From assembly GCA_022835595.1 (NCBI GenBank), contig BQUP01000001.1, positions 1,426,001 to 1,490,000 of the forward strand: 64,000 bases of DNA, read 5' to 3'. Source of the stretch: Cystobasidium ongulense (Eukaryota; Basidiomycota; Cystobasidiomycetes; Cystobasidiales; Cystobasidiaceae). Every line of letters begins with the position of its first letter. Position 1 is the stretch's first letter. Positions 1-64,000 of this stretch are shown one piece after another. The notes beneath the pieces were generated by a model. The model ran no database searches. It saw nothing but the letters and a program-made list of their open reading frames with translations, and was not told the DNA's origin. Both the position numbers and the translations under genes were made by a program.

Positions 1-886
1 ACCTTGTATTCAGGCAGTTTGCTCCAGGTTGCGCCATTGTTGTCTGAGACCTCCACCCAGGCTTCAGTATGAGATGGCGCGTGCAGCATGGCGGTAAGTA
101 CCACGCCAGACTGCGGCTAGCAGCCCTGTCTGTTATGTACAGTATACAGACTGTCTCTGAATAGTAGAGGGCTGTCAATGTAGGTCGGGAGTCAGTCAAG
201 GTGGCCTCGAATGCCGCACCGGGCGCTTGGACGTCGCCACCAGGCTGCTGCCGCGGAAAGAGGCAAGGTAAAAGCTTCCCACTAACTACAAGCTCTTGGA
301 GCTGTTCAGTTGGGACTGATACTCTTACTGCCGAATTTGATCCTTTCAGTGATACAGGCGCGCTGCGCAGTAATGCATGGCATGAGCAAGGCAATCGAGC
401 TTTACTTTGACAAAATGAAGCTACCACTCAATAATCACATGCAGTAGACAGAGCATACCCTGGAGCAAGGAGCTGAAGACCTACACTTGCTGTGTGCAAG
501 GTCTGATTTAGCTTGGTCTCGCTGCGCCTGACTTCATCAGGTCGAGCAAGGTTCGCCACACTGCCATTCAAGCCAGCTGGAGTCCTGGAGATTTCCTCTC
601 GACCTCTCTCCTACCGGGCGACGCAACCAACAGACTCGGATAACCCTCAGCAGCTCTGAAAGGCCTGTCAATCTATCATCAACGTCAGCTCTTGCAGTCC
701 GTCCTCGTAGCACACACAGCATGACGCTTGGACGTACAGTGCCTCAATACCGAATATCTTCACTACATGCGTGAACACCGCACTGACGATGCTCTCTGAC
801 GTAGGCTGGGGTCGCTCAGCACAGCTTACGTAGCTTGGGATTCATCGTCTCAACGCTACACGACGTAAAAACCCTTTCCATTGCAG
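1..886. other. no gene assigned (left edge)
   Basis: Several splice-like signals occur (for example a GTAAGT near 95), but no set of exons gives a protein I recognise or a convincing long frame on either strand. It may hold the end of a gene that lies mostly outside the window, or only non-coding DNA. Confidence 0.4.
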
Positions 887-894
887 TATAAAAG
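887..894 (+). promoter_or_regulatory. TATA box
   Basis: A perfect TATAAAAG lies 49 bases upstream of the ATG at 943 of the small two-exon gene. The spacing suits a short 5' leader. It is one of the clearest core promoter elements in the window. Confidence 0.55.
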
Positions 895-942
895 CTGGAA
901 CCATGCTTCTGTGTGACCCTCTTTCACATCAAACAAAATACA

Positions 943-1344
943 ATGATTATGCAAGTCATACCAAGAACCATGCAAACTGTGCCAGTGCGCTCGGTGAGAC
1001 GATTCATCCCAGCCAATTATGCCCCACGGACCATAAGGCGTTCATACCTGCCCGTGCGGGTCGCCAGACAGAGAGTGACGTCTAGAGATCGTGCCTTCCG
1101 CTCTGCAGTAAGTACCTGCAACCCATTGGTGCTGGCGTTTGAGAGCTGACCCGAACTGCAGATGCCTCAAGCCAGAATCAGGAGATGGCCGGCACCGTCT
1201 CAACCTACATCGTTGATTTCTTCCAATTACAGTGCGGCAGGACAACCGCAATTGTGCATTGTGCAACCCGTGTCCATGCCTATATCTGCCCCTGCTCCTG
1301 CTTTTATCCCGCGTCAACAGCCACTGGTATCAGTCCTCCTGTGA
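943..1344 (+). CDS. small hypothetical protein, Arg-rich then Pro-rich (115 aa)
   Basis: Two exons, 943-1107 and 1162-1344, join in phase 0 across a 54-nt intron with a GTAAGT donor, a CTGAC branch-like site and a TGCAG acceptor. Residues 1-55 are rich in Arg and Val with several Met near the start. Residues 56-115 are rich in Pro, Gln and Ser. There is no signal peptide or membrane segment and I recognise no domain. Support for a real gene comes from the TATA box at 887-894 and the clean intron. The function is unknown. A chance pairing of two short open frames is possible. Confidence 0.45.
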
Positions 1345-1575
1345 TGAATCAGGCCACCTGCCAGGCAGGTATGTAAAGCAAAAAGGAAGGCAAAACGCGG
1401 AGAACCGAATGGCTCGTATTCTGGAAGGACGTTTCATCTTCAGTTCACATGTAGCATATTCAATGAGAGCATTTATCCCCATGGTCACGTTTATGGGCTA
1501 TCCTCTACGTTTTTTAATCTACCACACTGGTGCTACTTTCTGCTCTACAACTGAGATTACTTCTTTCACCTCCCC

Positions 1576-2830
1576 TTACTCGCCCAACTGCTTGAGATGC
1601 TGATAGACTACACTAAAATCTTTCTTTGCAAACTCTTCCTTACTTTCGACTGTCTTGTATAATTCAAGAGCGACTCTACTCAAATCACTTAACGACCCTT
1701 TTAATCTATCATTTCCAGCAACTACTGATGCTTCTTTTTCCGCTTGCAAAGCTAATTCCAAATCTTTCCTCATTAAAGCTATTCCAAAACCACCATTATA
1801 ATCTCTTGAAGCTGGAGCATTAGGATTTATTCCAGGAACTGGATTATTTGATTCACTTGGCCAACTCTTTCCAGTTGAAGTGTTTAACACTTGAGCTAAA
1901 ACTTTAGGATCTAATCCTAGTTTTTCACCTAATAGCATCGCATCGCAAGTTGCTAAATTTGTCATTGCTAATGCATAGTTGTTAGCTAGTTTTGCTGCTA
2001 GACCTGCACCTGGATAATCTCCGCATGTAATTATTCTTTTCCCCATGCTGGATAAGAGGGCTTGTATACGTTCAGAGGGGACTGACGATGGTTGAGAGAT
2101 CATAAATGTCAATGTCCCTGCTTGAGCTCCGACTACACCTCCAGAGACGGGAGCGTCGACGAGAATAGCACCGTGCGATGTGAGGGCATCTGATAATTGC
2201 TTGGTAGCTGCGGGGGAGATGGTGGAAGTATCTACAAAGAGCTTGCCACTAAGTTGATCAGGTGAAGCGCCATTCTCAGAGTCTAGGAAGGGGGAGAATA
2301 TACTCTGTACGTGGGATGTATTGGGTAGAGAGGAGAGGATTGTAGATGACGCTTGTATGAGAGAAGTGGAGGAATGCGAAGCTTCCGCGGAGGGATGGTC
2401 CGCCAAGAACTGCTCGACTGTGGCTGGGACGGTGTCATAGACACGGAGGGTGTCTTCTGGCGAGAGAGACTTGTAGAGATTTGAAGCCATGTTCTTGCCC
2501 ATCATTCCGAGGCCTGTATGTTATGTGTATAGTAGTGTATTCAATTTCAAGGTCGGTCACGAGACCATGTAGGAAACAAGTACATGGTGAGTTCAGGTAG
2601 AGCTGGTCAGTCGCCAATAGCGAGCAGACCCACCGATGAAGCCATAGTCTACCAAGCATGGCGTGCTGGACGAGAAGCTTCTCGCATTCGCTGAGCCAGC
2701 AGTCTTCAAGGATGTAGCAGATTGCCAGCGGATAGCCCGGGAAGCCGATTGCCGAGCAGTCTGGCAGGGAAGAGGTAGGGTGAGCAGGGAAGCTGGAAAG
2801 CTGAAGAGTAGGACGGACCTTGACAAGCAT
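1576..2830 (-). CDS. 3-hydroxyisobutyrate dehydrogenase, mitochondrial (358 aa)
   Basis: Valine-catabolism enzyme that oxidises 3-hydroxyisobutyrate to methylmalonate semialdehyde with NAD+. Exons in transcript order are 2819-2830 (only MLVK), 2634-2760 and 1576-2513. The joined N-terminus is a typical mitochondrial presequence (basic, Ser/Ala-rich), followed by the Rossmann GFIGLGMMG spanning the second intron. The family signature DAPVSGG and the catalytic-lysine region GLAAKLANNYALA are present, as is the C-terminal GFGIALMRKDLELA. The first donor is GTCCGT, which is unusual, so exon 1 is less certain than the rest. The 3' exon is markedly A/T-richer in codon choice than exon 2. Confidence 0.9.
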
Positions 2831-3074
2831 GGTGTATACCTGTAATACTGCGAACTTCAATCTGTATATTATTATATAATCTAATATAGTCTGGACCCAA
2901 CCCACCCACGCCACTGGAAAGCAAGCGCGCCCAATCTCGAGCGAGGCGAATCTGGCGGCTCTTTCTTTTGTTAAACTCGACTCATCACCTCGCTTTGAAG
3001 CAGACTACTGCAAGCAGGCGCAACTACCACCACTCCTCCACCACACTCTCCATAACACACAGCAGCTCGCAAGC
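2831..3074. promoter_or_regulatory. shared divergent promoter, HIBADH / HEM1
   Basis: The 244 bases between the start codons of two divergent mitochondrial-enzyme genes must hold both promoters. A TATATTATTATATAATCTAAT-like A/T-rich tract lies near 2861-2886, nearer the dehydrogenase. Confidence 0.5.
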
Positions 3075-5384
3075 ATGGCCTCGCTCAACGTCGGCAACCT
3101 CGCCGCCTTTCGGTCCTCATGCCCATTCCTCGCCAGCAAGAGCAACCTCCAGCTGAGGAAGATGTCCAGCGCAGTCTCGTTCAACGGCATCAGCAAGCTG
3201 CGAGCAAAGGCAGAGACGTGGTAGGTCGTCTTCATCGTGGAATTGTCGTGCTGTTCATTCAAGCTCATACTCCCTCTCGCTGCTCTCCAAAGCCCCGTCA
3301 TGCACTCTGCGATCCGCACCACAGCTGCAAAGATGGGCATGTTCACCACTGGAGCATGCCCCAAGAGGGGATACGCCGCAGTCGCAGACAGAAGGACCAT
3401 CGACGAGATCCACCGCAAAGAGGGCGTCGTGCCCGGCCAGAAGGGCACCTGTCCCCATGCCTCTGCGGGCATCGCAGCAGCAAGGACCGCCGACAAGCTG
3501 GCAGAAGAGCACAAGCAGCAAGTGCAGCAGCAGGGCGAGTCTTCCTCGCAGCCCACTTCCTTCGAGACAGGTCCCTCATCAACCAAGCAAGACGCCCGAA
3601 ACGCTGCTGCTTCCACCTCGACCCTCGCAGGCGACTCTGCCATGCGGATGAACTCTGCCAGCCCGCTCTTTGACTACAGCTCCTTCTACGCCGAGGAGCT
3701 CGACAAGAAGCACAAAGACAAGTCATACAGGTGGGTTTCTCCATCTTTACTATCCCCATCCATCCACTCTCGCCCCATCTCTTCCCTCTTTTTTGTCCCA
3801 TCGCCCGCTTCAATGATCTCCCTCATCGATGATTGGGCGCTTAGCGATGGTGGCAAAAAATAAAGAGAACTTGAAAAGTAGAAGGCGGAGCGCATCCGAC
3901 AGTATACTGACGTAGACGTATTGCGACCTTTCCAGATACTTCAACAACATTAATCGCCTCGCTGAACGATTCCCACTGGCCCGTACCGGATCTCACGAGG
4001 AAGTCACCGTATGGTGCGCCAACGATTATCTCGGCATGGGCAGAAACCCGCTCGTTCTCGAGACGATGAAGAAGACACTCACCGAATACGGTGCAGGTGC
4101 AGGAGGCACACGAAATATCGCAGGCAACAATGCCCTGCACCTAGCTCTTGAAGCTGAAGTCGCAGACTTGCACCAAAAGCCTGCTGGACTCGTCTTCTCC
4201 TCGTGCTACGTTGCAAACGATGCTACCCTAGCTACACTAGGCAGCAAGCTACCCAACTGCGTATTCTTGTCCGATTCTTCCAATCACGCTTCTATGATTG
4301 AAGGTATCAAGCATTCCAAAGCTCAAAAGCTCATTTTCAAGCACAACGATCTGGTAGATCTAGAATCTAAATTAGCCGCACTGCCCAAATCTCAACCGAA
4401 AATTATCGCTTTCGAATCCGTCTATTCTATGTGTGGATCAGTAGCTCCCATTGAACAAATAGTAGAGCTAGCTGAGAAATATGGCGCTATCACATTTTTG
4501 GATGAGGTTCATGCTGTCGGTATGTACGGCCCACGTGGTGGTGGCGTCGTCGAGCACCTCGACTGGGATTGGGACTATACCAAAGCTAGAAGAGAAGGAA
4601 GGAAGTCGGTCATGGATAGAGTAGACATGATCACCGGTACATTGGGTAAAGCTTATGGCGTTGTTGGTGGATACGTCGCTGGGTCAGCCGATCTTATCGA
4701 TTTGATCAGGAGGTGCGTATTTGACTTGAACATCGATATAATAAAGTGCTGAAGAAGCACTATATCACTAGTTTCAGCCCTGGCTTCATCTTTACAACTT
4801 CGCTTCCTCCCGCCGTGGTAGCTGGCGCGACGACTTCTATCGACTATCAGAAGAATTTCCTCGGTGACCGCCGCCTCCAGCAACTTAATGTCATCTCAGT
4901 CAAGGACAAGCTAGCCAGTCTAGATATTCCAGTCGTACCAGGACCGTCACATATCATTCCCGCACTAGTAGGATCTGCTGACCTCGCTAAGCAAGCTTCG
5001 GACATGCTCCTCACCAAGCACAAAATTTACGTTCAATCGATCAATTACCCTACCGTACCTAGAGGAGAAGAGAGATTAAGAATAACACCTACACCAGGAC
5101 ACTCTATTGAGTCACAGAACCAACTAGTTGCTGCTCTCGATGATGTTTGGAATACACTCAACTTGAAGCGTACTTCGGATTGGGCTGCGGAAGGCGGTAG
5201 AGCTGGAGTTGGCGCTGCCGATGCTCAACCTGTCAATCGAATCTGGTCAGATGCTCAACTAGGCTTACTCGATGGCACTGCTCCCGCTATGCTCACTAAG
5301 GGTCATACCGTCAAACAAACTATTCAGACTGTCAACACAGCAAGCAATTTCTTCAAATCAAACCCTGTTGGAGTTTCGGCATAA
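3075..5384 (+). CDS. HEM1: 5-aminolevulinate synthase, mitochondrial (657 aa)
   Basis: Condenses glycine with succinyl-CoA to 5-aminolevulinate, the first step of haem synthesis, in the mitochondrial matrix. Exons are 3075-3220, 3293-3730, 3936-4712 and 4772-5384. The N-terminal 105 residues carry four Cys-Pro pairs resembling haem regulatory motifs: SCPFL at C16, TCPVM at C49, ACPKR at C71 and TCPHA at C102. The codon for C49 is split by intron 1. The catalytic domain follows, with [24 protein letters not shown] and the PLP lysine in [13 protein letters not shown] (K433). The C-terminus extends about 60 residues past the usual core. Haem-controlled import or stability is likely from these motifs but is inferred. 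Confidence 0.96.
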
Positions 5385-5887
5385 AGGTGTCACCACTTCT
5401 AGGACTTGCTTAGCGGTACAATTCAATATTTGTAGCTTTTTTCATCACTGTTCCTCCTTCACAGGGCAATATCGTCGTTGTTTCCTCATCCTGCGAAACG
5501 GCTAGTTATACCCCAAGTTGCTAGGGTCGAAATGCAATGACACTCTTTTGCGCATGTGCGCATTCATTACAAATACTGTCACTCCATGATTGCTTCGCAT
5601 TGTATTCGTATCAAAGATCCCGAGGTGACTTGGCAGCATTACGAGAAGCGGCGTTCGTAGGGCATATCCACGGGAAGAGCAAGCATTGTATCACGAAGAC
5701 TAGCTCTGCGTGATGGAATGTCACTACTGCAGGGGAAGCTTGCTAACATTATCTACCATATCGTGGCTGACCTTTGCTTTTGCGACAGCGTGATCGAATA
5801 AGCAAGACACGCAGGCCAAATGGCGTTGCTTCTCGTCGCACAGCAGACAATACGACCAGCCAAAGATACGCTACAGAGTTGGACAAG
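5385..5887. other. intergenic, HEM1 3' end to MOG1 start
   Basis: No gene found. It should contain the HEM1 terminator region and the MOG1 promoter. Frames here are short and lack homology or splice support. Confidence 0.5.
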
Positions 5888-6804
5888 ATGGAATCTGATA
5901 CCGGTAGTGCACGCTCGCAGACCCGAGAACTGTTCGGTGGAGCGCTCAGCACGACTTTGCCTGGAAACGTCATGGATGCGAGGTACGCCCAGCCTCTATA
6001 TATCTCCACGTTCGCACCATATGATTGCTGATTGTCATACGTACGCTGTACATCTTACCTGAAACACTATCTGCCGCTCCTGCTGATGAAACGTCGGTTT
6101 AATCTCACAATATTCGAATCAACAGTGATTTCCGACAAGTACCCGACACGCAAGAAGTCTTTCTTTCTGAAGATTCCGACAATTCCATCATATTCGAAAT
6201 ACTACAAATAGTGACTGAAGGTCCAGCTGCTAATGATCTGCGAGAAGCCGTAAAGTGAGTCGAATTGGAGTGCATTCGCATACACGTACACTTGGTATAC
6301 AAAAAGAGAGTGATACTAAATGTCTCTTTTCAATACAGATTCCACTTTAATTCGATAGCGTTTGACAATACAGCATTCTCCTCGTCCGTCGATACAGTCT
6401 CCTCACCTTTTCCACTTCCTTCTTCTGTCACCACATCGCAACATCATCTTTACGCTACTTTAGAAGGCACACAAACAGTGTCGAAATTCAACAAAGGTGC
6501 AGAAGATGCTGATCTGGTCAAGTTATTCCTCGCCGTCATTCGAGTCGACCTCGGTCCTCTGTCTTCGCCAGCGGGATCAAAAGCAGGAGCAGCAACACCA
6601 ACAACCACAAACCATAGTCGGAGAGGCGGAGATATTACAATATGCGTAAACGTACCACTCGGCAAAGCCGATGCGATAGATAAGGACGAACTGGGACAAC
6701 CCAAACTCAGTGAGACTACAAGACATTTGCTTCTGCAAGCTCAGGAAGCTTTCCGCAATGCAGTACACAACTTTAAGATCCTCGATTATGGCTTGTTTGC
6801 CTAA
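5888..6804 (+). CDS. MOG1: Mog1-like Ran-binding nuclear import factor (229 aa)
   Basis: Mog1 binds Ran GTPase and helps nucleotide release and nuclear protein import. Exons are 5888-5982, 6126-6254 and 6339-6804. The family opening is clear: RELFGGALSTTLPGNVMDA, then SDFRQVPDTQEVFLSEDS joined across intron 1, then NSIIFEILQ. The C-terminal part holds HLYATLEGTQTV and a beta-rich domain ending near the stop. At 229 residues it is slightly longer than yeast Mog1 because of a Ser/Thr-rich loop around residues 155-170. The start at 5888 is the first ATG that gives the conserved N-terminus; the frame is open further upstream but without an ATG in good context. Confidence 0.9.
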
Positions 6805-7033
6805 CCTCCGTGTTAGTTGAAGGCTTTTGCTGTATTATGCATCGATATTGTTGTTGTCACACTTGTTTGTTTACTTTTTTCCAATTTTACTGGCCCCCTC
6901 ATGGCGAGCACAGTAAGCTGTAAAAATACATTATCCCCTTCTTGCGGAACGAGCACTGACTGATTCGGAGCGCGAAAGAGTAGTCTACAACGTATGCATT
7001 TGCATGCTGATCAAGGCGTCCGAGAATTTCTAT

Positions 7034-8334
7034 CTACTCGGTTGTCGTGGCTGAACTGGCACCTGTCTGACCCTGTGTCGCTCCACCTTCCTGACCTTCG
7101 GTTCCTTCAGTGGATGCACTGGCAGTCTCTATTTTCTCGATAACCGCCCTAAGGTCCTTCTTGTTGAGGATTGTGAATTGTGCACCAGTCTTTGATTTTT
7201 CCGACGGTACGACCTGCGCTAGTTCAACATTATTGTCATCGAGTTTCTCCTCCATCACTTGCTTCAAGATTTTTAATGCTAGCACCTTTGCCTCTTCGAG
7301 TGTCAGGGACTATAAGGAGAACGATATGCATGATGGCACAGCCAGTCAGCTACCAGAGGAATATGGTGAGGCAAGTCCAATAAGGTCCTACCTTGTGCCA
7401 CGAGTCTTGTAACTCCGTCTGTGCACCTTCGCTGCCTGAGCCGATAGACTTGGCATCGTATCGCATGAAAGTACCGCTTGGGTCTACGTGGAAGAGTTGC
7501 GGTCCGTTCTCGTCTACACCTGCAATGAGCAAGGCAACACCGAAGGGTCGTGACTGGCAGGGTTGAAGGGCGTATTAGAAACGCTTCTCTCGTATAATAC
7601 AAACCGCGAGACCTACCATCAATGCGTCTTCATCTGCCGTGGACTCTCCGAATCGCATAGCGAGATCTCCAACTGCTTCTGTGACGCTTTCTACCTTGAT
7701 AGGCTCGTCATATGTGAATGTGTGGTTCTACATGTTCGTTATGTGGATGATCGAAGAGCCTCGTCAGCGTCAGGCTATCGACCACGACGAGTATGAATTT
7801 GGCATGCGTAGAGTAGATAGACATTCACACACCTGTGCAGTTACTCTTGCATGCTCCACCATTGTCCTGGCATCAGCAGTCAGGCCAGACATTGCGCAGC
7901 CGATATGTGAATCAATCTCCATGATCTTCTCGATGGAACTGGACTCGAGCAGAGGCGACTGGACGCGCTTCTCGACGCCAAGAACGACTCCCTCGCTCGT
8001 CTGTATGCCCACTGTCGTTGATCCGAGCTGTGCGCAACATGACTCGGTAAACCGCTGGCTGTTTCGGTTGCTGGCGGTTGCGTAACGCTTACCTTGATGG
8101 CTTCAATGGCATATTCGACTATGTGAGACGTTTGGGGTCAGCCCGTCCACTTGCGGTTTGTGACTGCAGCTATCTTACTCTGGAATATCCGTCCTTCCGG
8201 CGAGAAGGACGAGACTGAACGGTCTGCTCGTCGCGCGAGCAAGTGGTAGGGAGTACATGGATGGCCATCAGCACGCAGCCAGGCGAGAGCGAGCATGCGC
8301 GACACCTACCATACTCGCTTCTAGACAGAAACAT
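7034..8334 (-). CDS. PUP2: 20S proteasome subunit alpha5 (279 aa)
   Basis: Ring subunit of the 20S proteasome core (PSMA5). Seven exons: 8310-8334, 8179-8223, 8093-8118, 7833-8027, 7617-7727, 7392-7553 and 7034-7309. The first three are only 25, 45 and 26 nt. The joined protein begins [19 protein letters not shown] and continues [19 protein letters not shown], the alpha-type N-terminus, followed by [12 protein letters not shown] and the alpha5-typical [18 protein letters not shown]. The C-terminus ends in an acidic, Gly/Thr-rich tail of about 25 residues that is longer than in most relatives. All phases close from ATG to stop. Confidence 0.96.
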
Positions 8335-8549
8335 GGTGGACTCGTCTGGGTGGTTGATATGGAGTGTGTGAGTGTGTGTGTGTGGGTGGATGCAAGGTCA
8401 AGAGCAGACAAGGCCAGCCGCAGCTGCTGCTGGCTATCTTCAAGTCAAAGAGCGGCTGATCGGCTGGCTGTATACAGGTCCACCTCAAGCCAACCGACCA
8501 CTTCACCTCGCACCTCGACTCGAGTCAAGGCTTCGACGCGGCCACCAGC
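8335..8549. promoter_or_regulatory. shared divergent promoter, PUP2 / EMC6
   Basis: Only 215 bases separate the two start codons, so both promoters sit here. A GTGTGTGAGTGTGTGTGTG run at about 8365-8385 lies on the PUP2 side. Confidence 0.5.
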
Positions 8550-9010
8550 ATGGACCAAGACGTGGAGCCACGCACCTCTCTGCACTTGGGCAACATGCAG
8601 GACAACGCCCGCAGTCTCAACTATGTCCGAGCAAGTAGGGGAGCAATGACACGCCATCTTCTGCTTGTCAACTACTGACACCTCCCCCCAGGCATATCAA
8701 TCATCTCTGGCGCACTCGCGGGCGTCCTCGGACTCACCTCTTACAGCGGCTTCGCGTTCTACCTGCTCACCTCCGTCTTTGCCGGCCTCACAGTCAACCT
8801 GTGCAACGCTTCCTTGAAACCCGCCAGCTACTTTCGACACGGCTTTCTAGAGACGGCCTCCCAGGGTTTGACAGGCAATCTTATGGCATACCTTCTTTGT
8901 GAGTCGGCACCTTTTTCCGTGCACACGCCGGAAACTGATCTCTCCTGACCTTTTTCCCTACGGCAGTCTGGACGCTGTTGTACGGACTGGTCCATGTTTA
9001 CGAAGCATGA
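8550..9010 (+). CDS. EMC6: ER membrane protein complex subunit 6 (111 aa)
   Basis: Core membrane subunit of the EMC insertase, which places transmembrane segments into the ER membrane. Exons are 8550-8634, 8692-8898 and 8967-9010. The protein matches the EMC6/TMEM93 pattern: a soluble N-terminal ~28 residues (DNARSLNYVR), then SISIISGALAGVLGLTSYSG and FAFYLLTSVFAGL as hydrophobic segments, a short loop, and a last helix ending FWTLLYGLVHVYEA. Length and order of parts agree with the family. Both introns fall in phase 1. Confidence 0.93.
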
Positions 9011-9377
9011 CCATTCTGCCTGTAATTTACTGGGAAAGCAAGTGTGCTCTATATACTACACCAACGATTCAATAGGCAAAACAAGCATCCCTTGATGTTA
9101 TGCCGCGCGCGCACGGCTTCGCCTGGCGTGGATCATGGCATTGCGAAGAACAAGAGAAAAGGAGCAGACGTTCCCAAACAGGAACAAACAATCGGAAGCT
9201 CTGTGGACGTATGGGTATAATGGTAGGAGGGCGTGAATGTTGGCCCTACGAGGGTGACAAGGCCTGCAGTTGTAAAAAGGGAGGCTTGACTGACATGCGA
9301 TCAAATGGAAACGCGGCCGGCTCTAAAGGCGAGTGACTTCTCCGTGCGCATAATGCCTTCGAACTCGCACTTGCTTC
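9011..9377. other. intergenic between converging genes
   Basis: Lies between the stop of EMC6 and the stop of the first secreted-protein gene, so it should hold two 3' ends. No coding frame here has support. Confidence 0.5.
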
Positions 9378-10760
9378 TTACGGTGACGTATCGGTCGTAC
9401 TGCTAGCACAATATGGCTCACACTTGAATAGCTCCAAGGGGTCTCTCCAGTGCCTCCATCCATCTTTACCGCTATGATACCAAAAAGGTAAGGACACGAG
9501 GCTCGAGCGACAAGCAAGAGCAAGAGCAACTTACTTCTTGAAGTACTTTGGCCACTCCAACGCTGTCGATTGTATATGCCATAACTTTGGAAAACGTCAG
9601 TTTTTCCAGCAGCTTACCAATGTAGCGAAATTCTCTTACCTGGTTCTCCTTAGAAGCTTTACACGGCTCATACTTGAGCCGGAGCGGAGTTTGCGATGTT
9701 GGAGGCTCCTCCGTGTCGTCCGCAGTTATGCAGTAAGGCAAGTTCCCATTTTTGCGCGCGATCCGTCTGCAAAAGGCAGGTAGAGAGAATAATCGGCATC
9801 AAATCGAAACACAGCACTGGAATATACTCACAACTGACACCTTCTTCCGTAATACTGGGGTCTATGCCAAATGCCTGAGCCCTCGTGTTCTATGAGAAGT
9901 AGCAAAAGATTAGGTGCGTCCCTAGCACCTTAGGCCGGCCGAGTCGCTTGGTTCGAACTCACCATACCACCAGGATTTGCAGTGTACTCTTAACTGATTG
10001 GCAGGAGTAATACTCGTCACGTCATCCGTCCATTTCATCCTACGAAATCCATCTGACCCTCTGTTTTTAGCCGTGGTTGGCTGCCATCCCACGGTTGTGC
10101 CGACGGCGCCAAAGGATGTGGTGACTTGTATAGGCCACCCCCCATAATCATCGCCGTTCCCACTCTGATATTCAGTCGAGTCACTGCAGGAATTAGCGAA
10201 ATGTAAGTATCCGATTCAATAGGGCTAACACCGATTATTACCCACAAATCTATGAAAAACGTCGAGCTGTATCTTGTAGGATCGTCTTTGAGATTAGTTA
10301 GAGGCATAGTGGACAAGGTTCTTGTCTTGTCGTTCAGCGCCGTCTTCAGGGCTTTTTCGTCTTCGTCCCACGAAGGTGTGTCGCCCTACAGCCGGAGCCG
10401 ATGTGCGTGGTCAGCTGAGAATACACGATTATGCAGGGGCAAATGTCTATCTCTGCTTACCTTGGGAATACCAATCATTATTGGTGTTGCCTCGCTTCCG
10501 TCGCTTTCGGGATCGTCAATGCTGGAAGATAACAGAAAGCGAACGTATCCCCTTCCCCCATGCCTGTGCCATTCGAAGCCTCCTTTGAGTGAGGCACTGG
10601 TTATATCGCTCTGATCTTCCAAGAATTTCTCGATGTTGCGTGCCGAATGGCGCAGACGGTCATGATCCGAATCGAGTCGCCTTGGCTGTGCCTGTGGCTT
10701 GCTGGCTAGCAGAAGAGTAGCGGAAAGGAGAGAAAAGGCAACAGAGTGGATGCGAGTCAT
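9378..10760 (-). CDS. putative secreted cysteine-containing protein, copy A (329 aa)
   Basis: I do not recognise the family. Seven exons in transcript order: 10461-10760, 10246-10385, 9963-10183, 9832-9889, 9640-9766, 9535-9584 and 9378-9471, with intron phases 0, 2, 1, 2, 0, 2. The first ~25 residues form a signal peptide ending near SKPQAQ. There is no membrane anchor or recognised catalytic motif. Six Cys follow, at 215, 238, 252, 275, 316 and 320. Landmarks are CKSWWY, PQYYG, PYCI and an LWHIQ...EWPKYF segment. The next gene downstream of 10761 is a diverged paralogue with the same exon plan. An extracellular role, perhaps host interaction, is inference only. Confidence 0.82.
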
Positions 10761-11492
10761 GTTGAAGCACCTGTAGTCCGTATAGTGAAGCTTGTAGTGT
10801 GGTTTGGGAACGAGGGTAGGTACCGTATCTCCAGGCCTCGAATATCTGGCACTTACTCACAGAGCTTGTGCTTTAATCTGAGGTACTGAGACTAGACGGT
10901 CAATGGAATGCTTATTTGGGTAGTGAGTGTGAGGTCTTGTACTGTACTGCTAGGATGCTGGCACTCGATACTTTGAAATTTCTGATGTCTAATGTGAGCT
11001 AGAGCAGATACAAGCTTGTTCGAGATGAGGCAGGCTCACAAAACCTCACATTCAACGCAGAGGCTATGTACTAGGTGGAGGGAAAAGGAACAGGATCGGA
11101 TGCGCTCTTCAAAATGGATGTTTGCCGAAGGGTACATATCGCCACCTGTCGTTGGGAGGCTTTGTGAGCAAGGCGCAAGGCTCCAACAGATGTACATGGA
11201 CCAGTGGCTGTACTATATGGAGTAATACTATGCCACACCCACATTAGCAAAACTAGCTTCAGACGTTTGCTAATGATACTGGCGTCCTTGAACAGGACCC
11301 TTGATAGTTCAGCTCATTAGAGCTGGCGTCTCCGCTATCCTGGCTACATTTAGTAGCGAGTCAGAAAAAATAGAGTCTAAATTGGTATGCATGCGAAGAT
11401 GTATAGCATAACAAAACGTCTAATTCAATACATGGGGTATAACTCTGAAAGGAGGGGGAAAGGGGGAGGAACTTGTTGTACAGACTGGAGGC
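10761..11492. other. intergenic between secreted-protein copies A and B
   Basis: Should hold the promoter of copy A and the 3' end of copy B. A 69-codon frame on the plus strand (11016-11225) has no homology, signal peptide or intron support and I treat it as chance. Confidence 0.5.
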
Positions 11493-13060
11493 TCAAGCTG
11501 CCAGAGTAGGAGGCTGCTGGTGAAACTTGACGTCTCCTCGGTCGCATCCTTTCTGGGTGCAAGCCTTGAATAGGGATCGCGGATCTTGAGCGGGATCGAC
11601 AAGGAAAGAATCACTGTATCAAAGAGGAAAGGTGCAAAAACTTTGATCATAAGCTTTATGTGCATTGTGCATTGTTCACATGAATCACAACGTACGTCTG
11701 TCCGAGATAGTAATCTGGCCACTCTTGCGCAACCGACTGTAGGTGCCAAAGCTGCGCACCGGGTGAAATCGCTCAGCGGAAGGCCCATGGAAGTAAATGT
11801 TAATTGGCGCTCACTTGGAATTTGTTTTCTTCGGCGCAGGTAGAGAAAACAAGGTCCGCTCCACTCAACCCGTCCTTCACATCAATGAATTTTTTCAGGT
11901 CCTTGTTTTCGCTTCCTATGCAGATGTTTGGAGAGCTCTTGCCATCTCCAACTTTGCTGAAACGGTACTTTAGAGTCAGGGACTCCCCAAACCCTTCTAG
12001 ACGCAACGGATACTCACACTTGACAAGAGAGGCCATAATACTGAGGGGTAAGAGGGTGCACTTCTGATTCTGCGAGAAGAGTCAGCATGGCCCTGTCGCT
12101 GACTGCCGAAAGCAAGACCTCCGTGACTACCACAATGAACGGACTGTCCATCAAGTCAGAGCTGCAGACAATCGGTGTCGTTCAACTGAACAAAACTGAG
12201 AGGCCTGCACTGCAGCTGTGATTTCGTCGCGAGCTATTGCTGCATACCTATACGAGGTAGCAGAAAGTCTTGCTTCCGGAAAAAGACCGAGTACTTACGA
12301 TACCACCATTTTTCGCAACTGATTTCAAACTGAAAGTCAGGCCTACTTATATCGAAATCTTGAATTTGGGCAAATTCGGGTGTGTACTTTGGGGAGGGAA
12401 GAGGGGAAGTAGGTGGGGAAGTGGCGAGCTCGGGTACTTTAAACTTCCATGGCAGTGCATTTGGTCCAATGCGAGTAATGGCAATGCGCGTCTGCGTTCG
12501 GCCACCATTGTCGACCTGGAACCCAGCTGGCATATCAGTTCTGAAAAAGGAGCCGCCGGCGTTAATAATTGATGTAAAAATTGTCTGGCGGTCTGAAAAC
12601 ACACCTGTTCGCGATAAATGTCTGACAGTCTCTGCTGTAGACGATAACATCAAACGTCAGCACGATGTCGCTGCTTTGCTATAAGTGGATTGGGGTACAG
12701 ACGCGTGGGAAGCTGTTCCGCTCAAGCGGTTGGTTTTGGGGGAATGCTTATTGGACACGGTAGCGTCCTTATCCTTGTATTTCTCGCACTGCAAATAAGG
12801 CCTCGAGGCGGTATTCAGAGTATGCCCACATATCCTGCATCTCTGAAACTTACGTCCGGTAGATCTATAACCACTGGTGTAGAGTCCTGGTCGTCCTTGA
12901 CACTTGCTGCCAGTACAAACCGGAAGTAATTCTTCCCAGGATGTCGGTCGAAATCAAAGGTCACCTTCTTGGGGGAACTGGTTGCTTCAACCATGATGAA
13001 CAAAATCGAACATAATAGCACGGCGAGGGGTACAAGCCTTGATGCACAGCCTCGAGCCAT
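11493..13060 (-). CDS. putative secreted cysteine-containing protein, copy B (297 aa)
   Basis: Paralogue of copy A. Exons in transcript order: 12854-13060, 12605-12678, 12299-12540, 12018-12069, 11815-11956, 11696-11751 and 11493-11613. All six intron phases (0, 2, 1, 2, 0, 2) equal those of copy A. A signal peptide covers roughly residues 1-27. Shared landmarks are NYFRFVLAAS (copy A GYVRFLLSSS), CEKWWY, PQYYGLSCQ, NICI, LWHLQ...EWPDYY and DPRSLFKAC. Six Cys match copy A in order (169, 190, 204, 232, 276, 281). Introns 1 and 3 are long (about 175 and 229 nt), and the acceptor of intron 1 is the least certain junction. Function unknown. Confidence 0.78.
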
Positions 13061-13634
13061 GATGTTGAACCTGTGGTCTTGTGGGGAGAGCGAAGAGAGG
13101 AGCTGCCGAGGTGGACTGCTGTGGAGTATCTAGCTACCGGAGTTAGACAAGGACTCAGATAGTGTGCTTTGCCTTGATGCGATTGTGAACGTGTTGCTAC
13201 TGAGTTGTAGTGGAAAAGAGAGGCAAGCAGCTACTTTCTGCCTGGGCTCTGTTGTATCTGCCGTGCATCTCTGCAGACCTGCAAGGAAGCTAACCGAGGC
13301 TAGGACCCGTGCCAAAACCGCCAAAGTTCCGACTGCTCTCTCATCTACACCTGAAAGGGGACAGATGAGCTTCACTTCAGTCAGGTGTTTCCGCGCCGGC
13401 GTGTGACATGCTATATCGTAGTAAACCAGATCGCAACGTTCAACTCAGCAGGATTCGTACCGGCGGTGGGGAAGTACGAGACTCCATCGTGTACGGCTTC
13501 TCGCTCTGAACCACTGCACTGTCTCCGTTGATTGTTGTTATAGCTCGTGTATGCGCACGGGGGCTGTGCATAGCAAAGGCTGGAAGCCGACCAATGCGTT
13601 CAGGTATTAAAGCTACAGATTATCTTTTGCCATC
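13061..13634. other. intergenic upstream of copy B
   Basis: Holds the copy B promoter and the 3' end of the aminopeptidase gene. A hydrophobic minus-strand frame at 13130-13375 lacks an ATG start and does not align with copies A or B. Confidence 0.5.
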
Positions 13635-15221
13635 TCATGCACTTAATTCCACGACGAAAGCCGTTGCTAGTTGAACGAATTGAGCCATATGATCAAAGGA
13701 GAAACCCTCGACTTGAATCGTATCGCCGCTTGTGTGAATATGTCGCGTATTAGAATCTTCGAAAGTCGCCTCTGCAGAAGTACATAGCCACAGTAAAGAG
13801 AGGTATCCCGTTAGCCATGCCAAAGTTGGTATATCCATATCCTCTTTGAAAGAAAGTGTGCACGCCAAGCTTACCTATAGCAAAAGCGCTTGGAACTCCG
13901 ATCTTGGTCCAGCTCGAATGATCGGAGCAAGCATATTTGCATTCAGTTTGTACGCTCGGAATATCGTTATATTCGTCTATCAAACGGTGTACGTATTCCG
14001 TTAGAGAGGGAGATACGAAATCTTGAATTATGCCGATTCGCTCCTTTGTGCCCGGTTTGACATAGGCAGTCATGTCCATCTAATTCAGAGTTACGATGGT
14101 CGACAATGCGTGAGTATCAGCATTTTGTTACCATCGCGCAAAAGGTATGCAATCCATTCCTGAACTCACCTGAAGCATGGCTTTGACCCGCTCTCCTCGA
14201 TGCGCCTGGCTGATCTTCTTTTGATAGTCATTGACAATAGCTTGAGAACCAAGCATGCCGCCTTCTTCAGCAGAGTAGAAGTGAAACTCGACATTGTGGC
14301 TTTGTGGAACATAGCTTGCTTGGGTCAGTATGTGCAACATCTCCATGACGGTCGTAGTGCCCGAGCCGTCGTCATCCGCTCCACTACAATTTGAGCACAT
14401 TAGCTTCGATATATATTATGAAATGTGTACAGAGACGGATAAGACGCTTACGGCGCAGAGAGAAACGGCAGCAAGTTAGTGGAATCTTGATGGGCTCCGA
14501 CTACAATTGTACCCTTTGCATTTGCAGTGTCATTGGCAGGAAGCTTGACGATGAGCGAGTTCTGGCCCCATGGATGAGGGAATTCCTCGACTGACATTCT
14601 CAAGTGCTTGTTCTTCTTCTCCGAGACGATTTGTTGTAGCTTGTCTAGCAGGAATAGCTGTGATTGACGCCCATCGTTGCTCCTGTAGTATCTGGTTCGG
14701 AACGAGCTGAATGCTTGAAGGAAGCTTTTCATTCTTGAGGTATCAATGTTGTTATAGAACCTCTTGTCAAGTTGATGACGGCCATACGTCCAGTTACTTG
14801 GAAATGCGGCGCCATCGTATCCCTTGTTGACCTCAAAGTGAGATGCGGATGGCTCATTCTCGAGCAATGCGCTCTCGGTGATATCGATGAACTTGATACC
14901 GTGGAAAGTAAGTAAAGCCTTCTGACCTTCTGTAATGAAATGTCTGTCCTCGGCGTGCTCGGAGAGAGCTACAAGTCTACGCTCGGGCAAGGAGTCGACA
15001 TGCTCGACCAGGCGGGCATAGTCGAGTGATCCGAGCAGAGGCTGGAAGGACTCTAGAGACGGTAGATGAGCATAGAAAGAGGTGACAGCTGCGGGCTGCT
15101 GTGCTGACTGTCCTGCTAGGAACGGCTGCTGGTGATGGTCGAAGCTGTTGGCGAGTGGTGATGCGAGGGCAGAGGCCGCGACGAGCAGGGCTGCGAGCGA
15201 AGCCGAGGCTTGGATGTGCAT
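13635..15221 (-). CDS. secreted M28 zinc aminopeptidase (441 aa)
   Basis: Leucine-aminopeptidase-like enzyme of family M28A, expected to remove N-terminal residues from peptides outside the cell. Exons in transcript order: 14452-15221, 14170-14383, 13875-14079 and 13635-13771. The start at 15221 gives a clean signal peptide (about residues 1-20); open sequence upstream lacks this. A propeptide precedes the catalytic domain. Metal and active-site motifs appear in order: GAHQDS (H244), GADDDGSG (260-262), SAEEGG (E296/E297), MDMTAY (D330) and SDHSSW (D381/H382), with a final HIHT near the C-terminus. N-glycosylation sequons are present. The window shows it next to, but not clearly co-regulated with, the secreted pair. 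Confidence 0.93.
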
Positions 15222-15509
15222 GCTGTAGGGGTGTATGTGTTTGTCTGCGGCGAGAGATGCGCTTTGCCGCCGTGCGCTCGCTTGATGGGTGAGAAGAAGG
15301 CGAACGAGCGAGCTGCGCTGGACCTCGGCGCATCTCTCGCATCTCTCGACCACGACGACCACCGAATTGATGCCATCATGGTGAGTTCTGCCAGCCTCTA
15401 CGACGAGACTCGCATAGTCCATCAGCTGAACTGACCGACTCCTGCCTTTCATCCACGCGCCTGGACATTATATCGTCGACCGCATCCTTCTCACGCGACC
15501 TGGACATGC
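15222..15509. promoter_or_regulatory. divergent promoter, aminopeptidase / RET3
   Basis: The 288 bases between the two start codons. An ATG at 15378 is followed directly by GTGAGT; splicing from there to 15525 would give an alternative N-terminus for zeta-COP, so part of this stretch may be transcribed. Confidence 0.45.
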
Positions 15510-16461
15510 ATGCACTCGAATCAGACAAACCTCGGGCTGTACTCTGTTACGGCGATTGTACTGCTGGACAGTGCGGGCAACTGCATCCTCAGCAAGTACT
15601 ACGAGCCTCTGCACCCGTCCACGCTCCCTTCGTCCGAGCAGAAGAAGGCGACTGGTCCGAATGCTACAGGATCAGCCCTCGCGGTCCCGACAACAGCGAG
15701 CAGAGACGCAATTCAAACGAGCTTGCAAGGATATGCGAACCCATTCAAGACTACGAAAGATCAGCGAAACTTTGAAAAGGGATTGTTCGAAAAGACCAGA
15801 AAAGGCTCGGGTGAGTTGGCGCGGTCCTCGTCGTACTTGTTATCGCGTCTTGGTACATATGCTACTGGCACGTAGACTTGGCCTGCGTCGTGCAGGCATG
15901 CTCAAGGAATAACGACGTACTCACACGCTTGTTCCTCTCTGTGCTGCTCTCCAGGCGATATCATTCTATATAATAACCAACTATGCCTCTACAAATCAAG
16001 CATAGACGTGACTTTCTACGTCATTGGGCCAGAATATGAGAATGAAATAATGCTACAGAACGTCCTAGTCGCCTTCCATGATGCTGTCTCATTACTACTG
16101 CGCCATTCAATCGAGAAGAGGAGCATTCTCGAGAACTTGGATTTGGTTGTCCTCGCTTTGGACGAGACTGTCGACGACGGGTGAGAATTCAACTGACACT
16201 TGCCTCACTGCAGCCAAACTAATTCTTCTGCTCGAACATCTAGCATTATCCTCGAGACCGATTCTACGGCCATCGCATCCCGATGCTCGCGGCCTCGACC
16301 TGATCCAGCATTGAACCTATCCGAACTCAAAATAGATGAGCAGGTGAGTCGGTTTCACAATCAAGGAAAGAGATTGCGACGCTAACAATGTCCTACAGTC
16401 ACTCCTCGCTGCTTTCTCGACTGTACGAGACCGCGTAGTCTCCAAGATTGGTCAGATGTAG
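15510..16461 (+). CDS. RET3: coatomer subunit zeta (229 aa)
   Basis: Small adaptor-like subunit of the COPI coat, acting in Golgi-to-ER vesicle formation. Exons are 15510-15810, 15955-16180, 16244-16343 and 16399-16461. The longin-like core is clear: NLGLYSVTAIVLLDSAGN, ILSKYYEP, then QRNFEKGLFEKT, DIILYNNQLCLYKSS and IDVTFYVIGPEYENE, ending in an amphipathic C-terminus. An insertion of about 35 residues rich in Ser/Thr/Ala (residues 35-70) separates the first strands from the rest. The start is either 15510 or an upstream ATG at 15378 joined by an intron ending at 15524. Confidence 0.93.
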
Positions 16462-17022
16462 GCAGAGTCGTGGTGGATCAACCGTAGTATATCCTTCCCT
16501 TCCAATCGGCGACGGGAGGGCGAGAAGGACATTGTAGAGAATTGGCTGTTTTCCCTGTAATGTATTGGATGCTGCCATGGCTCATTATGTTTTGATGCCG
16601 GATTACACTACGTTTTGTCTGGGATGTCCTTCCCATACTATATTTTGCACCTATTGGGGCTTCTTCTGACAGCAGCGAAGGCCAGACAGCGGAGCAGAGT
16701 GACTGTGGAGCTTCTTCCCGCTGCCATATAGCCCTCACCCGCTATGAGTGGTGCTGGACTAGCCTACATTGTCGGTGTGCATGTTTGAATTGACTGTCCT
16801 AACCTATTGATCTTCAGTTCTTTTGTATATGGTGCCGAGATCACCCTCAAATAATATAGACGTGACACACTTTTGTCGCAATTGAAGCACATCTCCCCTC
16901 CTAGCCAACTCGAAAAGCATCCTGGCTACTCATTCATGCACACACGCTGAAGCACAGTGCAAGAGCTGGTCACAGTAGCACGACAGGCTCGCTGTTGCTG
17001 TCGAGGCTCGCAGTGATCTGGC
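16462..17022. other. intergenic, RET3 to TVP38-family gene
   Basis: No gene found. Contains the RET3 3' end and the upstream region of the next plus-strand gene. Confidence 0.5.
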
Positions 17023-19300
17023 ATGCTGGATCAACGCGACAACTCCCCATCATGCAAGTCACTTCCACGACTACAGACAGGCAGCAGCGGCAGCAACGGC
17101 GTTGGGAAGATTACAACAGCTGCATCCCCCCATGCACCAGCTCTCGCTCGATCCAGGCCGGCCAGTCCGCTTCTCACCATGCCGTCTAGTGTGAAAGACT
17201 TGGCGGCGCCTTCCAGCAGCAATGGCAACGACAACGAGTTTCGCAAGTTTCCATCAAGCTCTTCACTCTGGCATAACCCCCCGCATAGCTCGACAAGAAA
17301 TTCCACGGCCCATCCTGGCGCTGCCGTAGAAGCCGCTCGCCAGCATGAAGACGGCATTTATACGAACAGCACGGAAGCTAGCGCAAGCTCATCAAGACCT
17401 GAGCCTCTCACTGAAATTCGTTCTCGCTCACCTGCTGCATCATCTCATCAAGTCCGCTCGTCCTCTGTCCCAGCGGCAGATGCATCGAATGGTACCGATG
17501 GCGGTGTTTCCCGAGCTTCCACACCATTGCTATACCTCCCACGAAAAGTAGATACACCTAGCACCTCGCACCCCTCGTCTTCTTTTTTGTTGTATGCTGG
17601 CGATTCCACCTACACTCGGCTTCACAGTCGGTACTCGAGCGGTACACCAGAGCTGCACTTGCAATCAGACACCAGGCGCAGTCCATTCTCATTTGCAGAC
17701 GCCAAACACCGCGCTAGAAGTCTAGTCAATGGCGTACGAAGTGCATTGGCAATAGGTGTAAAAGGCGAATGGCAGGACTTGGAAACTGGAAAATGGAAGA
17801 TACCCTGTCACTTGAAGGCCTATGTGCCTTTACTGATATGGGTTGGAGTCAGTATTGCATTTGGCGTCATTGTTGGTGTATGGCATACGGAAGTGTTTAC
17901 TGGTGAGTTGACATCAATTACTACTTCTAGACGTTTAAGGTTGCTGATTCTGTCTCGTGACATTTCCCGACTAGGCTTGGATGCCCTCTCAGTCTACCTC
18001 AAATCACAAGGCCTTCTAGGTGATCTTATCCTGTATCTTTGTATATTCATGACGACTTTCCCTCCATTGCCACTTTATTCAACCTTTATCATATTACAAG
18101 CTATTCCTTCGGTCTGTGGGAAGGGTTTATAATATCATACACAGCTTCGCTGTCTGGTGCAATCGTAGTGTATCTCTGCAGTAAAGTATGGCTAAAAGAT
18201 GGTATGGAGGATCTGTTAAACAAAAGTCAGGGATTGAAAAAGGTAATTAGAGCTATTGAGAGAAGACCTAGATTGCTGTGGTTGATTCGGTTATCGCCTT
18301 AGTGAGTCAATAAGCCTAATTTCCACATTCTTTGGTACAACCTGACAGCTCACGCTTGTTCCCTCTTCAACCAGTCCATACAACGTCATGAATGTCTTGC
18401 TGGCATCAAGTTCCACGCTTTCATTCTCGTGCTATTTTTGGTGTACGGCGCTCGCGCTGCCGAAGCTACTCATACACTGCAGCATCGGCACTACCATTCG
18501 CTCATTCGCCGCATCTGCTCAAGATCAAAGTAGTGGAGGATTCGAAGGAGGCGTGCACTATGATAATGATGACAGCACAGCCAGGGAAAGGTCAGGTCAG
18601 AGAATGAAGGCTATTGCTGGAGTTGCTGGAATTCTGCTCTGTGTTGGCGAGTCTTGGCCCCATCGCCAGGAGTGGGTGATCAACTGGCTGATGTATGATT
18701 GCTGTTTCAGGCGTCTTCATTTACCTGCTTATTGTAGCTAGGAGAGCAGTGGACGAATTAGCTGAATCCGATACACTGCCAATCGATGGGCGTCATCGTT
18801 CTTCTTCGATGCTAGAAGGACATACCGGCCATCAAGGTATACCAGAAGGACGAACGAGCATGGCGGAATATTATAGACCTCTATCGACCGGTCTAACACC
18901 TTCTTCTGCTAGAAGACCTACTTTCGACAATAGCATCAGTAGGAGCAGCATGGATGCTAGATTTGCAGTCGACGCATCGAGATCAACTACAAACCGCAAG
19001 AGCACGAATGCGAGTAGTGTTGCGCAGAGGCATATGTTTGAGAGACAGAATACTGGTTTTGACCACACGCCATTTGTACTTGCAGGCGATGTCTTGCCGG
19101 AGGAAAGCAGAAGCAGGAGGGTGCATGATGATGATGATGTACCACCCTCTTACGATGGTCGATGGAGCTTGAAATATGACAGTAAGGGCGATGCTGTGAA
19201 GGACGTGGATAGTGATACGAAGGGTTCTTGGGGTGGTGAAAGTGGGATAGTTGATCGCTTGGAGAGAGTTGCAGATGAAAGGACGCATGGTAGTAGATAG
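17023..19300 (+). CDS. TVP38: TVP38/TMEM64-family (VTT domain) membrane protein, frame broken once
   Basis: Golgi membrane protein of the VTT/DedA superfamily. Exons are 17023-17902, 17975-18301, 18375-18646 and 18711-19300. A Ser-rich cytosolic N-terminus of about 240 residues precedes helices: AYVPLLIWVGVSIAFG, MTTFPPLPLYSTFIIL, SFGLWEGFIISYTASLSGA, RLSPYPYNVMN and TALALPKLLIHCSIGTTIRSF, then a last helix VFIYLLIVARRAV and a long tail. Between STFIILQ and YSFGLWEGF the frame shifts by one base at about 18100, in a conserved stretch and with no intron visible. The last intron (18647-18710) begins with GC. The start could also be the ATG at 17180. Confidence 0.82.
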
Positions 19301-19765
19301 AGCACAATTCAGGTTAATAGGTATAGTAGCAGGAAGGACTGCACACGTACATGATTGCAGTATAGTGAAAAGTAGAAAGGCTGGTGGAGTTTCGGCCATG
19401 CGGTACGGACGTGTAGCTTTAGCGGTACCAACAGGTTTCAAGCAACTGATTAAGACAGTGTAAATAGCAATTCAGCGGCGTGTAATAGGTGTACATTATT
19501 GACAATGATTGTGATGCTAGTAGATATGACTGACTCCAAAGGAAGGAAGAAGACACTCTTCAAGTTTCCAACGTTGATAGACTTTTGCCACCAATTGATC
19601 GGCGGGGGCCAGGCCAATATCGCCCATGCGCGTCGCAGTTTACAGCTTTCGTCTTGAATTTATTCGCAGCTCGAGATGCAGTGATTTGTTTACGTTTAGT
19701 CTACTTCTACCTCTACCTTCTTCCGGCTGCTGGTCTGTCCAAGCAGTGCCGCTTTCGCCTTCCAG
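19301..19765. other. intergenic, TVP38-family gene to kinase
   Basis: No gene found; expected to hold the 3' end of one gene and the kinase promoter and leader. Confidence 0.5.
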
Positions 19766-22700
19766 ATGTTAGAGACGTTGCCGGCTGCAACGCTTTCGCG
19801 CGCAACCTCAGCGAGCGATGAGAGCGAGAGTGCAAGTGCAAGTCCCAGCAGCAAGATGGCTCGCACGATGGGCGCAAGCACGATTTCCGACACCTCGAAT
19901 GCGACTACCTCGAGCTCGCCCTCGTCCTCGTCGTTCGGTAACAATAAATCCAGCGGCGACTCTGCCTCGACCGCCTATTCTGCTGAGATGGCGTCGCCTG
20001 GAGGGAGCAAGGATGCAAGGGAAAAGGACCAGCTTCAGGAAGTGAAAGATGCAGGCGGTCCATTGCCTTGCACTGTCGTAGTTCCTCCCCGTCATGGGGC
20101 TTCACTCCAGCTTCCACCTTATCACAACGACGCGCTCCACCAGCAACGACAAGACAAGGCCACAAACGAGCAACAGAGCCAAAGCAACAGCTCGGCTCCA
20201 GATGCACCACCATCGTCCGTGACAAACTCTCTCTCTACAGCCATAGCAGGCGAGGAGGGCGTGCTGAATGGCATGTCGTCCTCGGAGCCTACTCTTCAGC
20301 AGCAGGAGCACAGGCCAGCTCCTCAGCGCGGCGGTTCTGGATGGAAGAGGATACTGCGTATAGCTAGCAACGCCAACCTGCGCCTGGGAGGAGGAGCAGG
20401 CAGCAGTAGTGCCGGCAGCAAACACAGCCCAGCTTCGCTTGCTTCATCCCGGACAGTCTCGCCCTCGCTCTCTTCAGCCAGCTTCAACAATGGTAGCCAT
20501 CCAGCTGTTGGTACCAGCGGGGGCTCGAGCGAGACTCAGTCTCGATACACAAACAGCGGTAACGATGCTGCTGCTTCCAAGTCGCCTAGCGTTGCATTAC
20601 ATGGACCAGCTGGCCTGGTCTACTCGCCAACAGGCTCATCGCTCAATACCCTCGCTTCGGACCTTTCTACTAGCTCAAGCAGCAACACCTTCGCAAACCA
20701 CAAGAGCCAACACAATCTGGACTCGCCCTCTGCGCAGACTACTTCGTCCTCGCTCAAGGAGAACGATGGTAGCAAGACAAGCGAAGGAGGCTACTTTTCC
20801 TATCCGTACACCTCCACTTCGCATTCGGCAGCCTCTATAGCGTCCAGTGGTCCCTCGCCACAACCTCCTCAAACTCGCATATACGCCAACGGAAGCACGA
20901 CTTCATCTACAGCCACTTCCCCATCAGCTTCTATGCTTTTCTCATCCCAGACGCTTTGCAATTCTCTTTCGTCGTTACCAGCTCATCATTCTCCCCTCGC
21001 ACCTCTCAATCACAACTCAAGCGGGAACACCACCAGCACCTCGGCTTCGGCACAAAGCTCGTCCTCCTTCTCCCGCTCCAGATCCTCGTCAAAAGTCACA
21101 GCTGCGTTATCCAGTAAACCTGATAAATATAAAGGATTGGGAGTATCAGGCCCATCTTCACTTTCGATACGTAGTGGGGCAAGTAAAGAAGGCGCTTCAG
21201 CTACTAGCGGCGCTACTTCTCCAACACGCCTGCATTCACCCAAAGGTTTCTTCGGACGTCGTAAAGAAACCTCGGGTAGCACACTTGCTCCTCCCCCTGT
21301 CTTTAGATTACCTTCCTCACCTCAAATGCCAACATCTGGTAACGGCAATAGTGGTAGCAGTGCTGGCAGAGGACTGGCTAAATTCCTCCGACGTGTCTCT
21401 AGTGCACCTAGTACAAAGGCTCTCATGCAGCAACAGCAAGCCAAATCGTATCATGGTCAGCCATTGCCTGAACTGACAGGGTCTTCAAAGACGAGCGGCG
21501 GAAACGTTTCACAAGCTCTTTCCCCTGCTACTTCGAGTACCGATAGTCGTTTCTTGTCGCCTAATAGTTCGCCAACGGTGGTGCAGACTCCAGATGTACA
21601 TGTCAGTCAATCTTACCTTACAACCGCTGCATCCGCTTCAAGCTCGGCACCTCCATCAGCATCGTCAAAGTCACTCAAGAATGCCACGGATACCATTGGC
21701 TATGCGAATGGAACATCAATGAAGAAAACGGCATCTTTACAACCACCCGAAAGCCCGAAGGTAGTCACTCGATCTAGGAATGGGAGTTATTCGCGAATAT
21801 TAGACGATGGAAAGTACCTACCTGGTGGCGCGCTGGCAATACCAATGCCTCCATCGCCATCAGCCGGTTCTTTGGCATCAACAAGCTACGGCCTCTCACC
21901 GGGGACATTTTCAACTCTAGGAATACCAACACCACCTTCACCGGGTGGCATTATACCTACATCACCTAGACAGAACTTCAAAAGAACATATTCAAGTAAT
22001 TCAATCAAAATTAGAAACGTTCAAGTTGGTCCATCTTCTTTCCAGAAAATCAAATTATTAGGTAAAGGTGATGTTGGTAAAGTTTATCTGGTTAGAGAAA
22101 AGAAGACAGACAAATTGTTTGCCATGAAAGTTTTAAGCAAACGTGAGATGATCAAAAGGAACAAGATCAAGAGGGCTTTGGCTGAGCAGGTAAGTCTTAT
22201 TTCTACCATCATGCTACGCCTCCCCTCAGCTTAAACGTGTATATACTGATCACTCATCATTTTCTTTATCTCTGTCAACAGGAAATTCTTGCTACCTCAA
22301 ATCATCCATTCATCGTAACACTGTATCACTCCTTCCAATCGGACTCTCATCTCTATTTTTGCATGGAATACTGCATGGGAGGAGAATTCTTTCGGGCACT
22401 TCAGACACGGCCCAATAAATGCTTAGCCGAAGAAGATGCTCGTTTCTATGCAGCAGAAGTTATTGCTGCGTTGGAATACCTGCATCTCATGGGGTTCATC
22501 TATCGCGACTTGAAGCCTGAAAGTGAGCCGCCTGGTGGAGCTCGAAGCTCGACGAAGATCATGGCGTGTACTGATGCCTCTTCTTGTGTGGTTCAGATAT
22601 CTTATTACATCAATCAGGACATATTATGCTTTCGGACTTTGATCTTTCAAAACAGACGGAGACTGGATCGGTCACTCCAGCTGGTGTAAAGCAGATCACA

Positions 22701-23432
22701 CCAAACGGAAACTGGGTTGTTGATACCAGATCGGTCATTGCTGATTTCAGAACTAATTCTTTCGTCGGAACCGAAGAGTGAGTGTCATCACTCTTTGGTG
22801 CGCTTATTGCTGTCGTGGCCCGTCCTAACATATCACTCCATTCTCCGCACAGATACATCTCACCCGAAGTCATTAAGGGCTGCGGACACTCATCCGCCGT
22901 AGATTGGTGGTGTGTTGGCATCCTAACATATGAAATGATCTTCGGCACAACACCCTTCAAGGGTCCAAATCGACATGCTACATTCTCCAATGTCCTCCGA
23001 AATGATGTGGCCTTTCCAGATCAACCCCATATTTCACAGCTTGCAAAACAGATCATACGAAAATTGCTCATTAAAGATGAAATGAAACGGCTGGGAAGTC
23101 AATCAGGCGCAAGTGAAGTAAAAAGTCATAAATGGTTCGCTCCTATTACTTGGGGTTTATTAAGGAATACTATTCCTCCTATCGTTCCTTCCGCCACTGT
23201 AAGTTTAAAAGCTTCTTGACCTGCTCTAGGTTCCACTTCAATTTACACTTTGCATTTGCACCTACAGAACGGCCTGGATTCGGTCAACTTCCGCGCTATG
23301 AAGGATTCTAGATCCCTCGATCTTGAAGGTCAAATGAAAGGTCGTGCAGGTAGACTAGGTGAACGAGACGACGGTGAAGACCCTTTCCTGGAATTCACAT
23401 CCCTCACCCGATACCACGATGGTGACGTATAG
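19766..23432 (+). CDS. AGC-family Ser/Thr kinase, Fpk1/NRC-2 type (1118 aa)
   Basis: Flippase-kinase-like AGC kinase; relatives phosphorylate P4-ATPase lipid flippases and affect polarity. Exons are 19766-22189, 22282-22522, 22597-22777, 22853-23198 and 23268-23432. The first ~755 residues are a low-complexity Ser/Thr/Pro-rich region. The kinase domain starts at [18 protein letters not shown] (about 759), with ATP-site K788 in AMKVLSK, YRDLKPEN (D884) and LSDFDLSK (DFD in place of DFG, usual in this subfamily). An insert typical of the group precedes [15 protein letters not shown]. The C-terminal tail carries DPFLEFTSL as a possible hydrophobic motif. An inner ATG at 19856 is an alternative start. 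Confidence 0.93.
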
Positions 23433-24174
23433 TCTCGAAGCTACTTTCGCCAAGTCATGTCAAAGATCAGCCCCCCACACTCGTTTCACTTCGGCCTTCA
23501 ATCTCTTTAAGCGATATTTCCATCCCACATGCTGCCGTTTTGTGCTTTCGTGGTACCATTACGATCTCTAGCGGGGAGCCTTCTCTCAGTATCCTGCTAT
23601 AAAATACAATTCGATGTGTCATGCTCTTCTGATTACCGGTAGTACCCTCATTTTAACAAGAACCATTCCCAAGATTACATTCGTCCTTCATACTAAACAC
23701 TCGTTCAATTAGTTCTCGGGAAGAGGAGAGGCATTAGCTTACGCTTAAGAGCACTAGTCTGTTTCCGTGCTGGCGGCTACTTCACAACTCGTTCTCGAAC
23801 GTCATACAATCTCAGTTGCAAGCCTCTTGATCTGTCAGAATAGTTTGAACCCTTGTATCGATAGACTTCTTTTATTCCTGCAGCAATGAACTAGCATTGC
23901 GAATGTCAAGTGCTGATCTGGCGGCTCGGCGACGGTTCTTGCTTCCTTGCGTTTGATAGACACCAGGTCAAGCACTTGGGTAAAACCGAGGTCGATGCTT
24001 TTTGTTTGCATGGAAATACCTTGGGGCCCTCAAATACCGAACTGCCAACTTTTTAGCAGACAACGGTGGCCGACTTGCAGCTTGGCTTCTTCACGAAGCA
24101 GCGTCTCGACGGCTGCCAGTGGTGGATCAGCTCAGGATCTGCAGGGCATTCCACGCAGAACCCCTGCGCGTGCC
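23433..24174. other. intergenic, kinase to WD40 gene
   Basis: About 740 bases without a supported gene. The WD40 frame is open back to 23947, so the end of this stretch may be its 5' leader or extra N-terminus. Confidence 0.5.
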
Positions 24175-27100
24175 ATGTCGTTCAGCGGCAGAGGACATCC
24201 GCCGTCGCCGCGAACGCTGCATGAGCGACTGGGTCTGGATCAGCACCAGCAGCACCAACCCCCTTCGAATACGCTGCTGGACAGAGTGCAGGGCGTCAAG
24301 GCGAGGTCTGAAGGCCGTGCTACTGCTGCTCGCTCTGCTGCCTGGTCAACACAGAAGAGCAATCGTCAAGATACCTCTTCTATTGTTGGACAAGATCGAC
24401 AACCAGCTTCTGCAAGTGCGACGCCTCTTCAGAAGCGCATCGCTCAAGATTCAATGTCATGGCCTGCCAGAGGACGTCAAGCACCATATATTCCTGCTGT
24501 GCGACAGCCTTCTGCGAGCTCCGGCCCAGTATTAGATTATGGCGAAGACAGTCGCCACATTGGACCGTCAAACCCATCTGTCGCAGCTGTACGGCTGGAT
24601 GAAGTTGCACCATCTTCGAACAATACCGAAGAAGGTCCCATACGGGTATCGGAGGACGGTGAAGTATGGCGGAGTCCCCCTCATCGGCCTGTACAACATG
24701 CAGCAAGATCGACAGAACAGTCTGGATCTCGCACAACGTCTGCGCCCTCGTCCATGTCGCTGTCGCAGTCTATTGATCTCACTATAGCGTCAGAGGATAG
24801 ACAAACGGGAAGACCTGGCTTCTCTCCTCTTCCGCCTTTTGCACGAGCGAGTTCTGGCAGCGCATCAAATGAAGCGGTGTCCTTTCCTTACAAAGGTGTC
24901 CCAGCCCAAGGGTTCCGCAGATCTTCTGGGTTCGATAGAGCAGCCTCTAGACCTCCTCAAATAGCAAGCTCTTCGGGCTCAAGTAGACACAGTGCATATA
25001 CATCCGCAGCATCTCGCCGAATGTCCCAGCCCTATCCGACAATGCCAAGTTACCAGGAACGCCAATATCCACGGGCACAGGTACCTTCTACGGACAACGT
25101 GAGGTCGAGATACGATTCGTATAGCAACGAAGCTCAGCGCAATTCTACCTATTATGACGGCCGACCCAGCAGAGAAGCTCACCGTTCTCCTGCTATTCTA
25201 GCTTCCCCGGCTTCGTCAAAGGGTTCATCTCAAATTTTCGGTGAAGAAATCCCCATAGATACGCCTGTTGCAGACTCAAGAGACACTTATGGTAATAGAA
25301 CATGGACGCGTCCACAGAGTCCTCATCGACCGAGGTCTGGGCTCCATCGCGTTGAAACTGGACTGGAACAAATTCCCCCAAAAAGTCCACCGAACATTAT
25401 TGCGTCCATAGATCGGCCATCGACATCGAGCGGGCTACAAACTTCTAAGCCAGCTGCTGAACTTTCTACGTCTTCCCGAGCTACACCAACTATCACGTTA
25501 CCTGCCAGACCTGGAGCCAAAGTCAAAGTCGAAGCCAAGTCAGCAGACTTTCATCGACCGCCCTCCTCAAGCTCGTCTGCGGTCATATCTGCTGCTGCAA
25601 ATGCTTCTTCTTCTGCTTCGACTGTACAATACTCAGCCGTCCAAGGTGGTGGCCGCGTCGGCGAAGACGGCTTTAGACAGCCTGTGCCCTCAACAACCGC
25701 CATCAAACGAGAACCGCGCTCGCCTCCTGGCGTCCCAAGGATCTCACTCCCGCCGCAGCCATTAAACGCGACTCCTCAGGCGCTGTTCAATCCTTTCACA
25801 CAATCTCCCGAAGAACGCAAGCCTGTCATTCGGCATGGCTTTACTCCGCCTCCACGGCTGCAGCTTCCTGCCAACTCTAGCGAATCGCAGAATGCGGTAT
25901 CTCACAAAGTCTCACCGCCTGCTCCGTCTAAACAAGGTCCACCACCTCTGGCACGAGATGTAGCGCAAGCACACGCAGAGCGCGTGCAAGGCAAAGCCGG
26001 CGGACTAAATGTTGCGGCAGCAAAGGGTTCCTCGCCACAATCTCAAGTAGGGCAGATAGAGGTGCCTTGCCATTCACCCAGTGCTTCTACCAGTCGGATA
26101 GCCTCCGCTTCAACCTCCCCATTCAGCTCATCGCGACCAGAGCCGTCAATGGATCTGGCGAACAAACCTCTTGCCACGTCTTTACCTGTGCATTCAACGT
26201 CGAATAAAGTATCCTGGGACGATTGGCAGCCTGAAATGGAAGTTGATGAACTAGCGCCTAGTAGCCCAGTGGTGCCAGCGACACAATTAGTTGCCACCCC
26301 AGCAGCTGAGCCCGCGACTCGAAGGAAGTCACCAAAATTTACCCCACCCTCACTACCGCACAGCGCATCTTCAAGTATAAAGAGCGGTGCAGTGTCAACA
26401 TCGACGTCCAAAGGCAAAGGCAAACAGAGAGAGCGTGAACCTTTGCATACGTCTTTGGCATCGCGTGGAAGTCTTGCAGCCAGGTCATCATCAGCACATG
26501 TTATTGATCTGGCAAGTGAGGACGATGAGGACGAGATTGCACTGGTCAAGCCAAGTCGACCTCAGAAGGCTCTCAATGCTCGAGCCGTATCTCCAATCCA
26601 GTCAATCCCTCTTCCGCCACGGCTACCGGTTGGCGCTGCTGATATTGCTGCCGTACAATCGTTGCCGATACCGCTACGACCTGTGCCCGGCGAGGAGCGC
26701 ACTAGGGTCTTTCCACTCCCGCCGAAAGTGTTGGCATCTATTCAACCTGGCGGCAAACGCCCACGAGCTGCACTTCGTAATTTCTTGGACAGCAAATATG
26801 AAGAGCTGGAAGTCGAGTTGAAGTCGCCTCTGCAGCGAATTGATGAGATACCAAGGGACGATACCATTCGTTTGGTTTATATTGAGCTTGAATTGCACTC
26901 CACCGAGGTCGCCATTCCATTGCCGCAGGATTGCCTTCGGCTAGCCGGATCATCTCCAGAAGAGAGAGAACAGCGCCGCAGCGCCTTCCAAATACAGCAG
27001 ATTGTTCGATTCGCTAAGGAAGGAAGGGAAGCCGAAAATACACGCTTCACACCTGCATATCTGATTGTGGTGTTCCAAACGGGTCAGCAACCCGTCCAAA

Positions 27101-28961
27101 GTACTTCCGCACATTCGACAGCGCTATATACCGCGAGCCAGCGGGCATCGACTAAAGATACACCGACCTCTTCTATTCCTCCGGGTATAGTGGATAAGCA
27201 AGCCAAGACACACTTGTCTTCGGAGATCCAGAAGGAGAAGGAGAAGAAGCGGAAACGGCTCAGCAAAGAAGTGGCTGCCGATGATACTGCCAGTATTTCG
27301 TCCCTGGACAGTACAGCCAGTGAAACGCGTAAGAAGGATAAAGGACCTTCGACGAAGCAAGCTAGAAAGTCATTTGAAAGCCAGACTCATTCTGGAACTG
27401 TGCGAAGTGTGACGAATCTGCCAAGCACCTTAGCGCCCAAGCACGTGGCCTTTCCGTCGAAGCCGAAGACCGCACCAGCCTTGCCAAATCAGACCACTGC
27501 AGGATCTTCCTCTGGATCTTCCTCGGCGGGAAGCGGCCTGAAACTGGCCAACCCTCGCCTTGTCTCTGTCATGCACTCGATGCATGGGTCACTAAGCAAT
27601 AAACTCAAAGACTGCCGGGAGAAGCCAAGAATGCTCTTTAAATCCGAGCGCGTCGGTGGAGGCTACATAGCAGTCTCAATGCGCGGTCATTTGCACTACT
27701 GGAAAGGTGGCCTGGACGAGCCCACTGTCATCTCAGAGGATCGACATACACACCCAGCGTTGAGCGTACAAGCGGCCTTATGGTCTGACGAATATCGACT
27801 AGCAGTTCTAGCATATACACCGAACAGCGCTGCAGCGATCGCTAATGTTCAAATCGTGAAGATGCACAAGTCAAAGGTGAGTTTCCCATCGATTCTTAGC
27901 GAGTTATCTGTCGACCAATCAATATATCTTCCCATTGTGTAGGCTACTATAGCCAGTCGTCGGACCTATATACGCGCACATGAACGAGAGGACAAGACTG
28001 GACTGTCTGCTCTAGCATGGGATCCTTCCTCAGGCACTGGCTTGCGTATGGCCGGTGCAGAACAGACCGATGTAAGCAATCTACATTCTTTTGAAGCCAA
28101 CGTAGCGGAGCCAGATTCAAATTATCTGCATCCTTTTCAGCGCCGGCTCCGTCTCTGGTCGGTAGATCCCGGAGATAGCGCAACTGATGCGAAATTGACA
28201 TGCTTGCACAACATCACAACCCACCACACCAATGCAATTCGGAGCATTTTGTGGCAACCCGAAAGTAACAAAATCTTCACTGGCGGCGCCGACAAAAGAG
28301 TAGGGCTATTCGGTATCAGCGAACGTATGCGCAGGCTAACTTGGTCGTGGTCTGTCTAGGTCTGTACAATAGACGCACGCACCTCTCAAACAGTCGATGA
28401 GTGGAAAGAGAATCTGTCCGTCAATCGTATCTATAGACGGTAAGCTAGATGATTCGATTTAGGGTGATGCATCGACGAGAAACGACAGCCCCTGACATTG
28501 AGCATCTTACAGCGACGAGAACTTGGTTCTGTTGTGTCTAGCCGGCAATCGGTAAGCACCAAATTGTAATTCCTCTTAAGTTGGCTCTGTCTGACATTGT
28601 ACACGTACCAGAGATCAATTTCGTTGCGTTGACCTCCGGACGCCGCGATCTGTCACTGCTATTACTTTCAGTCAGCAGACGAAGAAAGGTGAAAGTCTTG
28701 GTCAATATCCGCAAGGCGATATTATGAACGATTATTTTGCGTACCCTGTCGAGGACGAACTGCATATGTTAGTTGCTAATTCGCCTTCAATTACCGTTAC
28801 GTAGTATGGCTGACCAATACTGGGCATTCAGATGGGACCTGCGTAACACGCGCCACCTCACGTCAATCGCCGCATTCTCTGGCGTAATTCAGGCCCGCTA
28901 TGAAACGACCACCAAGCTTGCGTTGCTCGAAAAGAAGCATCTCACTACCCTCAATTTCTAG
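24175..28961 (+). CDS. large disordered protein with C-terminal WD40 repeats (1496 aa)
   Basis: Function unknown. Exons are 24175-27876, 27943-28299, 28360-28439, 28513-28551, 28612-28767 and 28805-28961. The first ~1100 residues are low-complexity (Ser, Pro, Gln, Arg), starting MSFSGRGHPPSPRTLHERLG. An acidic stretch VIDLASEDDEDE (about residue 776) looks like a SUMO-interacting motif. The C-terminal ~300 residues hold WD40-like units: LSALAWDPSS...RRLRLWSV, HHTNAIRSILWQPESNKIFTGGADKRVCTID, DQFRCVDLRTPRSVTAITF and ADQYWAFRWDLRNTRHL. The 37-nt intron at 28768-28804 is very short but preserves frame and has a TGCTAAT branch site. The frame is open upstream to an ATG at 23947; I chose 24175 because the stretch before it shows no bias. 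Confidence 0.82.
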
Positions 28962-29127
28962 CAAGCAGTCAACACTACTGAACTACACCTGAAACTGCTT
29001 TACACTGTATCATACATTGTCCGGACTACCATTTTTAACACTGAAGGCACAGGACATGTCAAAACAGAACATCGGCATCAAGCGATATATCGATATGTGC
29101 TTCTTCATTTCGTTCATCTGCGCTGCT

Positions 29128-31504
29128 CTAGAACTTCTCTAGATGAACATCTAGGACAGCGCATTGCCCGGCCTTCACTGCTTCAATTGCTTCTGTTAAG
29201 AGTCTGCGTGCATCTTTTGGGTCAGAAAGTATGGCGGTCCAAGCGCCACCTGCTGCCTTTGCGATCAGACCATAATCTGGCGCGTCGGGGCCAAATGTGA
29301 CATGTACGTCCTTTGCCGGCAGTGACGAGCCCACTCCTGTAGGGTGAACGCCAAGCATGGACAATCGAGGAGACTTCCAGCCACCTGGAAGGGAAGGACT
29401 ATCAGCTAACTGTTCAGTGGAGACATGAATGTTCCCGGTTTCAGACTCACCATTGTTCAAGACGATAGTCAGGAAAGGTGTTTGATACCGTCTAGCGATC
29501 CAGAATGCTGATGCTGGAACTCCAAAGAGGAAAGATCCATCGCCTACGACGAGTACGGTCAGGTCATTCTTCGTATTCGTGGCTTCGAATCCGCAGTGAG
29601 CGCCAATAGCGGCACCGAGACCCCTGGAAAGATGGCTCAGGTTGGGAGGGAATGGCAAACCTATTAAAGCTGTACCTACCAGCCTAAAGAGGAGCCTCCG
29701 CTAGTGAACATACGTCCTGGCGTGTCGATCTGGAGATGCTTCCAGACCAGAGCTAGACAAATGGCTTGGTTAGCCCATTCTGCCTCCCACACCGGCTGAA
29801 AGCTCTGAATGACTTACGATAGTTGCTGATGGCTTCGCTCAGTATTGTGGTATCTTTTGGCATGATTTTGCGCAATTCTCCAAGCACTGCTGGTACAGTG
29901 GGCATGCCCGAAGGGCTTGTCTTGGCCTCTTCTTCCTCTGCTTCTTTGATGAAGGCTTTGTGTGCCTCGTTCACTAATTGCGCTCGATCCTTGAAACTGC
30001 TTGTGTCTGCCTTTGGTAGCTCTCCTTTAATGTATTGAGATAGTTGCGAGCAAGCAAGTTCGCAATCCGCCTTTGTGCGGAGCTGAGCTGGGACACTGAG
30101 AGCACACAGGTATCAGCTTATCCCAGCATGGAGATGGACGCTAAAAGGTGAAAGACAAACTGGAACATGTTGACGTTCTGCTTAAGCGGGTCAACATCGA
30201 TATGGAAGACTTGAGCATCTTTTTTCGGTCGTGTATGTAGCGGGATCCAAGGAATATCAGAATCGAGAATGAGAATACAATCCGCTTCTTCTAGCCATTC
30301 GTTTTTTCCCATTCCGTAATTCATTCCTACGAGAGTCTTGCATGACCAAGGAACGTTCACAACGGATGGGCATGTCAGATAGATAGGGATTGAGATGGTC
30401 TCCGAGAGCTTGACGAGAGCATCGACGGCTTTGGTGTTGCGACCAATATATGAAGTGATGATGAGTGGTCGCTTGGCCTTCAAGAGAGCATTTCCGATGG
30501 TTTGGAGGGCTGTAAGGGCCAATGTGTCAGTTTGTGCGATTCTCTAGATATGGCAAACAACATGATAGACAACTAACCGTTCGGGCTAAGAGCAGTTCGT
30601 TCAATGCCATTATACTGCTGTAAAGCGCCCTCTTCGGTCAAAGCCTTTATTTTCTGGTCTTCCTCCTTTTCATCTAGGTACTCTTCCATCGCTTCGCGAC
30701 CAGCGTAGCAGTACACAGGTCCTTTGGGCTCTGAATTCGCAAAGGACAATGCTCGCATGATAACTTGAGAGACGTTTCTGCCGGTACGAATGAGTGCCGT
30801 GTGGCGCATGTACTGGCGGACAATGGCGGCTTGGTCGGGAATATCTTGGAGTGTGAAGATGAACTCGCTGAGCACACAGATGAGAGTCTCAGTGTAAGTA
30901 ATCCATATCGAGAACAAAGCCAGCAATAGCCCGAATTGATGATCTCGGGCTTACTTGCGGGACCCCGGAATTTCTCCATTGATGGTATATGGGGCGGCAC
31001 CAGCGTAGATGAAAACCTATAGTATGGGAATAAAGATTACGCATTGTAGTATACGAGGGATCGCCCATTCAGTTTGCAGTCAGCCGGGCTGTCGATCATT
31101 TATGGCAGACAACTGATGCCGTGGAGGTGTACGACCCACCGGAGTTCTGCATCTGTCGACATTGTGTACCGCACCAGCTAGAGCTTGAGTACCACAGTCT
31201 ACGTGTACGATTACAGCAGCTGGTTTGCCTGTGACTTGTGCATATCCTTGTGCGCAGCTGAGTGCTACCATTTCGTTAGGACATGTCACAAACTTGGGCG
31301 ACTCTATGCCTTTGGTGCTTCTTTCAGCGACAGCCTCGAGAAGGGCTGAAAGTTGTTGTGGTATACTATCAGTTACATTTCCACAAACATGAATGGACAT
31401 AGACTGTCCTCACCTGGGTGGTCGGATCCCAAATTCACAAACGCATGGGTGATGCCCGCCTTTACGAGCGTTTCGATAAAGACGTTCGAGGTAGTGAAGA
31501 CCAT
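29128..31504 (-). CDS. thiamine-diphosphate enzyme, acetolactate-synthase-like (592 aa)
   Basis: Member of the ThDP enzyme family of acetolactate synthase and 2-hydroxyacyl-CoA lyase; the exact substrate cannot be told. Nine exons in transcript order: 31414-31504, 31140-31345, 30955-31016, 30867-30578, 30161-30509, 29818-30095, 29680-29752, 29451-29623 and 29128-29384. The cofactor-activating glutamate lies in CPNEMVALSCAQGYA (E55). The PYR domain is followed by a middle domain (RPLIITSYIGRN) and the PP domain with SLGWGLGAAIGA and the ThDP signature GDGSFLFG...VLNNG. There is no obvious mitochondrial presequence from ATG 31504, unlike anabolic Ilv2; an in-frame ATG at 31582 would add 26 residues. 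Confidence 0.88.
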
Positions 31505-32073
31505 CTTGGTGCAGGGAGTGTAGATGGGTGCGAGAGTGAGCAGAGGCAACCACGGAGCTCCAGTTTCCCAGATTTGAACCATGCTCTGTAAATTACTGCC
31601 TGTCTTCCGGGGCCACCTTGTCCCGGCATACAAGTCTGGGCACAACCGTCGGGCCGGGGCGACAGACCCAGAAGATCAATCTATTCTTGACAGGCAATCA
31701 CAGCGAGTCTTGCAGCAGTCGTTGCGACACACTCAACCAGCTGGCAACAGACCTCTCAGTTATCGCGATGACAGGTGAATTGCCTTTCAAGAAGGAAACC
31801 ATCCCAGCCAGCATTGATTCGCGGTTACAACATTCGTTTCGGTGTCTATAGAACGTAGGATCTGCGGACCACCAAGTGTCCATAACAATAGCAATATATA
31901 TCGGAAGACGACAATAACAAGGGAAAGAAGTTGTTGATGGAACGAGAGAAAGGAACGAAGAAACATGAGTGTGAAAGCGACTGAGAGAGCGAAGATTCGT
32001 GTGGCTGATACTGATGCCGGGCAGGGCTGCTGCTTGATGCTGAGGAAGAGAGAAGAATCAAGACGGCGATGAT
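31505..32073. other. intergenic, ThDP enzyme to SPO12-like gene
   Basis: No supported gene. Expected to hold the ThDP-enzyme promoter and the 3' end of the SPO12-like gene. Confidence 0.5.
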
Positions 32074-32780
32074 TTACATCTCCATCTCCTCATCTTCGTC
32101 CTCTGGCTCGTGCGATGACGAGTTCTGTGGCTCGTTCTCCTGCTCCATGTTCTGTTGCTGAGCGAGTCTGGATCCTGGCTGGTGGGCCAGCTGGAACTGG
32201 GCGTTTGCAGCGTGGCTGGGATGAAGGAAGCCATTCGAAGACATAGGGACGTTTTGCGAGTTTGGGCTGAGTGGGTTTGTAGTCGACGAAGTAAAGCTTG
32301 AAGAGAGCGCGACTGGCTTTCCCCTGCGAAACGAGTGAGAGAAAGAGTCCGATCACGTGCATCGTCAGCAAGTTGGCGCAAAAACAAAGCAACAACCCAG
32401 CAGGAAAGAAGGACGAGATGAGCGACACCCACTTTGTAAAGTGCTTCTTCTTTGCGAGGTGCAGCTTTGCAGTGCATGGCGAGACCATCGTGTCTGTAGG
32501 CGAATAGAATGATTTTCTGTGGAACAAGGCGGTAGAATGTCAGTCAACCATCGTCTTTCTTCATCGACAACGACCAGCGACGAGTCACGCACCCGCTGGC
32601 TGCCATCTTCTTAGCAAGCAGAGCCTTGCCGCCCATCTCCGAGTGACCCTGTGCTGGCAGATTTGTCTTTGGAACCAATGCCTGCTGTCCTGGGTGGTGG
32701 AGAGGCTGGACGGACTCGGCGCTGCTCTTGCTCTCCCTCTGCACGGTGAACGCGGGCTGCTGGGTCTTTGTGGAGGACAT
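32074..32780 (-). CDS. SPO12: Spo12-like cell-cycle protein (173 aa)
   Basis: Spo12 relatives are small nucleolar/nuclear regulators of mitotic exit (FEAR network in yeast). Exons in transcript order: 32593-32780, 32433-32516 and 32074-32323. The family motif is YSPTDTMVSPCTAKL at residues 67-81, matching the (S)PTDxMxSPxxxKL core with two likely Cdk/phosphorylation sites, followed by a basic stretch LAKKKHFTKKGK. The N-terminus (MSSTKTQQPAF) is Gln/Ser-rich and the C-terminus ends in an acidic tail (EPEDEDEEMEM). A competing frame over exon 3 is open but does not fit the donor phase. The gene call rests mainly on the motif plus closed phases. Confidence 0.72.
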
Positions 32781-33131
32781 GGTGCGGGATGCGACGAGTG
32801 TACCGAGGCGCAATGTCGAGAGAATGTCCAGGCGTGGGTGGTTGTGTGTGTGAAAGAGAGAAGAGCAAAGCAGCTGTTCAGTCAGGTTGGTAGTCAACGC
32901 TACGCCACCAGAATCCCGATCGCGAATACTTTCATGCAATCCATACACAACTGAAATACAAAGATTCTGTTGCTCTGACATGAACCGCATGTAATCAGGA
33001 CACGTTATGATCAGCGAGACGTGTCAGTACAGAGACGAGACTTGTGAAGCAGGGTCAATTGCATTGCAAATTGTCTATCACCTGGTGCGCGTAACAATGG
33101 AGCGTTGGCCTTTCTTGAACTATCGAACACC
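32781..33131. other. intergenic upstream of SPO12-like gene
   Basis: No gene seen. Contains the SPO12-like promoter and the 3' end of the first F-box-like gene. Confidence 0.5.
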
Positions 33132-34496
33132 TCAATAGACCACTTCTATTCTCCTGCTCGAGCAAATACCCTTCAGATGCTTCAGGCTTATTTCCCATGC
33201 CGATGTGCCCGAGTCGTCGTCCAGATCGTCGACACAGTCCCGCATCTGAAAACTCTTAAAGTCCAATTGCTCAAGTTTGGGTAGATTGCTCTTGTCCGTA
33301 AGAATGTCCCCCCAAACCTCGAGAAGCAGATGGTCGATGACAACGTCAGCTTCCATACTGTCGACTAGCACCACTCTCGTCAATGAGGGTATGTGTTCTA
33401 GATCCTGTATAATATCGCACCAGTGCGAAGGATCGTGACGAATCCAGATGACCAGAGACTCGAGGTTGTGGAACTGTCCCATCGTACTAAGCTGAAAGTC
33501 CCCCTCCAGGAGACAGTGATACTGCAAGCCCTTGATGTCTAGATGTCGCAATCTATTTCCATGGCGCTGGAAGCTGGAAGAGCATCGTGTAGAGCGCGCG
33601 CGCAGCTTCAAATACTTCATCGTCATCTACCCCAACGTAGGTATATGCTTCGCATCCTTCGCAATGTAAGAGGGACAAGTGCTGCAATCCGGGGGTGTCT
33701 GCTATATGCGATGGCTCTAGGAGCGCCAGGGCTTTGACGGGTAGTCCTGCAAGTGCGATAGTCGCTTGCTGCGAGTGTACGGCGACTCTGTAAATCAACT
33801 GTCCAAAGGCAGACGTAACTTCCTGGTTGTCTGAATTCCAATCGGCACAAATTACAAGTCGTTGCAAGTGGCTGACTTGAATATTGTCGACAAGGAGGGC
33901 CGGCGGTTGCTGTAGGTATAGAAGTAGTTCTTGCGGGTGACAGTGACTATCTATTGCAGCTATGTCAATCTTCTGTGATGTCGAAATGGTAAAGGTCCCA
34001 CAATGGCCAGAAGCTGAACCGAGTATGAGACGCTTGACCGCCTTGGCTTTGCTAGACGACGTGCATAATGTATAAATCGACATCTCGTCAGACTTTGACG
34101 GCTTGCTGTTGATCTCCACGTCTCTATATAGTCGTCGTACTACGATGGGTGAGAGATACTTGGAAAGGCATAGCATGTCTGTCGTACGACGAGAAAACAA
34201 CGTTCAGCGTGACGTGCCCTCACGGTACTGCAAGACACGATAACCATGCACATACGATAGAGGTAGCCTGCAAATTGGCCAGTGACGGCCTTCTCGTCCT
34301 CCAATGCAAAATCGAGGATGTATGCTTGGAGTTCGTGGGGTAGCACGAGTGGTCCACGGCTTGCAATCACGCCTGCCGGCTCCTTCGGTCTAGACATATC
34401 TGGCGGAGAACTGGAGGCAGATCTATTGATAAAGTCTTGAGGGCTGGTAGTGTTCGCGTGATGGTTGGGCTGGATGAACGAAGCCTTAAGTGCCAC
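33132..34496 (-). pseudogene. F-box/LRR-like gene, copy 1, frame broken by a 7-bp duplication
   Basis: Resembles the large fungal family of F-box-like proteins with leucine-rich C-termini; substrate unknown. Exon 1 is 34256-34496 and exon 2 begins at 34178. The joined sequence reads LVLPHELQAYILDFALEDE, then LCLSKYLSPIVVRRLYRDVEI, an F-box-like opening, followed by irregular LRR-like sequence (VSHLQRLVICADW, HLSLLHCEGCE, RLRHLDIKGLQYH, NLESLVIWIR). Near 33567-33580 the seven bases CTGGAAG (plus strand) occur twice in tandem, which throws exon 2 out of frame between TMLFQ and RHGNRLRHLDIKG. The neighbouring paralogue at 34776-35465 reads through the same place without the duplication. It may be a pseudogene, a shortened protein or a sequence error. 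Confidence 0.7.
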
Positions 34497-34775
34497 TTTT
34501 GGTACTATTCAAACGCGATCGGGGCCTGTAGGGACACGTGCGTCAAGACTGTAAACGAGGGGATACTTGATCTTCCGTAAAACAACGTCTTGATATCTCT
34601 AGAACTTGTGGATTAACGACTATCAATTAGTTACGAGCAACATCAATGTGTCAAGCTTTGTGTCGGAAGGGAAAGAAAGCAAACAGATTGCAGCCAAGTA
34701 TCGTTCGCTGAGCATATTCCTCTATCCCCTATATCCTTTGAGGTAGGATTGCCCGCCTCTTCGCATTGAGCTATG

Positions 34776-35465
34776 TTACATTACTAAAGCTACCTTCCGC
34801 CTGGCGCAAACACCTTTCAACCGATTCAGACATACTTGCCAATCCATTATCTCCCTATCTGTCCCTTCGTCCTTGTCCATGCATCCGATATGCTCCGGCA
34901 TACTGAAGCTTGTGAGGTCCACTTGCTCAACTTTCAGCAAATTGTTCTTGTCTGAAAGAATGTCTGAGCACATTTGGAGCGCCAAAGGTGGAATGAAATC
35001 TTCGGAGTCCTCAGTGTCTTCTAAAACCAATCTTTTCAAGCCAGAAACGGTTATTAGATCCCATACATCGTTATACCAAGAGGACTGATGACTGGGACGA
35101 ATCCAGATGGCAAGCGACTCGAGATTTTGGAACTTCCCAATTTTGGTGAGCTGGAACTTTCCTCCCAGTAGATAGTGGTACTGCAATCCCCTGATATCTA
35201 GATGTCGCAGTCTGTGGCCATGTCGCTGGAGACACATGGCGTAGACCGCCCTAGCAACTAAGAAATCATCGTCCCGGTCGCGTCTGTTGTAGTCTTCGCA
35301 CCGCTCGCAATGTATAAACGTCAAGTGCGCCAGACGACGTGTATCTGCTATAAGCGCTGGGTCTAAGAGAGCCGGAGCTTGCACTGCTGCTCCTGCAAGA
35401 GATATAATAGCTTGAGGCGATTCTATAGCCACCTTCCGGAGCAGGTCTCCGAAGGCAGACATCAT
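34776..35465 (-). CDS. F-box/LRR-like paralogue, copy 2, 5'-truncated (229 aa)
   Basis: Paralogue of the gene at 33132-34496, sharing SAFGxL, ALIADT (SHIADT), FIHCERCEDYN (LLHCEGCEAYT), RHGHRLRHLDIRGLQYHYLL and NLESLAIWIR. Homology continues upstream of the first ATG (VSHLQRLVLCARW, to about 35505), but the F-box region of copy 1 is absent and an in-frame stop lies near 35632. The copy is therefore missing its 5' half. The remaining reading frame is intact to the stop at 34776. Whether it is expressed is unknown; a remnant of unequal tandem duplication is the simplest view. Confidence 0.65.
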   Translation of the reverse strand: MMSAFGDLLRKVAIESPQAIISLAGAAVQAPALLDPALIADTRRLAHLTFIHCERCEDYNRRDRDDDFLVARAVYAMCLQRHGHRLRHLDIRGLQYHYLLGGKFQLTKIGKFQNLESLAIWIRPSHQSSWYNDVWDLITVSGLKRLVLEDTEDSEDFIPPLALQMCSDILSDKNNLLKVEQVDLTSFSMPEHIGCMDKDEGTDREIMDWQVCLNRLKGVCARRKVALVM

Positions 35466-35744
35466 TTCCAGGTCTTCCTGACACCAACGGGCACAAAGGA
35501 CTAGGCGCTGAAGGTGACTGACTGGGCTGGCCTCTTTCTCGCTTGCAGTAATTTGTGGTGTATGATTTAAAGTATTCCTTATTGATGCAGCATTGGGAGT
35601 GGCTAGCTGAAGCTTCTTGCGAATGTGCTATAGCCTGTGATATGTGGACTGTTCGCATTGCAAGCAAGCAGCTTGCGGCGATATGAGCGGCAGGGAATGC
35701 GACGACCTCGAGCTCGAGTACATCGCACAGGACCTGTCGGCTCT

Positions 35745-36110
35745 TTATGCCTTGCTGCTCGACTTCTCAGCAAGCTGTCCCCATTCCGCCTGTCCAGGCA
35801 ATCTCGCAATTCTCTTGTTCTCCCAATCGTCCAAATTCTTAGTTTCAGTATCCTTTGCTTTAAGTCTATAGTATTCCTCTCTAATGTCAACCTTCTTTCT
35901 ATTCTTATTCATCTTCAATTCATCTTCCTTTGACAATGCTTGTACTTTGGAATTGCGTAGGTCGTAGCGAGTTTGAGTGACTCCGCTTAGTGCGAATGAA
36001 CCAACGACGAGAATGGTTATGAAGGGAAGCCCAAAGAGAAGGAAGGGACGCCGTCTGGCTGTTGACTTGACTACGTTGGGCTGTAGAGGTTGCGAAGTGA
36101 AGACTGCCAT
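35745..36110 (-). CDS. COX16: cytochrome c oxidase assembly protein Cox16 (121 aa)
   Basis: Mitochondrial inner-membrane protein that helps assemble cytochrome c oxidase, acting on Cox1/Cox2. A single exon. After a short basic N-terminus comes one transmembrane helix (FLLFGLPFITILVVGSFAL), then the conserved TQTRYDLRNSKVQALSKEDE and the KKVDIREEYYRLKAK...LDDWENKRIARLPG block that defines the family. Length and layout are as expected. The Ser/Lys-rich end is unremarkable. Confidence 0.93.
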   Translation of the reverse strand: MAVFTSQPLQPNVVKSTARRRPFLLFGLPFITILVVGSFALSGVTQTRYDLRNSKVQALSKEDELKMNKNRKKVDIREEYYRLKAKDTETKNLDDWENKRIARLPGQAEWGQLAEKSSSKA

Positions 36111-36661
36111 GCTTTATGATTTGCAACAAGTGTGATGGAGAAGACAACCCGCAGCGACCGCGCTCATCAAGCAAAGTTCATCGTTCGGAACTTCCGCTCC
36201 AGTGGCGAATGCGAACAGCCGGCGAATTGGTGAACAGTCTACCTGCAAAGCATGTCATACAGTATTCATTATCCGTTTGATTGTTACTACTTTATATACC
36301 CTACAACACCCTTGTACCGACTCTACTAAGATAGTGCAAATCTGCCGGGAAGTATCTTTACAAGGTGAATAACGCTGGTTTACTTGTATCTTCCCAATGG
36401 AAAGTATTGTTCAATACTTGATACTGATTTGTTGATCCGATTGTAATGAACGCGAGGTTCTGAACGGCTGGATATAGTGAGCGCCTTCCAGAGATGCCAC
36501 TGTTATACTGAATTCCGGGAATTTGCCCCGCTCTCTGTGGTCAGCAAGCTGAGTCTAATTCCTCTGTTTCATAACTATCATACCCCTTCACCCTATTGTG
36601 TACTCAAAATGCGCAATGTTAGTGGGAAATGCTTCGAGAACAGGCCCCAAGCCCCAACGAC
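36111..36661. other. intergenic, COX16 promoter and PDE1 3' end
   Basis: No gene found. Several ATG-initiated short frames here have no support. Confidence 0.5.
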
Positions 36662-38563
36662 CTAAAAGGCTATCCGCATGCCTTGTTCGAGCATGAGATA
36701 ACGCACTCCCAGCTGATCTCTACCTTCCAATTCCTGCAACTCGTTATATAATTTAGTCTTAATACCTTCCGGCAGTGAAACATCCACAGATTGACTACTC
36801 TCAGTCCTTTGCCGCGTCTGACTTGTCTCTGCCTGCGATGGGAACGGCACTGTCGCACTCTTAGCGGAAGTTGAGCGCGTCCTCCTGGAGGGCGTTGATG
36901 ATGTAGACGATGTGGGTGATGCTCTTGCTTTCTTGACAGCTGGTGCTACGAAAGTCTCCGCTGATGGTACGTTGACGAGTGCTGATTCTGGCGATGTATT
37001 CAGCACTTCGTCTAGCGATATCGGATCCTTGACGTGTACAATACAAACTATGTCGAAAGTTGACAGCTCAGCCTGATTCTGAGTTGTCAAAACAAGTAGA
37101 ACTTACCCGTGACGCCTTGCAAGCGCCCTCTCAAGTCGGATGGATCTTGCTTATGCCGTGGAGATATTAACGATGCTAATACACGAAGCTCTTCGGCAAT
37201 GTATATTGGGGATAGATGTCCATATAGCTGCTCTCTAGGCCGAGAAGACTGTCAACGTAACACAAAGAGCATATTGTCGCTCAGTATTTCGACATATTCT
37301 TGGTAGGAAAGAGTGCGACTAACGCAATATGAGCATTCAATGAGCATTGATGAAAGCCGTCCTTCGCTTATTCGCTGCGCCGCTACTGTCCATACACTTC
37401 GATTGAGAGACAAGCCCGACACAGAATCCGGTTCAATGTCGCCAAAGACCAGCAATGTCTTCTTTGTTGCATCGTTCTCAATAAAGAAACCGGACGACTC
37501 GTATGGCGTGTTCTGATGATGCGTGCCATGGCTCAGGGGCATTGCGAATGCTGAAAGACCTTTGCTCGGCTGGAACGTCTTCTCAGGACCGAATGCTATA
37601 CTGCGCAATGGTACAGGTAAGCGTTTGACTTTGATGAAGCCTAACCCAGACTTACTCTCGCCAAACGTAAGGCTTGCCATTTGAAGCTTCGTAACTCCCA
37701 AGAATGGGCCATAAACCTCCGTCCATAGCACTGGATAGATTGGAGATAGTCTGCTTGCTTCCATAGACAGCTCTTTGTTTAGAAGATCCAGAACTTGACG
37801 ACAAGACCAGGCCCTATGAATGATGATTTAGAACGGCGAATTTGGAAGATACCGTACTGATCGAATCAGTCTTCTAAACTGCATACACAGCTATCGTATC
37901 GTCGGAACATACCGAAATGTGATCTTAACGGATCGATGAAGGTGGAAGCGGAAAGTGCGGCAAGTAGTGTGAGCGCGAATACATGTCAGCAAGGCACGTG
38001 AGCGGGAAGGTGTGACATGAAGGCTGCGAAACCTACCCCAATGAGCATGAGTGATAAGGAAAGCCTCGAGCATGTCGTATATCAAGCCAGCTTTGAGGAG
38101 CGTTGAAGCTTCTATCGCATCTGTACGGCGTGCCGCTGCTGCCATGGATGCAGACGCCTGTTGCTGTTGCTGAACTTGTTGATGTTGATTGCTGGATGCA
38201 TCCGCATGATCGAGAAAGTCGCGAAAGGTGTCGGGATGCGAGTCGAGCAGGCGGATGAGGGCGCCTAGGCAGGAGCCTGGGAAGAAGCTGGATGTGATTA
38301 GCCTTGAGCTACAGGGGTGGATCTGCTCGCAATGGCCCACCTCCGTCGACGGACACGAAGCCTTCGAGCCAGGCCTGTCCTGCGGGCTTGATCCAGTATG
38401 CAGAGAGGTCGTTTTCGGCTGGCCCTCCGCCGCAGCCCAGGACGAGCATATCGAACGAGGGCTGCTCGCTAAGCATGGTCGTAGTGGACGTCTTGCTGCT
38501 GCTGCTGCTTCCTCTGCCTGCAGAAGAGCGGTGTCTCGTCCTTGTCCCTGCCATTGCAGCCAT
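36662..38563 (-). CDS. PDE1: class II 3',5'-cyclic-nucleotide phosphodiesterase (478 aa)
   Basis: Low-affinity cAMP phosphodiesterase of the yeast PDE1 / slime-mould PdeA type (metallo-beta-lactamase-like fold). Seven exons in transcript order: 38341-38563, 38037-38276, 37913-37923, 37656-37813, 37324-37600, 37107-37248 and 36662-37047. Features in order: FDMLVLGCGGGP, VSVDGG, a Gln-rich loop, the metal motif HAHWDH (151-156), ISGLVLSSSS, TLLVFGDIEPDS, MLIECSYC and QLYGHLSPIYIAEELR. Exon 3 is only 11 nt and supplies the Asp-His of the metal motif. A loop of about 80 residues rich in Ser/Pro/Thr (from about 375) interrupts the C-terminal part. Apparent frame changes at 37656 and 37107 are resolved by ordinary introns. 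Confidence 0.92.
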
Positions 38564-39390
38564 AGCCGTGGTGTGGTACCGTTTCCACTTCGCTGCAGAG
38601 GCAAGCAAGAGCCAGTCGTATCCGGCAGCCGTACCAACGCGGACCTCGACCCGGGATGCTCTATTGGCTTAGCTTACTGCGTGCTCTCAAGAGCCAGCAG
38701 TGTCCGTCTCTGCGGGGTAGCTCGTACCTAGAACTGCGAGTTCCAGTATCTATCCTCTCTTTCGCAAGTGACGGTGTGGATGGAGGTGAAGCCGCTGGTC
38801 TCCACTGCTGCTTTTGCGGAGGACTATCTTGCTTATCGGTTCAGATCATGCCAACATCCACCGCTTGCTTGCTTGCTCTGTCGTCCTCATGCCCTTCTCT
38901 TCCTCTCTCCGCTGAGGTCAGTCTGTTATGATACCTGGAAGCCAACCAGCAAAAGGGCCAGACTTTGGCGCACCAGAGACAAAACATCGATCTACTATAT
39001 ATACCAGTCTATGACAGCCTCGACTTGTCCATTGCAAGGTGTAATATAGTATACAGTAATCTAACGATACAGCAGCGTTGAGAGCTTTGATGGTAAGGTA
39101 GTGTCTGAACAAGAGCAGAGCAGGAGCCTACACGCAGAGGGAGACCTACTTCCACACACACGTGCAAGGCCACTCGTCCGATAACGTAGGCGAAAGAAAG
39201 ATAATAACGAGGATACTGAATGCGGTGTTGAAAGCATTGTATAATGTAAGCATCGACAGGGGTTACTGCAAGATTTCAAAGGCGCGGGGTAAGACCCGAA
39301 GGCGCGAATCTGTTCATCAGCGCAACCCCAGTCAGCCAAACACTTTTCAAAGCATACTCTGCAGTCATGACATGCTTCTCACCTATAGCA
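38564..39390. other. intergenic upstream of PDE1
   Basis: 827 bases with no supported gene, the longest PDE1-side gap. It should hold the PDE1 promoter and the 3' end of the cystathionine beta-synthase gene. I looked here for further exons encoding paired CBS (Bateman) domains and found none. Confidence 0.5.
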
Positions 39391-41453
39391 TCAATGAGCC
39401 AAATGAGCTTCATCGCCAGCCTGTGGCTCAAGCAGCCATGGCTTGGAGATGTAGTTTCGAATGCTGCAAGAAGCAGTTCAGTCTCTTGCAAACAACCAGC
39501 AGTCCTGTGAAGAGACCAGCGCTTACGAATCTGGCATGATCACAACTACATTCTTTTCAGGAGTCTGTCCGATCTTCTTGCCTTCTTCCGTTTGCGTGAG
39601 GTATTCAATCGCACCCGCCATGGCGCATCCACAGCTACCTCCAACCAGCAGACCCTCTGTTCTGATGAGTTTGCGAGCCATCGCGAAGGCTCTCTCGTCG
39701 TTGACTTTGGCCCATACGTCAACGAGGCTTCGATCTAGTACTTTTGGTACAAAGTCGTATCCTATCAATTGCGAAATTCCACATCGTAATCAGTTTCGTT
39801 CATATAGGATCGAAAACCTTGTACAAGTATCACACTCACCAATGCCTTCCACAGCATAAAAGGAAGACTCCCCTTCCTTCAGCTCATTCAAGCTTGCAGG
39901 CAAAGCAAGCAGACTTCCAACAGGGTCAACGCCCAGAACTTTAGTTCCTTCTTCACCAGGCCATTCTTCTTTCAGTCTCTTACTGATACCAGAGATAGAC
40001 CCTCCAGTACCAGCACCAGCGACTAGAAGATCGACTTGACCGCTGGAGGGTCTTTCTTCTTTCGCTTCTCCAGGTACGGGACTCGTGCTTTCGCTAGTCA
40101 CATATTGTCCGTTTGACATGCCATTCATGCCGTTGCTATTGCCATTGGTGTGGGAGTGTCCATTCGTGTGACCGTTGGTGCCGTTCAGGTGTGTGGTTGG
40201 AAGACCATTGGTGATGCTACAATTTTCAACAAGCTTGTCTAGCTTTCTCGAAACCTTGGCGCTAGTTGAGGTACCTTTGATGTCTTCTGCGATTTCTGCA
40301 CCGGTACCGTAGTAATGGGCTTCAGGATTGGCAAGGTTGGCATACTGGTCCAAGACAACACCATGCGGTATTTCTTTCGCAAGTCTTTGAGCCAGCTCTG
40401 TTGCGTCCAAGGTGTCAATGGATTACAGGTGCTTTTTGGTATTACGCAGAGCAGACTTACGAATATGACCTCTTGGATCTTCTGGACCAGCGTCGTTAGG
40501 TGTTCTTATAACTTCCGCGCCAAGGCTGAATTGATAATGGGCCTGTGAGTTAAGGTATGACGCCTTCACAACTGCCTGATTGTCGGGTCGCCACCAAGAA
40601 CTCACGCTTGCAGAGTGGTGACTTTCTCCTTGGACATTTTCTCAGGCAAGCAGATGATGCATCTGTAACCGAGAACAGCAGCCTGTAGAGCGAGTCCAAT
40701 TCCAGTGTTTCCAGATGCTAGATGGTGTTCCAAGTTTAGCTTCCTGTTGCTATCAAAAACGTGACCGGCGAGGCAGGGCCATTTCCAAAACTCACTGGGC
40801 TCAATGATAGTGGATTTCCCTCGGATTAGCTTTCCATCCTTCTCAGCTTGTGCGACCATGCGCTTGCTATATATGAGAAACAGATACTCGTGTCAATAAT
40901 TCATCTTTCTCACCATTGCATTCCGGACTGCCATTGTCACGCTCTGTTGCATGTGCAAACTCCAGGTTTTCATTTTCTGCAAATGGTGGCGTGTTACGCG
41001 TGACCTGATGACCGAAGCAACTCACGCGATACGGTCTTTGACGCTCCCTCCAGCATTGAAGTATTCTGCAGCAGTGATGAGCATCAGAGAGTACAACGCA
41101 GATGCACATAGAGCATTGTTCACTCACCACACTTGCAGTCTGTAGAAGGTGCATGACATTGGGCGGAGTTATCATAGCGTATTTGGCCACGTTGGGAATC
41201 AAAGGACGAGATGCATGTGCGAACAGAAACAGGTGGAGCGAGATGGACAGCGCATGAGTGGAGTGATTGCCAAGTGGAGGATGCTGGACGTGCTCACAAA
41301 GGTTACACTTCAAGCCGTATGCTTTGGCGAGCCTGTCTGCTCTGACCTGCAAGCGAAATGTGTGCTTGAGCGGACAATCAGGTAGCTGGAGGGCAAGGAC
41401 GGGCTCACCATGGGCGTATTGCCGACGTGTTCGAGGACCGAGTCGATAATCAT
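39391..41453 (-). CDS. CYS4: cystathionine beta-synthase, catalytic core only (419 aa)
   Basis: PLP enzyme joining serine and homocysteine to cystathionine (transsulfuration). Ten exons in transcript order: 41409-41453, 41298-41346, 41128-41139 (12 nt), 41026-41065, 40796-40866, 40606-40717, 40461-40525, 39840-40397, 39527-39761 and 39391-39463. Core motifs: [10 protein letters not shown], the PLP lysine in [12 protein letters not shown] (K45), [24 protein letters not shown] and [11 protein letters not shown], ending [13 protein letters not shown] and a short tail. There are no C-terminal CBS repeats, unlike yeast Cys4. An insertion of about 75 residues (172-251) includes an Asn-Gly-His-Thr-rich run. 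A short plant/bacterial-type cysteine synthase is less likely because the closing [13 protein letters not shown] is typical of CBS. Confidence 0.9.
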
Positions 41454-41691
41454 GATTGACTTGTGTGATTTAAATGCACAGATTAAAAGATGGAAACGAA
41501 GGCAAGATGCATAGGATGGGATGGAAATGCTTTGTCCAAAGGGCTGATCGGCGAAAATGGTCATGTGACTTGAGGAAACTGGAATGTAGCGAAGAATGCG
41601 AGAAATGAGTGGATCATGTGTGGGAGCAGTGCATTCGCAAGCAAATGCTAGTCTGTACTATGCTACATCATGTGGGCGGTGGTATGCGTGC

Positions 41692-43276
41692 TTAACTATC
41701 ACCACGCACGGACGCACTCTTGGCCACAAAACTCCACTCTCCAGAAGCGAGCTTCACTATCTTATCCTCCAGGAAATCCTCGGCTTCTATCACGACAGTC
41801 TCCCCGACACTTCCTACATCTTGAAACGCTGTCGAATTAGAACGGATGGCGGAGACTGTCTCTCGTGCATCTTGCAGATAGCTTATTCGGTCAGCGTCCT
41901 GAGGCGTATATCACAGCACTTTCAGCCTGGTATTGCGTGCTGACCATGTGCCGACAGGCTGGACTCACGCTATAGCCTGCCGCTAAACCACTTGTAGAGG
42001 GTATGACAAACAGCCTGACGTATTCTCGTCGCTCCGAGGCTTTGCCTGTGTCACCCACAAGCACGGAGATGACGAGATTCTGAAGACCAACCTGCACATC
42101 CGAGCTGGACTGCTTCACTTTCCCTTTGCTTGGAGAGGCTAACCCGCCTTCACCAATGGCTGCTGTCCCGCTCTTCTTGCCTGTTCGAGTGTTCACCAAC
42201 CCTGGTACTCCAGCAAAGTGGTGGCGGAATTGTCGATAAACATCCATGCCTACGAAGCAGACTCTGAGAGCATCGAGAGTGAAACTCAGCACCCTTCGGA
42301 AATTTCTGGCATAGGATTCCTGGACGGCTCACATCTTGGGTCTGTACTCGATCATCTTCCTAAGAAGTAGAGTCGCTCCAGCTCTAAATTCCATCGATGG
42401 AACCTGTTCTGCGCGGGCGGTGCATCGCAGTACCAAGTCCGTCAAGCCTAGTTTGTAATTTTTAGGCATTTCAAGTGATTCTGATGGTTTGAGTCGGTGT
42501 GGTGTTAGGCCTGATTCGTGTAGTATGCGATAAAAGCGATTCGAAGGATGGGCATAATGAAAGCTTTCCTGAGAGGAACGCACTCCAGGATTGATGCCAC
42601 AGAAGAGGACTGTAGATATTACGCACAATTTAGTGAAACCGTTAACGTAACTATATCGTATCGAATCCTGCAATGTTCGATGCTCACTGTCGAGATCATA
42701 GTCTATTCGGTCTGGAATACCCTTCATGCCTTCGAATTGCTTATCATCGTATACTTTGCGTTTCTTCGGTGATCTACCTCTACAGGACGAACCAGGAGGG
42801 GCTGTAGTAGCGGTATTCGTAGATGGACTGTCCTCCTTTGAGTTGTCCTGAACGGATTCGGGCTTGCTTAATGACGACACACACGAGAGCTCGTCTTTCT
42901 TCACAGGTGTTTGCAGGAACTGGCTACATTCCAGTCTATCTCCCTCTTCCTCCTTGATGGGTGCGTCGTCAAGCGTATTGCCTCTGCTTCTTTTCCTGTC
43001 AGAACGACGAGACGGTGCCGATGTCACTCCAGCTCTGAAGCGTTCTAGGCTCGTCCCAAAGCTGGGCTTGCGTTCTTCCTCATCTTCTTCATTGAGCATG
43101 GATGTAATCACATCAGTGAAGGCGCCCAAGCGAGGCAGGGAAGCAGCAGTAGAGTTGGCGTTTAGCGAATACACGCATGGAAAGTCAAAGCCAAAGAGTA
43201 GTCGCCGGTTCGCCACCAGCTTTTCACGCAAGGGTACGAAGAAGCGAATGTTACGTTGATGTCTTGGGTCCTTCAT
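41692..43276 (-). CDS. G/T-mismatch / uracil DNA glycosylase, TDG/MUG family (467 aa)
   Basis: Base-excision-repair glycosylase that removes mispaired T or U. Exons in transcript order: 43276-42652, 42609-42333, 42263-41969 and 41898-41692. The N-terminal ~200 residues are disordered with a basic SPKKRK nuclear-signal-like run. The glycosylase motifs are ILFCGINPGVRSS (motif A with the catalytic Asn in GINPG), HYAHPSNRFYRILHESGLT, YKLGLTDLVLR, VCFVGMDVY and VIPSTSGLAAGY (motif B). The 42-nt intron at 42610-42651 keeps the frame if retained, so it is called from its branch site and because removal joins RY directly to ILFCGINPG. Confidence 0.9.
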
Positions 43277-43453
43277 CTTGCTTTCGTTCAGCTCACGCGC
43301 ATTAGGTGTTCAAAGGGCAACAGCCCTGATAAATTCGCATTATCGTTGGACGTAAAGAATCAAGGAAAGTATTGCAGGCATAAAGTTCCACAACACGGTG
43401 ACGACAAGTACCTATGAGTCTCAAGATTTAAATCCGATGAATAAATACAATCA

Positions 43454-45345
43454 TCACTTCTTACCGCGGCCTCTTCCCCTCATACTGAACTTGGGCTTGC
43501 CTCTCGTAGCGGCGGGTGGTTTACTACTAGAGTTGCTAAACCTTGCCTTTTTAGATGCTGGCACTGGAGCTTCTTCCTCTGACAAATCATCATCGTCGTC
43601 TCCGCTATCATAAGGTATAGGAGACATATCTGAATCTTCCTCTTCATCGAAATCTTTTTCCCCCTCTTCACCTTCTGAAGCTTCATCGAATAGTTCCTCT
43701 TCATCTTCACCTTCTGATGCCTGTACGTCCTCTTTCGCTTTTTCAACAGCTTCATCTCCATACATATCTTCATATTCAAAACCGTCTGATTCTTCCTCTT
43801 CTTCCTCCTCTTCTTCTTCTGCGTCGCCTTCAGCATTTCCATCAGCCTTCTTCTTATCAGCCTTCTTCTTTTGTTTCTCAGCTTTCAAGCGTTCCTTTTC
43901 TTCCTTCTTGCGCTTAACATTCGCCTCCTGTTCGGCTCTTCTTGCTTTAGCGAGCTTTTCGCGCTCCTTTGCTCTCTTTGCAATAATAGACGCTTCTTTA
44001 GCCGTTTTGTGAATGAACTCATGGAAGAGAACGTCTCCTTTTCCATCTCCAACACCATCTTCAATCTTTACCAGACCGAGCTCCATGCGTGGACCAAGTT
44101 CGGTCAACTTCACAGCTCGTTTTTCCGTTCCATCTGCGAATATTTTGCGATTCGCTCTGCCCATGTACGAGCCTGGTAATGCGACTTGTTTGCTATTCTC
44201 ACCGGTAACAGCATCTTCTTCACCACCGGAAGCCTCGGATTCACCTTCACTCGCTGATGATAAGAAACCCATGTCTCCGTGACTCAATACATAATCACTG
44301 ATATCTTGAGCATTGCGTAGATCTGGCATGCCTTTCGCTCGGAGTGCTGCGTAAGATCCGGCCACTGAACCAGATGCGTCACTCGTTGCAGCTGCAGAGT
44401 ATACACTGCCTTCACGGGTACCGCGTCCACCTCTCTTTGCTGTTGTACCTTCGATAATCTTGCGCACTGATCTTGACACGCCAACCGGACGAACTGAGAT
44501 TAAATAATGCCTAAAGTCGATAGTACGTGTTGTTGCATTGTATGAGAGGAGAACGACTCTGCGAGCAGAGGAGAGGGGCATGGAGTGAACACGGATGGGA
44601 GGGAAGAGATTTTGGAACATGGTTTGCATGAGGGTCAACTGGCGGGCATCTGTTGGGTTTCCGGCAGCGGAGAAGTTGTTGAGGATGAGCTGCAGGCGAG
44701 AACATGTCAGTGATGGAAATGCGTTGTAACTAGTGTACCGTTGGCTTTCAGTGCACCTACCATAGGTTCAGTGGCAAACTCTTTGCCCGGACTTCTTGGA
44801 CGCTTGGTAGCAGCCAGGATGTCACGAGTCAGAGCATATCGCAGCACCTTGAAGCTGAGCATAGGACCACGCGGTAGTCTGGTTATGCGAAGGTTGACGT
44901 TCGAGGTAGCTTCATCCTTTTCATCTTCATCTGCATTCTTGTTCGCGGTAGACTGAGCCAGGATCATGAGATGTGTGACATGGAGCGGGCCGCTCATGGC
45001 GATGAAGTCCTTGATCTTGTTGCTCCTTCGCTCCTATGCACGCGAATGATAGTTGTTCGAGATCAGCTTTTTCCGTTGCAGTTATCGACGTGATCGAAGG
45101 CTTTTCGACCTACCCTCAGTCTGGCAGCTGTATTAGGCTCCATGACCTGTCTGAGGTCGCGAGAGAGCGCCTTGACGCTGCTTCCTACTTCTCCAGCATG
45201 CAGGACGAATGACTTGGGCTTGCCATCACCGGTCGCCTTTGCGGTGTCTGCTTTCTGTGTGCGTTTTTTGCCCTGCAGAGTATGCGAGATTTCAGCATGG
45301 AATCAAGAGAACCAAGCGGAGCACCCCACTCACGCCGCGTGCCAT
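43454..45345 (-). CDS. SSF1: Brix-domain ribosome biogenesis protein SSF1/PPAN (559 aa)
   Basis: Nucleolar factor needed for 27S pre-rRNA processing and 60S subunit assembly. Exons in transcript order: 45334-45345 (MARG), 45114-45272, 44761-45033 and 43454-44689. Landmarks: KPKSFVLHAGEVGSSVKALSRDLR, SNKIKDFIAMSGPLHVTHLM, LPRGPMLSFKVLRYALTRDI, NLFPPIRVHSM and TIDFRHYLISVRPVGVSRSVRKI, the Brix domain; then a long Lys/Glu-rich coiled coil (about residues 385-450) and an acidic tail ending in an Arg-Gly-rich RGRGRGKK. The order of parts agrees with Peter Pan/Ssf1. Confidence 0.94.
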
Positions 45346-45651
45346 TGTGAAGCCTGTTTGGAGTGCAAGTGCAAGTCAGAATGCTGTAGTAACAATGCGA
45401 CGTGCAGTTCTGGCAATTGCAGCGCAATTCCAAAGGCAATCGAGAAAGAGAAAGCAGCAGCCGACGAAGCTCGCAAGTCTCTCTGCATCATCATCACTGA
45501 CATCGACTGTGTTGCAAGCTGGCATAACACGACCCGTCCGGACCTGGCCATCCACTTCCTGGAGTCCATCTGTTCCCGCTCTCGCTGCTGCCATTCCTAG
45601 AGCGTCAGTCACGCAGCTTCAATCCATCACCAAATTGTCGGATGCACCTCA
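45346..45651. promoter_or_regulatory. divergent promoter, SSF1 / mitochondrial carrier
   Basis: 306 bases between divergent start codons. Long frames on the plus strand across this stretch (45209-45709) are in the wrong frame for the carrier and lie partly antisense to SSF1 exons. Confidence 0.45.
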
Positions 45652-47296
45652 ATGGGTCAAGATGGACCCATCCCTACGGCGGCCGACAAGGGCAAAGGCA
45701 GAGCAGTAGAAACGAATAATGAAGAGCCTGGTGTCGTCGACGACCTGATAGCTGGGTGGATCGGGGGCGCCGTTGGCATTCTCGCCAGTCAGTCTCAATC
45801 AAGCTGCTTGAAACAAAGCACGCATTTCGAGGCGAACGATGTGTGCTGACCTTGCAACTCCAGGCAACCCTCTGGAAGTCCTCAAAGTACGAATGCAGAC
45901 CGCTCTCCCTCCCACAGCGGCTGCTGCGCAACCCTCGACATCGCGTGTAGGTGCCGGCAGCAGGCCTCCAGCAAGTACCAGAGAAGGTCTCGTCATGCTA
46001 TGGCGGACAGAAGGTGCCAAGTTCTTATTGGCAGGCGCGGCCGCTCCAATCTTGGTGAGTTGTCGTTTAGTGTGCATCATCTACACCTCAGACCTGACTT
46101 TCTTACGCTGCAGGGTTTGGCTATCATCGACTCGACTTTCTTTGCATTGTACGGGAGATCCATGTAAGGCACAGCCGTACCTGCTATCGCTTACCTCACC
46201 GGGTCTAATTTATTTCTGGACTGCTACACCAACTGCAGGAGCTTCTTCAATCAGGAACGGCAGAACCCAGCAGACTTGACAAGAGTATTCGCATCCGGCG
46301 CAATTGCAGGCGGTACATGCGCACTTTTACAAACACCTGTATGCTCGCCTTTAATCAAGGTACCCGCTTGTAGTTGCTGAGATTACAACCATTCGTAGAT
46401 CGAGGTCATCAAATGCAGAGCGCAGAATGAGCCTCAGAAAGGGCCAAAAACATTAGGCAGCAGGGGTATTACAAAGCTGATTATACAGCAAGAGGGCTTC
46501 AAAGGTGTGTCGCTCGATCTTGCACGCTATTTGCTGTCCTGACGCTTTGCATCCCCAGGCTTTTACCATGGCGGTTTGACAACCGCATTACACGATACCT
46601 TCAGTTCCGCCATCTTCTTCACTGCCTGTACGTGCATCGCCCGTCCCGTTCCCGAGACTGTCGTTGAGAGTCCTATATAGATATCGTATTCCGACGCGTG
46701 CTGCGTAACGAGGCTCCTTTCTCTGCACAACCGCCAGCTACCTCAAACATTTCTCCTTCCGACAATCTCAATCCTATACCTGAATTGACAGAGCCCATTG
46801 TTTCGCCCAAGTCATCGTATACAGTCGAGATTCTACAGACGTTGCTAGCTGGCGGAGTTGCCGGCAGCCTGAGTGCCATTCTCACCTATCCGTGAGTGTA
46901 ATCACCCGACCGTCTGCTGAGTCCGAAGGACTAACCCGATGTGTATGCAGTCTTGACATCATCAAAACGCGTCTACAAACGCACCATTCGCAACCAGCAC
47001 CGACGATGACCTCGACAGCGCGGCAAATATACCAAGACGGGATTAAATCCTACATGTACAGCTATCCGCAAAGCATAGAGCATTCATTATTCAAATCACT
47101 ATCCAATTTCAAGACAACTTGGCATCCAGGCGAGCGATCTGCCTTTTTGCAGAATTGGACCACGAGACTACTAGCTCTAAGAGCGTACTTTGTCGGCTAT
47201 CGTCCTACAATAGCAAGCTCTTTTATAGGATCCGCAGCTACGATTACTTGTGTAGAGGCCATATTGTTAGCTCTGAGTAAATTCAAAGACCGGTAA
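45652..47296 (+). CDS. mitochondrial solute carrier, SLC25 family (402 aa)
   Basis: Six-helix inner-membrane carrier; the substrate is not clear. Exons are 45652-45787, 45864-46054, 46114-46163, 46239-46338, 46399-46504, 46559-46627, 46681-46891 and 46951-47296. The three repeats each show the signature PxD/ExxxxK/R: NPLEVLKVRMQ, TPIEVIKCRAQ and YPLDIIKTRLQ, in each case split by an intron just before or after the Pro. LIAGWIGGAVGILAS, VFASGAIAGGTCALLQT and LLAGGVAGSLSAILT open the odd helices. It is longer than the usual ~300 residues owing to a loop of about 45 residues in repeat 2-3 and a longer repeat 3. Carnitine or amino-acid carriers are possible relatives. Confidence 0.9.
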
Positions 47297-47527
47297 ACTG
47301 TTTGATCGAGTCAGACAACAGACATTTCTCACTGGTTCCCTACGTGACACCTGGAGCCATCAGCAAGATACTTCGTGCACGTCTGAATTGGCAAGGATCG
47401 TTCTCCGGTCCATAGACAGTTGCCACCAATGTTACGCGATCGACCAGAACTCACATTGATATCTCAAGCTTGATTGTATAACAGCTGCACCTGACCTTCT
47501 AGAACCACAACAATACCGCCATGCAGA

Positions 47528-48296
47528 ATGAAGGATGATCCCCGAGACTACGAGCCTCAAGTCCATACAGCCAGATTCCGCGATTTCCGTGGGGAATTCA
47601 CGCCTCTCCCTTATCCTGGGATGACAGAGCAATTGACAAAAGATCAAGAACGACTGGTTGACACCGTCATTGCCATGTATGCTGGTACAATTGCAGAACA
47701 CTTGAATGACTTCAAAGTGCTGTATTCGACATCAGTTATCTTCGACGATGGACTAGCATATATACAGACGAGGTAGGTGCAAAAATGGCCCTCAGACCGT
47801 TACTGAAGCCGACATAGGCAGCGCTGATGCGACACTCTTGCGAATCCCCCCTTAGACGTCGAATTGCAGCTCATTTCTACGCATTGCCTGAATGTTTCGC
47901 CAAGGTCGAAGTACTGGCCCATCAAACTTGTTTCTGCGCGGCAGATGTGATTTGCATCAAGATTCACACTGCTTATACCGAGCCATCTGTAGGCACGAAA
48001 ACTTTCAAGCATCTCGTCTCACTGGGGCTGGATCACAATTCAGAAGTGAGTTTGTGAACAAACCTTGTTGATTTTCCTCTTATGTGGTTGCCTTCTAGAC
48101 GCCGCTTGTCCGTTATCATAAAGATGAGCTCAGTCCAAAGAACTACAGCGACGAAGGCTTGATATATATCATGGAGAAAGTGAACAGGTACGTGCTCTTG
48201 TTCCATCAAAAGACCTATCTACATCATCACTCAACTATTACCAATTTGATCAGCGAGCCCGAGCATATCATGCAGAAATTGGAGGAACTGCTTTGA
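47528..48296 (+). CDS. NTF2/SnoaL-like small protein, copy 1 (188 aa)
   Basis: Conserved fungal protein of unknown function with an NTF2-like cone fold by appearance. Exons are 47528-47772, 47856-48045, 48099-48187 and 48254-48296. Motifs: MKDDPRDYEPQVHTARF, DTVIAMYAGTIAEHL, RRIAAHFYALPECFAKVEV, IHTAYTEPSVGTKTFKHLVSLGLD and VRYHKDELSPKNYSDEGL. It is the upstream member of a tandem pair with the gene at 48644-49422; exons 2-4 have identical lengths (190, 89, 43 nt). Confidence 0.85.
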
Positions 48297-48643
48297 CAGA
48301 CGCAGTATGCACCTAGTGTAATTACTTGTGGAAATTGAAGTGACACCGCAGCATGTAAATCCGATATACAGTCTCGTGACTTTCGAATACAATGTCAGTC
48401 TGCTCGCATACATAGAACCGAGCAGTAGGTGTAACACACTGAGCTTTGACGATGCCTTTCCGGATAGGAGTTACTGAGATGGGAGCAGGCAGTGCTTGAA
48501 CCGTATTCGAAGCTTCTTTCATGTTCATTGCTTGCTCTGCTCATGGCAGTCTTGCCACCGGTTGATCGGTGGTTTGGATGACAGCGACTTCAATCCAGCT
48601 TCCCATCGCATGCAATACTCCAATTCAGAAAGCTTACCTCGAG

Positions 48644-49422
48644 ATGGACGACGACCCAAGAAAGTATGAGCCACACGTCAACACTGCAAAATTCCTGGAC
48701 TATGCCGGAGAGTTCACGCCAGCTCCAGCCTCTCTAAAACTGAAAGAAGATCGACAGCGTGTGGTCGACACAGTTATTGCAATGTACAATGGCAAGATAG
48801 CAGAGCGCCTTGAAGACTTTGAAGCAGTATACGCCAAAGCATCCATTTACGACGATATCGCGTCGTTTGCCGATACTAGGTAGGTATCACAACTGTGGGG
48901 TAGAACGCCACCAGTCCCATAGTCCGATGTGGGCCGTGGATATAGGCTAAATGGGCACACGTTGCACTGGCAGACGCAAGATAGCAGCTCAATTCTACGC
49001 GCTACCCAAGTGCTTCAGCGAAGTAAAAGTTTTGCAGCACCAAGTTGCCTCAGACGAGGACAACATAATCTGTATCAAGCTCAAGACAGCCTATACCGAA
49101 CCCATTCTCGGCACCAAAGAGATTAAGCACCTTGTATCGCTGGCGCTGGATCCCAATTCTCCGGTAGGTCATGTCCGGCCCATTAGATTCCCTGGGCATG
49201 TAGACTAAGCAGTCTGCGATCATTACAGACCGCTATTGTGCGCTATCACAAGGATCAGTGGAACGCCAAAGATTATAGCCATAAAGGTCTGGGTGCCATT
49301 ATGAAAAAAGTCAACGCGTAAGACTCGTGCCACGTTACATGTAGTATCGTTACAGGTCTGACTCGATTATTGCCCGCAGCGAGATAGTTCCACTGCTGCT
49401 CAACTTACCAGAGTCTCTCTGA
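48644..49422 (+). CDS. NTF2/SnoaL-like small protein, copy 2 (185 aa)
   Basis: Paralogue of the preceding gene. Exons are 48644-48879, 48974-49163, 49229-49317 and 49380-49422. It reads MDDDPRKYEPHVNTAKF, DTVIAMYNGKIAERL, RKIAAQFYALPKCFSEVKV, KTAYTEPILGTKEIKHLVSLALD and VRYHKDQWNAKDYSHKGLG. Residues such as YHKDQWN fit the wider fungal family better than copy 1 (YHKDELS), suggesting copy 2 kept the ancestral sequence. The start was set by alignment with copy 1; the frame is open upstream to an ATG at 48578. No enzymatic function can be named. Confidence 0.87.
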
Positions 49423-49742
49423 AATTTTCCTTCAGAGGGCACTGCATATGGTGGGAGCCACGAGGATTGGTGATGGCGGTCTACCTCTGACATAATCAGG
49501 GGTGATGTCGATTTGGCTTGCTTGCTATGCAGAGGGCAAGCACAGAAATGAACCGTACAACGCTTGCAATGTTCTGCAGCGTAGATATGCGAATCCGAAA
49601 ATCAGTTTGCTATCTATTACTTACAACAAACGGCGTAGAGAACGACAACAATGATGCAGGATTGAAGATTGCGAGATAAACGATACTGATTGATGGGCGA
49701 GACTAATGGACCTCTCGTATTACTGCTTGAAATCGTGGTTAT
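49423..49742. other. intergenic between converging genes
   Basis: Lies between the 3' ends of the NTF2-like copy 2 and the chitin synthase. No gene seen. Confidence 0.5.
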
Positions 49743-52700
49743 TTAGCGGAATGGCGCTGAAGGTAGGTCCTTCTGGCCGCCTTGAGAACCACCCCCGCTT
49801 CGTCGTTTAACATGCCCGCGACCATTCAGCGGCCGGGTATCGAAGCCGGATGTCTTGGAAGGAGATTCCTCCTGCGGCATGGGCAAGTGACTGGCTTGCT
49901 GAGGATAGTATGTGTTATCGTAGCGCCCAGACGACGGACCTTCGGGCGAATATCGATGAGGTGAAAGAGGAGAACCTATCGAAGCGCTCGATTCATTAGG
50001 ATAGAGACGGTTCAGTGAGGAGTCCGAATTCTGGGGAGCAGCATCGCTGAGCTGATACATCCGGACTGGAGACTGCGAGTATCCATTGTTTCCGTGTTGA
50101 CGTTGATTGGCAGCTTGTTGTGCTTCGTATAAAGGCTGGCTTGAGAAGCCCATCGAGCCGGAAGGTGTGATTGTACCGCTCTGCATGCCTAGATCATCGT
50201 CGTCCCATCCTTCATCCAGCATGGCTTCCAGCTTGTCATGTTCGACCGTCTCGGCAATGGTGGCTGTATCATCGACGTTGTACAAGCCGACAGGGGGAAC
50301 AGCGCCAAGTGGTTCTTCGGCATACTGGCCAATTTGTAGACCCCATCTATCATCTTCCGCGCTGAACATCGAGTTCGTATCGCTCGGGTCAAATCGAGAG
50401 CTTTCGCCATCGGTATATGTGGATAGCGTATTGCCATCGTGAAATTTACGGGTGCCAAAGGCACGAGCGAAGTCTTGCTTCCGTTTATTCTCTCTCTTGA
50501 TTTTACGGAGTCTGGACCTTTCCCAATCATCCCATCTCCGTAATGGGACAGCGTTCACTTCAATCGTTCCCCCGTTCTCCACATGCCCCTTGTCACGAGT
50601 TTCTCCAGCGACCTGCCGCGTCTGACCCCAGCTGAAGTCGTCAAAGTGCCAATATGCGTATACAGGAAGGACAAAATTCCAAATCGGTAGAGAAAGCATG
50701 TAGATCAACATCCATGACACATAGACGATTTTGCCGGTAGCCAAGAGGATGAGCACTGCTGGAAGACCCAGGACAGCTCCAAGTAGCATGAGCGGGATAG
50801 CGTCCGAGAAGCTGTCAGGTGGGTTGATGCAGTATTGAACGATAAGCGAGTATGTTAAACAAATGGCCACAGCTGTGAAGAACACCGGACACTGTCAGCC
50901 TGGTGATACCATATCAGGATTGATTTGAGGGGTTCGTTCCACTCACGCAATACGATGGTACCGACCAAATCCATGAATACTACAAACTGCATGGAAAAGC
51001 AGAAAGTACCGCAAAGATCTTGCACTTGGACCAACTCCATTAAGTTGTGTATTGTCGAGTTGATCCACCGACGACGCTGCGAGAGAAGGACCTTGAAACT
51101 GTCGGGTACAACAGTTCGACACCGGGCTTGAGGGCAGAACATCATCTTCCGATGTCTGAGATCAGGCTATGGTCAGCTTTGCATGCAGCCACACAGAGAA
51201 CGCAAGCTTACGGGAATGTTCGAAGCATCAAGGTTGTCAAGAAACGATCTTCACCAAGAAGCAGAAGATTCTTCTCATGTAAAGTTTCGACAGTACTTTG
51301 ACTATACTCTTGACAGATCGTGCTCTGGGTTAGAACGGGAACCCAATCCGCCTCGTTGGCTTTACGAGCTTTGAGTCGGTACATGGAAAAACATCCAGGT
51401 AAGCAAGTTACACCGCCAAAGACGGATTCGAAGGCTTTGGAGAGGTGATGCGAAATAAAGTATTCGTAAACTTGAATCATGGTAACCCAACTTTGACGCT
51501 TGTTGGCTATTCGTGTTTCGCCGCATACGCCCATGATCATGTTATCGTGCTGCATGCAATTGACCAACTGCTTTACTGAACTTGGGAATACTTTGGTATC
51601 GGCATCCACCTGCAAAAGTAGTACAAGGGAGGTCAGATCATGCGATCCATAGTGGATTGATGAATAATCCTCCTACCATCAGGCAGACTTCAAAGAAATC
51701 AGGGGTAACACCCATTAGAGCTTGCGTCTTCCTGAAGAGGTCGTAGTCAAGAGGACACATGCGGTCGTTGCTGCAAAACGCAAGAAATGTTCAGAAACCG
51801 GTCCACAGTGAAGTAGGAGCCCAGCTTGGAACTCACTATGTAACTCTTGAGAAGAAGTTCATGAGGATCATCTGAGAATCACGCTTTCCACGATTGCCGG
51901 GTTTCTGGTCTCTCGATTCTTCCGGAGTACCCGTCTTGACTACGATAATGCAAGGCGTTCTATGACCTTTAACTTGAGTATAATGGCCAGCATAGACCAT
52001 AGCTTGATTATGACCCTTTCTGCCTGATGCGACAGCCACATAGGACATTGGTAGAGGATTATCGAATCTAGGATCCGCATCAAGTAAAGAAACGCAAATA
52101 TCTGGAGTAGACATTTTCTCTCCATGTCCGGTAATCATACCATCGCAAACGATGAATAGTAGTTTTCTCGAATCCGCATAATCGGTTGCTGCGATAGAAT
52201 CGAGTGTAGTACGGATAGACTCTGATCCTTCCGAGTAGCAAGTGACTAGACAGACGCAGAAGAGCTCTGCACCGATAGCAGCCATGCTAAGCATACCATT
52301 TGCGTCTACAATCGAAGGGGGTTTGTTCGAGTCCACCTTCTCGTCGTATCCTAGAGGTTTTCCATTTGCCTTGTTGGCACCTTGCCGCCTGACGGTATTC
52401 GCGCGGTGTGTAGCATTGGCAGATGCCGCCCAAGGTGCAGCGCCGTTCTTGCTCTTGATGGAAGTATTAGCACCAGCTGGCATGACAGCGGGTGAGATAG
52501 CATTGCGTCGAAGATTCTTCGGTGGCTTGACAAGCCTTGCAGAGAGAAACCACGAGAACCACAAAGCCATGATAAATCGCGTCAGGATGACCGCTAGAAT
52601 GACTACCAGGGAAATGTAGAGGAATAATTGTGATGCGAAACAGCCTGGTGTAACCTTGTCGATATTACCGGCTCTATAACGATCCGCTATACAAGCCAGA

Positions 52701-53915
52701 GAATCCTTGGTTGCCGTCGTGCGAGCAAAACTTCTTGTACCGTCTTTACCACCTGCGGTAGTACTGTTCTGACAGACATGTCGTATTGTAGCGTCGACGG
52801 TATCATTTGCTACTGGTCTAGGATTTGCAGCGAGGTAAGAAGCCAAGTTGACCACGCGTCCATCGAGCACGAAAACGTTATCAAATTTGAGAACCTGCTC
52901 CCACGACCATCCGACGCGCTTTGTTGAGTTTGTCAAGCCTAGCGAGTTCAGGTATGTAGGGGTGAGCTTGCCCAGTGTGCATCGTGCATTTGCGCCGGTG
53001 GTAGCGTTGGCACATGTGTTGGAGCTTGCATATTTATCACCTCGTAGATTCGCACATGATGGTGGTTCTGCATCCGAAATGTCGAAAAGCTCGGTGACAT
53101 CTTGGCCTGAAAGCTGATTTGATATTGTCTGAAAATTGACTCCATTTACTGCCGTTGACGCGTTTGCCGTGCTGAACATCCATCCTCGGATGCCAACGTA
53201 GCCTATGAGGGGGTGAGAAGAGAAGTCAGTATGCAAATCTGCACAAAGCGTATTTTGCCACCAGTAGAAACTCACCTGCTTGCTCTCCCAGACGGATGAA
53301 TTCGTCTGGCGTGCTACCCTGGTCGGCGGGACATAGCGTCCTATTGAGACCGATTGTAGCAAAGCCGATGAACCCACCAAGGATGATAGCTATACTGCAT
53401 AGAGCAACCTTTTCCTTCCATGCTCTTTGCTTTGCAGGTTCCTTCATTCCACACGCTGAGAGCAGGACAGAGGGCGCCCAGAACGTGACGATGGAAATGT
53501 ATAGCGACCACGGCTGGAACCATGACTGCTTGTGGCTCAAGACTGTCTGAGCAGCTCGAGCAGCACCAGATGACTGATGAGGATTAATGAGAGGCGCTGG
53601 CGTGACATGGCGATCCGGCCTCGTGAGCGTCTTTGCGCGTGTGAGGTTGCGCTTCACGGCGCTCGAGATGCCGTTCCCACTGCCAGCACTCGTGGTAGGG
53701 TAGAGGCCATTGCTATTGCCGTACTGTGTTGGATTGCGCTGTGCTCCGGGCCCCCCTGCAGGCTGCTTGATGGTGACTGCCCGCTTCTGCGCGTTGTTGA
53801 CACCAGCGCCGCCGTTGTGCGAGGGCAGGATGGGCAGCGGAGGCACGTTGGGTGTATTGCCATGGCTGCTGTCGCTCCAGTCCGACTGCTGCCTCATGTA
53901 TCTGGCTGGAGGCAT
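49743..53915 (-). CDS. CHS3: chitin synthase, class IV (1278 aa)
   Basis: Plasma-membrane glycosyltransferase making cell-wall chitin from UDP-GlcNAc. Exons in transcript order: 53276-53915, 51837-53202, 51677-51770, 51212-51609, 50947-51155 and 49743-50872. A disordered N-terminus is followed by two helices (residues ~120-185), a cytochrome-b5-like extracellular domain with many Asn and Cys, two more helices, and the GT2 domain: [35 protein letters not shown] and the hallmark [16 protein letters not shown]. Three C-terminal helices include [18 protein letters not shown]. The last ~250 residues are Ser/Pro/Gln-rich. No myosin motor or DEK domain is present, which separates it from class V. 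Confidence 0.95.
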
Positions 53916-55163
53916 CGCGAATGCGAGCGACTACAGGACTCTACCTCTGCTGCTTTTGCTGCTGAGGTCTGGCTGGTCCAGGCATGTACGCTGTCAAGGT
54001 GCAGGAAGTGCGGCGATAGTCGACCCGGGTCACGGTGTATATGTATGTATGTGTGAGTGATTTGATGTGGTGTGGTGTGCTTGGGAGAGAGTGTGGTTGG
54101 CGCTGGGCTGGTCTGCACAGATGAAAACGTGTTTTGTGATGTGTTGATGGTGGTTGACGGCGAAGGTGCTGCGGCGGGAGTATTCACAGCCAGCAAAGGC
54201 AGTCCGCAAGAGTATCACGAGAGAGAGACCTTCCTCAGCTCGTCCAACCTCACACGTCTTGTTGATGTTGATGTTGTTGCTGGGCTGAAGAAGACGCGCC
54301 GCAAGTTATTCCCGTCGACGTCCAATTCGAGTGACAACGACGATCAACCTCGTCAACATGCCTGCAGCTTCCGGGAGCAATAACTTGGACAAGGAGCATC
54401 AGCTTGGTGTGCAACATGTACGGCTCGCTCGGTGCTTTGACTCGAATGGAGATTCTGTGGTGCAAGGACTGCTGGATACTTGCTACACAGAACAGTCATC
54501 GACAGCAGGGCGCGCTGGCACATGAGCTTCGAACAATTACAGAAGGCTCCTACACAGAGTCGCCATTGCCATCACCAGCAATCTTAAACGACAAGGCGAC
54601 TCGCTGCACGGCTCTTGCTTCTCCTCGATGTCCGACCGTACTAGCACGCCGACCGAGTGCGCTTCGCAGGTAACTTCAATGATTAATAGATACTTGAGGA
54701 GCGTGAACATGCGCGACATTCAACGTACGATGGAGAGTGTCCTGTAAACAATTAAACGGGTTGAAACAAATAGAACGAACAAAAGGAGCAGCTCGAGGTT
54801 CCCTCATAACGGCCTCCAACTTCGAGTTCCGTTCTATGTAATTAGATCACGACATCTGACATCGGGCTGAAGTCACAAGCAGTCAGTGCTGGGCAGAGTC
54901 AGTGTGGTCTTACGTTTCAAATGCAGCTTCTGGGATATCGTCAATGTCATCACACGATAATCGAAATCTGTCAGAGGGGTGCATAAAGGTCAGAGCTTCC
55001 TTTAGATTGGGGATTGAGAGTGTGCAAACATATAGCAGGAACCTTTCATCGATCCGGTCGATCCACTCATGTAAGCGAGGTAAAGCTGATGGAAACGTTG
55101 CGATTGTCCTACATCTGCCCTTTTGATCTTGCACACGCTGTGCTTACGAAATATGAGTTTACT
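53916..55163. other. long intergenic / unassigned region upstream of chitin synthase
   Basis: 1.25 kb with no firm gene. It includes the chitin synthase promoter (an A/C/G-repeat CACACAT-rich stretch near 54030-54060). Two candidates are weak: a plus-strand series from ATG 54359 with GTGTGC donor and a good C-terminal frame ending at 54748, and a minus-strand frame 54910-55134 with no ATG. I could not close a splice model for either. Confidence 0.45.
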
Positions 55164-56954
55164 CTATGACATCGTCGGGTCTATCTGTCTATTCGCATCC
55201 ATGTAATAGGCGAGTGTCTCGTCTGTGACCTTTGCGCGTGCCTATCGATACAGAGACGGTGGTACTTCAGTATTGGGAAATTTACAACAGTAGTCTCGCG
55301 GAAAACCAACTCACCTCCTGGAAGTCGCGTACAACCTTCTGCATGAGCTCGATGCACGTTTTCTTCATTTCGCCAGTAAGCATACGTCCGGATCTATACT
55401 CTGTTGCGATATTTTCGAGCTCTTCATCATCCTCAAGGAAGAAAGAAATGTACTGATATGGTACGTCGACATCGGGGTTGCCACCAAGTTCGCGATGCTC
55501 TTGCATTGAAGCTTGACCACCCGAGAAAGCATACTTGTTGATCTTGGTCTGGATTTGCTTGGGCGTATCTGACATGAAAATCGAACTTTCTTGGTTTGAG
55601 GCTGACATCTTTGATTGCGCACCTTGTAATGCAGGGAAGAATTTAGAGTGTAGGAGCGCAGGTTTAGGATATTTGAGTTTTGATGCTACATCTCTCGTTA
55701 AGCGGAAGTATGGATCTTGATCAATAGCACAAGGGATCAAACAAGGAATATGTGATTGTGTGCCGTAGATTTGGGGGAAAGAGTTTGAGAACGATGGAGC
55801 GGCTTGGATCGCGACAAAGTGTGATTTGCCAATGTTGTCCGAGTCAGTAAAACCGAAAGCTGCTTTCGATTGATTGTACGGGATAGCTCGAGCTATCCGC
55901 ACAACATTGTGGTAGAAAGGACCAGAAACATAGGACAAATCGCTAAAGATGAAGGTCTTTTCGGGAATGAAACCACATGCAATAATGTCCTTTGCATTTT
56001 CGTGGGAGAACTTCTGAACATCTTCAATCTTGAGGTTGGGTTTGAAAAGGAACTTTTCATCATCGGTGAGCTGGATGACGAGAGGGACATTGAATACTCT
56101 CTGCAACCAGCTAGGTAAGAACACGAAAGTCAGTAATTTGCAGCGTATAAGATGAGCTTGGAAAAGTTACTCACGCTGTGAACATGAATGGAGTCAAGTG
56201 ACCCAAATGCATGCTGGCACTGCTCGGACCTCTGCCTGTATAGAGGAAGAAAGGTTTCTTTTGCTCAAATCGATCTAGAATACGATCCAATTCTCTACAG
56301 AGCAAGGTTATCAGCTGCTATTTGAGCATTTCTCCTTGTTTGTAGGGCTCACCTGTGCGAAAAGAACATGCCTCTTCTTAAAAGGTGATGTGGCTTTTGA
56401 CCAGTCAGCTTCTCGAAGCGCTCGAGAATGGCTTCATCGATTCTCTTTGTGCCGAACTTGTCGACGAGTTTGTTATAGTCTAGCGCAACCTGCTTGCCGT
56501 CGACTATGGCACCCTCTACATCCCATGGCGTTACGACCTGATCATCACCTGTGCTCGAGGCTGCAGGAGCTTGAGTAGGTTCGGAGAGAAGAGCCTGGTC
56601 TGTTTGAGCGATGCTGCCGCCTGGCACAGGAACCGGGATAGCTTTCTGCTTGTTGGCGTTGCCGCTACCTTCGCTTGGTGCTGCACTAGGTACGTGATCA
56701 ACTTGTTCGGGATTTGGAAGCTGCATGTGGCTGATGGTCTCGTTGAGGAGCTCTTGTTGTAGGTCCTCCAGCTTCTTCTTCTCGACTTCAGTCAATGCTT
56801 CGGGAGCAGAGAGCTGCAGTTTTGCAATGTCGCTGTTGATGCGCTGGAGTGTTGCGCTGTTCAGTCTCGCCGCTTCTTGATCCGTCAGTGCAGACGGAGG
56901 GGGGAGGTCGAGTGCAGCCAGTTTCTTAGCGTTTTCGCTCGCTTGTCGCTCCAT
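55164..56954 (-). CDS. WRS1: tryptophanyl-tRNA synthetase, cytosolic (531 aa)
   Basis: Class I aminoacyl-tRNA synthetase charging tRNA-Trp. Exons in transcript order: 56353-56954, 56175-56294, 55315-56110 and 55164-55241. The N-terminal ~120 residues are an added charged/Gln-rich region beginning [20 protein letters not shown]. Then [27 protein letters not shown] with the HIGH-type HLGH (230-233), [21 protein letters not shown] and the KMSKS-type KMSAS (408-412). The C-terminus is [19 protein letters not shown]. The ATG at 56954 is the first in frame with the conserved part. Confidence 0.96.
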
Positions 56955-57108
56955 GCAAGCGGACTCTTGCTGCGTGACAGCTGGACTGGATGAGTGCTGA
57001 TGGGGTGGGAGCAAGAAGCAATCTGCAATTTTCCCATGCGATAATACAAGTTCAAAGCTCGACGACCTGACTCGGCTTTCTTTTGGCGTATGCAATCAAT
57101 ATCTCACA
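56955..57108. promoter_or_regulatory. shared divergent promoter, WRS1 / SET-domain gene
   Basis: Only 154 bases separate the two start codons, the shortest divergent promoter in the window. Confidence 0.5.
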
Positions 57109-58331
57109 ATGATGGGCCTCACAGGACAGCATGCAGGTAGCAAGATGGTGATAGGTCAGGTATCGCACAACCTCTGGCGAGGTGTTGCTGGTGCATCGTC
57201 TGTACGCAGGCTTTCCATGCACGCCGCTTCACCATTATTACGATCACGTCGGTCTCCAGCAGCATCACGCTTCATGGCGCAGGCACCGCGACGACGGACC
57301 TTCTGGTGGTCTGCATCCTCTACTGCGTCCGCTATGAACCCGTTCTCCAGCTCCGGCTCAGGTCAAGCCTGGGAGAATCTCGACTTTGTGCCCCAGGTAG
57401 GCAGGTAGTCCTCGTAGTGGCGCACGCATCCCGAAAGCTGACAAGCAGCACACAGATCTATCCAGACCTTCTGCCTCTCCTCCTTGCTCTCGTTCTGGCA
57501 ACGCGCGAAGATGAGGATGCAGCAGTCGACCAGGAGAAGCCATATGAAGTGAAATCGGTACCTTCCAAAGGTCTCGGCGCCTTCGCAGATACATCCATAC
57601 CTCGAGGAGCTATAATCATTTCCGAACGAGCCTTGTTGATATGGCCCTCGAAGCTTTCTCTAGAAGAAGCCCAGAGACTCATCTCTGCTCTCACTCCCTC
57701 TGCCAGAAAGGCCTTCTACTCGCTGGCTAATATCGCAGACCCCTCACTCAATTTAGACCCTATCTTTGGTATTCGCGCGACGAATGGATTCAATGTGGAG
57801 CTACCGGGTATGCCAGCGAAGCTCACATCAGCTACTCTGACCTCAAATCCCACTCCCAAGACCGCAAGCTTCATTTTCCCCCGTATTGCGCGTATCAACC
57901 ATTCCTGCGCACCGAACGCAGACCATGCAATGGATTGGTCTGGTCTCAAGATGACAGTCTACGCTACAACAGAGATTGAACAGAGTCAAGAAATCTGCAT
58001 CGAATACCAATCTGGCCTGGTGCAAAAGACAAGAGATGAAAGACGGCAATCGTTGAAACGCGATTTTGGCTTTGATTGCCATTGTCCGGTCTGCGCACAA
58101 GACGGCGAGGCTCTCTCAAGAAGTGATGGACGCCGTAGAGAAATCAATGCTATCGTGACCGCCCTGGGGGACGGTAAAATGCCAAACAAAGATGCGATGT
58201 GGAAAACGCTCGAAAGGCTAGAAAATCTGCTAGATCAGGAAGGCTACAAGGCGATGCCAGAGTTCACACATCAGCGCGTCTCTGACGCATATGTTGGCTT
58301 CAAAACCTTAAAACAGCAGCGACAGTCGTGA
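57109..58331 (+). CDS. SET-domain protein, SMYD-like (387 aa)
   Basis: Probable protein lysine methyltransferase; substrate unknown. Exons are 57109-57396 and 57456-58331, joined in phase 0. The SET core is recognisable: YEVKSVPSKGLGAFADTSIPRGAIIISE, FPRIARINHSCAPNADHAM (the NHSC motif) and EICIEYQSGLVQKTRDERR followed by the post-SET-like CHCPVC. No MYND zinc finger is present, so it is a SMYD-like but MYND-less form, common in fungi. The N-terminal ~90 residues are basic, Ser/Arg-rich and could target mitochondria. Its stop lies 18 bases from the stop of the converging exonuclease gene. Confidence 0.88.
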
Positions 58332-58349
58332 AGGGTATCTCCTGAATGA

Positions 58350-60383
58350 TTAGATTTCAATCTCTGCAATCAAAGCTACATGATCGCTAGGCTCCTTGTC
58401 GAATCTAGGCAAACCCGGTTCCAGATCTGCAAGCCTGTGCATGCGAAGGAGTCGCTTCACTTCGAGAATAGGTGCATCGACAGGTTCCGAGGGCGGAGGC
58501 GGGATGTAGAATATATAGTCGAGGGTACATCGCCATAGGGGGGTGACTGCGAGGCAACGTCGTCAGAGGGCTATTACATTGCCCTTATTTGATGGTGTGA
58601 TAACGTACCGCTCGTCCAGGCTGGCTCGTAATACCCCTCTGGTATCCGTCGTGTTCGAGTCTCCTCATCTATAGTTTCTGTCTTTGGACCCTCCCTTTCG
58701 CCGAACCAGTTGCCGGTCTCATCCTCTAGAGATCCATAGTAACGCCCGTAGACGCTCCACATCTTATTACTGTATTTTTCGTATATGTTTTGCATTTCTT
58801 CGAGCGAAAGAAGGCCATCTGTATCCCTTGCTGGTCTTGTATTCTTCAGCACACGGTCTTCGTCTCCTTCAGGCTGCGCGTAAGTCTCTCCTGTTGAAGT
58901 TGCATTCTTATCATCCTTGTCATCATCTTCGTCTTCTGCAATGTCGTCGTCTTCGATCTCGGCTTGACCTAGCTTTTCTGCCTCTTGCAATCGTAATTTG
59001 TGCTCATCCAGGGATTTATGGACGACGGATGAGAGTTGAATTGTGTCTTTTTGTGTGTCTGAAAGTGGGACTTGCGTCATGAAACGATATGTACCTTCGC
59101 TAGGCTGTATGTTAAAGTCTGGCGTAGAGTAGGTGGGCAGAGGGTAAGCTAAATACTCTCTGCACTTTTCTTCGACCAATCCAGCTCACCTCCCGCAAAG
59201 AAACAAGGCCAGCTTGCAAATTCCCCTCCGTTCTCTTTCTGTCTGAAATGGTCGATTTCGCGCAACAAAACGGCCACTTGCCGACTTCGCTCATATTGAT
59301 GTCGGGGGTGCCAGAAAAGGTGATCTGGACATCGGTTTAGCAGGGCAATGATAGTCAATACTAGGATAGATCGTTCTCACATCAGACGACTACTTACGTG
59401 TGGTGAAGATGATCCCCTCAGGTTGCGAAGTGCTGCGATCCTGCTTGAATTTTAGAGCCACGAAAAGGCCAAGATTGCGGGTAACCCTACTACATCCTGT
59501 CCTCTTGGAAAGTCGTGTGCTGTCATCTGACGAGATATCTTCTCCCCGTTCGAAAGTAGCATCATCTAGCTTGACGAACTTTTCTGCTGCTTTGTCGAAT
59601 ATATCGGCCTTCCATGCTATGCATAATCCGTGAAGTTTGGCTGAATAGCCTTTTTGATAAGCGAAATCATAGCCTGCATCTCGTAATATTGGACCGTGGT
59701 ATTCTATCCTGTCTACCTCCTGAAGACATGCGACCGTAGGAGAGTAGTGCAAGAACTCTTGCGATCTGATGTGACCATGAAAGTGGTGGTCAGTCTAAAG
59801 CGACAGAGGATCTGACCATGTACACCACTGACAGGATCGCCCCCCGGTCCTTCCACTTCAGCAGATCACTGCCTGGGAACAGCGTACGTCGAACCAACCC
59901 TTGTGCCAGAAGCTGTTGTACAAATACAGCATTGTCAGAGTCTGGTGAAGGCACGTGCACTGAGCAACCCACATTCCAAGTCATGATTGATATAGACTGC
60001 CGCGAGGCATGACCATTAGATGTGGATTTCTGACTGTTCGGTATTTGCACGAGATCTCTCTTCAGGAAACGCAGTTTCGGAGGTGGAATGTCACCTCGTA
60101 ATTTCGCTTCTTCCTCAGCTTGAGTGGCTTTCCATTTGGCAGCAGCTTTCTCTTCACGACGTTGCCGCACAACTTCTGGATCTATGAATACATCCTTCTT
60201 CTTTTTCTTTGACTTTTGAGCTACCACTTCTGGATCTGGCATGCCCTCGTCGTTGTGCAATTCAGGCGGAGTCCGCCATTCAGCTCGAATGACATCCTTC
60301 GGTGTTGGTGATGAGGCACGTCGTAGCCTGGCGCCAGCAGTAGCAGCTGCGGCAGCGACGGGGCTGCTAGTGGATCCTGACAT
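58350..60383 (-). CDS. NGL2: CCR4/nocturnin-family RNA exonuclease, NGL2-like (586 aa)
   Basis: Endonuclease-exonuclease-phosphatase-fold enzyme; yeast Ngl2 trims the 3' end of 5.8S rRNA. Exons in transcript order: 59833-60383, 59398-59765, 59190-59324, 58609-59118 and 58350-58546. After a Lys-rich N-terminus (KSKKKKKD) come PPKLRFLKRDLVQ, the first metal strand ISIMTWNV, QGLVRRTLFPGSDLLKW, the catalytic-glutamate stretch VACLQEVDRIEYHGP, AGDFNIQPSEGTYRF and the final SDHVALIAE. An acidic insert IEDDDIAEDEDDDKDD (about residue 430) splits the domain, as in Ngl2. All phases close. Confidence 0.92.
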
Positions 60384-60753
60384 TAAGCCAGTATATACGC
60401 CTTGCAGATACCGAGCCAGTGCTGCAAGTCGCGTACAGTATTGACGGCTTGTTATGAGGGCAAGCTACGGCTCTTCAGAGGTGATCGCTGCTGTGAGAAT
60501 CATTTTTCTGCCTCAAGCCGATACCTAGCTCGTCTGGCTTTAGACCGTATATGGTATTAACAACATATCTTGTAGATGTAAGCCTCCGATGTGGACTACT
60601 GACGCGCTCAAGAATTGTATCTGTCAAATTATCGTATTGTGGCGTTACAAAACCACCAAGAATACGGACTTTGTGGGTGAAGGATGGAAATGAAGATGGA
60701 ACTGCACATACATAGATATTACACGCGAAAATGGTATTACGATCGAAATACAG
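60384..60753. other. intergenic, NGL2 promoter and BTB-gene 3' end
   Basis: 370 bases without a supported gene. Confidence 0.5.
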
Positions 60754-61851
60754 TCATTTCAAAGAGGGCAGACGAGAAGCCAGCGCCGCTAAATTGGCGC
60801 GCATCTCGTTCAACAAATCATTCCGCTCATGAAAGTCTGTGCATGGGCTCATTTGACTGACATTCTGTTGAAGCTTGAGAGCATGGGTAGTGATGGACTT
60901 GAGGCAGGTATTTACCTAGACGTATGAATGTGGCATTGGTACTGGTCAAACAAGTGGAAAGTTCAATATTGTTACTGCTACCTACCAATTTTAGTAGATC
61001 ATCCGCGTGCATCTGCTTGAGAAGCGGATAGCATGCCTCCGATGGGAAGCGGTCTTGTGCTGCTCTTTCCAATGCAGCTTGGGCCAGGCAACAGTCATCG
61101 GCTTGGCCGGCTCGCACTTGAATCCTCAAAGCTTCCTGAGGCGGCACTGTCGGCATAAGTAGTCTGTAGCAGAAAGCCAGAGGTTATCAGTCTATAATTT
61201 CTTAGACAAGTACGCATAATGTATACACACTCACCTCAACTGGCATTGAGCATATCCACGTAGGGCATTTATCCCATATTTGTCCGCCGCCTGCCAGACC
61301 GCAAAGGCATCCTGCCATCGCGTGTTATAGCTTGCCTCTGGAGAAGAGAATATCTCTGGTCTATTGCATACTGCTCCTAAGATTACTTCTACTACTTTAG
61401 CAGGCTCTTCGAGCTTGACGAGTGGAAGCCCTTGCCATTCTTCATCTTGTTGGGAGACCTGCAGCATATCTCGAAAGACTGTCGAGTGAGCTGCTAGGTC
61501 CTGTCGGTTGACCTTGAAGGCTATAGTCGCATCTTCGCCTGAAACAGAGGGACAGACTATCACCAAGTCTGCAAGTTCAGACGCGAAAGCTTTGTTGAAA
61601 GTGTAAGGTGGCGATTGCGCTGAGGTGTCGGTGAGCATATTAGGAGGTTGTGATTTGTTGGAAGACAAGATGGATGGGCCTGCTACTGTCTCTGTTAGTC
61701 TACCTCCCGAAGCTGAGTTCTTTGCCGCTACGCTCGGCTTGCCTTGTAGACTTGCGGTTTCACACCTCGAGGCCGGACCACCGACAGGCCAGCCTAGACA
61801 TTATTGTAGCATGGCAATGTGCCATATCTACTCACGGAGGACATTGAACAT
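60754..61851 (-). CDS. BTB/POZ-domain protein (304 aa)
   Basis: Probable protein-interaction adaptor; partner unknown. Exons in transcript order: 61836-61851 (16 nt), 61235-61793, 60986-61163 and 60754-60915. After a low-complexity N-terminus (~75 residues) the BTB domain reads SELADLVIVCPS, ATIAFKVNRQDLAAHSTVFRDML, then VKLEEPAKVVEVIL and DAFAVWQAADKYGINALRGYAQCQL. The C-terminal half is alpha-helical with no kelch or MATH domain. The first exon is inferred: it supplies the only ATG that joins in phase with the long open stretch; if wrong, translation would start at 61638. Confidence 0.82.
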
Positions 61852-62250
61852 GCTCCCTGTTGTCAGTTGCAAGGATTAGATACGTACTCTACGCCCTCAA
61901 GCGCTTTCCTTTACCTTTAAGCTTGCTGCAGAAAATACCTGTTCATCAACCTCTCCCTCACAATGCCTGCTTAGCCAGCCACCGTCCGAAGAGAGTTTAC
62001 GCGATTTCCAGTACTAAGGCAGTATGGACGATACTATCACACCATATAGACTGACATTGCTTTCAAGACGCAGTTGGACAGATGGACGCTGCGAGTCGAT
62101 ACGCCTGCATGCTGGATGATCGGGCTTTCGGCATGTTCGGCATTGGCCGTTCGGTTGTGTCCGTGGAAGATCTGAAAATGGATCCATCAATAGAAGACGG
62201 CGCTGTTGGCGCAGGACCACATCACATCGCGGTGTCGCATCACTGCGGCA
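61852..62250. promoter_or_regulatory. divergent intergenic region, BTB / MFS transporter
   Basis: 399 bases between divergent start codons, expected to contain both promoters. A plus-strand frame 62082-62354 crosses into the transporter in another frame and has no support. Confidence 0.45.
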
Positions 62251-64000
62251 ATGCAAGAGAAGGAAGGTTCGAGCGGGCAGGCGATGACCAGCTTGCCAGC
62301 CGCCAGTCCAGCTCAGGGAATAGTGCGAGAAGATCCTGGACAGATCGCGCCTGAACTCGAATCCGGGGGAATCCTCGCTCCTGCACCCTCTAGCGACAAG
62401 TTGTCTATCAAAGACGACGAAGATGCGCCAGCTCCAATCGCGCTGGAGAAGATAGTTGCCCAAGAAGATGACGCCCTCTACTTTCCCGACGGGGGGTATG
62501 GATGGGTGGTCATCGGCTGCATGTTCTTCACAAACATGGTCACATGGGGCATCAATTCTTCCTTTGGAGTCTTCTTGTCCTTCTATCTTCAAAACGACTA
62601 TTTCCCTGGCGCAACTCCACTTCAATTCGCTTTCGTTGGAGGCCTTTCGCTCTCTCTAGCTATGGCAGTAGGGCCAGTCTCAAATTACCTCTCAAAGGCA
62701 GTCGGCTTTCGGTACACCATGTGCGCTGGAGCCGCAATGTTGGCGGGTGGTCAGATTCTCGCTGGCTTCTCAAAGCATATATGGCATTTATTCCTGACTC
62801 AAGGCGTTTTATTCGGCCTGGGTCTAGGCTTCGTAGGTGATGACTCGATTATCAGCGCGGGTAACAGGCTCATACCTCCACTTTCTACAGATCATGGTCT
62901 CCATCACCCCTGTAGCAACGCAATGGTTCGATAAAAGACGTGGTTTGGCGTTGGTGCGACTTCATCCTCAGATAAGCGACGAACGTCGAGGAACTCGCTG
63001 ACCATCCTTTGTACGAATAGGGTATCGGTGGTGGAGGTTCTGGAGCTGGAGGACTGCTGTTCTCGAACATTACCCGCATCATGCTTGAGAAGACATCGCT
63101 GAAATGGGCATTCCTGCTCAAGTAAGTCAACCTCTCTCACCTAGCTTCTGCAAACCTTGGCTAAGATTTGCTTCAGCGGCTTGATATCTACCGCAGTCTT
63201 GATGCCATGCATATTTCTCTTGAAGAGTGAGTCATGTGCTACCGAATCAGGCTTGTAACAAATCTGACATGTATTGCTTTTACAGCGAGGAACAAACCAC
63301 TCAAAACTCGCTTTGAGCCATTCAAAGTTTCACTGTTCAAGATGCCTGCCTTCCTTTCTCTAGTAGCTTGGGGTGTCTTCACTCAGCTTTCATACACTGT
63401 CGGAATCTACGTAAGCTTCTTATTCCGTCTTCACACAAGTTCACGGCCGCTGATCTGATCTGCATATAATACAGAGCGTACCCACATACGCTACCGAAGG
63501 TTTGGGACTACCACAGAAAGATGGCGCCACTTTACAAGCCATTATGGCTGCTGGTCAGCTTACACTCCGACCACTATGCGGTCTATTCCTGGACAAAGTA
63601 GGGCGAATCAACGGAGCAATGCTAGTAACGATAGCAGCTGGTCTCACGAATCTCCTAATATGGATGTTTGCTCGGAATTTTAGTATTCTTGCGCTATTCG
63701 CATATCTACAAGGAGGTCTAGGTGGAGTTTACTGGATATCAAATAATGCTCTCCTTACGGAAATTATCGGTATTAGGAATTTAGCTTCTGGTCTTTCTAT
63801 GCTTTGGTTATCTATTGTAGCGCCAGCTACTATTGCAGAAGCGGTCGCTTTACTGTTATTGGATTATAGCAAGAAGGATCTGGGTAAGACGGGACCAGCA
63901 GCGTATCATATCAGTATTGGATTCGCAGGTGCATGCTTCGTAGTTTCGGGATTATCATTACTTGTCGCCAAGTTCTGGAAACAAGGCAACCTCAAGGTAT
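62251..64000 (+). CDS. monocarboxylate-transporter-type MFS permease, 3' end outside window
   Basis: Twelve-helix proton-linked carrier of the MCT/SLC16-like fungal family; substrate unknown (monocarboxylates or riboflavin in relatives). Exons are 62251-62832, 62891-62953, 63021-63121, 63177-63226, 63286-63410 and 63475 onward, still open at 64000. The family signature is DGGYGWVV (residues 80-87) at the start of helix 1. Helices follow: VVIGCMFFTNMVTWG, FAFVGGLSLSLAM, QGVLFGLGLGF and TPVATQWFDKRRGLALGIGG. After the loop, FKMPAFLSLVAWGVF opens the second half. The ATG at 62251 is the first in this frame; the N-terminal ~75 residues are cytosolic and acidic. Confidence 0.92.

What the first reader, a model, noticed from the sequence alone, without database searches (positions are those of the whole stretch)
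9378..13060. Tandem pair of unrecognised secreted, six-cysteine proteins with identical seven-exon plan
Seen in sequence: two adjacent minus-strand genes, each with a signal peptide, share six intron phases in the same order (0,2,1,2,0,2). Aligned landmarks are GYVRFLLSSS/NYFRFVLAAS, CKSWWY/CEKWWY, PQYYG, a Cys-Ile, LWHIQ/LWHLQ, EWPKYF/EWPDYY and DPxxLFK. Six Cys match in order with spacings 23-14-23-41-4 (A) and 21-14-28-44-5 (B). The proteins have diverged strongly outside these points. I recognise no domain. Inference: a lineage-specific, fast-evolving secreted family, possibly effectors. This is my best candidate for an undescribed system.
Basis: partly seen in the sequence, partly recalled or inferred. 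Interest (0 to 1): 0.82.

Follow-up and report, generated by a model that had tools for sequence, protein, structure and literature searches.

The report
Old tandem pair of secreted orphan proteins
Two neighbouring genes in a little-known fungus encode related, probably exported proteins that match no described family; such orphan secreted pairs are common in fungi, so this one is real but fairly ordinary.

Summary
Minus-strand genes A (10760-9378) and B (13060-11493) encode homologous proteins of 329 and 297 aa: alignment score 212 against a maximum of 71 in 1000 shuffles. All 12 introns are GT-AG, phases 0,2,1,2,0,2 in both; four of six positions share alignment column and phase. Exon 2 of B is uncertain. 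No credible relative appeared in Pfam, NCBIfam, PDB or 5.8 billion proteins. Searches of the 19.8-Mb genome found only these two. One gene tree puts the host in an unnamed Pucciniomycotina clade. 'Fast-evolving' and 'effector' are not supported: synonymous sites are saturated, so the duplication is old; A exceeds 300 aa with 1.8% Cys; the flanks include housekeeping genes. My reading: old, lineage-restricted, extracellular paralogues; secretion and role are inferred. The kind is known: in Microbotryum 46 of 71 small secreted proteins lacked database matches (PMC4469406, passages).

The parts
9378..10760 (-). Gene A, 7 exons (10760-10461, 10385-10246, 10183-9963, 9889-9832, 9766-9640, 9584-9535, 9471-9378), 329 aa
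   Evidence: GT-AG at 6 of 6 introns, phases 0,2,1,2,0,2
11493..13060 (-).
   Evidence: exons 1 and 3-7 supported by homology to A, exon 2 uncertain
12605..12853 (-).
10683..10760 (-). Probable signal peptide of A (about residues 1-26)
   Evidence: hydropathy peak; end point judged by eye
12983..13060 (-). Probable signal peptide of B (about residues 1-26)
   Evidence: hydropathy peak; end point judged by eye
9963..10183 (-). A exon 3, ends in the CKSWWY landmark, phase 1 intron after it
12299..12540 (-). B exon 3, ends in the CEKWWY landmark, phase 1 intron after it
9535..9584 (-). A exon 6, LWHIQ...EWPKYF; the only direct DNA repeat with B that one search listed (9542-9586 with 11709-11753, 71% over 45 nt)
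11696..11751 (-). B exon 6, LWHLQ...EWPDYY

Best explanation
A and B are two intact paralogous genes made by an old tandem duplication in a Pucciniomycotina fungus. Each makes a protein that enters the secretory pathway through an N-terminal signal peptide (inferred from hydropathy). Each probably folds into a compact extracellular domain, stabilised by up to three disulphides, around the conserved WWY, PQYYG, LWHxQ and EWPxY(F/Y) aromatic core (inferred). Most likely they act outside the cell as non-enzymatic binding or wall-surface proteins, the two copies having diverged in what they bind (inferred). Shown: two homologous genes, a shared intron plan, four Cys conserved by column and two more in order, age of the duplication, no detectable relatives.
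For: Homology and shared intron plan. Saturated synonymous sites with fewer non-synonymous differences (pS 0.80, pN 0.51 over 268 codons; 0.84 and 0.39 in 111 codons of blocks that I chose by eye), which fits constraint on the proteins. No match in Pfam or NCBIfam, nothing credible in the PDB, none in the protein collection, while a control query from the same window found 366 relatives there, with named Pucciniomycotina among the 120 listed. Two copies found in the genome.
Against: No structure, expression or localisation data. Codon bias is weak, and the proposed frame scores best in only 6 of 14 exons. The last two Cys do not align by column. Conserved His (A H67, H285) and acidic residues (D83, E223, E292, D309, two sequences only) leave room for a catalytic role. 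Exon 2 of B is uncertain.
Confidence: 0.5

Rival explanations
1. Secreted effectors that act on a plant, lichen or fungal partner and diverge under selection from it.
For: Secreted look, orphan status, tandem duplication; in Microbotryum a linked pair of Cys-rich small secreted proteins without Pfam domains is induced during infection (PMC4469406, passages).
Against: Synonymous saturation, so no sign of accelerated change; A longer than 300 aa, Cys content low to borderline; housekeeping genes among the flanks; no expansion found in the genome. Lifestyle of the host unknown.
Confidence: 0.2
2. Secreted enzymes of a known fold that has drifted beyond sequence recognition.
For: About 300 aa, conserved His, Glu, Asp and Trp residues; a secreted-looking M28 aminopeptidase next door.
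Against: No Pfam match for A at E up to 10 or for B at E up to 1, no NCBIfam match for either at E up to 10; the best PDB match of the two-sequence profile is E 0.014 to atlastin-3, partial and implausible.
Confidence: 0.2
3. One or both gene models are wrong in part, or a gene is decayed.
For: Weak codon bias, proposed frame best in 6 of 14 exons.
Against: No stop within 329 and 297 codons; 12 of 12 GT-AG introns; homology in exons 1 and 3-7; pN lower than pS.
Confidence: 0.07

Closest known systems
Tandem, domain-less cysteine-rich secreted families of Microbotryum lychnidis-dioicae, such as the MVLG_04105 family (PMC4469406, passages seen)
   Same: Secreted look, tandem neighbours, no Pfam domain; same subphylum by the tree.
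   Different: Those are small secreted proteins (under 250 aa), four members, three adjacent on the mating-type chromosome, two reported as induced during infection. A and B are about 300 aa, two copies, with housekeeping genes around. No direct comparison with MVLG_04105 was made; only the general searches bear on it.
Fungal small secreted proteins in the sense of Kim et al. 2016 (PMC4759460, passages seen)
   Same: Not assigned to an enzyme family, no database relatives found.

Membership tests
Effector-like small secreted proteins (criteria in PMC4759460) | 300 aa or shorter | tested here: not met
Effector-like small secreted proteins (criteria in PMC4759460) | Cys at least 3% of residues | tested here: not met
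   A 1.8%, not met; B 3.03% whole, just met, 2.6% without the first 26 residues, not met
Effector-like small secreted proteins (criteria in PMC4759460) | Found in one species only | tested here: inconclusive
Effector-like small secreted proteins (criteria in PMC4759460) | Signal peptide, no further membrane helix | tested here: inconclusive
   Hydropathy only: N-terminal peaks 2.14 (A) and 3.20 (B); elsewhere at most 1.00 (A) and 1.99 (B, in the doubtful exon 2)
Effector-like small secreted proteins (criteria in PMC4759460) | Expression during association with a host | not testable with these tools
   no transcript data
Any Pfam or NCBIfam family | Profile match at the curated cut-off | tested here: not met
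   0 families for A, B, B rival model in Pfam; 0 for A and B in NCBIfam
Tandem paralogue pair | Adjacent, same strand, homologous, shared intron plan | tested here: met

The most novel reading that the evidence does not exclude
A and B found a secreted protein family with a fold of its own, restricted to a barely named environmental clade of Pucciniomycotina, where the two copies were kept side by side since before the clade's radiation because they work together outside the cell, for instance as two halves of one surface complex.
Probability: 0.12. Interest if true: 0.5.

Novelty: new member of a known kind. Interest (0 to 1): 0.22.

Why it matters
The family matched nothing in the libraries searched, and its host clade has no named relative above 52% identity among the 120 hits listed for a conserved protein. 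Its orthologues could show how orphan secreted proteins arise and persist. By itself it changes no general picture, because orphan secreted tandem genes are frequent in fungi.

Tried and rejected
More members in the genome. Protein searches with A and B, E up to 10, found only each other. The LWHxQ...EWP pattern gave 21 hits at up to 3 mismatches against 10 with the reversed pattern: A and B with none, the other 19 all with 3. That is above the control, but tblastn of A and B on all 19 loci gave nothing credible. The PQYYGxxC pattern gave 62 hits at up to 2 mismatches (59 reversed): A and B with none, one with 1; the DNA of 30 of the 62 was fetched and checked, 32 were not. CxxWWY plus splice donor gave 42 hits at up to 2 mismatches (47 reversed): A and B with none, seven with 1; none of these loci was cut out, so they were not checked. 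One search covered 62 loci and the window; rows from loci holding A or B themselves, window rows below E 1e-6 and rows at E 8 or above were dropped from its print. A first pattern was off by one base, so its 2 hits mean nothing. Very diverged members could be missed.

Other collections. A 'relative' in a Steroidobacteraceae MAG (L071; 1 of 52 stretches, E 5e-6) was rejected: the match runs through stop codons, by eye in the wrong frame of a bacterial repeat protein. Viral contigs: none of 90 stretches. Plasmids: none for A (B was not run, phages were not searched). PDB matches are weak, partial and implausible.

The first codon-usage table was trained partly on out-of-frame pieces and is discarded. 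Three paper searches did not name the host; one search found nothing. Passages of PMC9023891 were seen and not used.

Structure prediction was not run: its stated rule accepts only proteins that the DNA gives letter for letter, without skipped codons. A and B exist only after splicing, so I did not send them.

Full report
What is in the sequence. Two minus-strand genes lie head to tail: A from 10760 to 9378 and B from 13060 to 11493. Rebuilding them exon by exon gives proteins of 329 and 297 aa, GT-AG at 12 of 12 introns and the phases 0,2,1,2,0,2 in both.

More than chance. The local alignment score of A with B, the first 26 residues left out, is 212. In 1000 shuffles of B the mean is 34 and the maximum 71. 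78 of 268 aligned residues are identical. Introns 1, 3, 4 and 5 fall in the same alignment column and phase; introns 2 and 6 share phase but lie two columns apart. As DNA, the one direct repeat of 18 nt or more that one search listed is a 45-nt stretch of exon 6, 71% alike.

Weak points. Exon 2 of B is not settled. Enumeration gave 26 rows in identical pairs, that is 13 models within my cut-offs, 25 rows being shown; three further hand-built models also keep the frame. Codon bias favours the proposed frames only slightly over the whole genes, and exon by exon in just 2 of 7 for A and 4 of 7 for B (the table was mistrained and is dropped). Of the six Cys, the first four align by column; MAFFT pairs the sixth of A with the fifth of B, so the last two match in order only. 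B has a seventh Cys after its first 26 residues, in the doubtful exon.

No known relatives. Pfam: none for A at E up to 10, B at E up to 1, B rival model at E up to 1. NCBIfam: none for either at E up to 10. PDB: A three matches at E 0.98 or worse, B none, the two-sequence profile six at E 0.014 or worse, the best a partial match to atlastin-3; I take these as chance. In the collection of 5.8 billion proteins, 1713 candidates for A and 734 for B shared words and none reached E 10. As a control, a Brix-domain (SSF1-type) protein of the same window found 366 proteins at E up to 0.001; the best 120 are listed and include named Microbotryomycetes, rusts, Mixia and Ustilaginomycotina. So fungal proteins are present, and the blank means something for named, annotated fungi, within the limit that relatives must share short exact words. 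It says little for the closest relatives of the host: the top 19 hits of the control, 54-95% identical, are unnamed sequences (source tags lgn and ena). The control piece was one long open frame; genes with seven short exons may not be predicted whole in such contigs (inference).

Copies in the genome. The window lies in a genome of 19.77 Mb in 19 contigs. Protein searches find A and B only. Pattern searches find A and B as the only perfect hits. Imperfect hits equal the reversed-pattern background (62 against 59, 42 against 47) and exceed it (21 against 10), but the 19 imperfect ones were checked by tblastn without a credible match. 32 of the 62 hits and the imperfect hits were not checked further. 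Outside, an apparent bacterial relative is a match through stop codons; viral contigs and, for A, plasmids are blank.

The host. A tree of 44 proteins that I selected places the window's Brix protein in a group (support 100/99) of 12 sequences, the other 11 all unnamed. That group lies inside a Pucciniomycotina cluster with Microbotryomycetes, rusts and Mixia, supported at 94/94, just under the tool's mark, with its inner order unresolved. It is one gene, with long branches for Mixia and the outgroup. Cystobasidiomycetes or a neighbouring class is my guess; no call shows it. The lifestyle is unknown.

Surroundings. Below A, on the plus strand, lies an EMC6 gene (8679-8945, E 3e-13). Above B is an M28 aminopeptidase on the minus strand (E 2e-28), then a clathrin-adaptor/coatomer small subunit on the plus strand (E 1e-16). 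GC of 4-kb steps stays between 0.48 and 0.54. I saw nothing that marks an effector island; transposons were not searched for.

Age and selection. Over 268 aligned codons pS is 0.80 and pN 0.51; in 111 codons of conserved blocks that I chose by eye, 0.84 and 0.39. Of 72 identical residues with more than one codon, 32 use the same codon, against 26.8 expected at random. Synonymous sites are therefore saturated and the duplication is old. The lower pN fits constraint, but with pS saturated no ratio can be given.

How it probably works. The best reading is a pair of secreted, disulphide-bearing, lineage-restricted extracellular proteins with a common aromatic core, acting as binding or surface proteins whose specificities have parted since the duplication. 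Homology, intron plan, Cys order and age are shown. Secretion, disulphides and role are inferred. The effector reading is possible but has no positive support here, and A misses two of the usual criteria (length, Cys content; PMC4759460, passages). A drifted enzyme cannot be excluded, since several His, Glu and Asp are shared by the two proteins.

Novelty. The family matched nothing in the libraries searched. The kind is well known: in Microbotryum lychnidis-dioicae 46 of 71 small secreted proteins were species-specific and had no match in the NCBI protein database, and tandem Cys-rich families without Pfam domains are reported (PMC4469406, passages). Three literature searches (5 papers, 52 papers of which 15 were listed, and none) brought no description of this family in what was listed; they were general and prove little. 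Verdict: real, undescribed as far as searched, ordinary in kind.

Noticed in passing
window 33135-34203 and 34779-35627, minus strand: A second tandem pair: two proteins alike in stretches such as RLRHLDI(K/R)GLQYH and NLESL(V/A)IWIR (read by eye). The two pieces tested, 33556-34203 and 34779-35627, had no Pfam match at E up to 1.
   Followed up: no
window about 13750-15230, minus strand: Secreted-looking M28 aminopeptidase gene directly upstream of B (Pfam PF04389, E 1.8e-28); whether it is co-regulated with A and B is unknown.
   Followed up: partly
window 43457-44767, minus strand: The Brix-domain protein has 19 top hits (P0001-P0019), all unnamed and 54-95% identical, while the named ones listed reach at most 52%; the host clade seems present in many environmental samples and nearly unnamed.
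   Followed up: partly
L071 5001-5126: the search for related loci reported a bacterial relative (E 5e-6) whose match contains stop codons, by eye in the wrong frame of a repeat protein; a caution about E-values computed on few candidates.
   Followed up: yes
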